DNA of 54,099 bases from an uncultured Erysipelotrichaceae bacterium (lineage in GTDB: Bacteria > Bacillota_I > Bacilli_A > RFN20 > CAG-826), in assembly GCA_902800025.1 (NCBI GenBank), contig CADCDA010000009.1:1-54099 (forward strand), written 5' to 3'. This document shows positions 1-54,099 of this stretch, one piece after another. The translations under genes were made by a program, and so were the position numbers. A model generated the notes under the pieces. It was not told the origin of the DNA. It did not search any database and was given only the letters and a program-made list of their open reading frames with translations. Numbering within the stretch: the stretch's first letter is position 1; the number at the start of each line of letters is the position of its first letter.

Positions 1-522
1 AATTGTTTCTTTATCAAATCTATATTTCTTAACAACTGCGGGATTACCTACGACAACCGCATAAGGAGGAACATCTTTTGCCACTACCGCATTAGCGCCT
101 ATAATCGCGCCATCACCAATATGGACTCCTGGTAATATTGTGGCGTTTTGTCCAATCCAAACATCATTCCCAACGACTGTATCTCCACGGTTTCCTCTAT
201 CTCCGAATGGTCTAGATAGACCTTTGAATTCATCAATGATTTCAAAAGGATAAGTTGTTAAACAATCTAACATGTGATTAGCGCCATTCATCACAAATTC
301 CACACCTCTTGCTATAGCAACAAACTTACCAATAATCAGTTTGTCACCCATAAAGTCATAATGATGAGTGACATGTTTTTCAAACGATTCTGGTCCATCT
401 TCACTATCATCATAATAGGAATAATCACCCGCAATAATGTTTGGTCTAGTGATTACGCTTTTGATATAGCAAAAAGTTTTAAATTGTGCATTTGGGTAAA
501 TTGGTTTCATTTCTTTTTCCAT
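1..522 (-). CDS. Vat/CatB-like hexapeptide-repeat acetyltransferase (partial, 3' end missing)
   Basis: The reading frame starts at ATG 522 and runs off the left edge of the window, giving 174 codons. It begins [14 protein letters not shown] and carries left-handed beta-helix repeats such as [17 protein letters not shown] and [14 protein letters not shown], followed by [10 protein letters not shown]. These are typical of xenobiotic (streptogramin A/chloramphenicol) acetyltransferases of the Vat/CatB type, which transfer acetyl from acetyl-CoA to a hydroxyl. The family is about 210 residues, so only the C-terminal tail is missing. Its real substrate cannot be told from sequence, and many chromosomal homologues are not resistance enzymes. 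It is preceded by a terminator and tRNA genes, so it is probably its own unit. Confidence 0.85.
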
Positions 523-540
523 AACAATATGATAACAAAA

Positions 541-570
541 AATAAAAGGACTGACACATTGTATCAATCC
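541..570 (-). terminator. Rho-independent terminator after tRNA-Glu (repeat-family copy A)
   Basis: On the minus strand GGATTGATAC pairs with GTGTCAGTCC around loop AAT (548-570) and is followed by a U-rich tail. This is one of six near-identical hairpins in the window (see repeats near 21.4, 22.0, 23.7, 24.0 and 24.9 kb). It terminates the tRNA-Asn/tRNA-Glu transcript. Confidence 0.8.
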
Positions 571-584
571 TATGTTTCCCGAGT

Positions 585-661
585 TGGTGACCTGTAAGGG
601 ATTCGAACCCTTGAATGCCACCGTGAAAGGGTGGTGAGTTAAGCCGCTTCTCCAACAGGCC
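585..661 (-). tRNA. tRNA-Glu (anticodon TTC)
   Basis: A complete cloverleaf can be read on the minus strand: acceptor GGCCTGT with ACAGGTC, anticodon stem CCACC/GGTGG around loop CTTTCAC (anticodon UUC), T arm AAGGG-TTCGAAT-CCCTT and an encoded CCA end. It lies 6 bp downstream of tRNA-Asn and upstream of a strong terminator, so the two are probably co-transcribed. Confidence 0.95.
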
Positions 662-667
662 AATAAG

Positions 668-743
668 TGGCGCCTACCGAGGGACTCGAACCCACGACCG
701 ATCGGTTAACAGCCGATAGCTCTACCGACTGAGCTAGGTAGGC
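668..743 (-). tRNA. tRNA-Asn (anticodon GTT)
   Basis: The cloverleaf on the minus strand has acceptor GCCTACC/GGTAGGC, anticodon stem ATCGG/CCGAT around loop CTGTTAA (anticodon GUU), T loop TTCGAGT and an encoded CCA. It is the first gene of a two-tRNA unit with tRNA-Glu. Confidence 0.95.
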
Positions 744-774
744 AACACTTGCGTCATTCAAAAACGCAAGAATG

Positions 775-804
775 ATAATATCATAAATGATTTTATAAAA
801 GCAA
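775..804 (-). promoter_or_regulatory. Promoter of the tRNA-Asn/tRNA-Glu unit
   Basis: The minus strand shows a -35 TTGCTT (799-804), an 18-bp spacer and a -10 TATTAT (775-780), about 30 bp upstream of tRNA-Asn. A small inverted repeat (CTTGCG/CGCAAG, 749-771) lies between the -10 box and the tRNA. Confidence 0.55.
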
Positions 805-807
805 TCC

Positions 808-1032
808 TTATTTAATTTTTGCTTCAATTAATTTGAGAACATCGCCCAATGTTGCAACTTCTGATATTTCACTAGAATCAAATTCGATTCCTAACTCTTC
901 TTCAATCTCAAGCATAACTTCCACTAAATCGAGGGAATCTAAGCCTAATTTAAGAAGTGAATCTGATTCAGAAAGATTAGAGACATCAACTCTTTTTGAT
1001 AAAATATTGGAAACTGTTTTTTTGATATCCAT
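808..1032 (-). CDS. acpP: Acyl carrier protein
   Basis: This 74-residue acidic protein carries the phosphopantetheine attachment motif GLDSLDLVE, in which the serine receives the 4'-phosphopantetheine arm. Length and helical pattern match bacterial AcpP, the soluble carrier of acyl intermediates in fatty-acid and phospholipid synthesis. A Shine-Dalgarno AGGAGAA precedes the ATG at 1032. It follows the pilus operon on the same strand but is separated by about 90 bp, so it may have its own promoter. No other fatty-acid genes are nearby, as is common when acpP is a stand-alone copy. Confidence 0.93.
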   Translation of the reverse strand: MDIKKTVSNILSKRVDVSNLSESDSLLKLGLDSLDLVEVMLEIEEELGIEFDSSEISEVATLGDVLKLIEAKIK

Positions 1033-1123
1033 TTTGTTATTCTCCTAATGTTTATTTTACTATTGTAAGAAAAAAAGAAAAGGAGGGAATTTCCCTCCAT
1101 TCGCTTCTTGGATTCTGTGGCTA

Positions 1124-1324
1124 TTAATCTTCGTAATAAGATAAGACTCTTGGTGATCCAGTTTCTTCTTCAAATACTTCAGAAGCATCTAATCCTAGGT
1201 TCTTTGATTTTCCTTCAATTTGCTTGCCAGTGGCCTTAAAGACACTTGCCATCGCAACTGAGATTCCACCAAAGACGACAAGAACTAAGATAATTCCAAG
1301 TAATTGGCCTTTAATTTCAGACAT
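1124..1324 (-). CDS. Short TadE/pilin-like membrane protein of the Tad-like operon
   Basis: The 66-residue product begins MSEIKGQLLGIILVLVVFGG, a short polar leader ending in KGQ and then one transmembrane helix of about 20 residues. This resembles the RGQALVEF-type start of TadE-like pseudopilins, but the usual glutamate is replaced by glycine. The C-terminal half (KATGKQIEGKSKNLGLDASE) is polar. It is the last gene of the pilus-type operon, and a clear AGGAGG precedes its start. It may be the major structural subunit or a minor pseudopilin; sequence alone does not decide. Confidence 0.6.
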   Translation of the reverse strand: MSEIKGQLLGIILVLVVFGGISVAMASVFKATGKQIEGKSKNLGLDASEVFEEETGSPRVLSYYED

Positions 1325-1342
1325 TGCTTATACCTCCTTTCC

Positions 1343-1684
1343 TCATCCGTAATATCCGATAACAGTGCTTCGATTAGCCACAATCTTTACTTCGTTAACA
1401 GACATGATTAACGGACTATACATTCGATATATGGTAAAGTCCACTACCTCCCCAACTTGAGGACTAGTTGAACTTATGTGGTCAAAAGTAACTTTGTAAT
1501 TTTCTTCTAGCAAATGTAAATAATCTAAGTCCGCTCTTCCGCTTTTAGCGATTAGATAACCAATTGCAATCGAGGTATTGTCTAAACTGCTATATGCACT
1601 TTGAACGCAGTACATATCTCCACCTAAAAGCACAAAAGCAACAACGAAGATCATTGATATAATCATTCCTAAGTTATATGACAT
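1343..1684 (-). CDS. One-TM pseudopilin-like protein of the Tad-like operon
   Basis: This 113-residue protein has one N-terminal hydrophobic helix (about residues 6-24, MIISMIFVVAFVLLGG) and a small extracytoplasmic domain rich in aromatic and charged residues. It has the shape of TadE/GspH-like minor pilins, though no family can be named firmly. Its start overlaps the end of the TadC-like gene by 11 bp, so it is translationally coupled within the operon. Confidence 0.55.
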   Translation of the reverse strand: MSYNLGMIISMIFVVAFVLLGGDMYCVQSAYSSLDNTSIAIGYLIAKSGRADLDYLHLLEENYKVTFDHISSTSPQVGEVVDFTIYRMYSPLIMSVNEVKIVANRSTVIGYYG

Positions 1685-2345
1685 TGATGTAATCTCCTAT
1701 AATACTGATTATTGATATAGATAAAGTAATTGTGATAAACCCTGCCCCTATTAGAGGGAAAGAATTTAACGTTTCTAAAGACTTCTTTTTCGAATCCAAT
1801 AGATCTTCCTGAAATTTTATTCTCACATTATTGAACAATAGTTCAAATTCTGAAAACTGATTAATATTTTCTCCGTTATCCACCATTTGATAAATAGACA
1901 GCATAAGCGATTCAACTATATGGTTATTAAATTTGGTAGCAAAGTTGATATAAGGACCAACAGTCTTATCAGAATCTATTTGATTGAGAAGAGAATTAAT
2001 TGCGTCTTCCATAAATGTTGAGCAATAAGGAAGTAGCATCTTAAATGAAGTGTATACGTTGTTTTTGTTTGATATGAAGATTTCAAAATATGAGAGCAAC
2101 GAAATCAATTCATCAACATGCTCTTTCTTTCTGTTTTTTTCAATACTTGAGTAGCGAGAAACATATAAGAAATCCCCTATAATTCCAATAACGCCAACAA
2201 TTATTGCGATATAGATTTCCTTGAAAAAGTAATAAATGGCGAATCCTCCAGCTAAGAATATAACCGCCAAAGATACAATAACGATTATTTCTTTTTGATA
2301 TGATAATCCAAGTTCGGATGTCCTTTCCTTAAGCGACTTTCTCAT
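1674..2345 (-). CDS. tadC: TadC/GspF-like inner-membrane platform protein
   Basis: The 223-residue protein has two N-terminal TM helices (about 20-60), a cytoplasmic helical domain (DELISLLSYFEIFIS ... GENINQFSEFELLFNN) and a C-terminal TM segment (about 200-220). This is the layout of type II secretion F / TadC proteins, which form the platform that couples the ATPase to pilin assembly. It follows TadB with a 17-bp overlap. It is shorter than usual TadC (about 300 residues). Confidence 0.7.
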   Translation of the reverse strand: MRKSLKERTSELGLSYQKEIIVIVSLAVIFLAGGFAIYYFFKEIYIAIIVGVIGIIGDFLYVSRYSSIEKNRKKEHVDELISLLSYFEIFISNKNNVYTSFKMLLPYCSTFMEDAINSLLNQIDSDKTVGPYINFATKFNNHIVESLMLSIYQMVDNGENINQFSEFELLFNNVRIKFQEDLLDSKKKSLETLNSFPLIGAGFITITLSISIISIIGDYINVI

Positions 2346-3045
2346 TTATATCCGCCCCCTTAATCTTTAAATTTGTTCCTTTTTGAATTAATAAATAAAT
2401 CGTTACAAGAATAAATAGCATTAATCCGATAACCGAAATCATAAAGATGAGTTGCTGTTTGATATAGACATAGAAATCTTTTAACGCAAACCTCAATACG
2501 ACAACAATAACCACACAGAAAGCCCATAAAACACTAATCTCGACATATTTATGACGACTCATCGTATCGGCTTTAGAAATATATTCTTCATTATTTCTTG
2601 TTTCGGTGATTAAGTATTTTGACATTTGAAGAATGTCTCCTCCTTCTTCCTCCCATATTGAAATGATTTGAAGAAATAAACGATAAACAGAAAAGGGAAA
2701 ATAGGAAGATAGATAATGAAGCCGATCATCATCAGACATATTTTCTAATCCGTTATAAATATCTATAAATTCATTTGGCATGCTTGCCACTGTTGATTCT
2801 AGCGACCCTTTAATTGATTTTTTTATCGATAAGGCAATAATGAAGTTGTTCACAAAGTGATAACATTCATGAAATCTTTTTACTTTTATTTCATGTTTCT
2901 TTAATAACGGAACAAAAATAAGCATTGACACAACTACATAAATAGCAACGACACCAAGAGCAATAAATATGTTATCGATGGCAATATACGTCACAGCGCC
3001 AGAGATGATAGAAAGGATGAAGAATAGGATGTATTTATTGCTCAT
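2329..3045 (-). CDS. tadB: TadB-like inner-membrane platform protein
   Basis: The start is placed at 3045 (MSNKYILFF) because AAAGGAGGTGA lies 5 nt upstream; a start at 3066 would lack a ribosome site. The 238-residue protein has two N-terminal TM helices, a cytoplasmic T2SF-type helical domain containing WEEEGGDILQMSKYL, and two C-terminal TM helices (about 175-230). It is the partner of the TadC-like protein in the pilus platform. It overlaps the ATPase gene by 11 bp, which fits translational coupling. Confidence 0.75.
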   Translation of the reverse strand: MSNKYILFFILSIISGAVTYIAIDNIFIALGVVAIYVVVSMLIFVPLLKKHEIKVKRFHECYHFVNNFIIALSIKKSIKGSLESTVASMPNEFIDIYNGLENMSDDDRLHYLSSYFPFSVYRLFLQIISIWEEEGGDILQMSKYLITETRNNEEYISKADTMSRHKYVEISVLWAFCVVIVVVLRFALKDFYVYIKQQLIFMISVIGLMLFILVTIYLLIQKGTNLKIKGADINEKVA

Positions 3046-4105
3046 TAGTGTCACCTCCTTTAACAAAATATTGATTAAACATTTCCGAATGTTCGTGATT
3101 TCTTAATAGATAAATTGCATCGTTAGTAAGAGGATAATAATGATGGTTATTTCCTTCTCTTTTATATACATAAAAGAATTTTCCTTTATTATTGATAAAG
3201 GCAATCTCCGATATAAATCGATTAATGTGCCCGCTTTTTTCTTCTTTGGTTAGATAAATATAAAAATGGAAATGATAATAAATATCGTTTAGTACTTCGT
3301 TATAATCCATCTTTTGTTCTGAGCGTTGTACCATTCTTCCCATTCTAAATGGAAGAGATTTCACATCTTGAGAATGGATTGTCGTAATAATTGGAGCACC
3401 CGTCATAGCAGAATTTAAAACATCAAACATTTCTTTTCCTCTCGCTTCAGCGAGAATTAACCAGTCTGGATTATTTCTTAAGGCATTTTTGATTAATAAA
3501 CTGCATGAAGAAAACTCGTTTCTTTCATCTACTCTCCAGCAAGTTAAATCGATATTGTCTTCATCTCTAACTGAATCTAATTCCGTAACGTTATCAATAA
3601 CGATAATTCTTTCATTAATTCTCATACTCCTTAATAGATACTTTTGAAATTCAGTCTTTCCACTACTAGTTAATCCTCCAATAACAATTGATTGACGATT
3701 AATTAGTAATTCCTTAAGTAGTTCCACTATTTGAGGAGTAAAGAAATCGCTGTTATTGTCAATTCTTGGTTTTTCACTAGCGATACGAATAGAAAATGTC
3801 ACAACATCATTATCTTTAATTTTTCCAATTGATTGATGAACAGCGTTGATACGGTATTTACCAATCGAAATATCTAAAACAGGATTTGAAAAACTAAATT
3901 GTTGCTCGCTTAAATTAGCGATTTGACGAAGGAAGTCTTTAACAAGCTGATGTTCAACACTCATAGAACTTCTCATTCTTCCTTTTGTGTTACTGACATA
4001 AAAGAAGTCGCTTCCGTTATAAGAAATATCCGTTACATCTCTATCAGATATCAAAGAAGCCAAAAACGATGATTCGATATACTCAATTGCTTTCTCTTTT
4101 TCCAT
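3035..4105 (-). CDS. tadA: CpaF/TadA-family secretion ATPase
   Basis: The 356-residue protein contains a Walker A loop GGLTSSGKTEF (about 143-153), an Asp box region (VIDNVTEL), the Walker B-like LILAEARGKEMFDVLNSA and the His box TTIHSQD. These are the signature blocks of VirB11/CpaF/TadA hexameric ATPases that power assembly of Tad pili. The N-terminal domain (about 1-120) is shorter than in classical CpaF, which often has 400-480 residues. The gene starts one base from the end of the upstream small protein gene. It is cytoplasmic and would dock on the TadB/TadC platform. Confidence 0.9.
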   Translation of the reverse strand: MEKEKAIEYIESSFLASLISDRDVTDISYNGSDFFYVSNTKGRMRSSMSVEHQLVKDFLRQIANLSEQQFSFSNPVLDISIGKYRINAVHQSIGKIKDNDVVTFSIRIASEKPRIDNNSDFFTPQIVELLKELLINRQSIVIGGLTSSGKTEFQKYLLRSMRINERIIVIDNVTELDSVRDEDNIDLTCWRVDERNEFSSCSLLIKNALRNNPDWLILAEARGKEMFDVLNSAMTGAPIITTIHSQDVKSLPFRMGRMVQRSEQKMDYNEVLNDIYYHFHFYIYLTKEEKSGHINRFISEIAFINNKGKFFYVYKREGNNHHYYPLTNDAIYLLRNHEHSEMFNQYFVKGGDTNEQ

Positions 4106-4482
4106 CAGTTTTTACCTCTTAATTCATAATACATAACTCGTCTATAATCGTATTCCATCATTAACTTACATTCGATTGTTATTTCCACTGCGTTACATGT
4201 TTTATATAAGCACATTGAACCATCTTCAAAATTGTAATAATAAAAATCAATATCAAACGTTTTTGTATATCTAGTTAAGGCCTTGTCATAATAAGAAAGC
4301 AAATCACTTTCAAGCTGTGAAATGTTAAATAGTAACTCCTCTCCATCAAACTTAACAGTTCGGTACATTAATTCAATTGGAGTGTTGATAATCGCTCTAT
4401 TAAGACCTTGTATAGAAAACGATAAAGAGAATACCATTCCGCAAAAAACCACCAGAATTGACGATAAAAACAAGATAATCAT
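4105..4482 (-). CDS. One-TM pseudopilin-like protein of the Tad-like operon
   Basis: The start at 4482 (MIILFLSS) forms an ATGA overlap with the upstream gene and has GGAGGGAT 8 nt upstream; the more distant ATG at 4506 lies inside that site. The 125-residue product has one N-terminal TM helix (about 1-22) and a small domain with two cysteines (MCLYKTCNAVEI). This is the shape of a minor pilin or TadE/TadG-like protein. No family assignment is possible by eye. Confidence 0.55.
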   Translation of the reverse strand: MIILFLSSILVVFCGMVFSLSFSIQGLNRAIINTPIELMYRTVKFDGEELLFNISQLESDLLSYYDKALTRYTKTFDIDFYYYNFEDGSMCLYKTCNAVEITIECKLMMEYDYRRVMYYELRGKN

Positions 4483-5423
4483 TCTCTTATCCCTCCATGA
4501 ACACAATAATCTGATTCACCACAAGATCCGAATAGTTTCGCAGATAAATAAAACGACAGAGGAATGGTTATAGTGTTTCTATTAAACCCAGATCCTTCAA
4601 TAACAATTCTTGAAGCCTCGTCTTCTAATAATCTTTCTTTACCGAGAGGCAAAAATAAAGCGTTTGTTTCTACAAAGCCATTCTTCTTAAACTGACTCAT
4701 TTCCATGGTTCTATAGTTAACATACATACTTAAATCAAAATCAAAATGAACAGAGTTATTACTTGTCACTTTTTTTAATGGAAAACTAACATACCCATTT
4801 TTGTTTTTATTTATCAAAGGATAGACATTACTTTTATCGAGTATTTCTAAATAAGCATTCGAGCAATTGTATTTATTAATTGGATAATATTCAAATTCAA
4901 CACCACTAATATCAATCTTGTTTGCTTCTCCTATCGAGTAATACTCATTTGTGTCTTGGAAATCATATATTTCTTTCTCAAGCACTATATTAGAGCTAAT
5001 TCCAAAAACTGATCCTCCATAACTTACTCTTTGCTTATTAGCAACCACATTCGCCATTAAAGGCGGATAAAGAGTTGCATCAAATCTTTGAGACGATCCA
5101 TTCCCATCTTTAAATGTCATTTCAAGTCTCAACCCACTATTTGTTATGCGGTCTTTTGTCGGAATATTAATATCTCCACTCACGCCATTAACAATTTCAA
5201 ATTCACGGTTAAAAATATAGTTGTTGTTTTTATATCCTCTAATACGTCCTTGGACAGTTTGGCTAGTCCCTGTATTAAGAAATTTGAAATAGCAGTTTTC
5301 ATTACTTGTAAACGTGCCATAAATATCTGCTGTAGAAATACTAATACCAATATCGGCTTTAGAATCCGTCATTGATAAAGTCAAAGTAAGCGCTGGTAGA
5401 AAAAGTAACTTAGTGTATTTCAT
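4479..5423 (-). CDS. Exported protein of the Tad-like operon, unknown family
   Basis: The start is set at 5423 (MKYTKLLFLPALTLTLS) because GGAG lies 8 nt upstream and a signal peptide follows directly, with probable cleavage near DSKA-D. The 314-residue product is beta-rich and low in repeats, ending with SCGESDYCVHGG. No known domain is recognised. In position it may be a surface component, pilus tip or assembly factor. It overlaps the preceding gene by 14 bp and the following one by 4 bp, so it belongs to the operon. Confidence 0.6.
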   Translation of the reverse strand: MKYTKLLFLPALTLTLSMTDSKADIGISISTADIYGTFTSNENCYFKFLNTGTSQTVQGRIRGYKNNNYIFNREFEIVNGVSGDINIPTKDRITNSGLRLEMTFKDGNGSSQRFDATLYPPLMANVVANKQRVSYGGSVFGISSNIVLEKEIYDFQDTNEYYSIGEANKIDISGVEFEYYPINKYNCSNAYLEILDKSNVYPLINKNKNGYVSFPLKKVTSNNSVHFDFDLSMYVNYRTMEMSQFKKNGFVETNALFLPLGKERLLEDEASRIVIEGSGFNRNTITIPLSFYLSAKLFGSCGESDYCVHGGIRE

Positions 5424-5721
5424 AAAAATTCTCCACAAATTCCTTAATTGCGTTCTTCTTTACTTTTTTAAATTTGGCCTCTGTATAAAATTTGCCCCAC
5501 CATCCTTTATATGCATCATAGAAATATTCATTATTAATAATTGTTTTATGTTCGATACTCAGCCTTTTAAATGCTTCTTCAACATCTGAATAATATCTAT
5601 AAAACGGGGAGTATACATCATCTTCTCCAGATGAGAGTTTATTAGAGCAAATGTGCCTAAGTGATATGAAATAGATATTCGCAATATGTTTAATTTCTTC
5701 TTCAAGTTTTGCTAGTTTCAT
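5410..5721 (-). CDS. Small helical protein, possible DNA-binding (first gene of the Tad-like operon)
   Basis: The product has 103 residues with signature YDAYKGWWGKFYTEAKFKKVKKNAIKEF. The paired tryptophans followed by a basic helix resemble the Mollicutes MG284/MPN403-type small proteins and sigma-70 region-4-like helix-turn-helices, but I cannot confirm a family. GAGGGGG precedes the start. As the first gene of the pilus operon it could be a regulator; this is inference. Confidence 0.45.
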   Translation of the reverse strand: MKLAKLEEEIKHIANIYFISLRHICSNKLSSGEDDVYSPFYRYYSDVEEAFKRLSIEHKTIINNEYFYDAYKGWWGKFYTEAKFKKVKKNAIKEFVENFYEIH

Positions 5722-5834
5722 AAAAGCCCCCTCATATTAATAAGAGGAAAAAAATTGCGATTTTTTAAAAAAATTTTTTTAGAAAAATCTTTTATTAACT
5801 ATGTTAATAACTTTTTTTATCTTTTTTTGTAAGA

Positions 5835-5863
5835 TTGAAAGAAGACGTTTTGAATACTATATT
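5835..5863 (+). promoter_or_regulatory. Sigma-A promoter giving a leaderless guanylate-kinase mRNA
   Basis: TTGAAA (5835-5840), a 17-bp spacer and TATATT (5858-5863) are followed after 6 bp by the ATG at 5870. Transcription would be expected to start at or within a base or two of the A of the ATG. No Shine-Dalgarno is present. Confidence 0.65.
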
Positions 5864-5869
5864 AAATGC

Positions 5870-6409
5870 ATGATAGTCCTAGCAGGAGCAAGTGCGAGCG
5901 GTAAAACTGAAGTAGCAAAAGTCCTAGCGGCTAAATATGGCATCACTAAAATTGTCACTACTACAACAAGAGATAAAAGAAAAGGTGAAGTCAATGGAGT
6001 CGATTATTTCTTCGTGAGTAAAGAACGCTTCGAAACCATGATTGTCGAAGATTTGTTTGTAGAATACACTCTTTATAATGGACAAATGTATGGTTCCACC
6101 AAAGACCAAATCGCTAATGACAAATGTGTTGTTATTGATCCAGCTGGACTTAGAAGTTATATCAATCTACATAATAAAAACATTGTCACCTTCTATTTAG
6201 AGGCTGATGAAGAAACTAGACACAAAAGAATGATTCTTAGAGGAGACGATCCAGAAAAAATAAAATCAAGAATCGAAAATGATCGTATAGCCTTTAAGCC
6301 AGAAAATGTCGCTAAAGTTGATTATGTAATTGATGCTTCAAATAACAAATCAATCGAAGAGGTTGCTGATCAAATTTACAAAAAATATATCAATCATCAT
6401 ATAAAATAA
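5870..6409 (+). CDS. gmk: Guanylate kinase-like P-loop kinase
   Basis: From ATG 5870 the 179-residue product begins MIVLAGASASGKTEVAKVL with the P-loop GASASGKT at residues 6-13. This is followed by the GMP-binding motif TTTTRDKRKGEVNGVDYFF and a lid-like region (EETRHKRMILRGDD). Guanylate kinase converts GMP and ATP to GDP and ADP. An upstream in-frame ATG at 5801 is rejected because it would place 23 unusual residues before the P-loop and lies upstream of the promoter. The P-loop GASASGK differs from the usual GPSGVGK, so a divergent nucleotide kinase remains possible. Confidence 0.8.
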   Translation: MIVLAGASASGKTEVAKVLAAKYGITKIVTTTTRDKRKGEVNGVDYFFVSKERFETMIVEDLFVEYTLYNGQMYGSTKDQIANDKCVVIDPAGLRSYINLHNKNIVTFYLEADEETRHKRMILRGDDPEKIKSRIENDRIAFKPENVAKVDYVIDASNNKSIEEVADQIYKKYINHHIK

Positions 6410-6437
6410 GAGGAAGATTAAAATTATTCTTCCTCTT
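6408..6437. terminator. Bidirectional terminator between convergent genes
   Basis: AAGAGGAAGA (6408-6417) pairs with TCTTCCTCTT (6428-6437) around a 10-nt A/T loop. It lies at the stop codons of the convergent guanylate-kinase-like and CorC genes. Confidence 0.65.
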
Positions 6438-7692
6438 CTTTTTCAAATTGGGTATCAACAACCCTTATTTTTTCTACTGTATATTCATCCGCCGCTAAGA
6501 TTTCAATTTCATAACGATCTGCAAATGTAAATTTATCACCTATAACTGCAAATCTATCTAATATTTCTTGGCAGAATCCAGCAACAGTCTCATAATCAGT
6601 TTCAAATTCTCCGTTATATTCAATGAGCTCAAAGAAATCTTCAAGATTCATCGTTCCGTCAATAATATAAACGCCTTTGCCGTTATCTATATATTCTGGC
6701 TCGTCTTCATCAGTCTCATCAAAAATATCACCAACAATTTCTTCTAAAATATCTTCCATTGTAATAATACCTTCCACTCCACCATATTCATCAATTACTA
6801 CCGCAATATGGATTTTGCTAGTTTTGAATTCTTCAAGTAAATCTAATAATTGTCTATTTCTTGGGATGGTTAATGGCTTATAGCATAATGACAAGACATC
6901 GATTTCTTTTTCACCTTTAAAGATAGCTTTTGCTAATTCTTTTATTGGTAATATACCAATAATGTTATCAATTGTCCCTTCGTATACTGGGATACGTGAA
7001 TGTTTAAAGATTTCACCTTCTTTAATAATTTCATGGATATCATCATCTTTATCAATTGCATAGACGTCTACTCTTGGAGTCATAATCTCATGAGCCTCAA
7101 CATCAGAAATATCTAAAGCGCTTCTTACTAACTCAGCTTCTTCTTCATCATATTCTTCATTTTCTTCTAATTCGTCGACCATTTCAGTGATTACATCTTC
7201 ATCAATTTTGTCTTCTTCAATTGATTTCTTTTTGAATAATTTAGAAATAAGTTGGAAAAACTTACTAATTGGCCATATGACAACAAATGTTAAATATTTA
7301 AACACTAACATTGGATAGACATAGACTTTACTTAGAGTGAATGAGAATCTCTTTGAGAAAGCTTTTGGAGTAAATTCTGCAAAGATGATAATAAAGACTG
7401 TGAAAATAATAGTTACAACAGTTGTTCCCCAATCAGGATTCCACGCGACACCAATGAGAGTGACAATAGATGAAGCAAAAATATTCACCAAATTGTTTCC
7501 AAAAAGGATAGAGGCAATAGAGAATTCATAATCTGTTGCAAACTGATATGCAAGTTTAGCGGCTTTATTACCTTCATCTGCTTCTTGTTTAAGTTTGTCA
7601 CGATTGACGACACTATAAACCATATCAGCGCTAGAGAAGAACGCAGATAGCACTGAGCATATAGCAACAATTAACCAATAATACCAGGCCAT
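6424..7692 (-). CDS. CorC/HlyC-type membrane protein (CNNM + CBS pair + CorC_HlyC)
   Basis: The 422-residue protein has four hydrophobic segments in an N-terminal CNNM domain (about 1-150), an acidic linker, a CBS pair (from about IMTPRVDVYAID to ITMEDILEEIVGDIFDE) and a C-terminal CorC_HlyC domain. Members are Mg2+/Co2+ efflux or homeostasis transporters of the cytoplasmic membrane. The second CBS motif GIITMEDILEEIVG is fully conserved. It is translationally coupled (1-bp overlap) to a second, shorter CorC-like gene upstream. Confidence 0.88.
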   Translation of the reverse strand: MAWYYWLIVAICSVLSAFFSSADMVYSVVNRDKLKQEADEGNKAAKLAYQFATDYEFSIASILFGNNLVNIFASSIVTLIGVAWNPDWGTTVVTIIFTVFIIIFAEFTPKAFSKRFSFTLSKVYVYPMLVFKYLTFVVIWPISKFFQLISKLFKKKSIEEDKIDEDVITEMVDELEENEEYDEEEAELVRSALDISDVEAHEIMTPRVDVYAIDKDDDIHEIIKEGEIFKHSRIPVYEGTIDNIIGILPIKELAKAIFKGEKEIDVLSLCYKPLTIPRNRQLLDLLEEFKTSKIHIAVVIDEYGGVEGIITMEDILEEIVGDIFDETDEDEPEYIDNGKGVYIIDGTMNLEDFFELIEYNGEFETDYETVAGFCQEILDRFAVIGDKFTFADRYEIEILAADEYTVEKIRVVDTQFEKEEEE

Positions 7693-8714
7693 TATGCTTT
7701 CCTCCTTTTCTGACTCGCAGGTTCAGAAATATCAGAAACAATCTCTTCTAAGATATCTTCCATAGTGACCATGCCCACAACTTTTTTGTGGTCGTTTCTA
7801 ACGATTGCGATATGAGTTCTATGTTTTCTAAAACCATGGAACAAATCATCAATCATAATTTTATTAGAAACAAAATATGGCTTTTCCAATATACTTCTTA
7901 TCGCTAAATGAGGGTCTTTTTCGTACTCTTCAAAATAAATTTTTACAAGCAAAACACCAATTATATTGTCAAAAACCTTATCATATACAGGGATTCTTGA
8001 GTAATTGGTCTTACAAATAATATCTTTGAGTTTATCATTAGTTAAGTCTTTAATGTTAAGAGCAAACATCTTGCTTCTTGGAGTTAATACTTCCTTAACA
8101 TTAGTGTCTAGATAATCGATTGTTGATTGAACAATCTCTGCTTGATCTTCATCGATCATCTCTTCTTCAGAGGCTTTTTCAATTACGTTTTCTAAATCTT
8201 CTTCAGTGAATTCTTCTTCGCTTTTAATTTTGAAAATCTTTTCAAATAGTTTTACAACTCCTTCGAAAACAAAAGCGATTGGGAAAAGAACAATCATCAT
8301 CACATATGTTGGATATGTAAAAATGAGTGACATTGTATCTGGAATAGCTCTAGCGATAGTCTTAGGAAGAGTATCGCCAAGCATATAGACAATAAATGTC
8401 ATGATAATAGATGAGATTAATGAAATATTATATTCCGCTAAACCGGTAGATTGAAAATATCTTAAAAAGAGCACTGTTGATACAGCGGATATAGCAATCG
8501 CAACAATATTATTTCCAATAAGTACAACGGTAAGAGCACGGTCATACCTATCTAATATCTTTAGTAATGTTTTTGCAAGTTTACTACCTTCATCTGCTTT
8601 GATTTGCATCTTGAACTTGTTGCAACAAGCGAAGGCGGTCTCAGCGCCCGCAAAGAAGAAATGTAAAACAAGTAATATTATAATGATGATCCACGATATA
8701 CTAGGGTCAGGCAT
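7692..8714 (-). CDS. CorC/HlyC-type membrane protein (CNNM + CBS pair)
   Basis: The 340-residue paralogue has a CNNM transmembrane domain (about 1-150), a CBS pair (EVLTPRSKMFAL ... GMVTMEDILEEIVSDI) and ends right after the CBS domain, lacking the C-terminal CorC_HlyC domain of its neighbour. The two genes overlap by one base (TAATG) and probably form a heteromeric or duplicated Mg2+/Co2+ efflux system. A -10 box TATAAT (8755-8760) lies upstream. Confidence 0.85.
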   Translation of the reverse strand: MPDPSISWIIIIILLVLHFFFAGAETAFACCNKFKMQIKADEGSKLAKTLLKILDRYDRALTVVLIGNNIVAIAISAVSTVLFLRYFQSTGLAEYNISLISSIIMTFIVYMLGDTLPKTIARAIPDTMSLIFTYPTYVMMIVLFPIAFVFEGVVKLFEKIFKIKSEEEFTEEDLENVIEKASEEEMIDEDQAEIVQSTIDYLDTNVKEVLTPRSKMFALNIKDLTNDKLKDIICKTNYSRIPVYDKVFDNIIGVLLVKIYFEEYEKDPHLAIRSILEKPYFVSNKIMIDDLFHGFRKHRTHIAIVRNDHKKVVGMVTMEDILEEIVSDISEPASQKRRKA

Positions 8715-8754
8715 TAATCAACCACTTCCAATCTAAACCTGAGTTCGGTTAGAT

Positions 8755-8810
8755 ATTATATCATATAACCTGTAGTTTATTAATTATTATTTGCGTGTAC
8801 ATATGTACAC
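8755..8810 (-). promoter_or_regulatory. CorC operon promoter region with 16-bp palindrome
   Basis: On the minus strand a -10 TATAAT (8755-8760) lies 40 bp upstream of the CorC start, with a weak -35 TTAATA 17 bp before it. Just upstream is the perfect palindrome GTGTACATATGTACAC (8795-8810), a candidate regulator site. The IS30 element sits only 25 bp further on. Confidence 0.4.
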
Positions 8811-8818
8811 ATATAAGA

Positions 8819-8834
8819 AAAAGTCGATGTCAAT
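8819..8834. repeat. Left target-site duplication of the IS30 element
   Basis: AAAAGTCGATGTCAAT is repeated exactly at 10390-10405, immediately outside the two terminal inverted repeats. It is half of the terminator hairpin that the element entered. Confidence 0.85.
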
Positions 8835-8914
8835 GTTAAGTGACAAGGACGATGCAACGATTAAATATTTTATAATGTGAATATTTCTACTGTTCCTGGA
8901 GAAAGGATGGTTTT

Positions 8915-10171
8915 ATGAAGAAGAAAGCCAGGTTAACAATAGACGATCGAATAAACTTACAAGCCGCTTTAGCTAAAGGCACTTCTCTCAAGGATGTTTG
9001 TAAACTATTAAAGAAGAACAGAACAACGATTTGTCGAGAAATAAACAATTATTGTTATATCAAATCATTCTCTAAAAGTTGCTCTCATTGTTCAAAGCTT
9101 CAATTTTGTAGAGAGAACGGGATTGTCTTTCCCAAACATAAGAAAGCATGCCCTGATTATGAGGAGCTTAAATGTTTTAGACTCAAAAAGTATCCATATG
9201 TTTGCAACGGATGTTATCTCAATAAGTATTGCAAGAACGACAAGCACTACTATGACTGCACTAAGGCCGAAGCAATGTCTTTAAATAATCGTGTTTCAAC
9301 CAGAAAACGCAAACTTATATCTCAAGAGCAAATAATTTATATAAATAAGATAGTTTCACCTCTTATCAAAGATAAAGGGCAAAGCCTTCATCACGTTTAT
9401 GTAACAAATCCATCGTTACATGATATTTGTTCAGAAAGAACGATAAGACGGCTTATTTATGATCGATATCTCGATGTGAAAGCTCATAATCTACCAAGAT
9501 TTGTTAGATTTGATCACAAGCAACAATATGCAGTTGTTAGAGAAAACAAGATTGCTAATATAGAGAGAATGTATGAAAGAACATTTACTGATTTCACTAG
9601 ATTTACCAAAAGAAATCCAGAATTATCCGTTGTTCAATATGATTCAGTTATAGGCCAAATAGATGATAAACAAGCTATTCTCACTATTACTTTTCCAAAA
9701 GAAAGATTTCAATTTGGAAGAATAATACAAAAAGGTGATCATATATCTGTAATTCAAAGTATGCGTTGGCTATTTAAACTTATTGGTTATGACAAAGCTA
9801 GAGAAGTATTCGCTGTCAATCTTGCTGATAATGGGGTTGAGTTTTCTTGTTTTCATAGGCTTGAACAATATGATGTACGAGTTTATTTTACAAACCCATA
9901 TAGATCCACCGATAAAGCAGCTTGTGAAAGAAACCATGAGTTTATTCGTTATATCATTCCTAAAGGAAAAACGCTGGATGGTCTTACACAAGACGATGTG
10001 AACTTAATGTTTTCACATATTAATTCATATGTTCGAGAGTCAAATCAAAAGAAAACTCCCTACGAATTAGTCGTAGAGAGATTTGGTCCTGAATTCGTCA
10101 AGTTAATAGGTATCAAACGCATCGATCCACAAGATGTAATTTTGAAACCTAGATTACTCAAGAAAAAGTAA
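8915..10171 (+). CDS. IS30-family transposase
   Basis: The 418-residue protein has an N-terminal helix-turn-helix (LTIDDRINLQAALAKG...NRTTICREIN, about 7-45) and a cysteine-rich segment (CSHCSKLQFC ... CNGCYLNKYC, about 56-115) that may bind zinc. The DDE integrase core has D243 (VVQYDSVIG), D305 (NLADNGVEF) and E338 (DKAACERNHEFIRYI). The D-33-E spacing is the IS30 hallmark. GGAGAAAGGATGG precedes the ATG and a TATAAT (8871-8876) lies inside the left end. It looks functional. Confidence 0.95.
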   Translation: MKKKARLTIDDRINLQAALAKGTSLKDVCKLLKKNRTTICREINNYCYIKSFSKSCSHCSKLQFCRENGIVFPKHKKACPDYEELKCFRLKKYPYVCNGCYLNKYCKNDKHYYDCTKAEAMSLNNRVSTRKRKLISQEQIIYINKIVSPLIKDKGQSLHHVYVTNPSLHDICSERTIRRLIYDRYLDVKAHNLPRFVRFDHKQQYAVVRENKIANIERMYERTFTDFTRFTKRNPELSVVQYDSVIGQIDDKQAILTITFPKERFQFGRIIQKGDHISVIQSMRWLFKLIGYDKAREVFAVNLADNGVEFSCFHRLEQYDVRVYFTNPYRSTDKAACERNHEFIRYIIPKGKTLDGLTQDDVNLMFSHINSYVRESNQKKTPYELVVERFGPEFVKLIGIKRIDPQDVILKPRLLKKK

Positions 10172-10189
10172 TTTATTAGCCAGGACAGT

Positions 10190-10251
10190 AGAAAGCACTT
10201 ATATTCTCTGTTGCAATGAAATAGTCAAATAAATTGCCAGAAGTGCTTTCT
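10190..10251 (+). terminator. Possible terminator of the transposase gene
   Basis: AGAAAGCACTT (10190-10200) pairs with AAGTGCTTTCT (10241-10251) across a 40-nt loop just after the transposase stop codon. The T tail is weak, so it may instead be a structure that stops read-through transcription or translation. Confidence 0.4.
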
Positions 10252-10389
10252 TATACCTTAATTTTAAACATTTTTTCCACTATTGCAAATGTTGGCAACT
10301 TCAATGCAACCACTATTTTTTTATAAAGAAGAAAACAGGCCAAAATAAAAGACGACACAAATAAATTTGCATCGTCCTTGTCATTTAAC

Positions 10390-10416
10390 AAAAGTCGATG
10401 TCAATAGACACCGACT
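10390..10416 (-). terminator. Terminator of the acidic membrane protein gene, containing the right IS target duplication
   Basis: On the minus strand AGTCGGTGTC pairs with GACATCGACT around loop TATT, followed by TTTT. The right copy of the 16-bp duplication (10390-10405) restores one arm, so insertion of the IS left a working hairpin on this side and only half on the other. Confidence 0.75.
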
Positions 10417-10431
10417 AATTGATAATTGTAG

Positions 10432-12156
10432 TTATTCTTTTTCTGGTTTTTTACCGCTAGCCAATTCGGCTTTAAGTTCTTTAACCCAGTTAACTTTTCC
10501 AATTTCACCTTGCTCAAGGCCATCTTTTTCCATGACGTCTTGAATAAGTTCTTTACATCTTCTAACAGATAATGGTGATTTAACTTTAAAGACAAGAGGA
10601 ATATCTTGATACATATCTTTATCACTAGCATCTTGAATTGGAAGAGTGCTATTAGCATAATCTGCTGGATTAAGAGCAAAGTATAACTTAAGTGATTTGC
10701 CCGCTACTGTAATACGGACATACATTTTCTTGTGTAAGCGGAATGTATCGCCAACAGCAGAGATTCTAGATTTGACACCATAACTTAAGATTTCGTTCTT
10801 AAGTTCGTTGTATAAGTCTAAGACATCATTTTCGGATTGAAGAAGTCTTTCAGCAAATGTTAATCTTTCGTATTCTTTCTTTTCTGGAGCAGGTGCGGTT
10901 TCGACCACTGGTGCTTCAGGAGCTTTCTCTGGTTTAGGTTCTTCAACCTTTTCCTTCTTTACGAATAATTGACGTGGAGCTGGTTTAGGTTCTTCTTTTT
11001 TCTCTTCTTGAATTGGAGCAGGTGCTGGTTCAGCTTTTGGTTCTTCTTTATGAATTTCAACAACCTTCTCAACAGACTTATTTTCAACAACCGCTGGTGT
11101 TGGAGTGGAAACTCCATTAATTCCACCATTGAAGTATTGAACAACAAGTGGTCCACCAAATGTTGCGCCAGTAATTGTTTGATTTCCATTAGGCGATGAT
11201 GGTTGTTGTTGTGGTTGATTAACAGTGCTACGAGCAATTTCGTCTCTAACGATATCTCTAACAACTTCTCTTAATAAGCTGGCAAGTGATGCTTGATCGA
11301 TTCCAGCAGTTTGAGGATTTGTATTATTAACGTTAACTTCAACGTGTTGTTTTTCTTCTTTTGGCTCTTCTTGGATAGAAGCTTCTGTAGGTTCTTCACT
11401 CACAGCAACTTCTTCTTCAGGAACTGGTTCGTCTTCAGCGGCTTCTTCAGGAACTGGTTCTGGTTCTTTTTCGATAACAGCTTCTTCTTCAACAGGTGCT
11501 AATTCTTCACCTTCTTGAACTGCTTCTGGATCACCAACGAGTTCAGCAACAGATGCTGGTTCTGGTTCTTCAACCTTTTCTTCTTTTGCAACTTTACCAG
11601 CATAGATAAGTCCGATAACCACTGTTGCAATAACAGAGACAAACGCAAGGATACCAGCGATAAAGACAGCAAGAGCAAAGACACCGAACCAGACCATTGC
11701 ACTATTTCCTGGTTGGAAAGCAGCTTGTGCAGTTGCTAAATATGTCACACCAGTAATGATAATAATGTATGCAACATAAAGAGCAGCAACTAATGCCAAA
11801 GAATAAATGGCAAATAATGGTTTTTTCTTATTGATAACATAGACAATACCGAGGACTAAGAGAATAAGGAATAGCCCAGAGACAACATAAGTGATAACAC
11901 TAATGATTAAAGCAATGTTATCGCCAAGCGATTTGTAAAGTGAAATGAACTCTTGTGCCCTAGCAGCATCGAATGGGAACAAGAATGCTTGGGAAATGAA
12001 TTGAAAATCAAGGCCAAGTTTAACGCCAACTAAATCAAAGCTACCCAAGACATAGAATGGGTAAAACACATATGTAGCGGCAAAGGCCAAAATGAGAGAT
12101 AAACTCATTATGAAGAAAACTAATAAAGTTCTTCTTAGCGCAGAATGTTTATTCAT
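10432..12156 (-). CDS. Membrane protein with long acidic Pro/Glu linker and C-terminal conserved domain
   Basis: The 574-residue protein has four to five N-terminal TM helices (about 10-195), then about 250 residues of low-complexity acidic and Pro/Glu/Ala sequence (EPEPVPEEAAEDEPVPEEE) interrupted by a more ordered stretch (SLASLLREVVRDIVRDEI). The C-terminal domain (about 445-560, from YERLTFAERLLQSENDVLD) has a layout I have seen in uncharacterised Firmicutes proteins (NELKNEILSYGVKSRIS ... LYFALNPADY). Function is unknown. A scaffold or envelope-associated role is only a guess. GGAGG precedes the start. Confidence 0.75.
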   Translation of the reverse strand: MNKHSALRRTLLVFFIMSLSLILAFAATYVFYPFYVLGSFDLVGVKLGLDFQFISQAFLFPFDAARAQEFISLYKSLGDNIALIISVITYVVSGLFLILLVLGIVYVINKKKPLFAIYSLALVAALYVAYIIIITGVTYLATAQAAFQPGNSAMVWFGVFALAVFIAGILAFVSVIATVVIGLIYAGKVAKEEKVEEPEPASVAELVGDPEAVQEGEELAPVEEEAVIEKEPEPVPEEAAEDEPVPEEEVAVSEEPTEASIQEEPKEEKQHVEVNVNNTNPQTAGIDQASLASLLREVVRDIVRDEIARSTVNQPQQQPSSPNGNQTITGATFGGPLVVQYFNGGINGVSTPTPAVVENKSVEKVVEIHKEEPKAEPAPAPIQEEKKEEPKPAPRQLFVKKEKVEEPKPEKAPEAPVVETAPAPEKKEYERLTFAERLLQSENDVLDLYNELKNEILSYGVKSRISAVGDTFRLHKKMYVRITVAGKSLKLYFALNPADYANSTLPIQDASDKDMYQDIPLVFKVKSPLSVRRCKELIQDVMEKDGLEQGEIGKVNWVKELKAELASGKKPEKE

Positions 12157-12482
12157 AACAAACCTCCAATAACTAATGATAATTTAATATATATACGCGC
12201 GAAAAACAACTTTTTTTAATATAATTATGGCAAAAACAGGCAAGATATACGGTTTTTGATGAAAAATCCTGCAAAAAACCCTTATATTTTTGAAGAAATA
12301 AAATTAATTTCTCAGCTTTTTTGCCAAAAATCAAGGAAACGAATTAGTTCTATTTGCCGCCCTCATTTATCGATTTAAAGCAGCAGTAAAGAGCAGTTGA
12401 ACTTAACAATTATTTACCGAAATGTGGGATAAAAAAATAAGAGGTTTTTAGCCTCTTAATTTATTATTGTTTTCACCAATTA
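12157..12482. other. Intergenic region, 326 bp
   Basis: Apart from the ribosome site and probable promoter of the acidic membrane protein gene near 12157-12200 and the terminator at 12431-12457, I see no ORF, tRNA or repeat here. The middle (12230-12420) is A/T-rich with no obvious structure. Confidence 0.5.
12431..12457 (-). terminator. Terminator of the epimerase-like gene
   Basis: On the minus strand AAGAGG pairs with CCTCTT around a 7-nt loop and is followed by ATTTTTTT. Confidence 0.75.
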
Positions 12483-14033
12483 TTATTCGATGATTTTATA
12501 CTTAGCGTTGAAGTGTGAATCATACCAATAATATCGATTTTCATCCTTGTCATGAGAGTCGTACCAGATCTGAGAAACCATCTTATCTGTCTTTGCTAAT
12601 CTATCAAAATCCCAAGCATATTTAACGTAAGAAATATTACGCCAATGACCGCAGAATAAGACGGTATGTGGACGTGCTTCAAACACTTCGCCATCAGCGT
12701 TTTCCCACTTCACTTTTGTAAATATATCGCCGGTTTTAAATTCTTCTGTTAAGAGCATTCCACCTCTTGCAGATGCCACTTTTCTTAAATCTTCAATGTC
12801 AATTTTTGTTCTATCTTTATCGATGTCAAAATAGTGATTTAATCTAGTTGGCTTATTCTTTAATTCTTCATAATCTAATGGTTCACCATCATTAGTCTTC
12901 CCTTTGCAAGTAAGATTGATGTCACTCCATTTTGAAGGAATTGAATTAAACTTATCAACACCATTGAAGTAGGCATACATCCTTGCTTCATCATTGTGAT
13001 TTTTCCAATAATAAGGAGCATTATCGTCTTTTAATAATCTTTTAATGACGAACTTCTTCATTAATTTTTTAGGACATAATTTAGCTAATTTAAAATATGG
13101 ATGAGTCTTTAATACATGTTCCCAAAACCCTTTGATATCTTCGTGTTGATAATCAAATAAGTCATTTAGTTTATCTCCGTCAGAGTACCATTCTCCATGG
13201 AAATTTCTAAGTGAATTATAGTTTGTGTCAAAGAAATCTTCTGTTGTGCACCCAATAATTTCAAATCCGAGATCTAATGTCTCATATCCGGTGACACGGT
13301 TATTTAATCCACCAGCGAGATTAAAACAGTGTTTCCAGAAATTTGTTTCGTTTAACTCGCCAGCGATATCTTTTTTAATAATATTTCTAATAAGAACTGC
13401 ACTATCGTTCGCAGTCGCCCATTCTAATGGAGAATTATAACAAGTATGGAACATCAAACCATCACTGATGTTTTTCATTAATAGTTCATCATAAAGCATT
13501 GCTGTTTGACGAATAACAGTCCAACAATGAACATCACTTTCCAAAACTGTAAATTCTCCTCTCATTTTAGTTAGAGAATAAATATCAAATGGAGAGATTA
13601 ATAATGGATCACCCACTTCTGCAAATGGATGTTTATAATTTCTATCACCATATACACCAATTGTGGAGATATGAATGAGTTTTGGCTGATTCTCTTCCAT
13701 CTCTTCTATTGCTTGAACTAATATTTTTGGTCCGATTTCATTTGCTTCAATCGCATCTTGAGGACACTTATCACTTGCCGGAGGTATAACAGCGGCCATA
13801 TTGACAACATAATCCGCACCACTAATAACGTCCTTAACATCAGAAAGGTTTGCAATTGTACCAAAAATAATACGGTATTCTTTTCCGCTCTTTTTTATTT
13901 TCTTAATAATCTTTTTTGAATGTTTTTTATCATTAATCAACAAGTTGATTCGTGTGACAAAATCTTCTTTAAGTAACGTCTCCGCCACTTTTGTTCCCAT
14001 GTTACCAGGAACGCCAAACAATGTTATAACCAT
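12483..14033 (-). CDS. Extended SDR (NAD-dependent epimerase/dehydratase-like) with long C-terminal extension
   Basis: The 516-residue protein starts with the Rossmann motif GVPGNMGTKVAE (about 7-18), followed by NMAAVIPP and STIGVYGD, and the catalytic pair YSLTK (Tyr-x3-Lys). These are the marks of extended short-chain dehydrogenases acting on nucleotide sugars or similar substrates. About 200 extra C-terminal residues (WSDINLTCKGKTNDG ... WYDSHFNAKYKIIE) are not part of the usual 300-350-residue fold. The substrate is unknown. It appears monocistronic with its own terminator. Confidence 0.75.
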   Translation of the reverse strand: MVITLFGVPGNMGTKVAETLLKEDFVTRINLLINDKKHSKKIIKKIKKSGKEYRIIFGTIANLSDVKDVISGADYVVNMAAVIPPASDKCPQDAIEANEIGPKILVQAIEEMEENQPKLIHISTIGVYGDRNYKHPFAEVGDPLLISPFDIYSLTKMRGEFTVLESDVHCWTVIRQTAMLYDELLMKNISDGLMFHTCYNSPLEWATANDSAVLIRNIIKKDIAGELNETNFWKHCFNLAGGLNNRVTGYETLDLGFEIIGCTTEDFFDTNYNSLRNFHGEWYSDGDKLNDLFDYQHEDIKGFWEHVLKTHPYFKLAKLCPKKLMKKFVIKRLLKDDNAPYYWKNHNDEARMYAYFNGVDKFNSIPSKWSDINLTCKGKTNDGEPLDYEELKNKPTRLNHYFDIDKDRTKIDIEDLRKVASARGGMLLTEEFKTGDIFTKVKWENADGEVFEARPHTVLFCGHWRNISYVKYAWDFDRLAKTDKMVSQIWYDSHDKDENRYYWYDSHFNAKYKIIE

Positions 14034-14072
14034 AATTAATTACTACTATAATACGTGACTCATTTATGAAGC

Positions 14073-14139
14073 AAAAATCAGAAATAATATCTCTAGCATA
14101 AGATGAATTATCTAAGGTAATCCTTTGTTTCTGATTTTT
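14073..14139 (-). terminator. Long inverted repeat enclosing small hairpins, probable structured terminator
   Basis: AAAAATCAGAAA (14073-14084) is the exact complement of TTTCTGATTTTT (14128-14139). The 43-nt interior can form AAGG/CCTT and AGAT/ATCT hairpins on the minus strand. It lies directly after the antiporter gene, so it probably ends that operon, but the multi-branched form is unusual. Confidence 0.5.
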
Positions 14140-14183
14140 TTATAGTCTGCTCCTTTCGGTAAATCATACCATATTCAATAAAA

Positions 14184-15500
14184 TTATTGAATGCTATTTG
14201 TTTCCACCACTTTTTCTTCTTTAGGAATATCTCCTGATTTAGTTAAAGCATATTTTGCCGCTAATGGACCAGCTAATTCATAAACCAATGTACTCGTTAA
14301 AACAACCGCCAGTACTAATGACGCTGATTCAAAGTCGCCTAATTCGTTAAATAGCTTATTCGCAGTGGTTGCTAGACCGATCGCGACACCAGCCTGAGGG
14401 ACTAACGCTAGTCCAAGATACTTTCTTACTTGTGGTTCGCACTTTGTAATAGTTGCTCCTGTAAATGCGCCAAGATACTTACCAATAACTCTAAAGATGA
14501 TATATATAGTCGCAATAACAAGAACAATCAATCCTTTTTCATTGAAGAAAATGCTCAAATCTAGTGATGCACCACTAAGAACAAAGAACATCATAAAGAT
14601 TGGAGAAGTAAATCTATCGAGAATATCTAGTGTTCTATCCGCATCTTTTGCCATGTTGGTGAATAACGCTCCAGCCACCATACACATTAATAGGGAGCTC
14701 AATTCAAAGCCACCCATAAATGGTTGCTTAAACAAGAAATACATTCCAATAGAGAGGAAAACAGAGAAAATACAAAGGACTAATTTGTTGTTCCTAGAAT
14801 GGAATATTTTGTTGATAAAACTGATAAGAACCCCGATAATTGCCCCAATTCCTAAAGAAATAGCAATTTCAATTAATGGCTTACCAATCATCTTATAAAA
14901 TGATAATTCTCCACCACTAGCAACGCCTGTTGCAATTTGGAATAAAATCGCAAATAAAATTAATGCTGCTGCATCATCTAAAGCCACAACAGGTAAAACT
15001 GTATTCACAAGAGGACCTCTTGCTTTATATTGCCTAATGACCATTAATGTCGCAGCCGGTGCTGTTGCGCTAGCAATAGCGGATAAAGTCAAAACAAGTT
15101 CCAAAGAAACATGTTCAGGAGCGATATAATGAGCAGCCAATAAAGACGCTAAAACCAAAATAGACGCTCCTAGCGCCTCAAGAATAGTGATAACCACTAC
15201 TCTTTTACCAACCATTTTTAAAGCAGAAGACTTAAATGAGGTTCCAATTGAAAAAGCAATAAATCCTAAAGCAACTGTTGAAACCCAACTAATCTTATCA
15301 ACAAATTGGTAAATATAACCCTCTTTGATTCCGTTATAGGTGAAGTTATTAAAGAAAACTCCCAAAACAAAAGGACCCATTATAATACCGGTAATGATAT
15401 ATCCAGTAACGTTAGGGAGTTTGAGTAATTTCATTAATCGCGTTGATAATAATGCGACAATCAAAAAAGCAGCGATATATACAAATATCAAATTTTCCAT
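14184..15500 (-). CDS. CPA2-family cation:proton antiporter
   Basis: The 438-residue protein has about 12 hydrophobic helices (about 1-425) and contains the conserved LPNVTGYIITGIIMGP start and the core TM region with VVALDDAAALILF, the paired Asp typical of CPA2 (KefB/GerN/NapA-type) Na+(K+)/H+ antiporters. It lacks the C-terminal RCK/TrkA-N domain seen in KefB. Control may come from the small protein encoded 6 bp upstream in the same operon. Confidence 0.88.
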   Translation of the reverse strand: MENLIFVYIAAFLIVALLSTRLMKLLKLPNVTGYIITGIIMGPFVLGVFFNNFTYNGIKEGYIYQFVDKISWVSTVALGFIAFSIGTSFKSSALKMVGKRVVVITILEALGASILVLASLLAAHYIAPEHVSLELVLTLSAIASATAPAATLMVIRQYKARGPLVNTVLPVVALDDAAALILFAILFQIATGVASGGELSFYKMIGKPLIEIAISLGIGAIIGVLISFINKIFHSRNNKLVLCIFSVFLSIGMYFLFKQPFMGGFELSSLLMCMVAGALFTNMAKDADRTLDILDRFTSPIFMMFFVLSGASLDLSIFFNEKGLIVLVIATIYIIFRVIGKYLGAFTGATITKCEPQVRKYLGLALVPQAGVAIGLATTANKLFNELGDFESASLVLAVVLTSTLVYELAGPLAAKYALTKSGDIPKEEKVVETNSIQ

Positions 15501-15506
15501 ATTCTA

Positions 15507-15836
15507 TTAAATAGATCCTTCGTAATCGTCGATTGGACGAGAGAACATAAACCCTTTAATTTTCTTAAAGTTTTCAGTACTCTTTCTTACAACTTCTTTT
15601 AAATGCTCAAGTTTGTCATTATCAACAATGAATAAGCAGAGAATACTTTCGTTAGCGGTTACTTTTTCAACTTGTCTCAAACTGAAAAAATATCTATCTT
15701 CAGGAGCTTCATCAATCGCATGTCTTAAAGATTCAGTAGTCATAATGGTTGCGTTATAACCATTTTTTCTAATTTCTTCTAAGGTATGCACCGCTTCTAA
15801 CGATGATTTCAATACTAAATAAACAATTCTTTTCAT
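15507..15836 (-). CDS. Small PII-like (ferredoxin-fold) protein upstream of the antiporter
   Basis: The 109-residue protein starts MKRIVYLVLKSSLEAVHTLEEIRKNGYNATIMTT, a beta-alpha-beta pattern, and repeats it (ESILCLFIVDNDKLEHLKEVVRKS). This matches in length and layout the PII-like fold, including c-di-AMP receptors such as DarA, but no diagnostic ligand motif is visible. It is the first gene of a two-gene operon with a cation antiporter, so a regulatory role on transport is plausible. AAGGTGA precedes the start. Confidence 0.55.
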   Translation of the reverse strand: MKRIVYLVLKSSLEAVHTLEEIRKNGYNATIMTTESLRHAIDEAPEDRYFFSLRQVEKVTANESILCLFIVDNDKLEHLKEVVRKSTENFKKIKGFMFSRPIDDYEGSI

Positions 15837-15855
15837 AAGTTCACCTTCGACACGT

Positions 15856-15884
15856 ATTATAGTCTTATATTTATAAGTTGTTAA
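15856..15884 (-). promoter_or_regulatory. Promoter of the PII-like/antiporter operon
   Basis: On the minus strand TTAACA (15879-15884), a 17-bp spacer and TATAAT (15856-15861) lie about 20 bp before the ATG at 15836, which has its own AAGGTGA. This is a standard leadered transcript. Confidence 0.7.
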
Positions 15885-15896
15885 ATAATAAATATT

Positions 15897-16526
15897 TTAT
15901 TTATTTTTGAGATAACTATCCCAAACATTAAGTTTATCTTTTGAACTCAATTCTCTTATTACTCTACAAGGTACACCTGCCGCAAAAACATTACTAGGGA
16001 TGTCCCTTGTAACTACCGATCCAGCACCGATAACTGCATTGTCTCCAATCGTAACTCCTGGACAGACAATAACTCCTGATGCTAGCCAGACATTATTCCC
16101 AATAGTGATTGGCTTCGCGTATTCGATATTATAATAACCGTCCGGATATTCTTGGATAATTCTTTCTTCGCCAAGCATTGGATGCATAGGTGTTACAACC
16201 ATAACTCTAGCACCAAACATGACATTATCGCCTATAGTGATTTTTGCAACATCCAAAAGCATGCAATCAAAGTTCATATAGAAGTTTTTTCCAAAACTTA
16301 CATTAGTGCCATACTCCACCCTGAAGTTTGGTTCAAAAAAAGCAGTTTTAACATTACCTTCCAGAGGAAAAATCTCTTTTAGAAGAGTCATTCTTCCCTC
16401 CATATCATATGGAGATAATAAATTATATTTATTTACTAAATATCGTGTTTTTAATCTTCTACTAACTAAATCAGGATTGCTACTGTTATATAGTTTTCCT
16501 TCTCTCATTTTTTCATATTCGTTCAT
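15897..16526 (-). CDS. maa: Maltose/galactoside O-acetyltransferase-like protein
   Basis: The 209-residue protein starts MNEYEKMREGKLYNSSNPDL, the N-terminal helical cap of the Maa/LacA/NodL acetyltransferases. It continues with hexapeptide repeats (NVMFGARVMVVTPMHPM, ITIGNNVWLASGVIVCPGV, IGAGSVVTRDIPSNVFAAG). The catalytic His of PMHP is present. It transfers acetyl from acetyl-CoA to a sugar hydroxyl. It overlaps the upstream esterase gene by 4 bp (ATGA), so the pair is an operon. Confidence 0.88.
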   Translation of the reverse strand: MNEYEKMREGKLYNSSNPDLVSRRLKTRYLVNKYNLLSPYDMEGRMTLLKEIFPLEGNVKTAFFEPNFRVEYGTNVSFGKNFYMNFDCMLLDVAKITIGDNVMFGARVMVVTPMHPMLGEERIIQEYPDGYYNIEYAKPITIGNNVWLASGVIVCPGVTIGDNAVIGAGSVVTRDIPSNVFAAGVPCRVIRELSSKDKLNVWDSYLKNK

Positions 16527-17413
16527 AAATAGATATCCAAAAACCTTGCCATTGCATTATTGACAGTTTTCGATTCCTCTAGTTGAGGCCTAGTAACATT
16601 ATGTACATGGTCCACTCTCTTATCATCACTATCGATGTCAAGGAAGGCATAACCTTTCTTCCCTTTCATATCTTCATTCAGTTTTAATGATTCCGCTCTA
16701 ATGAAATCAAGTTTACAAGTCGAAACAAATAAAGGGACATCAATCATCGAGATGTATGTTTTAGGAGATAACGCTTTCATATGCTCTTTGTCATTATATT
16801 TTGGTCCAAGCATTCTTTTCATTCCACTATTAGATAAAACCCCTACTCCAAGGTTTGTAAAATCGTAAACAGGACAATTAAGTAATATTGCTTTTACATC
16901 AAATTTTGGAAGGTCTAAACCAATAATTGAGGCCACTTCTTTATTGATAATCGCTTCAGAAAGAAGTAAAGCAAAATGTCCTCCAGCGGAATCTCCAGTC
17001 ATTACAAATTGATCTTTTTCTAAGCCATATTCTTCTAAATTATCAAATAAATGTCTAAGGTTCGCGGCACAATCTTTTAATAAATCAAGAGTGTCAATTT
17101 TCCCGTTATTGAATTGATAATCTATTAAAACAACATCATATCCTTCTTTAAGCATTTCATATCCAAAAGGATAATTATCAAAGTGACGCCCTAAAATGTA
17201 TGCTCCACCATGGATATTAATAACACAAACGTGCTTTCTATTTTCTTCGTTAGCGAGATAAACATCGTAAGTATGTTGCTTATTGCCATCATCAATATAT
17301 GGAATATTTATCTTCTCACGAAAAGTATGAGGTGGATAAGTTTTTCTTCTTTTAGCAATCGAACGATTAATAAAAAACTTAAGTAAGTTTAATGATACTT
17401 TGCCACTTTTCAT
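16523..17413 (-). CDS. Alpha/beta hydrolase, esterase/lipase of the HSL type
   Basis: The 296-residue protein has the oxyanion motif HGGAYILG (about 68-75), the nucleophile elbow GDSAGGHFAL, a candidate acid in CKLDFIRAES and a late His in DHVHNVT. These define the hormone-sensitive-lipase-like carboxylesterases. It is coupled to a sugar O-acetyltransferase, so the two may form an acetylation/deacetylation pair; this is inference. There is no Shine-Dalgarno, and the start lies 6 bp after a -10 box. Confidence 0.82.
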   Translation of the reverse strand: MKSGKVSLNLLKFFINRSIAKRRKTYPPHTFREKINIPYIDDGNKQHTYDVYLANEENRKHVCVINIHGGAYILGRHFDNYPFGYEMLKEGYDVVLIDYQFNNGKIDTLDLLKDCAANLRHLFDNLEEYGLEKDQFVMTGDSAGGHFALLLSEAIINKEVASIIGLDLPKFDVKAILLNCPVYDFTNLGVGVLSNSGMKRMLGPKYNDKEHMKALSPKTYISMIDVPLFVSTCKLDFIRAESLKLNEDMKGKKGYAFLDIDSDDKRVDHVHNVTRPQLEESKTVNNAMARFLDIYL

Positions 17414-17419
17414 ATATTC

Positions 17420-17448
17420 ATTATCTTAAATAGTTAGTTATTTTTCAA
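17420..17448 (-). promoter_or_regulatory. Promoter of a leaderless esterase/acetyltransferase operon
   Basis: TTGAAA (17443-17448), 17 bp, GATAAT (17420-17425), then 6 bp to ATG 17413 on the minus strand. There is no ribosome site, so initiation on a leaderless mRNA is predicted. Confidence 0.6.
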
Positions 17449-17473
17449 ATAAAAAGACCATCAGTGATGGTCC
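17448..17473 (-). terminator. Terminator of the HTH/membrane-protein operon
   Basis: On the minus strand GACCATCA pairs with TGATGGTC (17456-17472), followed by TTTTTATTT. Its tail touches the -35 box of the next gene. Confidence 0.85.
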
Positions 17474-17722
17474 TTATACATTATAATTCTTTAACAAATC
17501 ATTTAGTTCGCAGCGATTAACTCTTGCGAAGATGTGTATATACCTTAGATTAACCGCTCCTAGCATAATGAATAATGGCCAAGCTAGTAAGCCCATATAA
17601 TACCAGGGGCTAGCAATCCATCCCGCGATAATGAACGCTACTCCGCTAATAATCATTAATATTGATAAATATCTTAAGATTGTTAGGAATATCGTTTTCC
17701 AATATTTATCTGAAATACTCAT
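17474..17722 (-). CDS. Small two-TM membrane protein
   Basis: The 82-residue protein has two TM helices (about 12-34 and 38-60) separated by ASPWYYMG and a polar C-terminal tail (RVNRCELNDLLKNYNV). No family is recognised. AGGAGG precedes the start, 12 bp after the upstream gene. It closes a three-gene operon with an HTH protein and a 303-residue membrane protein. Confidence 0.6.
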   Translation of the reverse strand: MSISDKYWKTIFLTILRYLSILMIISGVAFIIAGWIASPWYYMGLLAWPLFIMLGAVNLRYIHIFARVNRCELNDLLKNYNV

Positions 17723-17734
17723 TATATTTACCTC

Positions 17735-18646
17735 CTATTTTTCTAACTCAAGGACTTTAACCAATCGTTCGTCAAACTTATGGAAAGCTTTGTTTTTGGC
17801 GATATTATCTTTTGTTGATTCGTTTTCAACGAATAGATAATAATCTAAATCAGATTTTAATTCATTGATGCTCTTAAGAATCGAATCTAATTCTTCTTTA
17901 AATTCATCTTCTTTTATAGATGTGTTCTTTTTTAATCTTTGAATGTATGTGCACTGTAAGGCGAGATAGAAAGCATTCTTTTCAGATGATGATTTTTTAA
18001 ACTCTTCTTTGATTCTGTCTTTATTTCCACTAAGGACATCATGTTGAGTAATTGCCACTACCGCAATTGGGACAGCAGCGACTAATGGTGCAAATGGTAA
18101 GAGAATCCCAAACCACGCAGCGGTTAATGCTAATAAGACGTTTGCTTCTATGCTTTGTATAGACTTTGATCCAATCGCATTATAGTTTTCTTCTATTTGT
18201 TTTTTGATTTCAGACAAAGTCTCCTTTTTATCAAATAACGCTAAAGAAACCTCTTGTAATCCTTCTTCTACATATTCATATTTATATTCATCATCGAGAA
18301 CAATAGATGCCACAAATAGTAGTTTGGCTAATCCATATTTATCTTTTTCAAATAAGATTTTAATTGCGCTCTCTGCTGCTTCTTTGCTAATGACTTCACT
18401 ATGTTTTTTATTGAACTTCTCAATTGATTCGTTGATTGATTTTGTAAGTCCATCAAAATTTCTAAAGTTTCTCTCAAAGAAATGACCAAAGTTATTCATA
18501 GCACCTTTAAATGTTGTCTTTTCTTCTTTGACATCCTTAGTGCGTTCAACATTTCTTTCATTAGCTTCTTTAGCTTTAAGAAGTCTTACTTGTTGGAAAT
18601 ATATGAGTAAATCTTTTTCGTTATAATTAACTAATACTTCATTCAT
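17735..18646 (-). CDS. Helical protein with central membrane hairpin, unknown family
   Basis: The 303-residue protein is mostly charged alpha-helix with coiled-coil character (about 1-160 and 215-300). It is interrupted by a hydrophobic stretch ALTAAWFGILLPFAPLVAAV (about 172-197) that could form a membrane hairpin. The surrounding helices (SEVISKEAAESAIKILFEKD, KKETLSEIKKQIEENYNAIG) resemble pore-forming or membrane-remodelling proteins only in general style. It overlaps the HTH gene by 4 bp (ATGA), which makes it the regulated target of that protein. Confidence 0.55.
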   Translation of the reverse strand: MNEVLVNYNEKDLLIYFQQVRLLKAKEANERNVERTKDVKEEKTTFKGAMNNFGHFFERNFRNFDGLTKSINESIEKFNKKHSEVISKEAAESAIKILFEKDKYGLAKLLFVASIVLDDEYKYEYVEEGLQEVSLALFDKKETLSEIKKQIEENYNAIGSKSIQSIEANVLLALTAAWFGILLPFAPLVAAVPIAVVAITQHDVLSGNKDRIKEEFKKSSSEKNAFYLALQCTYIQRLKKNTSIKEDEFKEELDSILKSINELKSDLDYYLFVENESTKDNIAKNKAFHKFDERLVKVLELEK

Positions 18647-18954
18647 TTTTTGATTTCCTCCTCAATAATCTTTTTAAGATTATCTAAGTCTATTTTACTT
18701 TTATTACTTTTAATCAAGTTCACTATTTCATTAACTTTTATATCTTCATCTACTCCACCAAAATTCTTCTCGCAATATTCAATAATTTCTTTTCTGGTAA
18801 CGTTTTCTTTTTCCATTAAATTAAATAATTGAATAAAGCTATAAGGGAGATCATCATATTGGCAATCATTATACGCTTTTAAATATTTGTAAATTGATGG
18901 CCTGGTTTTTCCTGTTAAATTTGATAGTTCAGTGATTGAAAATGTCAATTCCAT
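18643..18954 (-). CDS. MerR-like/HTH DNA-binding regulator
   Basis: The start is chosen at 18954 (MELTFSITELSNLTGKTRPSI) because GGAG lies 8 nt upstream; the longer frame to 19002 would begin inside the promoter. The 103-residue protein has a MerR-type helix-turn-helix (ITELSNLTGKTRPSIYKYLK) followed by a helical tail. It is the first gene of the operon, and its promoter contains three TTTTTTACA repeats, so it probably regulates itself. Confidence 0.65.
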   Translation of the reverse strand: MELTFSITELSNLTGKTRPSIYKYLKAYNDCQYDDLPYSFIQLFNLMEKENVTRKEIIEYCEKNFGGVDEDIKVNEIVNLIKSNKSKIDLDNLKKIIEEEIKK

Positions 18955-18972
18955 GGTTTTATCTCCATCACT

Positions 18973-19025
18973 AGAATAGACTTTTTTACAATCTACAGTC
19001 AATATTTTTTTACACTTTTTTACAC
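18973..19025 (-). promoter_or_regulatory. HTH operon promoter with repeated TTTTTTACA sites
   Basis: On the minus strand the promoter is TTGACT (18997-19002), 18 bp, TATTCT (18973-18978). TTTTTTACAC occurs twice in tandem (19006-19015 and 19016-19025), and TTTTTTACA once more between the -35 and -10 boxes (18982-18990). Ten-bp spacing places the tandem sites on one face of the helix, as expected for an operator. Confidence 0.6.
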
Positions 19026-19074
19026 ATATTGAAAAAAATGATTTCCTTCAAACTAAAGTTTGCTATACAAATAA

Positions 19075-19121
19075 ATAAAAAACCTCCGTCATTATAATTC
19101 TGAAATTAATGTTTAGAGGTT
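19075..19121 (-). terminator. Terminator-like hairpin upstream of the HTH operon
   Basis: AACCTC (19081-19086) pairs with GAGGTT (19116-19121), with a further CATTA/TAATG pairing inside, and T6 follows on the minus strand. No gene ends here except by read-through from 19284, so it may insulate the HTH promoter. Confidence 0.45.
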
Positions 19122-19222
19122 ACTAGTGAGTGTGGGCTTGTACTACGTTTTTAATACAAATTGAAGGCTCTATTTTTGTTGAAAATTGAACTTTTCGTTG
19201 AAACATTAGATTTAATTGGTTT
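19122..19222. other. Unassigned spacer
   Basis: This spacer lies between two minus-strand terminators. I see no ORF and no clear promoter in it. Confidence 0.4.
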
Positions 19223-19253
19223 AAAAAGCCGACTAAGCATATTGCCTAATCGG
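19223..19253 (-). terminator. Terminator of the Big_2 surface protein gene
   Basis: On the minus strand CCGATTAGGC pairs with GCTTAGTCGG over 10 bp (G-U pairs included), followed by CTTTTT. Confidence 0.75.
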
Positions 19254-19283
19254 TTTTATATGTTTTATTGATTTAAATTATTC

Positions 19284-20624
19284 TTATTTTTTCTTATTCA
19301 AGAATGGAATATTGATAATGCCTTTTTTATGAAGAATGAATAGAACACCACAAGCAATAAGTGCTAATACTAAGATAGAGCCGATAACGATACCTGCAAT
19401 AGCACCACCAGATAATCCTTGTGGAGTGACCACTTTGAGTTTTGCTAAAGCTTCTTCGGCGTCAATTAGTTTTTGTAGTGTTTCTTGTGAAACTAAAGCT
19501 TTTTCATCAGCGTCAAGAGAATCATAAGCGGCTCTAGCCTTTTCAATAGCGGCTTTGTCGTTAAGAGTGACATCTTTAGCATTTGGTAAAGCATTAATCT
19601 TGTTTGTAACACTTACTGCAGATTCAGTGACAGTTACAGCACAAGTAGCTTTAAATTCACCATCTTTAGTTGTTACTGTGATCACTGCATTACCGACACT
19701 AACAGCAGTTACTTTACCAGCTTCATCTACAGTCGCAACACTTTCATTATTACTTGACCAGGTTACACTCTTATCATCAGCGTCATCTGGAGAAACAGTT
19801 GCAATTAATGTTTCATTTCCTCCATATTTAATCGTTGTCGATGATTTATTTAATGAAACTCCTGTAACCGCAATAGGTTCTGGTTCATTATATTTTAAAG
19901 ATAAAGAATCTCCATGTTCAGTTAAAACTGTGGCTTCAACATGGATTAATCCTTTTGCATCAGTTGTTCTTTTAAAAGTCGCATCTCTATAATTCCAATA
20001 CCTATCTCCACCAATATAGCAATACTTAAAACCATCAGTAAAATCGGAAAGAGCATATTTCACCCCGTCTTCAATATTACTAATGACGAAATAAAATTTA
20101 GAACCAGTTTCTGTATCATTTAAAGTAATCATACTTCCATATTCAACTTTATATTCGTCAATAACCATTTCCCCACTCATTGGTTCGGCTTCTACAATGT
20201 TATAAACGGTATCATCTTCAAGCGTAACACTAGCCAAATAACCGATAAAACCATCTGCATCAGACAGTAATTCAAGGCTTGCTGATTTATAGGGATATTC
20301 TGTTTCATCAATTTTTGCATAGCTGTGATCAACCCTCATTTCAGATAAGGTATACACCTTATTTGGTTTTAATTTGTGGTTGGTGGATGTATATGAATCA
20401 GCATAATCATTAACCGAGAAATAAAATGTCATTTTCTCGGTTTTATTATAAAGATTAACAACTACAGCAGGATAAGAATAATATTCATTTGTATCTTCGA
20501 TTATTACATTTGTAGCTTCTGGCTCCGCATATACCGGGGTACTATCTTTTTGAACATTTGCATAACCGGCCAATAAGCCCATAGTCATAAGAGCAGACGT
20601 CATTAAGACTAATTTCTTTTTCAT
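19284..20624 (-). CDS. Cell-surface protein with signal peptide, Big_2 domain and C-terminal TM anchor
   Basis: The 446-residue protein has a signal peptide (MKKKLVLMTSALMTMGLLAG), an N-terminal region (about 30-250) with two beta-rich segments that share the YxYP/DADGFIGY style, and a bacterial Ig-like group 2 domain (about 255-335, VTGVSLNKSSTTIKYGGNET ... VTWSSNNESVATVDEAGK). An alpha-helical repeat of the AYDSLDADEKALVS type (about 345-390), one TM helix (about 405-428) and a basic tail follow. It is probably membrane-anchored and surface exposed; there is no LPXTG. AAAGGAAAA precedes the start. Confidence 0.8.
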   Translation of the reverse strand: MKKKLVLMTSALMTMGLLAGYANVQKDSTPVYAEPEATNVIIEDTNEYYSYPAVVVNLYNKTEKMTFYFSVNDYADSYTSTNHKLKPNKVYTLSEMRVDHSYAKIDETEYPYKSASLELLSDADGFIGYLASVTLEDDTVYNIVEAEPMSGEMVIDEYKVEYGSMITLNDTETGSKFYFVISNIEDGVKYALSDFTDGFKYCYIGGDRYWNYRDATFKRTTDAKGLIHVEATVLTEHGDSLSLKYNEPEPIAVTGVSLNKSSTTIKYGGNETLIATVSPDDADDKSVTWSSNNESVATVDEAGKVTAVSVGNAVITVTTKDGEFKATCAVTVTESAVSVTNKINALPNAKDVTLNDKAAIEKARAAYDSLDADEKALVSQETLQKLIDAEEALAKLKVVTPQGLSGGAIAGIVIGSILVLALIACGVLFILHKKGIINIPFLNKKK

Positions 20625-20665
20625 TTAATATTTTCCTTTCTTAAATTAGTTATATGAATAATCAC

Positions 20666-20741
20666 TTACTTTAAAGTAATCTAGTAAAAAAATGCATTCA
20701 AGAAAAAGAAGGCAAAATGATACTTTCAAACTATCAAAGTA
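20666..20741. promoter_or_regulatory. Divergent promoter region with two ACTTT/AAAGT palindromes
   Basis: TTACTTTAAAGTAA (20666-20679) overlaps the -35 region of the surface protein gene. TACTTT (20721-20726) with AAAGTA (20736-20741) overlaps the -35 region of the TetR gene, whose -10 is TATAAT (20754-20759). The shared half-site suggests one regulator, most simply the TetR protein itself, acting on both. Confidence 0.5.
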
Positions 20742-20786
20742 ACATTTTTGATTTATAATAAATGAAAGGGGATTGACTTTATAGAT

Positions 20787-21371
20787 ATGAAAAACAATAG
20801 AACTAAAAAACAATTTGAACAATCTTTATTCTCTTTGCTACAAAAGAAAAACTATCATGACATAACTGTTAACGAGATATGCGCCTTAGTTAATAAAACA
20901 AAGATGACATTTTATCGTAACTATAAAGATAAAGATGTCTTATTAGCGGAAGCCTCCATTAATTTAGTTAATAAAGAATATAACGAAGAGTATGATGAGA
21001 TTTTAGCCAAGGAAACCGACGTAGAAGAAATTGAATATCAATCTTTAATAATTACTTTTGATTGGGTGGCAAAACATTACAATCAAATTCAAAATCTAAT
21101 CTATAAAGGCGAAACCTTTCCTCTTGAGATATTTAAAAATGCTCTGTTTGATAACTACACTAGATACTTAACCGAAGTAATTGCTTCTACTGGTTATGAT
21201 ATTCCAAGTGATTACATGTCTATCTTCTGTTTTGAAGGATTATATAATATTTGCTTATACTATGCAGAAAAATTAAATAATAATAAGAATAAGAAAAAGA
21301 CAAGAGAGGACGCTAAAAAAGCCTGTCGTTTATTAGCTAAGGCTGTTATGGCTCTTATAAAAGTTCAGTAA
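20787..21371 (+). CDS. TetR/AcrR-family transcriptional regulator
   Basis: The 194-residue protein has an N-terminal TetR helix-turn-helix (about 5-50, ITVNEICALVNKTKMTFYRNYKDKDVLL) and an all-helical C-terminal ligand/dimerisation domain. The nearest G-rich site (AAAGGGGATT) is 15 nt from the ATG, longer than usual. It is divergent from the Big_2 surface protein gene, and palindromes in the shared upstream region are candidate operators. Confidence 0.82.
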   Translation: MKNNRTKKQFEQSLFSLLQKKNYHDITVNEICALVNKTKMTFYRNYKDKDVLLAEASINLVNKEYNEEYDEILAKETDVEEIEYQSLIITFDWVAKHYNQIQNLIYKGETFPLEIFKNALFDNYTRYLTEVIASTGYDIPSDYMSIFCFEGLYNICLYYAEKLNNNKNKKKTREDAKKACRLLAKAVMALIKVQ

Positions 21372-21475
21372 AAAAAGGACTGATATTTAGTATCAATCCT
21401 ATTTAACTAAGTTGACAAGGATTTCCAATAATGATACAAACCGAACACTTTGAAGCATTTGGCGAACACTATTGT
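21370..21475 (-). repeat. Terminator repeat, copy B (long form)
   Basis: The hairpin is at 21377-21399 with a T7 tail on the minus strand. On its upstream side it carries the conserved block seen in the other long copies: AAGTGTTCGGTT, then TGTATCATT, then CAACTTAGTTAAATAGG. It terminates the XRE/zinc-ribbon gene and lies directly after the TetR stop codon. Confidence 0.7.
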
Positions 21476-21915
21476 TTTTCTTTCCAATATTTGAGATTTG
21501 GAAGCATTCCTCTCATATAAGTTCTAGCTTGGTCTTCAGGAAAACCCTGAGCGACCATATGAGGAATGCATGTGTTGATTAAATCGTCCATATTGTCGTA
21601 AGTGAATTTCTCGTCGTGATAGCACCACTGACAGTAGTCTTCGTTAAACGAACCATCTTTTTCTTTGCTCATTAATGAATCTTGTAATGGCATACCACAA
21701 CACTGGCACACTAGTTGTCTTGGTGATCCTAAAAGAGTGTTGATTGATACATCAAACAGTTTAGATAGTAATTTTAACGTTTCAGTGTTTGGTGTAGTTT
21801 CGCCAGTTTCCCATCTTGATACGGCTTGTCTAGTAACCATCAATTTTTCCGCGAGTTCTTCTTGGGATAACCCATTCTTTGTTCTTAATTCTAATAAAAT
21901 ATCTTTGGTTTCCAT
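21469..21915 (-). CDS. XRE-family HTH protein with C-terminal zinc-ribbon domain
   Basis: Residues 5-60 form an XRE helix-turn-helix (LRTKNGLSQEELAEKLMVTR QAVSRWE region). Residues about 68-148 are a putative zinc-ribbon domain with CQCCGMPL and YCQWCYHDEKFTY, giving four to five cysteines for one zinc. The same C-terminal domain (PF12674-like) occurs alone or fused to regulators in Firmicutes. The fusion of 148 residues is complete. GAGGTAAAGAAA precedes the start. Confidence 0.85.
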   Translation of the reverse strand: METKDILLELRTKNGLSQEELAEKLMVTRQAVSRWETGETTPNTETLKLLSKLFDVSINTLLGSPRQLVCQCCGMPLQDSLMSKEKDGSFNEDYCQWCYHDEKFTYDNMDDLINTCIPHMVAQGFPEDQARTYMRGMLPNLKYWKEKQ

Positions 21916-21983
21916 TTTCTTTACCTCTACCTATATTTTAGTATTAAAGGATTTCCTATCAAGCAACTCACTGTTGCTAACGA

Positions 21984-22088
21984 AAGAAAAAAAGGACTGA
22001 CACATGGTATTAATCCTATTTAACTAAATTGGCCCAAATGGACAAAAATGATACAACGCTACAGCTAGTTTTGTTCACGCTACACCAC
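21984..22088 (-). repeat. Terminator repeat, copy C (long form)
   Basis: Hairpin at 21994-22016 with a poly-U tail on the minus strand. The upstream block reads GTTGTATCATTTTTGTCC, then GGGCCAATTTAGTTAAATAGG. It follows the nucleoside phosphorylase gene and acts as its terminator. Confidence 0.7.
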
Positions 22089-22090
22089 TC

Positions 22091-22837
22091 TTAGATTTCT
22101 TCGATTATTTTTAATCCGATATCAAGTTTTATTAAATCGTGATTGGCGGAATGTAGAAGAGATTTATCATAATCTCCTTCAATTAAAACATCACCTGGTT
22201 GTAAAAAGTCATAGAGTTCAAGCTTGAAATGATTGGCTACCGCCTGGCATGCTGCCAGTTCCATTTCCACCACTATACAGCCTTCTTCTTTTCTCTTTTT
22301 AACTTTGTTAACTGTTTCCATCAAAAAACCATCAGTAGTCCAAGTTTTACCTTTCACATATGGAATATTTAACTTTTTAAAGACTGCTTCGACTTTATCT
22401 GCGTTATTGATTTTTACGAAATCACTAGGAGGCATGAAGTGATATGACGTTCCCTCATCGCGATATGCTTCAGTAGGAATAACGAATTTTCCTTTGGTTA
22501 CTTCTTTATCTAGTGTTCCACAAGAACCAAACATAACAAATTTGGTAGCACCAGTGATATGAGCACACTCTGCAATATTACCAGCACATAAAACTGAGCC
22601 CATCGGTGCAAGATACACTCCAATTAATTCACCTTTGTATTCAAATGCATAGATAGGGATTCTATAAGATGAACCACCAATTAATCCAACTTGTTTAAGT
22701 TCATAATGCGATTGAACGTGCTCAAATATCTCACGTGACAAAAGAACAAGGCATTTATCCAAAATATGTCCTTTTTCTCCATAAAAATACTCTAACTTAA
22801 GTATTGGCTCACTAGTATCAAAAGAATCGATAATCAT
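22091..22837 (-). CDS. Nucleoside phosphorylase family protein
   Basis: The 248-residue protein carries the phosphorylase-fold motifs GSCGTLDKEV (phosphate-binding loop region) and VVEMELAACQAVANH, the ribose-binding glutamate signature of the uridine/purine nucleoside phosphorylase superfamily. It would cleave nucleosides with phosphate to base and ribose-1-phosphate, but base preference cannot be read. A separate clear deoD occurs at 30.6 kb, so this may act on pyrimidines or another ligand. There is no Shine-Dalgarno, and an extended -10 (TGCTATAAT) ends 8 bp before the ATG. Confidence 0.8.
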   Translation of the reverse strand: MIIDSFDTSEPILKLEYFYGEKGHILDKCLVLLSREIFEHVQSHYELKQVGLIGGSSYRIPIYAFEYKGELIGVYLAPMGSVLCAGNIAECAHITGATKFVMFGSCGTLDKEVTKGKFVIPTEAYRDEGTSYHFMPPSDFVKINNADKVEAVFKKLNIPYVKGKTWTTDGFLMETVNKVKKRKEEGCIVVEMELAACQAVANHFKLELYDFLQPGDVLIEGDYDKSLLHSANHDLIKLDIGLKIIEEI

Positions 22838-22860
22838 ATGTGATAATTATAGCAATAAGA

Positions 22861-22889
22861 GAAAAATAAAAACATCTCTAATGAGACGT
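22861..22889 (-). terminator. Terminator of the structured RNA
   Basis: On the minus strand ACGTCTC pairs with GAGATGT around ATTA, followed by TTTTATTTTT. It lies 23 bp upstream of the nucleoside phosphorylase start, so it could equally be the expression platform of a riboswitch. Confidence 0.8.
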
Positions 22890-23033
22890 TATTATTTGTC
22901 AAGCAGGCCAGCCTAATTAAGGAAACTACTTAATCGTTCCAGGTGTTACGTGGATTCGGTTTCCCCCTGCATCGCTTTGTGCCATTCAAGAGAATGCGCC
23001 GTGGTCGTTACGCTGAATTTCCACCTTTGACAA
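22861..23033 (-). ncRNA. Structured RNA of unknown class (small RNA or riboswitch)
   Basis: The ~170-nt transcript is bounded by a sigma-A promoter and a U-tailed terminator, and holds no ORF. The first bases UUGUCAA (23027-23033) are exactly complementary to UUGACAA (22896-22902), closing the molecule. Inside, AGG/CCU and CAGC/GCUG continue the stem, GCAUUC/GAAUG form a hairpin with loop UCUU, GUGG/CCAC form another, and GCAGG can pair with CCUGC. It is more G+C-rich than its surroundings, as expected for structured RNA. I could not match it to SRP RNA, 6S, tmRNA, RNase P or a known riboswitch. Confidence 0.6.
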
Positions 23034-23037
23034 CGAT

Positions 23038-23065
23038 ATTATATCATTATATCAGCGCACATCAA
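23038..23065 (-). promoter_or_regulatory. Promoter of the structured RNA
   Basis: On the minus strand TTGATG (23060-23065), 16 bp, TATAAT (23038-23043); a second TATAAT lies at 23046-23051. The predicted start is near 23031, at the base of the closing stem. Confidence 0.65.
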
Positions 23066-23085
23066 TCTTTGATTGAAAATTCATT

Positions 23086-23113
23086 TTGACAACAAGTGTA
23101 AATTATATATAAT
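23086..23113 (+). promoter_or_regulatory. Near-consensus promoter of a very short plus-strand RNA
   Basis: TTGACA (23086-23091), 16 bp, TATAAT (23108-23113) on the plus strand. Both hexamers are perfect. The only thing downstream before a T7 run is one hairpin. Confidence 0.55.
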
Positions 23114-23119
23114 ATAAAT

Positions 23120-23164
23120 GTGAACCCAAGTTGGCAAATGGAGCCTTCCTCGGTTCATTTTTTT
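23120..23164 (+). ncRNA. Candidate ~45-nt hairpin RNA with built-in terminator
   Basis: From the predicted start at G23120, TGAACC (23121-23126) pairs with GGTTCA (23152-23157), with further pairs inside. T7 follows at 23158-23164. The RNA overlaps the 3' end of the convergent PBECR-like gene by about 10 nt. It may be a small RNA or simply a terminator whose upstream AT-rich DNA resembles a promoter. Confidence 0.4.
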
Positions 23165-23652
23165 ATAGTTATTTTGCTTTTAGGAATATTATTTATATAA
23201 TTGTCCAACTTTTTCTTAGGATATAAAGTAACTACTTTGTTGATGTTTGCGTTACGATTTAAAGTTAAAGGAGAACCTGTTTCTACTATTGCGATGATTG
23301 GATCTCCACAGCTAGCAATTATGCTTGTCACAATAACAAATCTAGTTCCATACACACTTACTATGCATCTAGTGTTTTGCAAATCGTGCAAAGAGTCATA
23401 AATCTCTTCTGGTGAAAGACCATGAAAATTGTGCTTGCCCTTAGCTCCTAACGGTTGCATACATTCCCATAGCGTTTTACTAGTAATAAAAAGAGAACTC
23501 TTTCTAAAAACATTAATATCTAAGTTGTCATTAATATTTTTTAAATGAGAATTAAGTAACTCAATATCAAAAGGAACATAATCATTTGTTTTAAAGGATT
23601 CAAATGCTTTAATTGCCTCTTTTTTATTGCCGAGATTGATTTTGCGTATCAT
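23155..23652 (-). CDS. Stand-alone PBECR/MuF-C-like nuclease-domain protein
   Basis: The start at 23652 (MIRKINLG) is preferred because it follows ATGACA, 17 bp, TAATAA and 7 bp, while earlier ATGs lie in the promoter. The 165-residue protein contains FITSKTLWECMQPL, HNFHGLSPEEI and CIVSVYG...FVIVTSI, then VVTLYPKKKLDNYI. This order matches the C-terminal domains of phage MuF and polymorphic toxins (Phage-Barnase-EndoU-ColicinE5-RelE superfamily) as I remember them. Nuclease activity is inference. No phage genes surround it. Confidence 0.5.
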   Translation of the reverse strand: MIRKINLGNKKEAIKAFESFKTNDYVPFDIELLNSHLKNINDNLDINVFRKSSLFITSKTLWECMQPLGAKGKHNFHGLSPEEIYDSLHDLQNTRCIVSVYGTRFVIVTSIIASCGDPIIAIVETGSPLTLNRNANINKVVTLYPKKKLDNYINNIPKSKITIKK

Positions 23653-23661
23653 GTCTATATT

Positions 23662-23678
23662 ATTACATATAATGTAAT
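23662..23678 (-). promoter_or_regulatory. Palindrome in the promoter of the PBECR-like gene
   Basis: ATTACAT, ATA, ATGTAAT forms a 7-3-7 inverted repeat between the candidate -35 and -10 boxes, 10 bp upstream of ATG 23652. It is a good candidate operator for self-control. Confidence 0.45.
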
Positions 23679-23711
23679 AACTTGTCATTGATTTTTGTAG
23701 AAAAAGACAAG

Positions 23712-23792
23712 AAAAAAGGACTGACACATTGTATCAATCCAATTATCAACTTGTGGCCTAAATGTACAGAAATGATACAACCGAACACTTCT
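23712..23792 (-). repeat. Terminator repeat, copy D (long form)
   Basis: Hairpin at 23718-23740 with a T6 tail on the minus strand. The conserved upstream block reads GAAGTGTTCGGTTGTATCAT, then TGTACATTTAGGCC. No intact gene lies upstream to be terminated, only the remnant on the other strand. Confidence 0.7.
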
Positions 23793-23842
23793 CAAAAAGC
23801 TGAACATAAATTCCTCCAAGAATTAATCATAAACGAAATTAG

Positions 23843-23989
23843 GTCACAACCTGTGACCCAAAAGAAATATTGCCGGAGTACATAAAAAGAAAAGTCCCTT
23901 ATGTTAGAACAATCCACACTTCTGAAACAAAAAGAAATTATGACTATGGCAGCTGGGTGGATTTTATTGAAGCAGAAGAAATAAAATAA
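23843..23989 (+). pseudogene. Remnant of a coding sequence
   Basis: An open frame without a start codon, bounded upstream by TAG (23840-23842), reads CDPKEILPEYIKRKVPYVRT and then GSWVDFIEAEEIK before a TAA. The composition is protein-like and no promoter or ribosome site is visible. A different frame upstream (AEHKFLQELIINEIRSQP) may be the earlier part, separated by frameshift. The family is not recognised. Confidence 0.3.
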
Positions 23990-24070
23990 AAGGACTGACA
24001 CATATGTATCAATCCTATTAATCAACATTGGCTGGTTTACAGTGTTTTGATACAACCGAACACTTCGACA
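23986..24070 (-). repeat. Terminator repeat, copy E (long form)
   Basis: Hairpin at 23992-24015 on the minus strand with tail TTTTATTTTATTT. The conserved upstream block is GAAGTGTTCGGTTGTATCA. It directly follows the nitroreductase gene. Confidence 0.7.
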
Positions 24071-24091
24071 TATCAACCGAGCACCACTACT

Positions 24092-24853
24092 TTAATTGCT
24101 ATATATTCTATATTTTGAATTCAATGTTAGTTCATTAGAAAGACCGTTATCGGAATATAATTCTCTAGTAAATCTAATTTCTTGTTTAGCCAAGCAAAGT
24201 TCTAAAAAACACATAAAGATACCAATATCGATACGATTATAAAAGCTAACTGCCTTAGCAGGCATAATACCTCTTTTGCCTTCTTTTTTATAACGATATA
24301 CTTCTAATGTTTCTTTGTTTTTTACTAACCAAGGTTGGCTATTACAAGCACTTGGAGCAAATCTAATAATATCGCTAACTCCTTCAATAAGGGGGCCATT
24401 CCAAATTTCTTCTACATCTTTTCTTTTGCTTTTGTACATGTCCTTACGGTATTTACTTTGGTCGCTGATCTTGCGAAAAGCAATCATGATGACGTATTCT
24501 AGGCCATCAAATTCTTTTTCTTCAACTTTGCCAATGCCAAACCATAAGGTACCGATGTTCTTACTGACTAGATATAAGTCTAATTGTTCACCTATATAGC
24601 CAATGTTCTGCAGATAACCATCTTTATTTTCACTATATAAGAGAAGGCAGTATTCGGCTTTACGATGACAAGTTGTCTCGCTTTCCTTAACGATTCTCAT
24701 CTTTACTTTAATATCTTTATAAAGTGGTTCGAAATGCTCAAAAGCATTATTAATATCATCTAATTCTTCTTGTGTTATTTTTTCGTCACCAACATTCAAA
24801 AATAAATGGAACGATTTTCTTTTAAATATAATTTCGTATAGTTTGTTGTTCAT
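24092..24853 (-). CDS. TM1586-type nitroreductase family protein
   Basis: The 253-residue protein starts LYEIIFKRKSFHLF and has two half-domains, including QNIGYIGEQLDLYLVSKNIGTLWFG and FAPSACNSQPWLVK, the FMN-binding elements of the nitroreductase fold. The single-chain two-lobed layout, with N-terminal RKS and a late APSACNSQPW motif, matches the putative TM1586-like nitroreductases. The substrate is unknown. It is monocistronic, flanked by two terminator repeats. Confidence 0.75.
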   Translation of the reverse strand: MNNKLYEIIFKRKSFHLFLNVGDEKITQEELDDINNAFEHFEPLYKDIKVKMRIVKESETTCHRKAEYCLLLYSENKDGYLQNIGYIGEQLDLYLVSKNIGTLWFGIGKVEEKEFDGLEYVIMIAFRKISDQSKYRKDMYKSKRKDVEEIWNGPLIEGVSDIIRFAPSACNSQPWLVKNKETLEVYRYKKEGKRGIMPAKAVSFYNRIDIGIFMCFLELCLAKQEIRFTRELYSDNGLSNELTLNSKYRIYSN

Positions 24854-24921
24854 AATTTATCTTTCTTAAACAACTTAAAGAAAAATTTTTTAAATGTAAA
24901 TCGTTTACTGAATAATTTGAG

Positions 24922-24950
24922 AAAAAAGGACTGACACATTGTATCAATCC
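24922..24950 (-). terminator. Terminator after tRNA-Glu(CTC), repeat-family copy F
   Basis: Hairpin GGATTGATAC/GTGTCAGTCC at 24928-24950 followed by T6 on the minus strand. It is identical in sequence to copies A and D over the hairpin. Confidence 0.85.
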
Positions 24951-24963
24951 TATTTAACTAAGT

Positions 24964-25040
24964 TGGTGACCCATATCGGATTCGAACCGATGAATGTATC
25001 CTTGAGAGGGATATGAGTTAAGCCGCTTCTCCAATGGGCC
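24964..25040 (-). tRNA. tRNA-Glu (anticodon CTC)
   Basis: The cloverleaf on the minus strand has acceptor GGCCCAT/ATGGGTC, anticodon stem TATCC/GGATA around loop CTCTCAA (anticodon CUC), T loop TTCGAAT and an encoded CCA. The first arm is almost identical to tRNA-Glu(UUC) at 585. It lies 25 bp after gltX, whose enzyme charges it. Confidence 0.93.
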
Positions 25041-25065
25041 AGATAGGTGGTATTATACCACCCTT

Positions 25066-26730
25066 TTATAATTTTGAAATAAGATTATCAAATCGACGAT
25101 CGCATTCTTCTTTCTTTAATATCTTCATTACATAGTAAAGATTAGGAGAATTCTTTTTAGTGGTTAAGGCAATTCTAATCATTTCGGCAACATCACCAAC
25201 ACTACCACGATACATATCTGGGTTTTGTTTAACTAGTTTGCCATTCGGAGCAAATCCAACCGATTCGCCAATTTCTTTCATATTACCGAACCAACTTTGT
25301 TCATCTTGATCTAAGGACAATCTATTCTTGATGTTTGTTAGAACTTCTTTAATGACTTCATTTGAGAACTTTTCATTAAAAATAAGCCCGTTCTTGCATG
25401 TTTCTTCATATAAATCGCTGTAGAAGAAGGAAATCTTTTCATACAAATCACCAAACTTCTCATAGTCTTTTCTTGGGTTTTCTTTTTCTCTTTCAATGTT
25501 CATGATTTCCATGAAATATTCTTCATCTCTTTCGATTAAAGAAAGTAATTGAGGATTAAATTCTGACGCATATGCTTTTGCCATATCACGAATTTCATAT
25601 TTAGTTTTCTTGCCTAAAATCTCTTTAGCAAAGAAGTTAACTTTGCCCATATCAAACAGAGCACCTTCTAAAGACATCTTGCTAAAAGAGAACTTAAATT
25701 CTTCCATGTGTTCGAACTTATGTTCGAAAATCCACTCTTCGAAGTTGGAATTTGCAATAGTCATTAAATACATCACTAAAGCTTCGCTTGGATAGCCGTC
25801 TTTTAAGAAATAACTAACAGCAGCTTCGTTGTCTAGTCTTTTTGAGAGTTTGCGCTTATTGCCATTTTCACCAATCTTCATGATAACTGGTAAATGCGCA
25901 TATTTTGGTGTTTCCCACCCCAAATCTTTGAATAATTGAACGTGGATTGGTAATGACGCAATCCATTCTTCGCCACGTATAACTGTAGTTGTTCTCATAA
26001 AGTGATCGTCGCATACATGGGCAAAATGGTAAGTAGGAAGTCCATCGCTTTTAAATATAACAATATCTAAATCGTTCTCAGCAATTTCAAAATCTCCATG
26101 GACTAAATCACTGACAGGAATTTTATTATTGTGATCACCTTGAGATTTATATCTAATAACATAGGAATCACCTCTAAGGATTCTTTCTTTTCTTTCGTCA
26201 TTAGAAATATGACGGTATTTAGCAAACTCACCATAATATCCTGGGTTAAGTTTTTCTTTTTCTTGTTTAACTCTGATTTCTTCGAGTTCTTCAGGAGAAG
26301 CAAAATCTGGATACGCTTTGCCTTCTTCTAATAAATGTTTGATTACTACTTTGTAGAGGTCTGCTCTTTGAGATTGAATATATGGTCCATATTTTCCAAC
26401 TTGTCTATCACCGAGATATCCTTCGTCAGGAACAATATTGAATAAATGAAGTTGCTTAAGCAATTGTTCACCACTACCTTCGATTTCTCTTTTGGTATCA
26501 GTGTCCTCTAGCCTAACGTAAAATACACCATTAGTGTCTCTAGCGACTTTATGGCAAATCATAGAAGTGAAAAGTGAGCCGGTATGAAGGAAACCGGTTG
26601 GGGATGGGGCAAATCTAGTGACTTCTGCTCCTTCTGGCAAATCTCTTTTTGGATATTTTCTTTCTAAATCTTCGATTGTTTCTTTAATATCAGGGAATAT
26701 TAATTCCGCAATCTCTTTGTTTGTAACCAT
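25066..26730 (-). CDS. gltX: Glutamyl-tRNA synthetase
   Basis: The 554-residue class I synthetase has the HIGH-region motif FAPSPTGFLHTGSL (about 41-54), FYVRLEDTDTKRE, the glutamate site LPTYHFAHVCDDHFM and a KMSKS equivalent KRKLSKRLD. It attaches glutamate to tRNA-Glu (and tRNA-Gln where GatCAB is used). The start is placed at ATG 26730, because GAAGGAG lies 8 nt before it while the GTG at 26739 overlaps that site. It is probably co-transcribed with tRNA-Glu(CUC). Confidence 0.94.
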   Translation of the reverse strand: MVTNKEIAELIFPDIKETIEDLERKYPKRDLPEGAEVTRFAPSPTGFLHTGSLFTSMICHKVARDTNGVFYVRLEDTDTKREIEGSGEQLLKQLHLFNIVPDEGYLGDRQVGKYGPYIQSQRADLYKVVIKHLLEEGKAYPDFASPEELEEIRVKQEKEKLNPGYYGEFAKYRHISNDERKERILRGDSYVIRYKSQGDHNNKIPVSDLVHGDFEIAENDLDIVIFKSDGLPTYHFAHVCDDHFMRTTTVIRGEEWIASLPIHVQLFKDLGWETPKYAHLPVIMKIGENGNKRKLSKRLDNEAAVSYFLKDGYPSEALVMYLMTIANSNFEEWIFEHKFEHMEEFKFSFSKMSLEGALFDMGKVNFFAKEILGKKTKYEIRDMAKAYASEFNPQLLSLIERDEEYFMEIMNIEREKENPRKDYEKFGDLYEKISFFYSDLYEETCKNGLIFNEKFSNEVIKEVLTNIKNRLSLDQDEQSWFGNMKEIGESVGFAPNGKLVKQNPDMYRGSVGDVAEMIRIALTTKKNSPNLYYVMKILKKEECDRRFDNLISKL

Positions 26731-26765
26731 GTTTTTCACTCCTTCAAATATTCTTACAAATTATA

Positions 26766-26793
26766 TTGCATATTTAATCTGTTTTGTTATAAT
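26766..26793 (+). promoter_or_regulatory. Promoter of tRNA-Gly(GCC)
   Basis: TTGCAT (26766-26771), 16 bp, TATAAT (26788-26793), about 20 bp before the tRNA. It overlaps the divergent gltX promoter (-10 TATAAT on the minus strand at 26760-26765). Confidence 0.7.
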
Positions 26794-26812
26794 TATTTAG
26801 CAATTTCAAATT

Positions 26813-26886
26813 GCAGGCGTAGTTCAGTGGTAGAACACTACCTTGCCAAGGTAGTTATGCGAGTTCGATTCTCGTCGCCTGCTCCA
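26813..26886 (+). tRNA. tRNA-Gly (anticodon GCC)
   Basis: The cloverleaf has acceptor GCAGGCG/CGCCTGC, anticodon stem CTACC/GGTAG around loop TTGCCAA (anticodon GCC), T loop TTCGATT and an encoded CCA. Confidence 0.95.
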
Positions 26887-26897
26887 GAATAGAATTG

Positions 26898-27872
26898 CTA
26901 AGACTCGTCCGAGTCTTTTTTATTTTCTTCTTCATTCATTCTTTCAAGTAATTCAGCAAGAGTTGAATTGAGTTCACCCTTCATTGATTCAAATTCTAAT
27001 TTATATTTATCTTTTAAAAATATATATATTGCTTCATTGCTAGAAATATAAAACGGTCCATATAATCCAAACGTAATAAATAGAGCTAACACTAACCCGA
27101 GAACAAACACACCAGTATATGTTCCAATGGTTAAAAAGCCTACATAACCGCCTAAAATGAATCCGCCTATAAATAATAGAAACGTAGGCCAATTAGTATA
27201 AAAATACGCTAGATAATACTCTTTACGATATTTTTTCAATATTCTTTCTTGAATGATCTTATTTGCTTGTCCTAATAATTCCATAGTGTCTAATCGATAA
27301 AATAATGAAACGTTATTTCTAGTAATAAAGAACAAGAAACAAAGTGAATAGAAGAAATAAACAGGGACATTATTGAAAATCATCAAATATTCAAAGAACT
27401 CTCTATGAGCATAAAAGACCCTTTGAATCTCTTCGATACTTAGTTGGATATTAGATGTAATATCATACATTATACTTTGATATCCCATAAAGTTTGTGTA
27501 GTATAAACCAATATTTAAAGACATCATATAAATAAAGCCAAAAATAACCGTGAATAATAAAGACCATAAGATTGCTTTAATCACTCTGAAAGTAGACATA
27601 AACTTCTCAGAATAATAATTTGCATAGCATCTTAAAAATCCTCTAAAACTAATCATTTCTTGTTCTCTTAAAAGAATCACGGCGATCTGAACCGCAAAGA
27701 AACATGGAATAAAAAGGAACGGAATTAAAAAGATAATAAGGTCCGCTAATAGCAATCCTAAAAGTAAAAATGCACAAGCTAATAACATGATAAAAAAGAA
27801 CAAAACATGTGAAATAAAACCATTTTTGCGGTAATTATTCATTGAAATAGATATCAAATCACTATATTTCAT
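26898..27872 (-). CDS. Polytopic membrane protein
   Basis: The 324-residue protein has five to six TM helices (about 20-65, 100-125, 170-185, 230-275) and a charged C-terminal tail (EESMKGELNSTLAELLERMN region). It resembles DUF624/YesL-like proteins in layout but I cannot confirm it. It overlaps the NERD-like gene upstream by 4 bp (ATGA), so they form an operon. The terminator of the convergent tRNA-Gly lies inside its last codons. Confidence 0.6.
   Translation of the reverse strand: MKYSDLISISMNNYRKNGFISHVLFFFIMLLACAFLLLGLLLADLIIFLIPFLFIPCFFAVQIAVILLREQEMISFRGFLRCYANYYSEKFMSTFRVIKAILWSLLFTVIFGFIYMMSLNIGLYYTNFMGYQSIMYDITSNIQLSIEEIQRVFYAHREFFEYLMIFNNVPVYFFYSLCFLFFITRNNVSLFYRLDTMELLGQANKIIQERILKKYRKEYYLAYFYTNWPTFLLFIGGFILGGYVGFLTIGTYTGVFVLGLVLALFITFGLYGPFYISSNEAIYIFLKDKYKLEFESMKGELNSTLAELLERMNEEENKKDSDES
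26900..26921 (+). terminator. Terminator of tRNA-Gly(GCC)
   Basis: AAGACTCG (26900-26907) pairs with CGAGTCTT (26910-26917), followed by T-rich sequence. It is embedded in the final codons of the convergent membrane protein gene. Confidence 0.85.
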
Positions 27873-28495
27873 CTATTCATTCCTCGACTATTTTTATCGC
27901 TAAGATTGTTAATAAATCTGACCACTGTGTCTTCTTTAAATGGCTTGACTTCTTCTTTATCAAATTCCTTAATGAGCTTCTTTAGTTCTGAAACAGTACA
28001 GATGTTATATTGAGCTGGAATATTATCAATATTTATAACAGCATCATCATTAACAACCACAACGCCTTTTAAAAATGAATTATCTAAGTCATTAAATAAC
28101 GCTATCCTTTTTGTTAGGTTGCGATTGTAGTTTAATGGATTGGCGATTAATTTCTCGCCTTTATTGGTGGTGACCTTTAATTGTTCACTAGAGTAATCAC
28201 CAGAAAGAACACCACTAACTTGGTAGTCATTAATTACTACAATAAACTTGTTTGTAATAAGAATGTGATCGACTAATCCTTTGCTTTTATCGTCAATATT
28301 GACGTAATAATCATGTAGTAATAAATAATCATTTAAATTTGAAAAGCGATAAAGCTTATAACCGACTAGTTTTTTAAGTCTATGCCCCTTCAAAAAATTC
28401 TTATAAAAAAGAACAAACAATAAAGTGAGCACTATTAGTCCACCTAATATAGCTACTGATATATATATCTTCTGAGAAATGTTTAGCAGTGTCAT
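27869..28495 (-). CDS. NERD-like nuclease-related domain membrane protein
   Basis: The start is set at 28495 (MTLLNISQK), because the alternative ATG at 28510 lies inside the -10 box. The 208-residue protein has one TM helix (about 10-32) and a soluble domain with GLVDHILITNKFIVVIND and NPLNYN, matching the core of NERD (nuclease-related) domains, where DHVLV-x-F-VIE and NP are typical. The usual catalytic-type Glu/Lys after VIN is not clear, so activity is doubtful. There is no Shine-Dalgarno, so it is probably leaderless. Confidence 0.6.
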   Translation of the reverse strand: MTLLNISQKIYISVAILGGLIVLTLLFVLFYKNFLKGHRLKKLVGYKLYRFSNLNDYLLLHDYYVNIDDKSKGLVDHILITNKFIVVINDYQVSGVLSGDYSSEQLKVTTNKGEKLIANPLNYNRNLTKRIALFNDLDNSFLKGVVVVNDDAVINIDNIPAQYNICTVSELKKLIKEFDKEEVKPFKEDTVVRFINNLSDKNSRGMNR

Positions 28496-28505
28496 AGTAT
28501 TCAAT

Positions 28506-28533
28506 ATCATACAAAAAATGACTTATTTTTCAA
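28506..28533 (-). promoter_or_regulatory. Promoter of the NERD-like operon, overlapping the Nudix terminator
   Basis: On the minus strand TTGAAA (28528-28533), 16 bp, TATGAT (28506-28511), then 10 bp to ATG 28495. The -35 box forms the loop of the preceding terminator hairpin. Confidence 0.6.
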
Positions 28534-28542
28534 AGTCATTTT
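28513..28542 (-). terminator. Terminator of the Nudix gene
   Basis: On the minus strand AAAATGACTT pairs with AAGTCATTTT and T6 ends the tract. The loop contains the -35 of the next promoter. Confidence 0.8.
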
Positions 28543-28553
28543 AAGTAAATAAT

Positions 28554-29162
28554 TTAATCAAATATCGTTTTGCCGCTTCTAGCAGCGTCAATGAATCTCA
28601 TTAATTCTTCTTTTGATGTCTTCCTAGAAATAGTTGGGAGATTATCAATTCTGAAGAATTGGACGTCATCAGTTTCGTATTCGTGATCTTCATGCATCTT
28701 TGTTATCTTTCCTTCAAAGATTATTACGTATTCTGGAACCGATGCATTTCTTTTAAATGGAGTGCGGTCTGTTATGCCTACTAATCTAACCATTTCAACT
28801 TCTGCTCCCGCTTCTTGTAAACATTCGTTTTTAGCTGCGGTCGAGGGTGAATCGTATAAATCGGCCCATCCACCAGGAAGAGAATATTCATGACTAACAG
28901 CTTCTCTCACCATTAATATTTCTGTTCTATCATCATTAAAGATGATTGTCCTAACAGAAACATTTGGGGTTGGATAAACATCTCGCTCAAAATAGTTTGG
29001 GCGATCAAACTTAACATTTTCAAAATCCTCCAACATTTTTGTCGAAAGATCATTTATTTCTTGATAATTGGTTAATGCGTAAGGGTCTTTAGAATAGATG
29101 AGTCCAATTTTTGCAATCGATTGAACTTTGATTAGAAAATCATAGAAATATTTCGAATCCAT
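28554..29162 (-). CDS. Nudix hydrolase with N-terminal helical domain
   Basis: The 202-residue protein has an N-terminal Nudix_N-type helical region (about 1-65, KVQSIAKIGLIYSKDPYA) and a Nudix fold. The Nudix box GWADLYDSPSTAAKNECLQE departs from the GX5EX7REUXEEXGU consensus: Asp replaces the first Glu, Asn replaces Arg and Gln replaces the second-last Glu. Members hydrolyse nucleoside diphosphate-X compounds such as ADP-ribose. The substitutions suggest altered activity. GAAGGT precedes the start. Confidence 0.75.
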   Translation of the reverse strand: MDSKYFYDFLIKVQSIAKIGLIYSKDPYALTNYQEINDLSTKMLEDFENVKFDRPNYFERDVYPTPNVSVRTIIFNDDRTEILMVREAVSHEYSLPGGWADLYDSPSTAAKNECLQEAGAEVEMVRLVGITDRTPFKRNASVPEYVIIFEGKITKMHEDHEYETDDVQFFRIDNLPTISRKTSKEELMRFIDAARSGKTIFD

Positions 29163-29183
29163 TTATTAACCTTCTACAATCGA

Positions 29184-29963
29184 TTATTGTTCTGAAACAC
29201 CATCCATGTAGTTTTCAAACACTCTGAGGAAGTTATCTTGATCAACCGCATCTAATTGTCCGTCAACTGCAAAGGAAATTCTTCCAGTTTCTTCAGAAAC
29301 AACCACTGTAACAGAGTCTGAAATTTCTGAAATACCTAAAGCCGCTCTATGACGTGAACCATATTTGCCTGCGAATGGTTTAGTGGTTGGAGTATAAAAG
29401 ACGCTTGCAGCAACAATTTCGTTACCATGAATAACAACTGCACCATCATGTAAACGGGTACCAGGATAGAAAATTGTTAATAATAATTCAGCAGTAACAG
29501 GAGCTTTCACAGCTACACCGTTTTTGATAACATCAGCAAGCGAAGTATTCTTTTCAAAAGTGATGATTGCGCCAATTCTGGATTTACTTAAATTAATAAC
29601 AGCGGTTTCAATAGTCTTATAAAGAAGTTCACGATTATAAATCTTTTCAACTTCAAATTTGCTGCTTTTAACTTGTGATTTTTTAAATGGGTTAGCTAAG
29701 AATTGTCTAAGATCGCCTAGGTTAGCGAATAAGGAAATTGTCACGCCGACCATTGTTAAGCAGGTAGTTAAAATAAACGAGTACATTAAGTTGAAGAGGA
29801 ATGAGGTGACTGATAAAACAAAAGCGACAGAAACAAAGATATATCCTGCTCTACGTTTAACAATTTTGAAGTACATAAAGTAACAGAATCCAAACATTCC
29901 AACGATAAAAACAAGAGATATAATCCAACTAGCTAGTGGTACCGAATTCCAAATAAAGTTCAT
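29184..29963 (-). CDS. cdaA: CdaA-type diadenylate cyclase
   Basis: The 259-residue protein has three N-terminal TM helices (about 10-85) and a DisA_N cyclase domain with the catalytic DGA at 173-175 (RLHDGAVVI) and RHR at 204-206 (YGSRHRAALG). It condenses two ATP to c-di-AMP, a second messenger for cation and osmolyte control. The usual neighbours cdaR and glmM are absent. GGAGG lies upstream. The second messenger may link to the antiporter/PII-like operon at 14-16 kb; this is inference. Confidence 0.93.
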   Translation of the reverse strand: MNFIWNSVPLASWIISLVFIVGMFGFCYFMYFKIVKRRAGYIFVSVAFVLSVTSFLFNLMYSFILTTCLTMVGVTISLFANLGDLRQFLANPFKKSQVKSSKFEVEKIYNRELLYKTIETAVINLSKSRIGAIITFEKNTSLADVIKNGVAVKAPVTAELLLTIFYPGTRLHDGAVVIHGNEIVAASVFYTPTTKPFAGKYGSRHRAALGISEISDSVTVVVSEETGRISFAVDGQLDAVDQDNFLRVFENYMDGVSEQ

Positions 29964-30062
29964 AATATTTTCCTCCGCTTAACTAATTAATTATAAAATT
30001 AATCAGGCATTTTGTGAATGAAAAGGGCAAAAATTAACAAAAAAATTGAAATTTTAAAATTT

Positions 30063-30461
30063 TCAATTCTTTTTTATAGTAACATACAGTTGTTTTCTTT
30101 TAACCTGCTTTGCCACAAATCTATACTTATGTTTTTTGCGGTATTTAATTAATTCAATCTCACCTTTTGGAGCAACTTTTAGATATAGTTTATCGCTTCC
30201 TTCATCATATATTCTTTCGAGGAATTGATATCTAATTAACATGACAATTAATCGGGATATCTTCTTTGATGGGTACGAAACCAAAGTCTTATATGTCGGA
30301 AGATTTTTAAACTCTTCAATTTCTTCGCTTTCGTCACCAGTCAAAATTAAATATACACATTCAGTAAGTGGGTATTTATCTTCTTTATTTAATAAAGACA
30401 CCGTTTCAATTATCTTTAAATCATTTGTGCAAAGTTTATATTGATTAGCTTCTTTTTTCAT
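30063..30461 (-). CDS. RQC-minor-like winged-helix protein
   Basis: The 132-residue protein contains TECVYLILTGDESEEIEEF, then KKISRLIVMLIRYQFLERI and a beta hairpin (KLYLKVAPKGEIEL). This is the order of the RecQ C-terminal (RQC) winged helix found as stand-alone RQC-minor proteins in Mollicutes-like bacteria. It probably binds DNA. The C-terminal 30 residues are very basic. No Shine-Dalgarno is present; the ATG lies 6 bp after a -10 box. Confidence 0.55.
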   Translation of the reverse strand: MKKEANQYKLCTNDLKIIETVSLLNKEDKYPLTECVYLILTGDESEEIEEFKNLPTYKTLVSYPSKKISRLIVMLIRYQFLERIYDEGSDKLYLKVAPKGEIELIKYRKKHKYRFVAKQVKRKQLYVTIKKN

Positions 30462-30467
30462 AAAATC

Positions 30468-30496
30468 AGTTTACTGATTATTTATCGATATATCAA
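30468..30496 (-). promoter_or_regulatory. Promoter of the RQC-minor-like gene (leaderless)
   Basis: On the minus strand TTGATA (30491-30496), 17 bp, TAAACT (30468-30473), 6 bp, ATG 30461. There is no ribosome site. Confidence 0.55.
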
Positions 30497-30563
30497 TGTA
30501 AAATAGTTTGGAGAGCAACCACTATTGTAGTAAAATAAGTTTGTATACAAGGAGCTATATCAT

Positions 30564-31286
30564 ATGGGCACACCACATATTAACGCCAAAGAAGGCGATT
30601 TTGCTAAGGTCGTATTAATGCCAGGAGATCCAGTTAGAGCTAAATGGATCGCTGAAACTTTTCTTCACGATTATAAAGAAGTTACTAATGTTAGAGGAAT
30701 CTTAGGTTTTACTGGATTTACAAAAAATGGTAAGAAACTATCTGTAATGGCTTCAGGCATGGGAATGCCATCAATCGGTATTTATTCTCACGAACTCTTT
30801 ACTGGATACGGAGTAGAGGTCATTATTCGTGTTGGAACATGCGGATCATATCAACCAAATATTCATCTCAAGGATGTCTTGATTTGTACAACCGCTTCTA
30901 CCGATAGCAATTGGGTCGCTCAATATAAATTAAATGGCACATATTCTGCAGGTGCAGACTTAGAATTAATAGTTGCTGCTTATCAAGAAGCCAAAAAATC
31001 AGGTATTCCTTTCCACGGAGGTAATATCTTATCCGCTGATGTTTTCTATGATTATGATCCAGAAACATGGAAGAGATGGGCTGCTTTAGGAGTTATGGGT
31101 GTCGAAATGGAATCCTATTCCCTTTACGCAAAAGCTGCTTCATTAGGCAAAAAGGCACTATGCTTATTAACTGTCACCGATAGTTTTATCAAGCATGATG
31201 AAAAGCTCACTTCCGAAGAAAGAGCCTTTGGCTTAGGAAGAATGATTGAACTTGCTATTGCAACCGCAGAACATTACTGCGATTAG
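30564..31286 (+). CDS. deoD: Purine nucleoside phosphorylase (DeoD type)
   Basis: The 240-residue protein begins MGTPHINAKEGDFAKVVLMP, with GDPVRAKWIAE, the phosphate-site RVGTCGSYQ, VEMESYSLYAKA and TVTDSF. It is a textbook hexameric DeoD that converts purine (deoxy)nucleosides to base and (deoxy)ribose-1-phosphate. AAGGAG lies before the ATG and the promoter is TTGGAG, 17 bp, TAAAAT at about 30510-30538. It has its own terminator. Confidence 0.95.
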   Translation: MGTPHINAKEGDFAKVVLMPGDPVRAKWIAETFLHDYKEVTNVRGILGFTGFTKNGKKLSVMASGMGMPSIGIYSHELFTGYGVEVIIRVGTCGSYQPNIHLKDVLICTTASTDSNWVAQYKLNGTYSAGADLELIVAAYQEAKKSGIPFHGGNILSADVFYDYDPETWKRWAALGVMGVEMESYSLYAKAASLGKKALCLLTVTDSFIKHDEKLTSEERAFGLGRMIELAIATAEHYCD

Positions 31287-31300
31287 TAAAACAAATAAGA

Positions 31301-31900
31301 TTATTTGCCGCTTTCTATAGCGGCTTTTTCTTTATTAAAGAAAATTCTAAAAAACGGATAAAACGCTAAATCAGTAATAAAGGCAATGATTAGCACTAGC
31401 CACCAATAAGCAAAACTCATGAATAACATAATGATAATCGCAGCGCTCCAAACAATAATGCTCGTCGCTAAAAAGACATGATATTTCTTAAACCATAAGG
31501 CTGCAAAAATAACATAGACTATTCCACTAGTTAAAAAAGCAAATGGAATAGCAATATATGATTTTGGAGTATTTGTAACTAATAAAACTAAATATATAAC
31601 AGCAGTCAAGAAGAAACACGTTCCTATAGAAGATAAAACAATCCTTCTTCTAATTCTCTTCTTTGTTGATTTTTTAACAGCGTCTTGTGGGCTAATCAAA
31701 TCATCAACAGTAATATCAAAATAACTAGCGATAGCACTTAACGTAACAATATCAGGAATGGTGTCTTTGTTTTCCCATTTGCTAACTGCTTTATATGTAT
31801 AGTTTAAGTCTTCTGCTAGCTGTGCTTGAGAGAGATTTTTTGACTTCCTAAGCGCATATAAATTCTTAGAAAAGTTATTTCTAATTTCTTCTTCTTTCAT
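31301..31900 (-). CDS. XRE-family regulator with membrane domain
   Basis: The start at 31900 (MKEEEIRNNFSKNLYALRKS) is chosen because the -10 box ends 6 bp upstream; the ORF extends further to 31939 but through the promoter. Residues about 10-65 form an XRE helix-turn-helix (LSQAQLAEDLNYTYKAVSKWE). Residues about 85-190 contain four TM helices. Such fused regulators sense membrane state in Firmicutes. It is convergent with deoD. Confidence 0.8.
   Translation of the reverse strand: MKEEEIRNNFSKNLYALRKSKNLSQAQLAEDLNYTYKAVSKWENKDTIPDIVTLSAIASYFDITVDDLISPQDAVKKSTKKRIRRRIVLSSIGTCFFLTAVIYLVLLVTNTPKSYIAIPFAFLTSGIVYVIFAALWFKKYHVFLATSIIVWSAAIIIMLFMSFAYWWLVLIIAFITDLAFYPFFRIFFNKEKAAIESGK
31307..31329 (+). 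terminator. Terminator of deoD
   Basis: GCCGCT (31307-31312) pairs with AGCGGC (31319-31324), then T5. It lies in the last codons of the convergent XRE gene. Confidence 0.85.
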
Positions 31901-31906
31901 GCCGTT

Positions 31907-31935
31907 ATAATAGGCATATTTGCGTGAAATATCAA
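31907..31935 (-). promoter_or_regulatory. Promoter of the XRE-membrane regulator (leaderless)
   Basis: On the minus strand TTGATA (31930-31935), 17 bp, TATTAT (31907-31912), 6 bp, ATG 31900. Confidence 0.65.
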
Positions 31936-31951
31936 GCATATACCGATTATT

Positions 31952-31987
31952 CTCTCACCAGGAGAGTACTTTTTCTCGCCAAGAGAG
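31952..31987. promoter_or_regulatory. Two similar inverted-repeat operator candidates
   Basis: CTCTC-ACCAG-GAGAG (31952-31966) and TTCTC-GCCAA-GAGAG (31973-31987) are related 15-bp sites 21 bp apart, two helical turns. They lie between the divergent XRE regulator and hemolysin III genes. Confidence 0.5.
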
Positions 31988-32059
31988 TAAACTACCTAAT
32001 CAGTTCAATTACATATTTTTTTATCTAAGATATATTAATTACGTAAGAAGGAAATAAAA

Positions 32060-32740
32060 ATGACAACTCGCGAAAGGAACTTACTTAGGATCTCAATTCC
32101 AGAATACACTTTTAAGCAAGAACTCTTTAATGGTGTTTCTCATTTTCTCGGCGCACCAATAGGGTTAGCCACTATTGTCATCGCTTTTGTTCTTTATTTT
32201 GTTAATAATCTTCAATTAAGTTTTTTTATTGGTTTACTAGTATTTGGTTTATCGACGATTGCTTTATATCTTGTGAGTGGTTTATATCATATTGAAAGCC
32301 CAAATAAACCAGTTCACAAAAAGATTAAAAGAGTGTTAGACCACTGCACTATTTATTTACTAATCGCAGGCACATATACGCCTATATGCATTTATATCGC
32401 GTCATATAATGTTATTGGAATTATCATTCTAATTATTGAATGGTTTTTAGCGATTGTTGGAATATTAATGAATGCGATTGATTTCACAAATAAAATCGTT
32501 AAAGCCATTTCAATGTTTTTATATCTTGCTTTAGGATGGATGATTGTCTTTGCGGGAGGTTTTATTTATCTTCCATATAATGCATTCTTGTTCATTTTAA
32601 TAGGCGGGATATTATACACAATCGGATCGATTTTATATGGAGTAGGACACAAAAATCTTTCTTTCCATTCAATTTTTCATATCTTCGTTTTACTTGGAAC
32701 TTTGTTTCAATGTATCGGAGTGTTCTTACTCTTCATATAA
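32060..32740 (+). CDS. Hemolysin III / PAQR family membrane protein
   Basis: The 226-residue protein has seven TM helices. It carries the PAQR/HlyIII signatures NGVSHFLGAPIGL, LVSGLYHIESPNKPVHKKIKRVLDH, IAGTYTPI and the late GHKNLSFHSIFHIFVLLG. The conserved His and Ser residues bind a metal. The function of bacterial members is unknown beyond membrane homeostasis. AAGAAGGAAAT precedes the start, and two operator-like repeats lie upstream. Confidence 0.88.
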   Translation: MTTRERNLLRISIPEYTFKQELFNGVSHFLGAPIGLATIVIAFVLYFVNNLQLSFFIGLLVFGLSTIALYLVSGLYHIESPNKPVHKKIKRVLDHCTIYLLIAGTYTPICIYIASYNVIGIIILIIEWFLAIVGILMNAIDFTNKIVKAISMFLYLALGWMIVFAGGFIYLPYNAFLFILIGGILYTIGSILYGVGHKNLSFHSIFHIFVLLGTLFQCIGVFLLFI

Positions 32741-32744
32741 AATA

Positions 32745-32772
32745 AAGGGCCTTTCCTAGAAAGGTCCTTATT
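32745..32772. terminator. Bidirectional terminator
   Basis: AAGGGCCTTTC pairs with GAAAGGTCCTT, with T/A-rich tails in both directions, between convergent hemolysin III and glycosyltransferase genes. Confidence 0.7.
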
Positions 32773-32773
32773 G

Positions 32774-33868
32774 TTATCTACCAAGTAACATTAAATACTT
32801 ATTATATAAATCTAAAGCGGAATCTTTTACATCATATCCACTATCACGGATCTTATCGATGTTTTCTTGTCGAGGATATTTCTTATTTATTTCTTCTGCC
32901 CACTTATCAATATCTTCATCTTCAATTGGAAGATACTTGCCATATCCTGTTAATAAAGTCACAGAAGGAACAAACTCACTACAAACAACATATAATCCGT
33001 TCGCCTCCGCTTCAATCATCGCTAAGCCAAGTCCTTCATATAAAGATGGGAGAAGGAACATATCAAAAGCGGAATAATAATCCACGATATTTCCGGTTGT
33101 GACTTCTAAATAAACATTATCCAAATGCTTTTCTTTTATTTCATTTCTAAATGTTTCCTCTAGTTCACCATTTCCTAAGATGATGAATTTCTTATCAGGA
33201 CATTTAGAAGCAATCTTTAAAATAAACTGTTGATTCTTTGTTTCCACTAATCGACCAATATTGCCTACCAAATAATCATTTTCTTTTAAATTTAAGGCGT
33301 TTCTGACGCGATTTCTGCCCTCTAAATTGAATTTATACTTATTCAAATCAATACCGTTATTAATGATCATAACTTGTCCTTTATCAAAAGCTTTGTTACC
33401 AAATTGGAACCGCCCTGCTACTTCACTACATGCAAAATATACATTCGCATATTTTTTAGAGAATGTTCTTAAAATGAGTTTAGCAATATGTCTTTTAAAC
33501 TCTTTTTTATTACTTGCGGAATGGCTATGAGCAATTCTAATTGGACATTTATTCTTTTTAGCGATCCTTAAAGGAAAAACACTTAATGTATTTAAATGAG
33601 AATGAATGATATCGTAATGATTTTCCTTAAGGAGTTTATCAAAAGCTTTGTTAAAAGCTTTTAAATGTTTAACGTGAGGAACAACAACAATCTTTCCTCC
33701 TAAACTTTTAATTTCTTCTTCTGGAATATGAATTGATTCATCGAAGCACACAAAAGTGAATTCACATAATTCGTGTAATTGATGATAAAAAGACATGACA
33801 AAGGCTTCAACACCACCGTTATTCATGTTTCCAATCACTTGAAGAATTTTAAGCTTGTTTTTCTCCAT
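32774..33868 (-). CDS. GT4-family glycosyltransferase
   Basis: The 364-residue protein has the GT-B fold with ILQVIGNMNNGGVEAFV at the N-terminus, HSHLNTLSVFP, and the C-terminal donor site SLYEGLGLAMIEAEANG (EX7E motif). It resembles EpsF-type transferases of capsule or exopolysaccharide assembly. The start is uncertain: ATG 33868 has only a weak site, while TTG 33880 has GAGG 10 bp upstream. It overlaps the flippase gene, so it belongs to the polysaccharide operon. Confidence 0.85.
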   Translation of the reverse strand: MEKNKLKILQVIGNMNNGGVEAFVMSFYHQLHELCEFTFVCFDESIHIPEEEIKSLGGKIVVVPHVKHLKAFNKAFDKLLKENHYDIIHSHLNTLSVFPLRIAKKNKCPIRIAHSHSASNKKEFKRHIAKLILRTFSKKYANVYFACSEVAGRFQFGNKAFDKGQVMIINNGIDLNKYKFNLEGRNRVRNALNLKENDYLVGNIGRLVETKNQQFILKIASKCPDKKFIILGNGELEETFRNEIKEKHLDNVYLEVTTGNIVDYYSAFDMFLLPSLYEGLGLAMIEAEANGLYVVCSEFVPSVTLLTGYGKYLPIEDEDIDKWAEEINKKYPRQENIDKIRDSGYDVKDSALDLYNKYLMLLGR

Positions 33869-35555
33869 CTTTTTCTTCAACTACTTCCTCAGCATTAGAA
33901 GTTTCTTCTGTTTCAGAAGGTTTTGCTTCAACTTGCTTTGGGGCTTTCTTTTTTATATGAAGTAATTCAAATAAAACGCCTAAATAATAATGTCGCTCTT
34001 CTTTTGTGAATGTAATAAATAAAGAGCAAAGTAAATAAACGATAACAAATGTAACACCGATAATTAAAAACTTAATACGAATATCTCCATTAAATGGTTT
34101 TAATGGTAAGAAATAATGCAATACAAGACCAATACCAGCAGATATGATTAAAGTAATAAATCCGCGTAGATAAATGTGCTTGAAGAATCTAAGAAGAGAG
34201 ATTTTAAGATATCTCTTATAAGCATAATTGTTCAAGAAGAGCTCAACCCATCTTGCCACCATGATAGCGATAGCGGCACCAATCGCGCCATAAAGATGAG
34301 AAAGCCAGAATGATAATCCTAAGTTAATCGCAGCTTTAACAATAGAGTTAATTGCTAATGGTTTAATAAACCCATGAGTGTACATCGCGCTATCAAAAGC
34401 AACTTGAGGAATATAGAAAATATCATAAGCGCAAAGAGCAAAGATACACCAATAAACACTTTGATATGATTCATTACCATTCATCCAGAAAGTAATGAAT
34501 TCTTGTCCGCAACAGACAAAGCCAAAGAAGATTAATGAAATAACAAAGAACTGTAATTTACCAATCTTTTGAGCAAGAGCCTGAAGATGTTCTCTTTTTT
34601 CTTCATCTGTCCCAGTTGAATCACTTCTTGCAACTTTTGCTAGGAAGAAACTGCTAGTCATCGCACCAAAGGTGTAAATATAGCCTTCAATCGTAATAAC
34701 GACTGTAAAAATTGCAACTTCTTTCGCAGTAGAAACAATACCTAGAATTGAAGGTGTAACGTTAAAAACTAATCTTGAGCAAATCGAGAAAATCAAACTC
34801 CAAGCAGAGAAAACGAAAACAGATTTCATCTCTTCTTTTGAAATTCTTAATCTAAGATCGAGTTTCACATTGAGATAAAGTCTCATGTAAACAAATCTTA
34901 AAATAACCGCAAGAAGTCCGCTAGAAACGTTAACTGCAGTAATACCAATAACACCCCAATTGAGTTTAATGGCGACAATGGTTAATCCTAAATAAACAAG
35001 TTTCTGAATCAAATCGATAAACTTATTCATTCCAAATTTTTCATAAGTTGAAATGACACCGGTAAAACAGGTAGACGGGAAACTGACTAACGAATAACCA
35101 CCAACAATAAGAATTAAATATTGAAGAGTTTTTGTTTCTTCTTGGCTATATGAATTTTGGTATAAATAAGGGGAAACAAAATATAAGCCTGCAATGACAA
35201 TAACAAAGATAACATCTAAAGTCAGATATATCTTAAAAATAGCCGCTAAAAATCTTTGAACACCAGCCTTATCTCCAGCTGCTCTTAGCTTTGCTAAATA
35301 TGTATTTGTGGTTGTAGTTAAACCGAAGTCTAATAAGAATAAAGCAATAACTGAAGTAGCTAAACCATATAAGCCATAACTACGTTCACCAATCGTGTCA
35401 ATGATCCAAGGAGTTAAGATTAAGCCTGAAGCAATGCTCACTAAAATTGCAACATAGCCAAAAATAGCCCCTAAGGTAATATTCTTTTTGCTTTTGTGTT
35501 CTATACGTTCAACATTAGTTTCATCACTAATGGCTTTGTGCTTTCTTTTAAACAT
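33849..35555 (-). CDS. Polysaccharide flippase (Wzx/MATE-like)
   Basis: The 568-residue protein has about 14 TM helices across residues 30-500. The N-terminal GAIFGYVAILVSIASGLILTP and internal LLDFGLTTTTNTYLAKLR are typical of oligosaccharide flippases. The C-terminal 40 residues are acidic and cytoplasmic. It would move lipid-linked saccharides made by the neighbouring glycosyltransferases across the membrane. Confidence 0.88.
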   Translation of the reverse strand: MFKRKHKAISDETNVERIEHKSKKNITLGAIFGYVAILVSIASGLILTPWIIDTIGERSYGLYGLATSVIALFLLDFGLTTTTNTYLAKLRAAGDKAGVQRFLAAIFKIYLTLDVIFVIVIAGLYFVSPYLYQNSYSQEETKTLQYLILIVGGYSLVSFPSTCFTGVISTYEKFGMNKFIDLIQKLVYLGLTIVAIKLNWGVIGITAVNVSSGLLAVILRFVYMRLYLNVKLDLRLRISKEEMKSVFVFSAWSLIFSICSRLVFNVTPSILGIVSTAKEVAIFTVVITIEGYIYTFGAMTSSFFLAKVARSDSTGTDEEKREHLQALAQKIGKLQFFVISLIFFGFVCCGQEFITFWMNGNESYQSVYWCIFALCAYDIFYIPQVAFDSAMYTHGFIKPLAINSIVKAAINLGLSFWLSHLYGAIGAAIAIMVARWVELFLNNYAYKRYLKISLLRFFKHIYLRGFITLIISAGIGLVLHYFLPLKPFNGDIRIKFLIIGVTFVIVYLLCSLFITFTKEERHYYLGVLFELLHIKKKAPKQVEAKPSETEETSNAEEVVEEKDGEKQA

Positions 35556-35558
35556 AAT

Positions 35559-36662
35559 TTATTTAATCTTACTAATAGGTCCGGTTTGATATTTATCAAA
35601 ACCTTTATGATTATATACACTTAATAACATTTCGTAAAGTCTTAAAGACGCAACTTCGTCGTTCCAAAGTAAACTTATTCTCTTTTGTGCGTTATCTCTA
35701 TAAGACTTAATCTCTTCTTCTTTTAATAAAGAAATCTTTCTAACAATTTCTTTTAAATCGTTCTTATTTTTAAAGAGGAAGCCACTATTTTCATCAATCA
35801 AAAATTTAGATGCTCCGGCTTTCTCGTTAGCGATACATAAACAGCCAGAAGCCATTCCTTCATTAAGAGCGACACCCCATCCTTCGCCATTGTCACTAGT
35901 AAACATATGAATAGAATAGGTTGGTAAAGCATTCATAATCTCATCATGAGACATAAAACCTAAAAATCTCACCGAATCTTCAAGTTCTAATTCTTTAGTT
36001 AACGATTTAATCTTTTCAAGATTATCTCCTTCACCAATGATATCTAAATGATATCTATCGTCAATCTCTTTAAAATACTTAAGAGTGTATAAAGCAAGAT
36101 CCACTCTTTTCCAAGAGAGGACTCTACCAAACCACACTAATGAGTATGGATCTCTTTCTTTAGAAGAAATATCTAAATGAGGAAAATAACCAAATCTATA
36201 AGCTTTGTTTTTAAAACCATAATTTTTATAGTCGTGATAAGCATAAGAAGACATCGCTAAAAGATATCTATCACCTGTGTTTTTATAATGCTTATCCAAG
36301 ACAAACCATTTGAAGTTTGCTAGTTCATTTAAAATAAATGATTTTCTTTTTGAAAGATGTTCGCTTAATACAATAAGATGGGGAACATCACTACTGAGTT
36401 TAGCGACTCTATCATCTAAACAATAACCATACATGACAAAATCAACATCTTTATAGATGTCTTTTAACTCTTCATCGCTTAGTAAATGAGAATATCTAAC
36501 ATAGTTACTAGACTCACTCTCATATTTCATTTTCTTTCTTTCGTCATCTAAATCATTGGCGGTCGCTAAAAAGATCAAATCAATGTCTTCATGAGCGTTT
36601 AAATTGTCCCATAAAGCACTTTGATGAAAGATATAGTAGTTACTAACAACGATAACTTTCAT
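35559..36662 (-). CDS. GT4-family glycosyltransferase
   Basis: The 367-residue protein starts MKVIVVSNYYIFHQSALWDN and has VWFGRVLSWKRVDLALYTLK and the donor-site SDNGEGWGVALNEGMASGC. These mark a GT-B retaining glycosyltransferase. It is directly linked to the GT2 gene (no gap) and lies 3 bp upstream of the flippase gene. Acceptor and sugar are unknown. Confidence 0.85.
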   Translation of the reverse strand: MKVIVVSNYYIFHQSALWDNLNAHEDIDLIFLATANDLDDERKKMKYESESSNYVRYSHLLSDEELKDIYKDVDFVMYGYCLDDRVAKLSSDVPHLIVLSEHLSKRKSFILNELANFKWFVLDKHYKNTGDRYLLAMSSYAYHDYKNYGFKNKAYRFGYFPHLDISSKERDPYSLVWFGRVLSWKRVDLALYTLKYFKEIDDRYHLDIIGEGDNLEKIKSLTKELELEDSVRFLGFMSHDEIMNALPTYSIHMFTSDNGEGWGVALNEGMASGCLCIANEKAGASKFLIDENSGFLFKNKNDLKEIVRKISLLKEEEIKSYRDNAQKRISLLWNDEVASLRLYEMLLSVYNHKGFDKYQTGPISKIK

Positions 36663-37574
36663 TTATTTAACTCCTCTTAGTATTCCAACTATTTTAGAAA
36701 CTAATAAATCGCATTTAACATGTAGGGAGTCAAATATATTCCATTTTTTAAGCACCGTTAAATTTGCGCGATACTTTTCAATATAATCTTCATAAAATGG
36801 TCTAACTGATAATCTTCTAGTAAAGGCAAAGATGATTCTCTTTAATTGACGATATTCTTTCTTTTCAAATAGAGGCATGACAAAAGCTTCATCGAATCGT
36901 CCATAATCTCTAATTAAAAGATCCATTCTTGTCGAAGTGATTTGTTTATCATGAATTCTATTAAATGTGACTTTTTTATTTACCACTCTTATACGCACGC
37001 CCTCATTTATGAGTTCAGCCCATAAATAATAGTCTTGCATATAAACCATTCCTTGAATAAATGAATGGCCCTTAATCGCATCCCTAGGAATTAATAATGA
37101 GCAGCCATTAATCGTTGAAGATAAAATATCATAGATATTATTAACATCCTTACTATTCGCAGCGACTCTAAATTTCTTATTTCCGTTTTTATCAATATAC
37201 TTAGTTTTTGTAGAAACAATAATTTTATTATTGCATCCAAGTTTTTCCCATTTTTGAATTCTTAATTCGATGGAACGAGGATCAAATACATCATCGTGAG
37301 AAAGCCAAACAAAGAAATCGCCATTAAAGTGTTCGATGCCATAATTAAGAACGGAAGACACTCCTCCGTTTGGCTTTTCAATATATTTCACCCTTTCATC
37401 TTTTAAGAAAGGTAAAACTGCTTCTTTAGTAAGGCCGTTGTCTTTACTACCATCGTTTACAACAATAATTTCTAAATTACGATATGTTTGGCTAATCGCT
37501 GATTCAATTGCTTTAGCGACATAATCACTACCGTTATAAACTGGGATAATCACGGAAACTAAATATTTTTCCAT
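36663..37574 (-). CDS. GT2-family glycosyltransferase
   Basis: The 303-residue protein begins YLVSVIIPVYNGSDYVAKAI and has VVNDGSKDNG, then the DXD-type motif WLSHDDVFDP, marks of GT-A inverting transferases. It is the first gene of the minus-strand polysaccharide operon. There is no Shine-Dalgarno, and its ATG lies 8 bp after TATAAT. Confidence 0.9.
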   Translation of the reverse strand: MEKYLVSVIIPVYNGSDYVAKAIESAISQTYRNLEIIVVNDGSKDNGLTKEAVLPFLKDERVKYIEKPNGGVSSVLNYGIEHFNGDFFVWLSHDDVFDPRSIELRIQKWEKLGCNNKIIVSTKTKYIDKNGNKKFRVAANSKDVNNIYDILSSTINGCSLLIPRDAIKGHSFIQGMVYMQDYYLWAELINEGVRIRVVNKKVTFNRIHDKQITSTRMDLLIRDYGRFDEAFVMPLFEKKEYRQLKRIIFAFTRRLSVRPFYEDYIEKYRANLTVLKKWNIFDSLHVKCDLLVSKIVGILRGVK

Positions 37575-37582
37575 AGAAAAAC

Positions 37583-37611
37583 ATTATATATCACGTATGC
37601 ACGCTATACAA
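37583..37611 (-). promoter_or_regulatory. Promoter of the polysaccharide operon (leaderless)
   Basis: On the minus strand TTGTAT (37606-37611), 17 bp, TATAAT (37583-37588), 8 bp, ATG 37574. It is divergent from the promoter at 37623. Confidence 0.65.
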
Positions 37612-37622
37612 GACAGTCATAG

Positions 37623-37651
37623 TTGTCTTTAGTGACAAAATTCACTAAAAT
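37623..37651 (+). promoter_or_regulatory. Promoter of the divergent GT4 gene with operator in spacer
   Basis: TTGTCT (37623-37628), 17 bp, TAAAAT (37646-37651), 9 bp, ATG 37661. The spacer holds the perfect inverted repeat TTTAGTGA (37628-37635) and TCACTAAA (37642-37649), a good repressor site. Confidence 0.65.
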
Positions 37652-37660
37652 CTATTATGT

Positions 37661-38827
37661 ATGGCAAATAAAAGAATCGCGTTTATCAACTCTTCAAGCT
37701 TTGGAAGTACAGGTCAAATCTGCCTCTCTTTAATGAAAGCGTATCAAGGTGAGAGTCGTTTATTATGTTTTTACTCTAAAGAAGAGTTGGAAAACGTGAC
37801 CACGATTAAAATTAATCGTTTATCTGATCTAATGAGTCACGCAATTAGTAGAATTGATGGTAAAGACGGCTTCCACTATCACGAAGTCACCAAAAGATTA
37901 ATCGAAGAATTAGATAAATATCAACCAGACATCATTCATCTCCATAATCTCCATGGATATTATTTAAATGTTCCTCTACTCTTTAATTATATTAAAGAAA
38001 AGAACATCAAAGTCATCTGGACTCTTCATGATGCATGGACATTAACTGGAAGATGCGCAATTCCTGGAGACTGTGAAAACTTTTTAACTGGATGCCAAAC
38101 TTGTTTAAATAAAGGCAATTATCCATTTGCCATCCTTCATAATGAAAAAGAGATGTTCCCTGTTAGAAAAGAACTATTTACTTCTTTAGAAGATGTCACT
38201 CTCGTGGCCCCTAGTGAATACCTCATGGGTTATGTCAAACAAACCCATATGAATAAATACAATGGTTTAGTCATAAATAATGGAATCGATTTAGATAAAT
38301 TCTTCTTTGAAGAAAGTAATCTTAAAGACGAGTTAGGATTAAAAGATAAAAAGATTCTCTTAAGTGTTATGCTCCCAATAAGCACTCATAAAGGAATTGA
38401 ATATATTAATAAACTCGCTGATGAGTTAAATGAAAAATATCAGATCTTACTCGTTGGATCAAATCCTGACAACTTCGAATTAAATAGCAAAATCAAGCAT
38501 ATTCCATTTGTTGAACAAGATAAGTTACATCTCTACTATTCAATCGCTGATTTATTTATTAACCCAACTTTAAGTGATACTTACCCAACTGTTGATATGG
38601 AAGCGATTGCCTCAGGCTTACAAATCTTAAGTTTTGATACAGGTGGATCTAAAGAAATCGTCACTAATGATGTTGGTAGGATTGTCCCAAGAAAAGATTA
38701 CGATTCATTTAAAAACTCAATTGAAGATATGGTGAATCATCCTCTTCCTAAGGAGAACTTCTTAAAAAGAAGAGAGGATTTCTCCAAAGAAAGAATGATT
38801 GATAAATATCTTAAGTTATATAAGTAA
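37661..38827 (+). CDS. GT4-family glycosyltransferase
   Basis: The 388-residue protein has the GT-B layout with SSFGSTGQICLSLMKAYQ, HLHNLHGYYLN, CAIPGDCENFLTGCQTC and the donor-site YPTVDMEAIASGLQIL. The HLHNLHGYYL and Cys-containing WTLTGRC...C...C segments are typical of WcaC/TuaC-like transferases. It is divergent from the minus-strand polysaccharide operon and separately regulated. Confidence 0.87.
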   Translation: MANKRIAFINSSSFGSTGQICLSLMKAYQGESRLLCFYSKEELENVTTIKINRLSDLMSHAISRIDGKDGFHYHEVTKRLIEELDKYQPDIIHLHNLHGYYLNVPLLFNYIKEKNIKVIWTLHDAWTLTGRCAIPGDCENFLTGCQTCLNKGNYPFAILHNEKEMFPVRKELFTSLEDVTLVAPSEYLMGYVKQTHMNKYNGLVINNGIDLDKFFFEESNLKDELGLKDKKILLSVMLPISTHKGIEYINKLADELNEKYQILLVGSNPDNFELNSKIKHIPFVEQDKLHLYYSIADLFINPTLSDTYPTVDMEAIASGLQILSFDTGGSKEIVTNDVGRIVPRKDYDSFKNSIEDMVNHPLPKENFLKRREDFSKERMIDKYLKLYK

Positions 38828-38833
38828 ATGAAA

Positions 38834-38859
38834 AGGACTCTCATATGAGAGCCCTTTTT
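38834..38859. terminator. Bidirectional terminator
   Basis: AGGACTCTCAT pairs with ATGAGAGCCCT, T/A tails on both sides, between the convergent GT4 and EF-G-like genes. Confidence 0.75.
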
Positions 38860-38868
38860 GTTAATCAA

Positions 38869-40926
38869 TTATTGTTGATTAATTTTGTTTTCTTTAATAA
38901 CTTTTTCTTTTAGGTATTCAGGAACTTCTTCGTACGCGACGAATTCTCTGTTGAAGAATCCACTAGCTTGAGTAATGGACTTAAGTTGAGTGACATAATC
39001 AAGAATTTCAGCTTCTGGAATGAGAGCTTCGATTTCTTGGCTACCATGTTCTTTTTCTTCAATGTTTTGAATTCTTGCTCTTCTGGTATTTAAATCAGAG
39101 AGAACACTACCGGTATATTTACTTTCTGCGTGAACCTTAATTCTCATAATTGGTTCAAGAATAATTGGGCGGCATTTTGGATATGCGTCTTTAAAGGCTA
39201 AGATACCCGCCATCTTGAAGGCTTGTTCATTAGAATCAACTGGGTGATATTTACCATCGATAAGAACGCCTTTAACACCGATAACTGGGAAGCCTGCTAA
39301 TAAGCCACTATTAAGAGCTTCAAAGAATCCTTTTTCAACAGCTGGGAAGTAGTTCTTTGGAACTGCACCACCGAAGACTTCTTCAGCGAAGACATTTTCT
39401 TCACATGGTTCAAATCTCATCTTAACAACACCATAGAATCCAGATCCACCAGATTGTTTGACGTATCTTCCATCACCTTCCGCTGTTCCTTTAATGGATT
39501 CACGGTAGACGACTTTCATCTTTTCAGTTGTAACATCAACTTTATATTGTGATTTGAGTTTTTCAACAACGTAGTCGATATGAGTGTTACTGACACCACC
39601 TAATAATAATTGTTTAGTTTCGTTATTACGTTTAACTTCGATACATGGATCTTCAAGTTGCATCTTTGTAAGAGCTGGTCCAAGTTTGCTTTCATCATTC
39701 TTATTGGCTAACACTAAAGCCTTGAAGATAACTGCGGTTGGATATTTAACTGGCTTATAAATAGTAACTTGTTTTGGAGAAGATAATGTATCTCCAGCTG
39801 CGACTTTTTCAAGTCTAGTAACAGCACCGATATCTCCAGCGATTAATTCGCTAACGCTATCGAGTTTTTTACCAGTCATGCTATAAAGCATGCTGACTCT
39901 TTGAGTAGCGCCATTGATATAAACTTCATCACCAACATGTAAGACACCAGAACAGACCTTAATAATATTGATAACGCCTGAATATGGGTCAACAACTGTC
40001 TTAAAGACATATGCGGAGAATGGTTCATTAACGTTTGTTTCTCTAGTAACTTCTTTACCGTTAGCGTCATGCGCTTCAAGTGGTTTTAAATCTTCTGGGC
40101 TTGGGAGATAGTCGATGAACATTTGTAATAATGTTTGAACACCGATATTCTTAGTAGCGCTACCAACGATAACTGGGACTAAGTCACCATTAAGAACACC
40201 AATTCTTAAGGACTTATGAATTTCATCTGGGGTGAATTCTTCACCGTTAAAGAATTTTTCTAATAAAGCATCATCAGTCTTAGCGACTTCTTCAGCAATT
40301 GTGTTATGTAATTCAAAGACTTTGTCTCTCTTATCTGGATAGATTTCTGCTTCAACGCATTCTTTGCCATTATATTTATGGGCTTTAAGATCAACCGCAT
40401 TAGCGAATCCATCAAAGTTATTATCATGTCCTAATGGATAGCAGAAAGAGATAACATTCTTTCCGAGTTTATCACGCATATCTTCAAGAACTGCGTCAAA
40501 ATCGACTTGTTCTTTATCCATTTTGTTAACAAAGATGAAGGTTGGGATGCCTTTCTTTCTTAATTGGTTCCAATGTTTGACTGTTCCGACTTGAACACCG
40601 ACTGAAGCATCGACGACAAGGACTGCACCCTTAACAACACCAGTGACACCGATAACTTCAGAAATAAAATCATCATTACCTGGGATGTCGATTAAGTTAA
40701 CTCTATAGTCTTTATAATTTAAAGGGATAACTGCGGTTTGAATAGAAGTACCACGTTTTTGTTCATCTGGTGAATAATCACTTATAGTGGTTCCTTTTTC
40801 AACTTCACCCTTTTGTTGAATTAATCCACTGACTAACGCTAGTGATTCAACTAAGGTTGTTTTGCCACTGCTTTGGTGGCCTAATACAACGACGTTACGA
40901 ATGTGTTTTGTATCATATTTAGGCAT
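38869..40926 (-). CDS. Elongation factor G-like translation GTPase
   Basis: The 685-residue protein carries G1 GHQSSGKT (16-23), G3 DIPGNDDF and G4 NKMD, followed by EF-G domains II-V. G3 is DIPG rather than the DTPGH of true EF-G, and the sequence matches the EF-G-like (FusA2-type) paralogues of Firmicutes rather than the main FusA. Its role is uncertain; such paralogues are linked to ribosome recycling or stress. It lies 11 bp after a Fic gene in the same operon. Confidence 0.85.
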   Translation of the reverse strand: MPKYDTKHIRNVVVLGHQSSGKTTLVESLALVSGLIQQKGEVEKGTTISDYSPDEQKRGTSIQTAVIPLNYKDYRVNLIDIPGNDDFISEVIGVTGVVKGAVLVVDASVGVQVGTVKHWNQLRKKGIPTFIFVNKMDKEQVDFDAVLEDMRDKLGKNVISFCYPLGHDNNFDGFANAVDLKAHKYNGKECVEAEIYPDKRDKVFELHNTIAEEVAKTDDALLEKFFNGEEFTPDEIHKSLRIGVLNGDLVPVIVGSATKNIGVQTLLQMFIDYLPSPEDLKPLEAHDANGKEVTRETNVNEPFSAYVFKTVVDPYSGVINIIKVCSGVLHVGDEVYINGATQRVSMLYSMTGKKLDSVSELIAGDIGAVTRLEKVAAGDTLSSPKQVTIYKPVKYPTAVIFKALVLANKNDESKLGPALTKMQLEDPCIEVKRNNETKQLLLGGVSNTHIDYVVEKLKSQYKVDVTTEKMKVVYRESIKGTAEGDGRYVKQSGGSGFYGVVKMRFEPCEENVFAEEVFGGAVPKNYFPAVEKGFFEALNSGLLAGFPVIGVKGVLIDGKYHPVDSNEQAFKMAGILAFKDAYPKCRPIILEPIMRIKVHAESKYTGSVLSDLNTRRARIQNIEEKEHGSQEIEALIPEAEILDYVTQLKSITQASGFFNREFVAYEEVPEYLKEKVIKENKINQQ

Positions 40927-40937
40927 AATATTTCTCC

Positions 40938-41975
40938 TTAGACTCTAAAATATTTTGAATAACGACCCTTAGTGATTAATTGAATACGGCCATCTTTTAA
41001 TAGTTTTGCTAAAGCCTTTTCAATTGTGGTCTTACTTGTCGCATATAAAACACGCAAGATAACAGTCTTACTAATTGGAGTAGCACTATCAACGACAACC
41101 TTGAGAACTTTTTCTTCGCAAGTTTCATCTAAAGCGTTAACTTCCATAATGTAATCGAGTTTACGATAAGCTTCTAAGATTCTCTTAAGGACGAAAGTAA
41201 CGAATGGTTCATAATCGTTTTCATTATCGTGCCATCCTTGAGAAGAGGCTTCAAAGGAATCGATATATTCGCCTAAGTGTTGTCTCATTAAATATGGGAT
41301 GGCGAAATATTCATCAACATCATAACCGTATTTCTTTAACAAGAAATGGAGTATGAGTCTACTAAGACGTCCATTACCATGGTTATATGGGTGAATGCAC
41401 ATGAAATCAAACATAAAGGCAGCGATAAGAATGAGTTTATTGCATTCTTCATCAGCAGCGCATAAGTTGAATTGATAAATCAAGCTTTCTAATAATGGAA
41501 CAACTTCACCAGGAGCGGTAGAAACAAAGATTGTTCTAAAGGAGCCATCTGGCATCGCTTCTTGAATGTAGTTTTGGCTATCTTTGAAATGACCACCAAA
41601 GTCTGGGTTATAATCCTTATAAATATAGTAATGTAATGTAGAAATAAAACTACGATCAAGGGTTTGGAACTTATAGACTTCGTTAATTAAGTCTAAAGCG
41701 TTACTATATCCACAAATCATATGTTCTTGTAATGATTGTGGTTGAGCGCCCTTTTTAAAAATAGCTCTTTCGCGGTCTTCGGTAATAAAAACATTACCAA
41801 TCGCGTTACTTTCAATAACGCCACTACGACGAGCTACATTCTTTAAATCTTCGACCTTTTTAATTTTGTTAACAGGTAAGGTCTTACCTTTGTAAAGCTC
41901 AATTGAATTGAGCAAAGAAACAATACTCGGCTTGTTTAAAGCAACGACTGTTCCTTTCAAGTCAAACATTTTCAT
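40938..41975 (-). CDS. Fic-domain protein (class II)
   Basis: The 345-residue protein has the Fic motif HPYNHGNGRLSR at about 195-206 and an upstream inhibitory-helix motif SGVIESN at 51-57 (consensus S-x-x-x-E-G/N), which marks class II. A C-terminal winged-helix-like tail (TPISKTVILRVLYATSKTTI) may bind DNA or partner protein. Fic proteins transfer AMP or related groups to targets. It is followed by an EF-G-like gene, a possible target or partner. Confidence 0.9.
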   Translation of the reverse strand: MKMFDLKGTVVALNKPSIVSLLNSIELYKGKTLPVNKIKKVEDLKNVARRSGVIESNAIGNVFITEDRERAIFKKGAQPQSLQEHMICGYSNALDLINEVYKFQTLDRSFISTLHYYIYKDYNPDFGGHFKDSQNYIQEAMPDGSFRTIFVSTAPGEVVPLLESLIYQFNLCAADEECNKLILIAAFMFDFMCIHPYNHGNGRLSRLILHFLLKKYGYDVDEYFAIPYLMRQHLGEYIDSFEASSQGWHDNENDYEPFVTFVLKRILEAYRKLDYIMEVNALDETCEEKVLKVVVDSATPISKTVILRVLYATSKTTIEKALAKLLKDGRIQLITKGRYSKYFRV

Positions 41976-42044
41976 ATATGTACCTCAGCGATTATATTAT
42001 CTCGCAATACAATACTATTTTCAATCAATTCAGTAAAAATATTA

Positions 42045-42087
42045 AAAAAATACCGAGATAAAATTTGCATCTAATTCGGTATTTTTT
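42045..42087 (-). terminator. Terminator of the nitroreductase gene
   Basis: AAAAAATACCGA pairs with TCGGTATTTTTT over 12 bp, with an A/T-rich loop. Two further small hairpins (42092-42110 and 42125-42137) stand between it and the stop codon. Confidence 0.75.
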
Positions 42088-42144
42088 GTTAAAGAGACAA
42101 AGTCTCTTTCGTCTATTGATTTCTAACCTTCTTAATTAGGTTTT

Positions 42145-42663
42145 TTATTTCAAGAATCTGACAAAGTCTTCTTTTCTTGGTTTAGAAGGAATCTCTTCTC
42201 CTTCTTTTCGATATCCAAAAATGACAGAACCCACTACTCTTTCATCATCATTAATTCCTAATCTTGCTCTTAACTTTTTATTCTCTGGCAACGATAACAT
42301 TTCATCGAGTTGATTGATCCAGCAGCTATCGATTTTTAAGGCAGTAGCAGCGATAAACATATTTTCTAAAATGCAACTTGCGTCTTGAACTAATAATGGT
42401 TCATCTCTTTTCCCGTATACTAAGCATAATAGATTAGCGCCATAAAGGCATTCACGTTTATTAGACTTCAAAAGTGCTTCTCTTACTCTCTCTAATACTT
42501 TTCTATTCTTAATTACTAAAATATTACAGATTTGTCTATTAACTCCACTAGGAGCGAATTTGCCAGCTTCTAAGATTTGCTCTAGCTTGCTATTTGGCAC
42601 TCTTCTATCGCTATAACTACGACAGCTGACACGGCTTTTGATGATTTCGATTGTTTTGTTCAT
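42145..42663 (-). CDS. Nitroreductase family protein
   Basis: The 172-residue protein has IIKSRVSCRSYSDRRVP, the FMN-binding arginine pattern, LEAGKFAPSGVNRQ, and a late GSVIFGYRKEGEEIPSKPRK. This is the standard single-domain nitroreductase fold: a dimeric FMN enzyme of the cytoplasm, substrate unknown. GAGGTAAT precedes the start. Confidence 0.85.
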   Translation of the reverse strand: MNKTIEIIKSRVSCRSYSDRRVPNSKLEQILEAGKFAPSGVNRQICNILVIKNRKVLERVREALLKSNKRECLYGANLLCLVYGKRDEPLLVQDASCILENMFIAATALKIDSCWINQLDEMLSLPENKKLRARLGINDDERVVGSVIFGYRKEGEEIPSKPRKEDFVRFLK

Positions 42664-42690
42664 AAATATTACCTCGCGTATTAATTATAC

Positions 42691-42719
42691 AAAAAAAGAA
42701 CCGGATTTTACTCCAGTTC
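42691..42719 (-). terminator. Terminator of the FAD oxidoreductase gene
   Basis: On the minus strand GAACTGGA pairs with TCCGGTTC (42698-42719), followed by T7. Confidence 0.85.
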
Positions 42720-42740
42720 CTATTTGTTTTATTAACTTGA

Positions 42741-44201
42741 TTAGAAGAATCTGCCGACGATGTCTTTACTAGCAGCACATGTATCTTCCATATCACCGAA
42801 GGAGATAATTTCGCCTGCGTAATATGTGTTCTTTGTGCCTTGTAAAGCTTCGAGTTTATCATACCAACCATCTTGGTAGTCTTGGCTAGAAACGTGTGGG
42901 CAGTAATAGACTTCTTGGGCGAAGTGTTTTTCTTTGATTGGGAAACCAACTTTTTTCATATCTTCGTCCATAGTCTTCATAACGACATCATAATCAACAT
43001 CTGGTGTACCAGTGTGGTTTGCTAATGCGTAAACTGTAGCTGGGCAATCTCTGTCTAAATATTGCCATCTATTATAATAGACCATCGCGTGACCAAGTCT
43101 TTCTGGGACCATGTTTTCAACAAGGTAACCAGAGATGTTTGGTGATTTGCCTTCCTCGAAGGTTGCAATATAATCGATATATCTTTCGTGGATAATCTTA
43201 GAGAAGAGTTCTTTTTCTTCTTTTGTTGCATCCGCATAGTTGATGAAGTAATCAAGAGGTGTGGTAACGATTAACTTATCAAATTCTTCAGTTACTTCTT
43301 TACCATTCTTTCCTTTAGTGGTCACTAAGACTTTACCTTCTGGACGTTCAACCTTAACGACTTCAGTTTCTAAAATTGCTGGATGTTTTAATTTTCTATT
43401 AACACTTTCATAGATCTCTTGTGTTCCATCTTTCCATGTCCAGAGTTTCATATTAACGAACTCTAACGCGGTGGTAACATCAAGATACTTCATGACTAAT
43501 GCAGCTGGAATTTCATCAAAGAATCCATAACCGAATGATGTGAATGGAGCAATCCAAATTCTTTGGACTTCTTCAACACCATTGATCTTACAGAATTCTG
43601 CAAATGGTAACGCTAAATCTTTAAGATTTGGGTTTGTACCTTTGACATAGTTAGGGAATGAATCTTCTTTTGTCGCTCCACAATAACCATCAACACCCTT
43701 AGAAATACCAAAGTATTCACCTTTTGCAACACCGATATGGCCATAGCAGTCATATCCTTTATATTTGGTCTGCATTAATTGATTTAACTTTTTCATTTGT
43801 TTCTTAAGCTTAAGTAAGCCAAAGAGTTTTCCAAATGAGAAATTGACTTTTGGTTCAAATGGATGATCGATTTCACCAGTTGTCTTACGGAATTCTCTTC
43901 TCATGTTTGGTTCGCCTGGTTTGAAATCTGGGCCACTATGGTAGTAGCCACCGAATTCTTCCATTTCGCTAACTGCATGATAAGTAATAGCGCCCATAAT
44001 CGCACCAGTTTCGAATGATTTTTCTTCTTCGACACCATTGTGTTTGACTTTGAGTTTTGGTGACCATGCTTTGCCACCGACTTTGTTTAATTTTTCGTAG
44101 ATTTTGTAATTTTCGTATCCTTTTTTCTCAAGATACATTGCACAAGAAAGACCAGCAGGTCCTCCGCCAATAATACAAACTCTCTCTTTGTTGTTTGGCA
44201 T
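42741..44201 (-). CDS. FAD-dependent amine oxidase-like oxidoreductase
   Basis: The start is placed at 44201 (MPNNKERVCIIGGGPAGLSC), since GGAGGAAAAT lies upstream and overlaps the alternative ATG at 44213. The 486-residue protein has the dinucleotide motif GGGPAGLSCAMYLE, NKVGGKAWSP, and a late FAD site YYAGEIISFGDMEDTCA. It resembles amine oxidase/phytoene desaturase-type flavoenzymes; the substrate is unknown. It is monocistronic. Confidence 0.78.
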   Translation of the reverse strand: MPNNKERVCIIGGGPAGLSCAMYLEKKGYENYKIYEKLNKVGGKAWSPKLKVKHNGVEEEKSFETGAIMGAITYHAVSEMEEFGGYYHSGPDFKPGEPNMRREFRKTTGEIDHPFEPKVNFSFGKLFGLLKLKKQMKKLNQLMQTKYKGYDCYGHIGVAKGEYFGISKGVDGYCGATKEDSFPNYVKGTNPNLKDLALPFAEFCKINGVEEVQRIWIAPFTSFGYGFFDEIPAALVMKYLDVTTALEFVNMKLWTWKDGTQEIYESVNRKLKHPAILETEVVKVERPEGKVLVTTKGKNGKEVTEEFDKLIVTTPLDYFINYADATKEEKELFSKIIHERYIDYIATFEEGKSPNISGYLVENMVPERLGHAMVYYNRWQYLDRDCPATVYALANHTGTPDVDYDVVMKTMDEDMKKVGFPIKEKHFAQEVYYCPHVSSQDYQDGWYDKLEALQGTKNTYYAGEIISFGDMEDTCAASKDIVGRFF

Positions 44202-44295
44202 ATTTTCCTCCATATTAAAGAACTAATAATTCTTATTGATTTTATTTTATCACTAAAAATAAATAATGTGTAATGCTGTTTTGTATTTACACAAA

Positions 44296-44322
44296 GAAAA
44301 AGAGATGATTTAATCTCATCTC
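44296..44322 (-). terminator. Terminator of tRNA-Arg
   Basis: GAGATGA pairs with TCATCTC on the minus strand and TTTTTC follows. Confidence 0.8.
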
Positions 44323-44335
44323 AAATTCTTCGAAA

Positions 44336-44412
44336 TGGCGCGCCATGAAGGACTCGAACCCTCAACTTCCAGATTCGAAGTCTGACATTCTATCCAGTTG
44401 AATTAATGGCGC
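44336..44412 (-). tRNA. tRNA-Arg (anticodon TCG)
   Basis: The cloverleaf on the minus strand has acceptor GCGCCAT/ATGGCGC, anticodon stem TCAGA/TCTGG around loop CTTCGAA (anticodon UCG), T loop TTCGAGT and an encoded CCA. It lies 11 bp after the metal ATPase gene. Confidence 0.92.
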
Positions 44413-44423
44413 GTACCATTCTA

Positions 44424-46796
44424 TTAAACACTTTTGTGCTTAATTTTTCTATATAAGATTAATAAAGAATTAATGACTAACGCGACAGTTAATCCAGTAT
44501 CAGCGAGAACCGCTGCCCACATTGGAATAACTTCTGGATATCCTAATAGATTAGTGATAACTGCTGCTAATTCAATAGAAATCTTAACAGTTAACGCAAA
44601 GATAATATTAAACACCGCTGTTTTTCTAGCGATTCTTGCAATCTTATACGCATCATACACTTTAAGAGGATTATCATTCATGATAACCACATCAGCGCTT
44701 TCAACGGCGATATCACTACCGATTGCCCCCATTGCAAAGCCGACATCTGCTCCACGAATACTTGCTGCATCGTTAATTCCATCGCCAACGAATGCGGTCG
44801 CGTATTTTTTTGATAATTCTTTTCCTAGATGAACTAGCTTATCTTCTGGGAGAAGTTCGCTTTGATATCTAGCAATACCGAGCTCATCACAAAGTGCTTT
44901 TGCGTTCTTTTCTTTGTCACCAGTTAATAAAATGGTTTCAACTCCAGCGTTATTAAATGATTCCACCATTTCTTTCGCGTCGCTTTTGATTTCATCACTA
45001 AGAACGACATAGCCTAAACAAGTATCATTTTTCGCTAAATAGACCACAGAACCCGTTTCTTTTGCTTCTTGATATTCAATTCCGTAGTTTTCCATTAGCT
45101 TAGCAGAACCCGCTAAAAGAAGATCTCCTTTATAAGTTACAAAGACACCTAAGCCAGCAATTTCTTGATAATCTTTTAATTCGCTTGCGTCAACTTTGAA
45201 ATCGTTATGACGGCAAATCGCTTTTCCAATTGGGTGATTAGATAAACTTTCAACCACTACTAAGTTTTGGAGCAGTTCGTCTTTATTTCCGTTATAAGCA
45301 TTGATAGCTTTGATTTCAAAGACGCCTTTAGTTAGTGTACCAGTTTTATCAGTAATAACTTTTTTGATTTCAACAATCTTATCTAAATAATTTGTACCTT
45401 TAACAACGATACCATTTTTACTTGCTAAACCAACCGCAGAGAAATAGGCGAGTGGGACAGAAATAACAATCGCACATGGACAAGCAACAACAAGCATCTT
45501 AAGTCCTAATAAAATCCAATTTTCCCAGTTATTAGTAATTAAGCCACCAATAATACCTACTAGTAAAGAAACCGCAAAGACAATTGGGGTATAGAATCTA
45601 GCAAACTTAGTAACAAATTCATCTGCTTTGCTCTTTTTAGCACCACTATTAGTGATTAGTTCAAGAATCTTACTTACTGCACTATTCTTGTATTCCCTAA
45701 TGACTCTAACTTTAATTGAGCCACTTTTAATTAAGCAGCCAGCAAATACTTCTAAACCAATAGAAGAGACGACTGGGACAAATTCTCCAGTTAAACTTGA
45801 GGTATCAATTTCACCAACCCCATCTTCAACAATGCCATCAACAGGAATTTTTTCACCGGTAGAAACTAAAACATAATCACCAATTTCTAATTCTTCTGGT
45901 TTGACGACATCGATTTTATCTCCACTAATTTTATTAGCGGTTTCGACTCTAATAGAAACTGCCGACATAATAGCTTGCTTAGATTTATTAGTGGCATATC
46001 CTTCAATTACTTTACCAACTTGGTAAAGAATAATAACCATCAAAGCTTCCATAAAGAGGTGAACTTCTTTTGTAATTCCTGCAATCGCAAAAGCGCCAAA
46101 GCAGCTAATCGTGATTAATAGCTTCTCGTCGATTGGGTTTTCTAAATGAATAACGTGTTTGATAAATCCCCAAGTCACATCATAACAAAGTAACACCAAA
46201 GCGCCTAAAACGAGAGAAAAATTCACCCAAAACAAGTCTGGCTTATTTAAAATAGTCATTGATAAAACTAAGATAATCGTGCCAACAACAACTCTAATTA
46301 GAGTTAACACCATATCTTTTGTAATTAATCCTCTAGTTTGTTTCTTTTCATTTAAGCTTTTAATTTCAATTGGATCATTTTCTACTTCTTTGATGATGTT
46401 TTTGAGTTCTTCAACGGATAGTTCTTTATCTTTATAGGTAACGTGTAAACGATCCGCACTAAAATCGATGACGGCGTTTTCAATCTTTTCGTGTTTATTT
46501 AAGTGCTTCTCGCTTTTTGCAGCGCAGTTTGCGCAGTCAAAGCCAGTGATACAGTAGCTCACTTTCTTACCAGCGCCTAATTCTTCAACAGTAATTGGAT
46601 CGTTTTCGACCTCTTTAATAATTCTTAAAATCTCTTTAACTGAAAGAGGTTCATCTTTATACGTGATATGTAAACGGTCGGCGCTGAAATCAATAACTGC
46701 TTCCTCGATCTTTTCATGTTTGTTTAAATGGGCTTCAACCTTTTTAGCGCAGTTCGCACAATCGAATCCTTTAATCTCATAAACTTTCTTATTCAT
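44424..46796 (-). CDS. cadA: Heavy-metal P1B-type ATPase (Zn/Cd/Pb type) with two HMA domains
   Basis: The start is set at 46796 (MNKKVYEIKGFDCANC), with GGAGG 9 nt upstream. The 790-residue protein has two near-identical N-terminal HMA domains (GFDCANCAKKVE and GFDCANCAAKSE), eight TM helices with the metal site CPC (VVACPCAIV), the phosphorylation motif DKTGTLTKG and GDGINDAASIRGAD. CPC and two DCANC HMAs fit Zn2+/Cd2+/Pb2+ exporters. It overlaps the ArsR repressor gene by 8 bp. Confidence 0.93.
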   Translation of the reverse strand: MNKKVYEIKGFDCANCAKKVEAHLNKHEKIEEAVIDFSADRLHITYKDEPLSVKEILRIIKEVENDPITVEELGAGKKVSYCITGFDCANCAAKSEKHLNKHEKIENAVIDFSADRLHVTYKDKELSVEELKNIIKEVENDPIEIKSLNEKKQTRGLITKDMVLTLIRVVVGTIILVLSMTILNKPDLFWVNFSLVLGALVLLCYDVTWGFIKHVIHLENPIDEKLLITISCFGAFAIAGITKEVHLFMEALMVIILYQVGKVIEGYATNKSKQAIMSAVSIRVETANKISGDKIDVVKPEELEIGDYVLVSTGEKIPVDGIVEDGVGEIDTSSLTGEFVPVVSSIGLEVFAGCLIKSGSIKVRVIREYKNSAVSKILELITNSGAKKSKADEFVTKFARFYTPIVFAVSLLVGIIGGLITNNWENWILLGLKMLVVACPCAIVISVPLAYFSAVGLASKNGIVVKGTNYLDKIVEIKKVITDKTGTLTKGVFEIKAINAYNGNKDELLQNLVVVESLSNHPIGKAICRHNDFKVDASELKDYQEIAGLGVFVTYKGDLLLAGSAKLMENYGIEYQEAKETGSVVYLAKNDTCLGYVVLSDEIKSDAKEMVESFNNAGVETILLTGDKEKNAKALCDELGIARYQSELLPEDKLVHLGKELSKKYATAFVGDGINDAASIRGADVGFAMGAIGSDIAVESADVVIMNDNPLKVYDAYKIARIARKTAVFNIIFALTVKISIELAAVITNLLGYPEVIPMWAAVLADTGLTVALVINSLLILYRKIKHKSV

Positions 46797-47124
46797 TTTC
46801 TTCATCCTCCAAAACGTGTTCATAGGTGATGTGCATGATTTGACGCACGTGCTCATCTTTTAAGGAATAATAGATTTTTGTTCCAACTTTATTACTTTTT
46901 ACAAATCCACTATCTTTTAATACTTTGAGTTGATGGCTTACTAAGGATTGGCTTGAACCAATTTGAGAGGCGATATCATTAACACATTTTTCAATTAGAT
47001 GATCACTGCTATCGTTAGAGCTGAGCTCATCTAATAAACAAAATAAGATTTTTAGTCTTGTCGCATCCGCTGCAACCTTTAAGGTATCTTGCATTTTTAT
47101 GATTATTTTTTCGTTCGTGTACAT
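46789..47124 (-). CDS. ArsR/SmtB-family metal-responsive repressor (CadC-like)
   Basis: The start is placed at 47124 (MYTNEKIIIKMQDTL), as GGAGG lies upstream and earlier ATGs are within the promoter. The 111-residue protein has the winged helix CVNDIASQIGSSQSLVSHQLKVLKDSGFV and a preceding helix TRLKILFCLLDE. It represses the cadA operon by binding inverted repeats at 47153 and 47186 and releases on Zn2+/Cd2+/Pb2+. The short metal-site residues cannot be verified by eye. Confidence 0.88.
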   Translation of the reverse strand: MYTNEKIIIKMQDTLKVAADATRLKILFCLLDELSSNDSSDHLIEKCVNDIASQIGSSQSLVSHQLKVLKDSGFVKSNKVGTKIYYSLKDEHVRQIMHITYEHVLEDEENE

Positions 47125-47149
47125 TGATACTTCCTCCATCAACGTTAAC

Positions 47150-47201
47150 ATTATATGAACAATCATTCATATTTTCAACATAAAAATGAACAGTTATTCA
47201 T
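47150..47201 (-). promoter_or_regulatory. ArsR/cadA promoter with two operators
   Basis: On the minus strand TTGAAA (47173-47178), 17 bp, TATAAT (47150-47155). The spacer is filled by the inverted repeat ATATGAA and TTCATAT (47153-47172), and a second similar site ATGAACAGTTATTCAT (47186-47201) lies just upstream of the -35 box. This is the classical ArsR/SmtB 12-2-12 type operator. Confidence 0.8.
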
Positions 47202-47211
47202 ATTTGACTAT

Positions 47212-47243
47212 AAAAAGAAAGCCCATCTCAACGAGATGAGCTA
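47212..47243 (-). terminator. Terminator of the MFS/GDPD operon
   Basis: On the minus strand AGCTCATCTC pairs with the following GAGATGGGCT and a T-rich tail ends it. Confidence 0.8.
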
Positions 47244-47248
47244 TTAAA

Positions 47249-47977
47249 TTATTTGTTGTTTAGAGCCTTCTTAACAGCCTCTGGTTCTAAATATTGATAT
47301 GTTACTGTGTCCACAAATGGGAGCATATTCACTAAGTGATCATTAGTCTCAATAGTCCATGCATTTGTGAAATGTCTTTTGACGTATCTTTGCACTCTTT
47401 TTTCTTCAAAGAGTTTCATGTCGAGGTCCACAGATTCCACTGTTAATCTAAATGGCCAAGTATATTCATCGCTTTTTGCAACGAGAAGAGATCTAATAAA
47501 TCCTTTACCCGCAAAAGGCCATAAGCTTCTTGGGTCGAAGGAGATAATTAATGTATCTCTTTTATTTAATTGAGGAAGATATTCTTTGAATTTCTTTGCT
47601 AATGGTTTGTAGTTCTTTCTAAAAACTTTTAATTCAATAACCATTGGAACTCGTCCGTTATTTAAATCGATGACTTCTTGGAAGGTTGGAACCTCTCCTC
47701 CATCAAGTAGATGATAACCCTTTTTAATTTCTTCAAGAGTTAAGTCTTCAATAATACCTTCTTTTCCAGTTGTTCTTTTTAAATCTTCATCATGGCAAAC
47801 AATAAGTTCGTTATCTTTTGTTAAATGAATATCATATTCAAAGGCAACACCGTGATTAATAGCGTTTTCAAACGCTTTCAAACCATTTTCAGTATATTCT
47901 GAGTTATGAAGCCCACGATGCGCTATTCCATTAAGGAATACTGGATTAATTTTGGAAAGGCATTTTTTCTTATTCAT
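47249..47977 (-). CDS. Glycerophosphodiester phosphodiesterase
   Basis: The 242-residue GDPD protein has AHRGLHNSEYTENGLKAFEN (catalytic HR and E..N), FEYDIHLTKD (E-x-D metal site) and VCHDEDLKRTTG (general base His). It hydrolyses glycerophosphodiesters to glycerol-3-phosphate and an alcohol in the cytoplasm. It overlaps the MFS transporter gene by 8 bp, so the transporter may supply its substrate. Confidence 0.9.
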   Translation of the reverse strand: MNKKKCLSKINPVFLNGIAHRGLHNSEYTENGLKAFENAINHGVAFEYDIHLTKDNELIVCHDEDLKRTTGKEGIIEDLTLEEIKKGYHLLDGGEVPTFQEVIDLNNGRVPMVIELKVFRKNYKPLAKKFKEYLPQLNKRDTLIISFDPRSLWPFAGKGFIRSLLVAKSDEYTWPFRLTVESVDLDMKLFEEKRVQRYVKRHFTNAWTIETNDHLVNMLPFVDTVTYQYLEPEAVKKALNNK

Positions 47978-49505
47978 CGTCTTGACCTAAAGCTTCTAAT
48001 CCTTTAGCGAATGTTGTTTTCTTGCTCTTCACATTCTTAACAAAGAAGAAGACAGCAGAAGCAACTGCGATACACGCTAAAGCGTAAATTGGTAAGAATT
48101 CCCAAGAGAATGATGGGTTAAGTAATAATGTACCTAAAGCGATTGGGGTAATGGTTTGAGCGGCCATTGAGGAAGCGTAATAGTAACCAGTGAATTGACC
48201 GATCTTGCTATTTGGACATAATTCAACAACCATTGGGAAGGAGTTGACGTGAACTAATGACATACCAAATCCTTTCACAAACCAAATGATATAAATCCAG
48301 AATGGGAAAGTTCCGCTATGAGGAACGATTGCCGCAAATGTTAAGATCGCCCATAAGACATAGGAAAGTAATGTTAAGCCTAAGCCACCTAAAAGAGTCC
48401 ACTTCCTACCGATTTTAGAGGCAATAATGCCGCCCAAAGCAAAACCAATAACACTACCAACACCACCTAAAATTGTGTTGATCATATTAGAACTACTTTC
48501 AGCGCCTAAATAATAAACTGTATAGTTGCCCATAAAGGTTCCGATACCGTTATCAGCCATAAACCAGAAGAATTCAGCTCCTAAAATGAGGAAGAGCATA
48601 ATTCTATTAGCCTTACTCATTGGCTTATCTTCACTAACTTTATCAACGACTTCAGCTTCGAGTTCACCACGAGCCATTTCATCTTTAACTTCTTCTCTAA
48701 CTTTGTTTTCTTTAATGGTAAGGAATAAGACCACTGCAGAAATAAGCATTAAGACGGAAGCGATAATGAACGGAAGTTCGATTGCCCAAATATTTCCATA
48801 CGCCCAGGTATGTTCTTTATATCCAATTAAACCAGTTGTTTGATCTTTAACTGTTGCTGTACCTAAATATTGTGAAAGAACAAAGACGATACCAACGACT
48901 GTCGCAAAAGCACCACCGATATAGCCCATAATGTTAATAATACCATTGGCTTTACTACGTAAAGGTTTTGGTGTAATGTCTGGCATTAACGCAACAGCAG
49001 GGTTACGATACATCATCGCAAATAAGACGACAATCGCCATCATAGCGATAACACCTGCTAAATTATGATAATGGAATAAAACAGGGACAAATGGGAATGC
49101 GACTGCGCAAACAAATGTACCAACTAAGATGTAAGGCATTCTCTTACCAATTTTGGTGTTGGTCTTATCAGATAATCCACCAAATATTGGAAGTAAGATA
49201 AGGGCCGCTAAATTATCAATGGCCATCATAATACCAACGAGGTATTGTTGATTTTCGATAATCTTGTTACATTCTTTAATCGCATCATTGACCTGTTGGG
49301 CGGTTGCGCCATTATCAGCAGTTATTTGTCTTAATGCTGAATAATTTGGGTCGAATGTTTTGGCGAACAATTCACTTAAGAATGTTGGGCACCAAGAATC
49401 GTAAACTTGCCATAAAAGCAAAATGCCAAAGAACGCAAAGCCGATGAGCATTGTTCTTTTCATATTGAGCTTAAAAGGCTTCTTTTCAGTTTGAACTTGT
49501 TCCAT
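47970..49505 (-). CDS. MFS transporter (GPH/SLC45-like)
   Basis: The 511-residue protein has 12 TM helices with an MFS signature (GGLSDKTNTKIGKRMPYIL after helix 2), a long cytoplasmic loop (about 240-275) and FWFMADNGIGTFMG in helix 7. This resembles glycoside-pentoside-hexuronide and related sugar symporters. The substrate is unknown. AAGGAGG precedes the start. It precedes GDPD in the same operon. Confidence 0.82.
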   Translation of the reverse strand: MEQVQTEKKPFKLNMKRTMLIGFAFFGILLLWQVYDSWCPTFLSELFAKTFDPNYSALRQITADNGATAQQVNDAIKECNKIIENQQYLVGIMMAIDNLAALILLPIFGGLSDKTNTKIGKRMPYILVGTFVCAVAFPFVPVLFHYHNLAGVIAMMAIVVLFAMMYRNPAVALMPDITPKPLRSKANGIINIMGYIGGAFATVVGIVFVLSQYLGTATVKDQTTGLIGYKEHTWAYGNIWAIELPFIIASVLMLISAVVLFLTIKENKVREEVKDEMARGELEAEVVDKVSEDKPMSKANRIMLFLILGAEFFWFMADNGIGTFMGNYTVYYLGAESSSNMINTILGGVGSVIGFALGGIIASKIGRKWTLLGGLGLTLLSYVLWAILTFAAIVPHSGTFPFWIYIIWFVKGFGMSLVHVNSFPMVVELCPNSKIGQFTGYYYASSMAAQTITPIALGTLLLNPSFSWEFLPIYALACIAVASAVFFFVKNVKSKKTTFAKGLEALGQDDE

Positions 49506-49515
49506 AAGTTCCTCC

Positions 49516-50307
49516 TTATTTACCTAATAAATCAGGTAGTTCTTTTATACTTTTTAAAATATAAGTTGGTTTATGTGGGTAGCTCTTGACATCTTCTAAA
49601 GAAGATTCTCCAGAAAGAACGCATAAAGAGTCAACTTTCGCATTTACTCCAACAAGGATATCTGTGTAAAGTCGATCTCCAACCACCAGTACTTCATCTA
49701 GTGAAACGTTAAACTGTTTTGCTAAATAATAAATTATCTCTGGGTTTGGTTTTCCTAAAACGGTCGCGGTTTTACCAGTGCAGAGTCGAATCCATTCACA
49801 CATTCCACCACAATCAGGAATATATAACCCGTCTTCAATTGGGCAACGGTAATCACCATTAGTCGCAATTAAAGGAATATCTCTAGTTTCTAAATATAGA
49901 CAAGCATCCTTAAGTTCTTGATAAACAAGCTCAGTAGAAAAGCCTGCCACTACTGCGTCAACCTCTTCATTTTCAGAATATTTATCAATAAGTGTAAAGT
50001 GCTTTTTAAGTTTATCTTTTAAACATTTATTTCCAATAACATAGATGTTTTTAATATTTCTATCTTTTAAATATCCAATCGTCACTTCTGTAGATGAATA
50101 GAAATTATGTTCTAAAGAACATTCAATGCCAAAGTTTTTTACTTTCTTCTCATAAAACTCCAAATCGTGTGAAGAGTTATTGGTAAAGAAAACATATTCA
50201 ATGTTGTTCTTTTTTAGATAGTCAAAAGCATCTAGTGCGCCATCAATTAAGTTCGCGCCTAAATAAACTGTTCCATCCATGTCAAAGATGATAAGTTTTT
50301 TATTCAT
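49516..50307 (-). CDS. HAD-superfamily IIA hydrolase (NagD-like)
   Basis: The 263-residue protein has motif I DMDGTVYLG (8-16), motif II FFTNNSSHD, the C2 cap and motif IV VLGKPNPEIIYYLAK followed by VVGDRLYTDILVGVNA. It is a cytoplasmic phosphatase for small phosphoesters such as sugar phosphates or nucleotides. There is no Shine-Dalgarno; it lies 8 bp after a TAGAAT box. It is followed 10 bp downstream by the MFS transporter gene, so an operon is probable. Confidence 0.9.
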   Translation of the reverse strand: MNKKLIIFDMDGTVYLGANLIDGALDAFDYLKKNNIEYVFFTNNSSHDLEFYEKKVKNFGIECSLEHNFYSSTEVTIGYLKDRNIKNIYVIGNKCLKDKLKKHFTLIDKYSENEEVDAVVAGFSTELVYQELKDACLYLETRDIPLIATNGDYRCPIEDGLYIPDCGGMCEWIRLCTGKTATVLGKPNPEIIYYLAKQFNVSLDEVLVVGDRLYTDILVGVNAKVDSLCVLSGESSLEDVKSYPHKPTYILKSIKELPDLLGK

Positions 50308-50315
50308 TCTTAATT

Positions 50316-50343
50316 ATTCTAACACTTTTATTACTCTATTAAA
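50316..50343 (-). promoter_or_regulatory. Promoter of the HAD/MFS/GDPD operon (leaderless)
   Basis: On the minus strand TTTAAT (50338-50343), 16 bp, TAGAAT (50316-50321), 8 bp, ATG 50307. There is no ribosome site. Confidence 0.45.
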
Positions 50344-50354
50344 TAATAGAAATC

Positions 50355-50807
50355 TTATTTGAGTCGTTTTGAATTGATGAGATGGTCGTTTTTGTAATCG
50401 AGTTGGAGTTCAAAATATGGTTCATCTTCTAATAAATACTTAAGAAAGATTTTATCTCCTTCCCACATTGGGAGATCAAACATTTTATCTTTATCAAAGA
50501 ACTTCAGTTCGCCTTCATCGCATTCAATAAGTTCACCACTTACTTTAGTAACGACATATAAATGCATTTCTTCTTTGATATCTTCACAAGAAAAATAGAC
50601 AATTCCTCTTTTTTGATATTCTTCAACTTGATAGCCTGTTTCTTCTTTTATTTCTCTTATAAGAGCATCGTCAGGTGTTTCATTTTTCTCAACATGCCCA
50701 CCAACACCAATCCATTTTCCTTTATTAACATCGACTTTTTTCTTGTTTCTAAAAAGGAGAAGATATTGGTTATTTATATCGATATACGCTAAAACGGTTT
50801 GAGTCAT
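50355..50807 (-). CDS. Nudix hydrolase, MutT/8-oxo-dGTPase-like
   Basis: The start at 50807 (MTQTVLAYIDINNQYLLLFR) lies 9 bp after TATAAT; the longer frame to 50864 would extend past the promoter. The 150-residue protein has the complete Nudix box GHVEKNETPDDALIREIKEE. It probably hydrolyses oxidised or modified nucleoside triphosphates. It is divergent from the fRMsr gene, with only 25 bp between the start codons. Confidence 0.85.
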   Translation of the reverse strand: MTQTVLAYIDINNQYLLLFRNKKKVDVNKGKWIGVGGHVEKNETPDDALIREIKEETGYQVEEYQKRGIVYFSCEDIKEEMHLYVVTKVSGELIECDEGELKFFDKDKMFDLPMWEGDKIFLKYLLEDEPYFELQLDYKNDHLINSKRLK

Positions 50808-50845
50808 AACATAATTATTATAGAATAATCGTATGAGCGTATTAA
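50799..50845. promoter_or_regulatory. Overlapping divergent leaderless promoters
   Basis: Plus strand: TTGAGT (50799-50804), 16 bp, TAGAAT (50821-50826), 6 bp, ATG 50833. Minus strand: TTAATA (50840-50845), 17 bp, TATAAT (50817-50822), 9 bp, ATG 50807. The two -10 boxes overlap, so the polymerases would exclude each other. Confidence 0.55.
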
Positions 50846-51270
50846 AAGAACAAATTGTCTCCATTATCGATAAAGAACTCCCTTTAATTACTAATTTAAG
50901 TAATGTATCCGCTGTTTTAAAAGAAGTAGAAGATGTCAGTTGGGTTGGTTTTTATATAGTTGAAAAAGACTATCTATATTTAGGACCATTTCAAGGACAT
51001 GTCGCATGTACAAAAATAAAAATGGGTAAAGGTGTTTGTGGAGAAGCAGCGTCAAAAGGAAAAACAATAGTTATTGATGATGTTAGTAAAATCACCAATT
51101 ATATCGCCTGTAGCAGTTCCACAAAAAGCGAACTAGTCGTACCAATAAAAAAAGATGACCAGATTGTCGCGGTCATCGATTATGATTCAGATACTATTTC
51201 TAGATTTAACGATTCTAGTTTAGTTAGAGAAATAGAAAATATTTCTAAAGTTTTAAGCGAATTATTCTAA
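50833..51270 (+). CDS. msrC: Free methionine-(R)-sulfoxide reductase (GAF domain)
   Basis: The 145-residue single GAF domain has WVGFYIVEKDYLYLGPFQGH, ACTKIKMGKGVCGEAAS and YIACSSSTKSELVVP. These carry the three conserved cysteines (VAC, GVC and IAC) of fRMsr enzymes. It reduces free methionine-(R)-sulfoxide. The start lies 6 bp after a -10 box and has no ribosome site. Confidence 0.92.
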   Translation: MSVLKEQIVSIIDKELPLITNLSNVSAVLKEVEDVSWVGFYIVEKDYLYLGPFQGHVACTKIKMGKGVCGEAASKGKTIVIDDVSKITNYIACSSSTKSELVVPIKKDDQIVAVIDYDSDTISRFNDSSLVREIENISKVLSELF

Positions 51271-51277
51271 GAATAAA

Positions 51278-51865
51278 CTATTCCTCTTTAACGACGAGTT
51301 TCTCGTCGTTTTTTGCTGAACGATCATAGACTAGATTAGCGTGCTTTAAAGCGTAGATAATTGGTAGACAAATAAAACCAATTGCAACAGAAGAGACGAT
51401 TGATGAAACAAATCTAAAGATGCTTTCAATCGTTGCTAAAGCAACTGGGTATTCAAATATCATAGCGTCTAAATAAATTGCACCCGTATTAGCGATTGTT
51501 GTTAATAAGCCAGCCCCAATTGCTAAAACAATAAACCAAAGTTTCTTGTCTTCGAGTTTGATTCCTTTTTTTAAGCATATTTCATAAACTAGTCCAAAGG
51601 CCACTGCTCTTAAAACTGGAGGAATCATCCAAATTGGAGTGGTAATAGTTAAACCATATACGCTTCTTAATTGCCCAACAAAACTTCCAAGTAGAGCAAC
51701 TAATATCGCATCAGGAAAACCATATAAGACCGCAGTCATAATAATAGCGATACCAGTAAATGTGATTTGTAAATTAGGAGTTAACCTGACAGTTAAAGTT
51801 GACAATACAATATACATTGCCAATAACATTCCATCTCCACAAATACGCGATATTGTTCTTTTCAT
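51278..51865 (-). CDS. ECF transporter S component
   Basis: The 195-residue protein has six TM helices with the N-terminal MYIVLSTLTVRLTPNLQITF and the internal GQLRSVYGLTITTPIWMIPP, matching substrate-specific S components of ECF vitamin transporters (QueT/FolT/PanT-like). The substrate cannot be told. No EcfA/EcfT genes are adjacent, as is usual for group II ECF systems. The terminator of the convergent msrC gene lies inside its 3' end. Confidence 0.8.
   Translation of the reverse strand: MKRTISRICGDGMLLAMYIVLSTLTVRLTPNLQITFTGIAIIMTAVLYGFPDAILVALLGSFVGQLRSVYGLTITTPIWMIPPVLRAVAFGLVYEICLKKGIKLEDKKLWFIVLAIGAGLLTTIANTGAIYLDAMIFEYPVALATIESIFRFVSSIVSSVAIGFICLPIIYALKHANLVYDRSAKNDEKLVVKEE
51290..51314 (+). 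terminator. Terminator of msrC
   Basis: AACGACGAG (51290-51298) pairs with CTCGTCGTT (51302-51310) and T4 follows. Confidence 0.85.
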
Positions 51866-51913
51866 TGCAATTTATGATAAACAATAATTAATAAAATTAA
51901 AATAAAATTTTGT

Positions 51914-51941
51914 TTGAAAAAGATTTGGTATCATCTATCAT
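51914..51941 (+). promoter_or_regulatory. Promoter of the DUF1294 gene (leaderless)
   Basis: TTGAAA (51914-51919), 16 bp, TATCAT (51936-51941), 9 bp, ATG 51951. There is no Shine-Dalgarno. Confidence 0.6.
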
Positions 51942-51950
51942 AATTAAGTT

Positions 51951-52259
51951 ATGCCACAATTCACAATAAAAGAAATCGTCTTAATGTCATATGGGGCTTA
52001 CCTCATTTTGCTATCAATTATCACTTTCATTGCTTATCATAACGACAAGCAAAAGGCAATTAAAGGTAGCTATCGTACAAAAGAGAAAACACTACTTCTC
52101 TTATCTTTCTTTGGTGGAGCTTTTGGAGGATATCCAGCAATGCTCATCTTCAGGCATAAAACAAAAGGTGAACATTGGTATTTCACCTTTGTAAATATCT
52201 TAGGGATCCTAATCCATGTTGGATTAATGGTTGCGTTATTATTCTTTATTAAATTTTAA
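51951..52259 (+). CDS. DUF1294 membrane protein
   Basis: The 102-residue protein has three TM helices and the family pattern YHNDKQKAIKGSYRTKEKTL, LLLLSFFGGAFGGYPAML and FRHKTKGEHWYF. This set (YDK, GG.GG, RHKT) is the DUF1294 signature; function unknown. It is a single-gene unit with its own terminator. Confidence 0.85.
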   Translation: MPQFTIKEIVLMSYGAYLILLSIITFIAYHNDKQKAIKGSYRTKEKTLLLLSFFGGAFGGYPAMLIFRHKTKGEHWYFTFVNILGILIHVGLMVALLFFIKF

Positions 52260-52261
52260 AG

Positions 52262-52280
52262 CTCGCTGTGCGAGTTTTTT
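52262..52280 (+). terminator. Terminator of the DUF1294 gene
   Basis: CTCGC pairs with GCGAG around TGT, followed by T6. Confidence 0.8.
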
Positions 52281-52310
52281 ATTTTATAAAAAGTATTTGT
52301 TTGTGAATAA

Positions 52311-52338
52311 GAATAATAAAAACAGTCATATGACTGTT
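52311..52338 (-). terminator. Terminator of tRNA-Gly(CCC)
   Basis: The palindrome AACAGTCATATGACTGTT (52321-52338) is followed on the minus strand by TTTATTATTC. Confidence 0.7.
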
Positions 52339-52348
52339 GATTTTATTA

Positions 52349-52422
52349 TGGAGCGACCAACGGGAATCGGACCCGCACATGCAGCTTGGGAAGCTACCGT
52401 TCTGCCACTAAACTATGGTCGC
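52349..52422 (-). tRNA. tRNA-Gly (anticodon CCC)
   Basis: The cloverleaf on the minus strand has acceptor GCGACCA/TGGTCGC, anticodon stem GTAGC/GCTGC around loop TTCCCAA (anticodon CCC), T loop GTCCGAT and an encoded CCA. It starts 1 bp from the stop codon of the alkylation-repair gene. CCC is a rarer Gly decoder in low-GC genomes. Confidence 0.9.
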
Positions 52423-52423
52423 A

Positions 52424-53086
52424 TTATCGGAGAGATTTAAATTTCGCTTTTGCCTCATCGCTAAAACGATAAGAATCACTAATCTTAGAAATCGCTTTAC
52501 GTTTTAAAGTATCATCCTCACATTTGAATAAATAATCATACACTTCTTCTGGATAATGGATGGCCACAAAAGATAGTAACCACGCTTCTGCCATCATCAC
52601 CATATAATCTTCATTAGGTTTGAAATATTTGAAAGTATCGAGGATCCTTTTATCAGAAGAAAACTTCAATCCAAAAACATAGGCAAAACGTCTTGTATAA
52701 ATATATTCATCATCATTTGTCTTGAGGAAAAATTCCCAGAATTTCTCATAAGAGCACTTTTTCAAATTCGCACCAATTAAATCTGTAATCGCCCAAGAAC
52801 CCGCATATTTTAAGTTTTTAAGTAGGAAATCTAATTGTTCATCGATGTCTTTACATCTAGATAAACCAATACCAAAATATAAAACATCAACCTCTTGATA
52901 TTTATGATGCTCAAACTCCTCTAATTTCAAATCAGAATCTTTATAATGTTCCTTAACAAGCTTTCTTAATACAGGGGTTTTAACTCCAATAGAAATATAA
53001 GTACTTTTGGAAAGACTTTTTTGGAATAGGGCAAAGTTTGAATCACAGTTATCGAATAAATATTGAAGTAGTTCTTGATAAGTCAT
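52424..53086 (-). CDS. AlkD-like DNA alkylation repair protein
   Basis: The 220-residue protein is built of HEAT-like helices. It contains YISIGVKTPVLRKLVKEHYK, EVDVLYFGIGL, the catalytic region SWAITDLIGANLKK and RRFAYVFGL, followed by MAEAWLLSFVAIHYPEEVYDY. This is the DNA alkylation repair (AlkD) family, a glycosylase that removes cationic alkylpurines. The key Trp-Asp pair (W-x-x-x-D in SWAITD) is present. Confidence 0.85.
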   Translation of the reverse strand: MTYQELLQYLFDNCDSNFALFQKSLSKSTYISIGVKTPVLRKLVKEHYKDSDLKLEEFEHHKYQEVDVLYFGIGLSRCKDIDEQLDFLLKNLKYAGSWAITDLIGANLKKCSYEKFWEFFLKTNDDEYIYTRRFAYVFGLKFSSDKRILDTFKYFKPNEDYMVMMAEAWLLSFVAIHYPEEVYDYLFKCEDDTLKRKAISKISDSYRFSDEAKAKFKSLR

Positions 53087-53112
53087 GCGACTATTATATC
53101 TCTTATTTAAGA

Positions 53113-53141
53113 AATAAAAAAGGCGGAACTGAATTTCCGCC
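53113..53141 (-). terminator. Terminator of tRNA-Val
   Basis: On the minus strand GGCGGAA pairs with TTCCGCC (53122-53141) and T6 follows. Confidence 0.85.
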
Positions 53142-53178
53142 AGGGTATATATAATATCTATGATATTATAAACAAATT

Positions 53179-53254
53179 TGGTGGGTACTGACGGGATCGA
53201 ACCGCCGACCTTCTGTACGTCAAACAGATGCTCTCCCAGCTGAGCTAAATACCC
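53179..53254 (-). tRNA. tRNA-Val (anticodon GAC)
   Basis: The cloverleaf on the minus strand has a GGGTATT/AGTACCC acceptor with one wobble, anticodon stem TCTGT/ACAGA around loop TTGACGT (anticodon GAC), T loop TTCGATC and an encoded CCA. Confidence 0.92.
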
Positions 53255-53330
53255 ATCTTTGCTGGTGTGCCCTTCTTCAGAGCGCTAGATTATTATACAT
53301 ATATTCAAAACAAAAGCAAAGAGAAAATAT

Positions 53331-53358
53331 ATAAAAAACCTCCATATCTCTATGAAGG
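53331..53358 (-). terminator. Terminator of tRNA-Thr
   Basis: On the minus strand CCTTCATA pairs with TATGGAGG around GAGA, then T6. It separates tRNA-Thr from tRNA-Val. Confidence 0.85.
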
Positions 53359-53370
53359 ATTTTTTGCATA

Positions 53371-53447
53371 TGGTGCCGACTATCGGAATTGAACCAACAA
53401 CCTACTGATTACGATTCAGTTGCTCTGCCAGATTGAGCTAAGTCGGC
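53371..53447 (-). tRNA. tRNA-Thr (anticodon CGT)
   Basis: The cloverleaf on the minus strand has acceptor GCCGACT/AGTCGGC, anticodon stem ACTGA/TCAGT around loop ATCGTAA (anticodon CGU), T loop TTCAATT and an encoded CCA. It follows folA by 12 bp. Confidence 0.92.
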
Positions 53448-53459
53448 AAGTAATATCTA

Positions 53460-53969
53460 TTATATAGATTTTTTATTATTATTCACATAAATTGTGAATT
53501 TAATATTATGGCCATTATCGTCAAATGTTTCGCTTTCTTCGACGCATTCAAAATTGTTGTCTTCATCAAGATTATGAAAGAAAACTTCTGCACCACCATC
53601 TTCGTCAACTTTTGTTAATAAGACTTTATCAACATAAGGAATCATTTGATTATAGATTGAAGCTCCACCGATGATATAAACATCTTCTTTTAATGAATAT
53701 TCTTTTATTTTTTGTAAAAAATCATCAAATGAATGGACGTTAATTACTCCTTCATAGTTATGAGTTTCATCAGCGCTTAAAACGATATGGGTTCTATTCT
53801 TTAATGGTTTGGAATTAGGGAAAGACAATAAAGTATTTTCTCCCATTGCTACGACATGGCCTGAAGTTGTAGTTCTAAAGAACTTCATGTCCATAGGCAA
53901 AGAGAAAAGAAGTCCGTTTCTTTTACCTATTCCCCATTTTTTGTCTGCGCTTAATATTGAAATAATCAT
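53460..53969 (-). CDS. folA: Dihydrofolate reductase
   Basis: The 169-residue protein has SILSADKKWGIGKRNGLLFSLPMDMKFF (WG-G-N-LP motifs with substrate-binding residues), VVAMGENTLLS and VYIIGGASIYNQMI, all hallmarks of DHFR. It reduces dihydrofolate to tetrahydrofolate with NADPH. It starts 1 bp after the thyA stop codon, the standard thyA-folA operon. The substrate-site acid usually Asp/Glu is at the M-D of LPMDMKFF. Confidence 0.93.
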   Translation of the reverse strand: MIISILSADKKWGIGKRNGLLFSLPMDMKFFRTTTSGHVVAMGENTLLSFPNSKPLKNRTHIVLSADETHNYEGVINVHSFDDFLQKIKEYSLKEDVYIIGGASIYNQMIPYVDKVLLTKVDEDGGAEVFFHNLDEDNNFECVEESETFDDNGHNIKFTIYVNNNKKSI

Positions 53970-53970
53970 T

Positions 53971-54099
53971 TTAAATAGCCACCGGAATCTTTTTATCTAA
54001 TGGTTCGTATTCATAATCGATGAGTTTGAAACTATCCACTGTGAAATCATAGAAATTTTTAATCGAAGGATCAACCCAGAGCTTTGGTGCTTTGTGTTG
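53971..54099 (-). CDS. thyA: Thymidylate synthase (partial, C-terminal 42 residues)
   Basis: The frame enters from the right edge and ends in TAA at 53971-53973. It reads [20 protein letters not shown] and closes with KKIPVAI. The APKL-(I/V)-x-P ... DFTxDDFxLxxYxxxPxIxxPVAV pattern is the C-terminus of ThyA, which makes dTMP from dUMP. It is coupled with folA. Confidence 0.9.

Follow-up and report, generated by a model that had tools for sequence, protein, structure and literature searches.

Within a 54,099-nucleotide stretch of DNA from an uncultured Erysipelotrichaceae bacterium (hereafter the window), positions 23033 to 22896 of the minus strand encode a structured RNA that is freestanding, with a promoter and an intrinsic terminator of its own. 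Comparison with its homologues suggests, with a probability that we put at roughly two in three, that this RNA serves as antitoxin in a type III-like toxin-antitoxin module with reversed gene order, whose toxin would be a BECR protein of a family that we call c0. By this reading c0 would be toxic and an active RNase, the RNA would bind it directly and neutralise it, and the pair may have a role in defence.

In the window, a promoter (23038–23065, minus strand; −35 TTGATG at 23065–23060, a 16-bp spacer and −10 TATAAT at 23043–23038) lies at an offset that is fixed among copies of the RNA, its −10 element ending 4 nt before the start of the RNA core (22896–23033, long form, delimited by sequence and homologue comparison). 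The core is closed by a stem, P1 (TTGTCAA at 23033–23027 with TTGACAA at 22902–22896), and is followed by an intrinsic terminator (22861–22890) consisting of 8 bp, one of them a G-U pair, and a T-run that recurs among copies. An earlier sequence-only reading of this DNA had proposed the same promoter, closing stem and terminator, all of which read on the minus strand as claimed. It had also described the region as richer in G+C than its surroundings and free of ORFs, and both descriptions agree with our data (G+C of 0.478 in 22896–23033 versus 0.25–0.40 around it; within the RNA, no ORF on the sense strand reaches 20 aa). Folded as a single sequence, the window RNA is within chance (z −1.83, with 15/200 shuffles folding equally well), and the case for the RNA therefore rests on the comparison of homologues.

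The homologues share a plan in which P1 closes the molecule and P2 (GUGG/CCAC), P3 with its hairpin (AUUC...GAAU) and P4 (GCAGG/CCUGC) branch from it, while the loops of P2 and P4 form a kissing pseudoknot through their CAGC and GCUG segments, respectively. This kissing pair is swapped in other copies for GAGC/GCUC, CGGUG/CACCG or UAGC/GCUA. The long form, to which the window RNA belongs, carries an additional hairpin domain inserted within P4. Across 23 short forms, 96.3% of cells were paired and 16 of 26 pairs had double changes; across 29 more diverse sequences the values were 93.1% and 21 of 26, with the kissing pseudoknot included. In the latter set, 130 cells were changed on both sides (34.8 in shuffles), the observed covariation score was reached by 0/500 shuffles, and pairing dropped to about 29–50% in every slid register. 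P2 is nearly invariant and gained just two double changes, and the unpaired bases AAAGG and CGACCACG are conserved. Three of the internal pairings in the sequence-only reading (CAGC/GCUG, GCAUUC/GAAUG and GCAGG/CCUGC) thus covary in homologues, but its AGG/CCU does not stand, as that region pairs instead as GUGG/CCAC. The strong covariation among the collected homologues, which neither shuffles nor slid registers could match, bears out the structured RNA that had been proposed.

Searches against the Rfam 15 families returned no match for the window RNA at the gathering threshold and no relevant match at E up to 10; diverse homologues, searched up to E = 1, had none either. Since neither SRP, 6S, a riboswitch nor any other family was matched, known Rfam classes were dropped as candidates, and the description of a small RNA of no known class holds in the light of the fixed promoter distance, the terminator and the covariation. 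A survey of human-microbiome RNAs from 2021 contains thousands of unnamed candidates, which could include relatives (PMC8040213).

By blastn, 27 of 144 related genomes had matches, frequently more than one each, and some of these were just terminator-like pieces. Scanning named genomes for the pattern yielded 50 stretches, of which nearly all are labelled as MAGs of uncultured gut or rumen Bacilli. A refined model (R3), applied to 279 genomes of the order, detected the RNA in 71, all within the window’s family of uncultured gut and rumen Bacilli, at one to seven copies per RNA-bearing genome. It is missing from about 70% of the family’s genomes, on which ground a housekeeping RNA was dropped. 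A class-wide sample added one more candidate (L113, in another family, E 1.2e-4) that is built on the same plan and in which P1 also serves as terminator; L114 (in G617) was rejected as a chance match within coding sequence. The RNA occurs as a short form of 88–96 nt, as the long form of about 133–150 nt and as a third variant with an insertion in the P2 arm, and long and short copies are sometimes joined head to tail ahead of one terminator. Variants with the P2-arm insert (GGTGGAGATGTACGTCC...) were seen at L180, L182, L187, L189–L191 and L199, some of which also carry the P4 insert. Solitary RNAs with promoter and terminator, without c0, were seen in species of one genus (L165, L166, L167, L174, L175 and L176), at least three of them behind what seems to be the same gene, and these are perhaps retained as trans-acting antidotes.

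Leaving aside copies placed immediately behind another one, 57 copies were compared: in 50, a TATAAT-like −10 element with at most one mismatch ends precisely 4 nt ahead of P1 (55 when two mismatches are allowed). A T-run lies within 53 nt past P1 in 55/62 copies. The patchy spread and the copy number would suit a mobile or selfish module, although searches showed no connection to phages or plasmids: plasmids contained no match to the RNA, the sole phage match was a terminator-like one in a Bacillus phage, and viral contigs had none in a pattern scan. A phage or plasmid element was dropped after these negatives. A gene cassette or integron, considered when copies first appeared in arrays, was likewise dropped once the fixed arrangement of −10 element and terminator and the association with the toxin had emerged.

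The conserved neighbour of the RNA is the gene upstream of it, which encodes an RNase-like protein. Clustering of neighbouring ORFs resolved this gene as one small protein family of ~120 aa, c0, which at many loci ends 12–42 nt before P1 on the same strand. An independent protein search of 224 genomes of the family located c0 at 66 places, with the RNA 21–112 nt downstream in 63 of them and on the same strand in 63/63. The exceptions comprised a diverged RNA on the same plan (G023, with P1 GUAGCAAUA/UAUUGCUAC, CAGC/GCUG and a terminator), a c0 gene cut short by TGA near a contig end (G201) and a c0-like gene with another possible RNA beside it (G074). In G074 (contig C3, L204) the c0-like gene is diverged, and downstream of it lies a different sequence, closed by GTGATAA/TTATCAC, that is possibly another RNA. 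A protein match in G461 was rejected, as it lies inside an unrelated glycosylase-like protein. The neighbour-ORF clusters contained no second small gene recurring beside c0 that might encode a protein antitoxin.

The linkage is one-sided. The RNA is common without c0, c0 is almost never found without the RNA, and broken c0 genes lie beside the RNA (at L142, and with in-frame stops at several places), a pattern that points to antitoxin and toxin. RNA distance also tracks c0 distance (Mantel r 0.87, 0/2000 permutations, n = 29; 0.89 within short and 0.92 within long forms), a co-divergence that would be expected from mere linkage as well.

The c0 protein gave sub-threshold Pfam matches to BECR families (PBECR3 0.019, MuF_C 0.0032), and searches of Pfam, NCBIfam and PADLOC matched no ToxN, CptN or TenpN family, which does not imply exclusion from them. 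An AlphaFold2 model (pLDDT 90.8) consists of helices followed by a four-stranded core, and comparison with known structures ranked BrnT first (Z 6.5, 76/77 residues), followed by RelE, HigB, YoeB, ParE and CDI toxins. The top 16 structural matches were all BrnT/RelE/YoeB/HigB/ParE-type or CDI toxins; ToxN-fold toxins were not among the matches, a result that again implies no exclusion. Foldseek alone gave no significant match and all structural Z values were below 8, so the match is suggestive: the predicted fold of c0 appears closest to the BrnT/RelE/HigB and CdiA-CT RNases (BECR), with top matches uniform in kind.

In the proposed antitoxin mechanism, the c0 toxin would normally be encoded just upstream of the RNA on the same strand, each from its own promoter. 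The compact kissing-loop RNA would fold, bind the toxin and block it, as ToxI does with ToxN, and the RNase would be released if RNA synthesis ceased, whether through phage attack or because the locus is lost. Tight linkage and co-divergence fit any specific RNA-protein pair, and the RNA and the BECR protein might instead be the components of a functional ribonucleoprotein, with the RNA as cofactor, guide or processed substrate rather than inhibitor; the conserved unpaired bases suggest a binding surface, and the solitary RNAs are conserved. We regard this as rather unlikely, since the RNA often occurs without the protein and the reverse almost never, which is the direction expected of an antitoxin and its toxin, and since the known relatives of the c0 fold are mostly toxins.

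Two observations speak against an antitoxin: c0 is missing directly upstream at about half of the RNA places, and several solitary copies occupy similar positions across the species of a single genus, which could reflect a toxin-independent function. If the RNA were a stand-alone regulatory small RNA with a merely secondary link to the RNase gene, the promoter and terminator that it possesses would be accounted for, as would its many solitary copies, some of them at conserved chromosomal places, and the L113 candidate, which lies in another family without c0. Its absence from about 70% of the family’s genomes and its presence at 63/66 c0 places make this quite improbable. Type I-like control, in which the RNA would base-pair with the toxin mRNA and block translation, is compatible with an RNA that adjoins the toxin gene and with a toxin mRNA that is probably leaderless. 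We consider it very improbable, however, because the RNA and toxin genes lie on the same strand, conservation resides in structure and not in an antisense stretch, and the duplex energies between the RNA and the 5′ region of its own c0 gene equal those of swapped and shuffled partners (−24.36, −24.37 and −24.41 for own, swapped and shuffled, respectively; n = 14). The one-sided linkage and the lack of RNA-mRNA pairing beyond controls favour, we infer, direct RNA-protein inhibition as in ToxIN (PMC5086642). The alternative offered by the sequence-only reading, a riboswitch (or attenuator) of the downstream gene that senses a nucleoside-related ligand, has in its favour a riboswitch-like architecture (promoter, compact pseudoknotted fold and terminator ahead of a gene) and a downstream gene on the same strand in 44/56 copies, but it is scarcely credible given that this gene differs among copies and lies on the opposite strand in 12/56, that no regulated gene is conserved, that inspection of the listed copies by eye revealed no pairing mutually exclusive with the terminator (an antiterminator), and that the gene in the window has a −10 element of its own.

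That gene (22091–22837, minus strand), which owes the name nucleoside phosphorylase to the sequence-only reading, has TATAAT 7–8 nt ahead of its ATG, and the missing ribosome site noted earlier is perhaps explained by the gene being leaderless. With neighbours varying among copies, it is outside the RNA system. Leaderless-looking genes, with a −10 element about 6–8 nt before the start codon, were seen in the window at 22837 and 23652 and also among c0 genes.

Turning to the antitoxin reading at the window itself, a protein search found no c0 in the window’s genome assembly (95% complete), which counts against that reading in so far as the function of this copy would be indirect. The long form lies elsewhere behind an L048-type toxin; here, as at L079, it lies behind c10, a second BECR-like gene (23155–23652, minus strand; identified from sequence, Pfam and predicted fold) that is intact, probably leaderless and encodes a MuF_C-like protein of 165 aa. 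Its Pfam match to MuF_C (E 1.4e-5) falls just under the cut-off, and CdiA-CT, BrnT and RelE rank first for its predicted model. At the c10 stop codon begins another RNA motif (23121–23157, minus strand), UGAACC...GGUUCA with an inner hairpin GGC/GCC, copies or variants of which follow most c10 genes examined, sometimes in pairs. The inner hairpin covaries in a small set (n = 12), and the motif may be a separate RNA antitoxin family. With a c10 gene, a c10 motif and a solitary c0-type RNA, the window looks composite; its solitary RNA might counter c0 toxins that are incoming or unlinked, or may itself be a remnant. Motifs of the c10 type were also seen at L215, L216, L217, L219 and L228–L231, in some cases with another conserved stretch (CTACCGTTTGAAGATGTACC...GGGCCC) behind them.

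The broader proposition, on which we are evenly divided, is that uncultured Bacilli harbor a new class of toxin-antitoxin systems in which BECR RNases are held by RNAs: a kissing-loop RNA with its own promoter for one toxin family, a short hairpin RNA in the 3′ region for MuF_C-like toxins, and solitary copies that maybe act as antidotes in trans. The BECR RNase superfamily is known so far with protein antitoxins, and control by RNA would be new; RNA antitoxins have been described, in the literature searched, for ToxN-like toxins, AvcD and AbiF. If true, the type III principle would be widened to a large superfamily of toxins (RelE/BrnT-like RNases), natural co-varying pairs would offer a defined problem of RNA-protein recognition, and toxin genes without a protein antitoxin would be worth checking for a downstream RNA.

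Among known systems, the predicted fold of c0 and c10, along with the weak Pfam matches to PBECR3 and MuF_C, resembles BrnTA, RelBE and HigBA and the PBECR/MuF-C proteins. Type II BECR toxins have protein antitoxins (PMC11980606), whereas no recurrent second small gene was found beside c0, and the literature searched, with partial coverage, describes no BECR toxin with an RNA antitoxin. In type III systems, the RNA lies upstream and consists of short repeats, and one promoter serves it and a ToxN-like toxin (PMC5086642). Our module shares with ToxIN, CptIN and TenpIN a gene for an RNase-like, putatively toxic protein adjoining a small structured pseudoknotted RNA, an intrinsic terminator and RNA modules that are sometimes in tandem. 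It differs in that the RNA lies downstream of the toxin with its own −10 element, giving two promoters, whereas theirs lies upstream with one promoter and a terminator in between; in that the RNA is a kissing-loop molecule of 88–180 nt in one or two modules, against H-type repeats of 34–50 nt (PMC5086642, PMC12373285), with no short tandem repeats and at most a long and a short form in direct tandem; and in that c0 is predicted to resemble BECR proteins (BrnT/RelE) and not the ToxN family. At L240 (G601:C28), which belongs to a different family of the class, a stretch that is possibly structured and a terminator lie ahead of a BECR-like gene, as in the classical type III order. The AbiF/RCd22 system of Clostridioides difficile, where the RNA binds and counteracts a growth-inhibiting protein (PMC12373285), likewise has, next to the protein gene, a structured non-coding RNA with a promoter and terminator of its own, but its protein is of the Abi_2 (Cas13-related) type, its RNA lies upstream and the RNA motif is different. 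Finally, AvcID, in which an RNA antitoxin blocks a deoxycytidylate deaminase (PMC10511110), differs in both toxin and RNA and shares with the module proposed here the principle of an RNA as antitoxin of an enzyme toxin.
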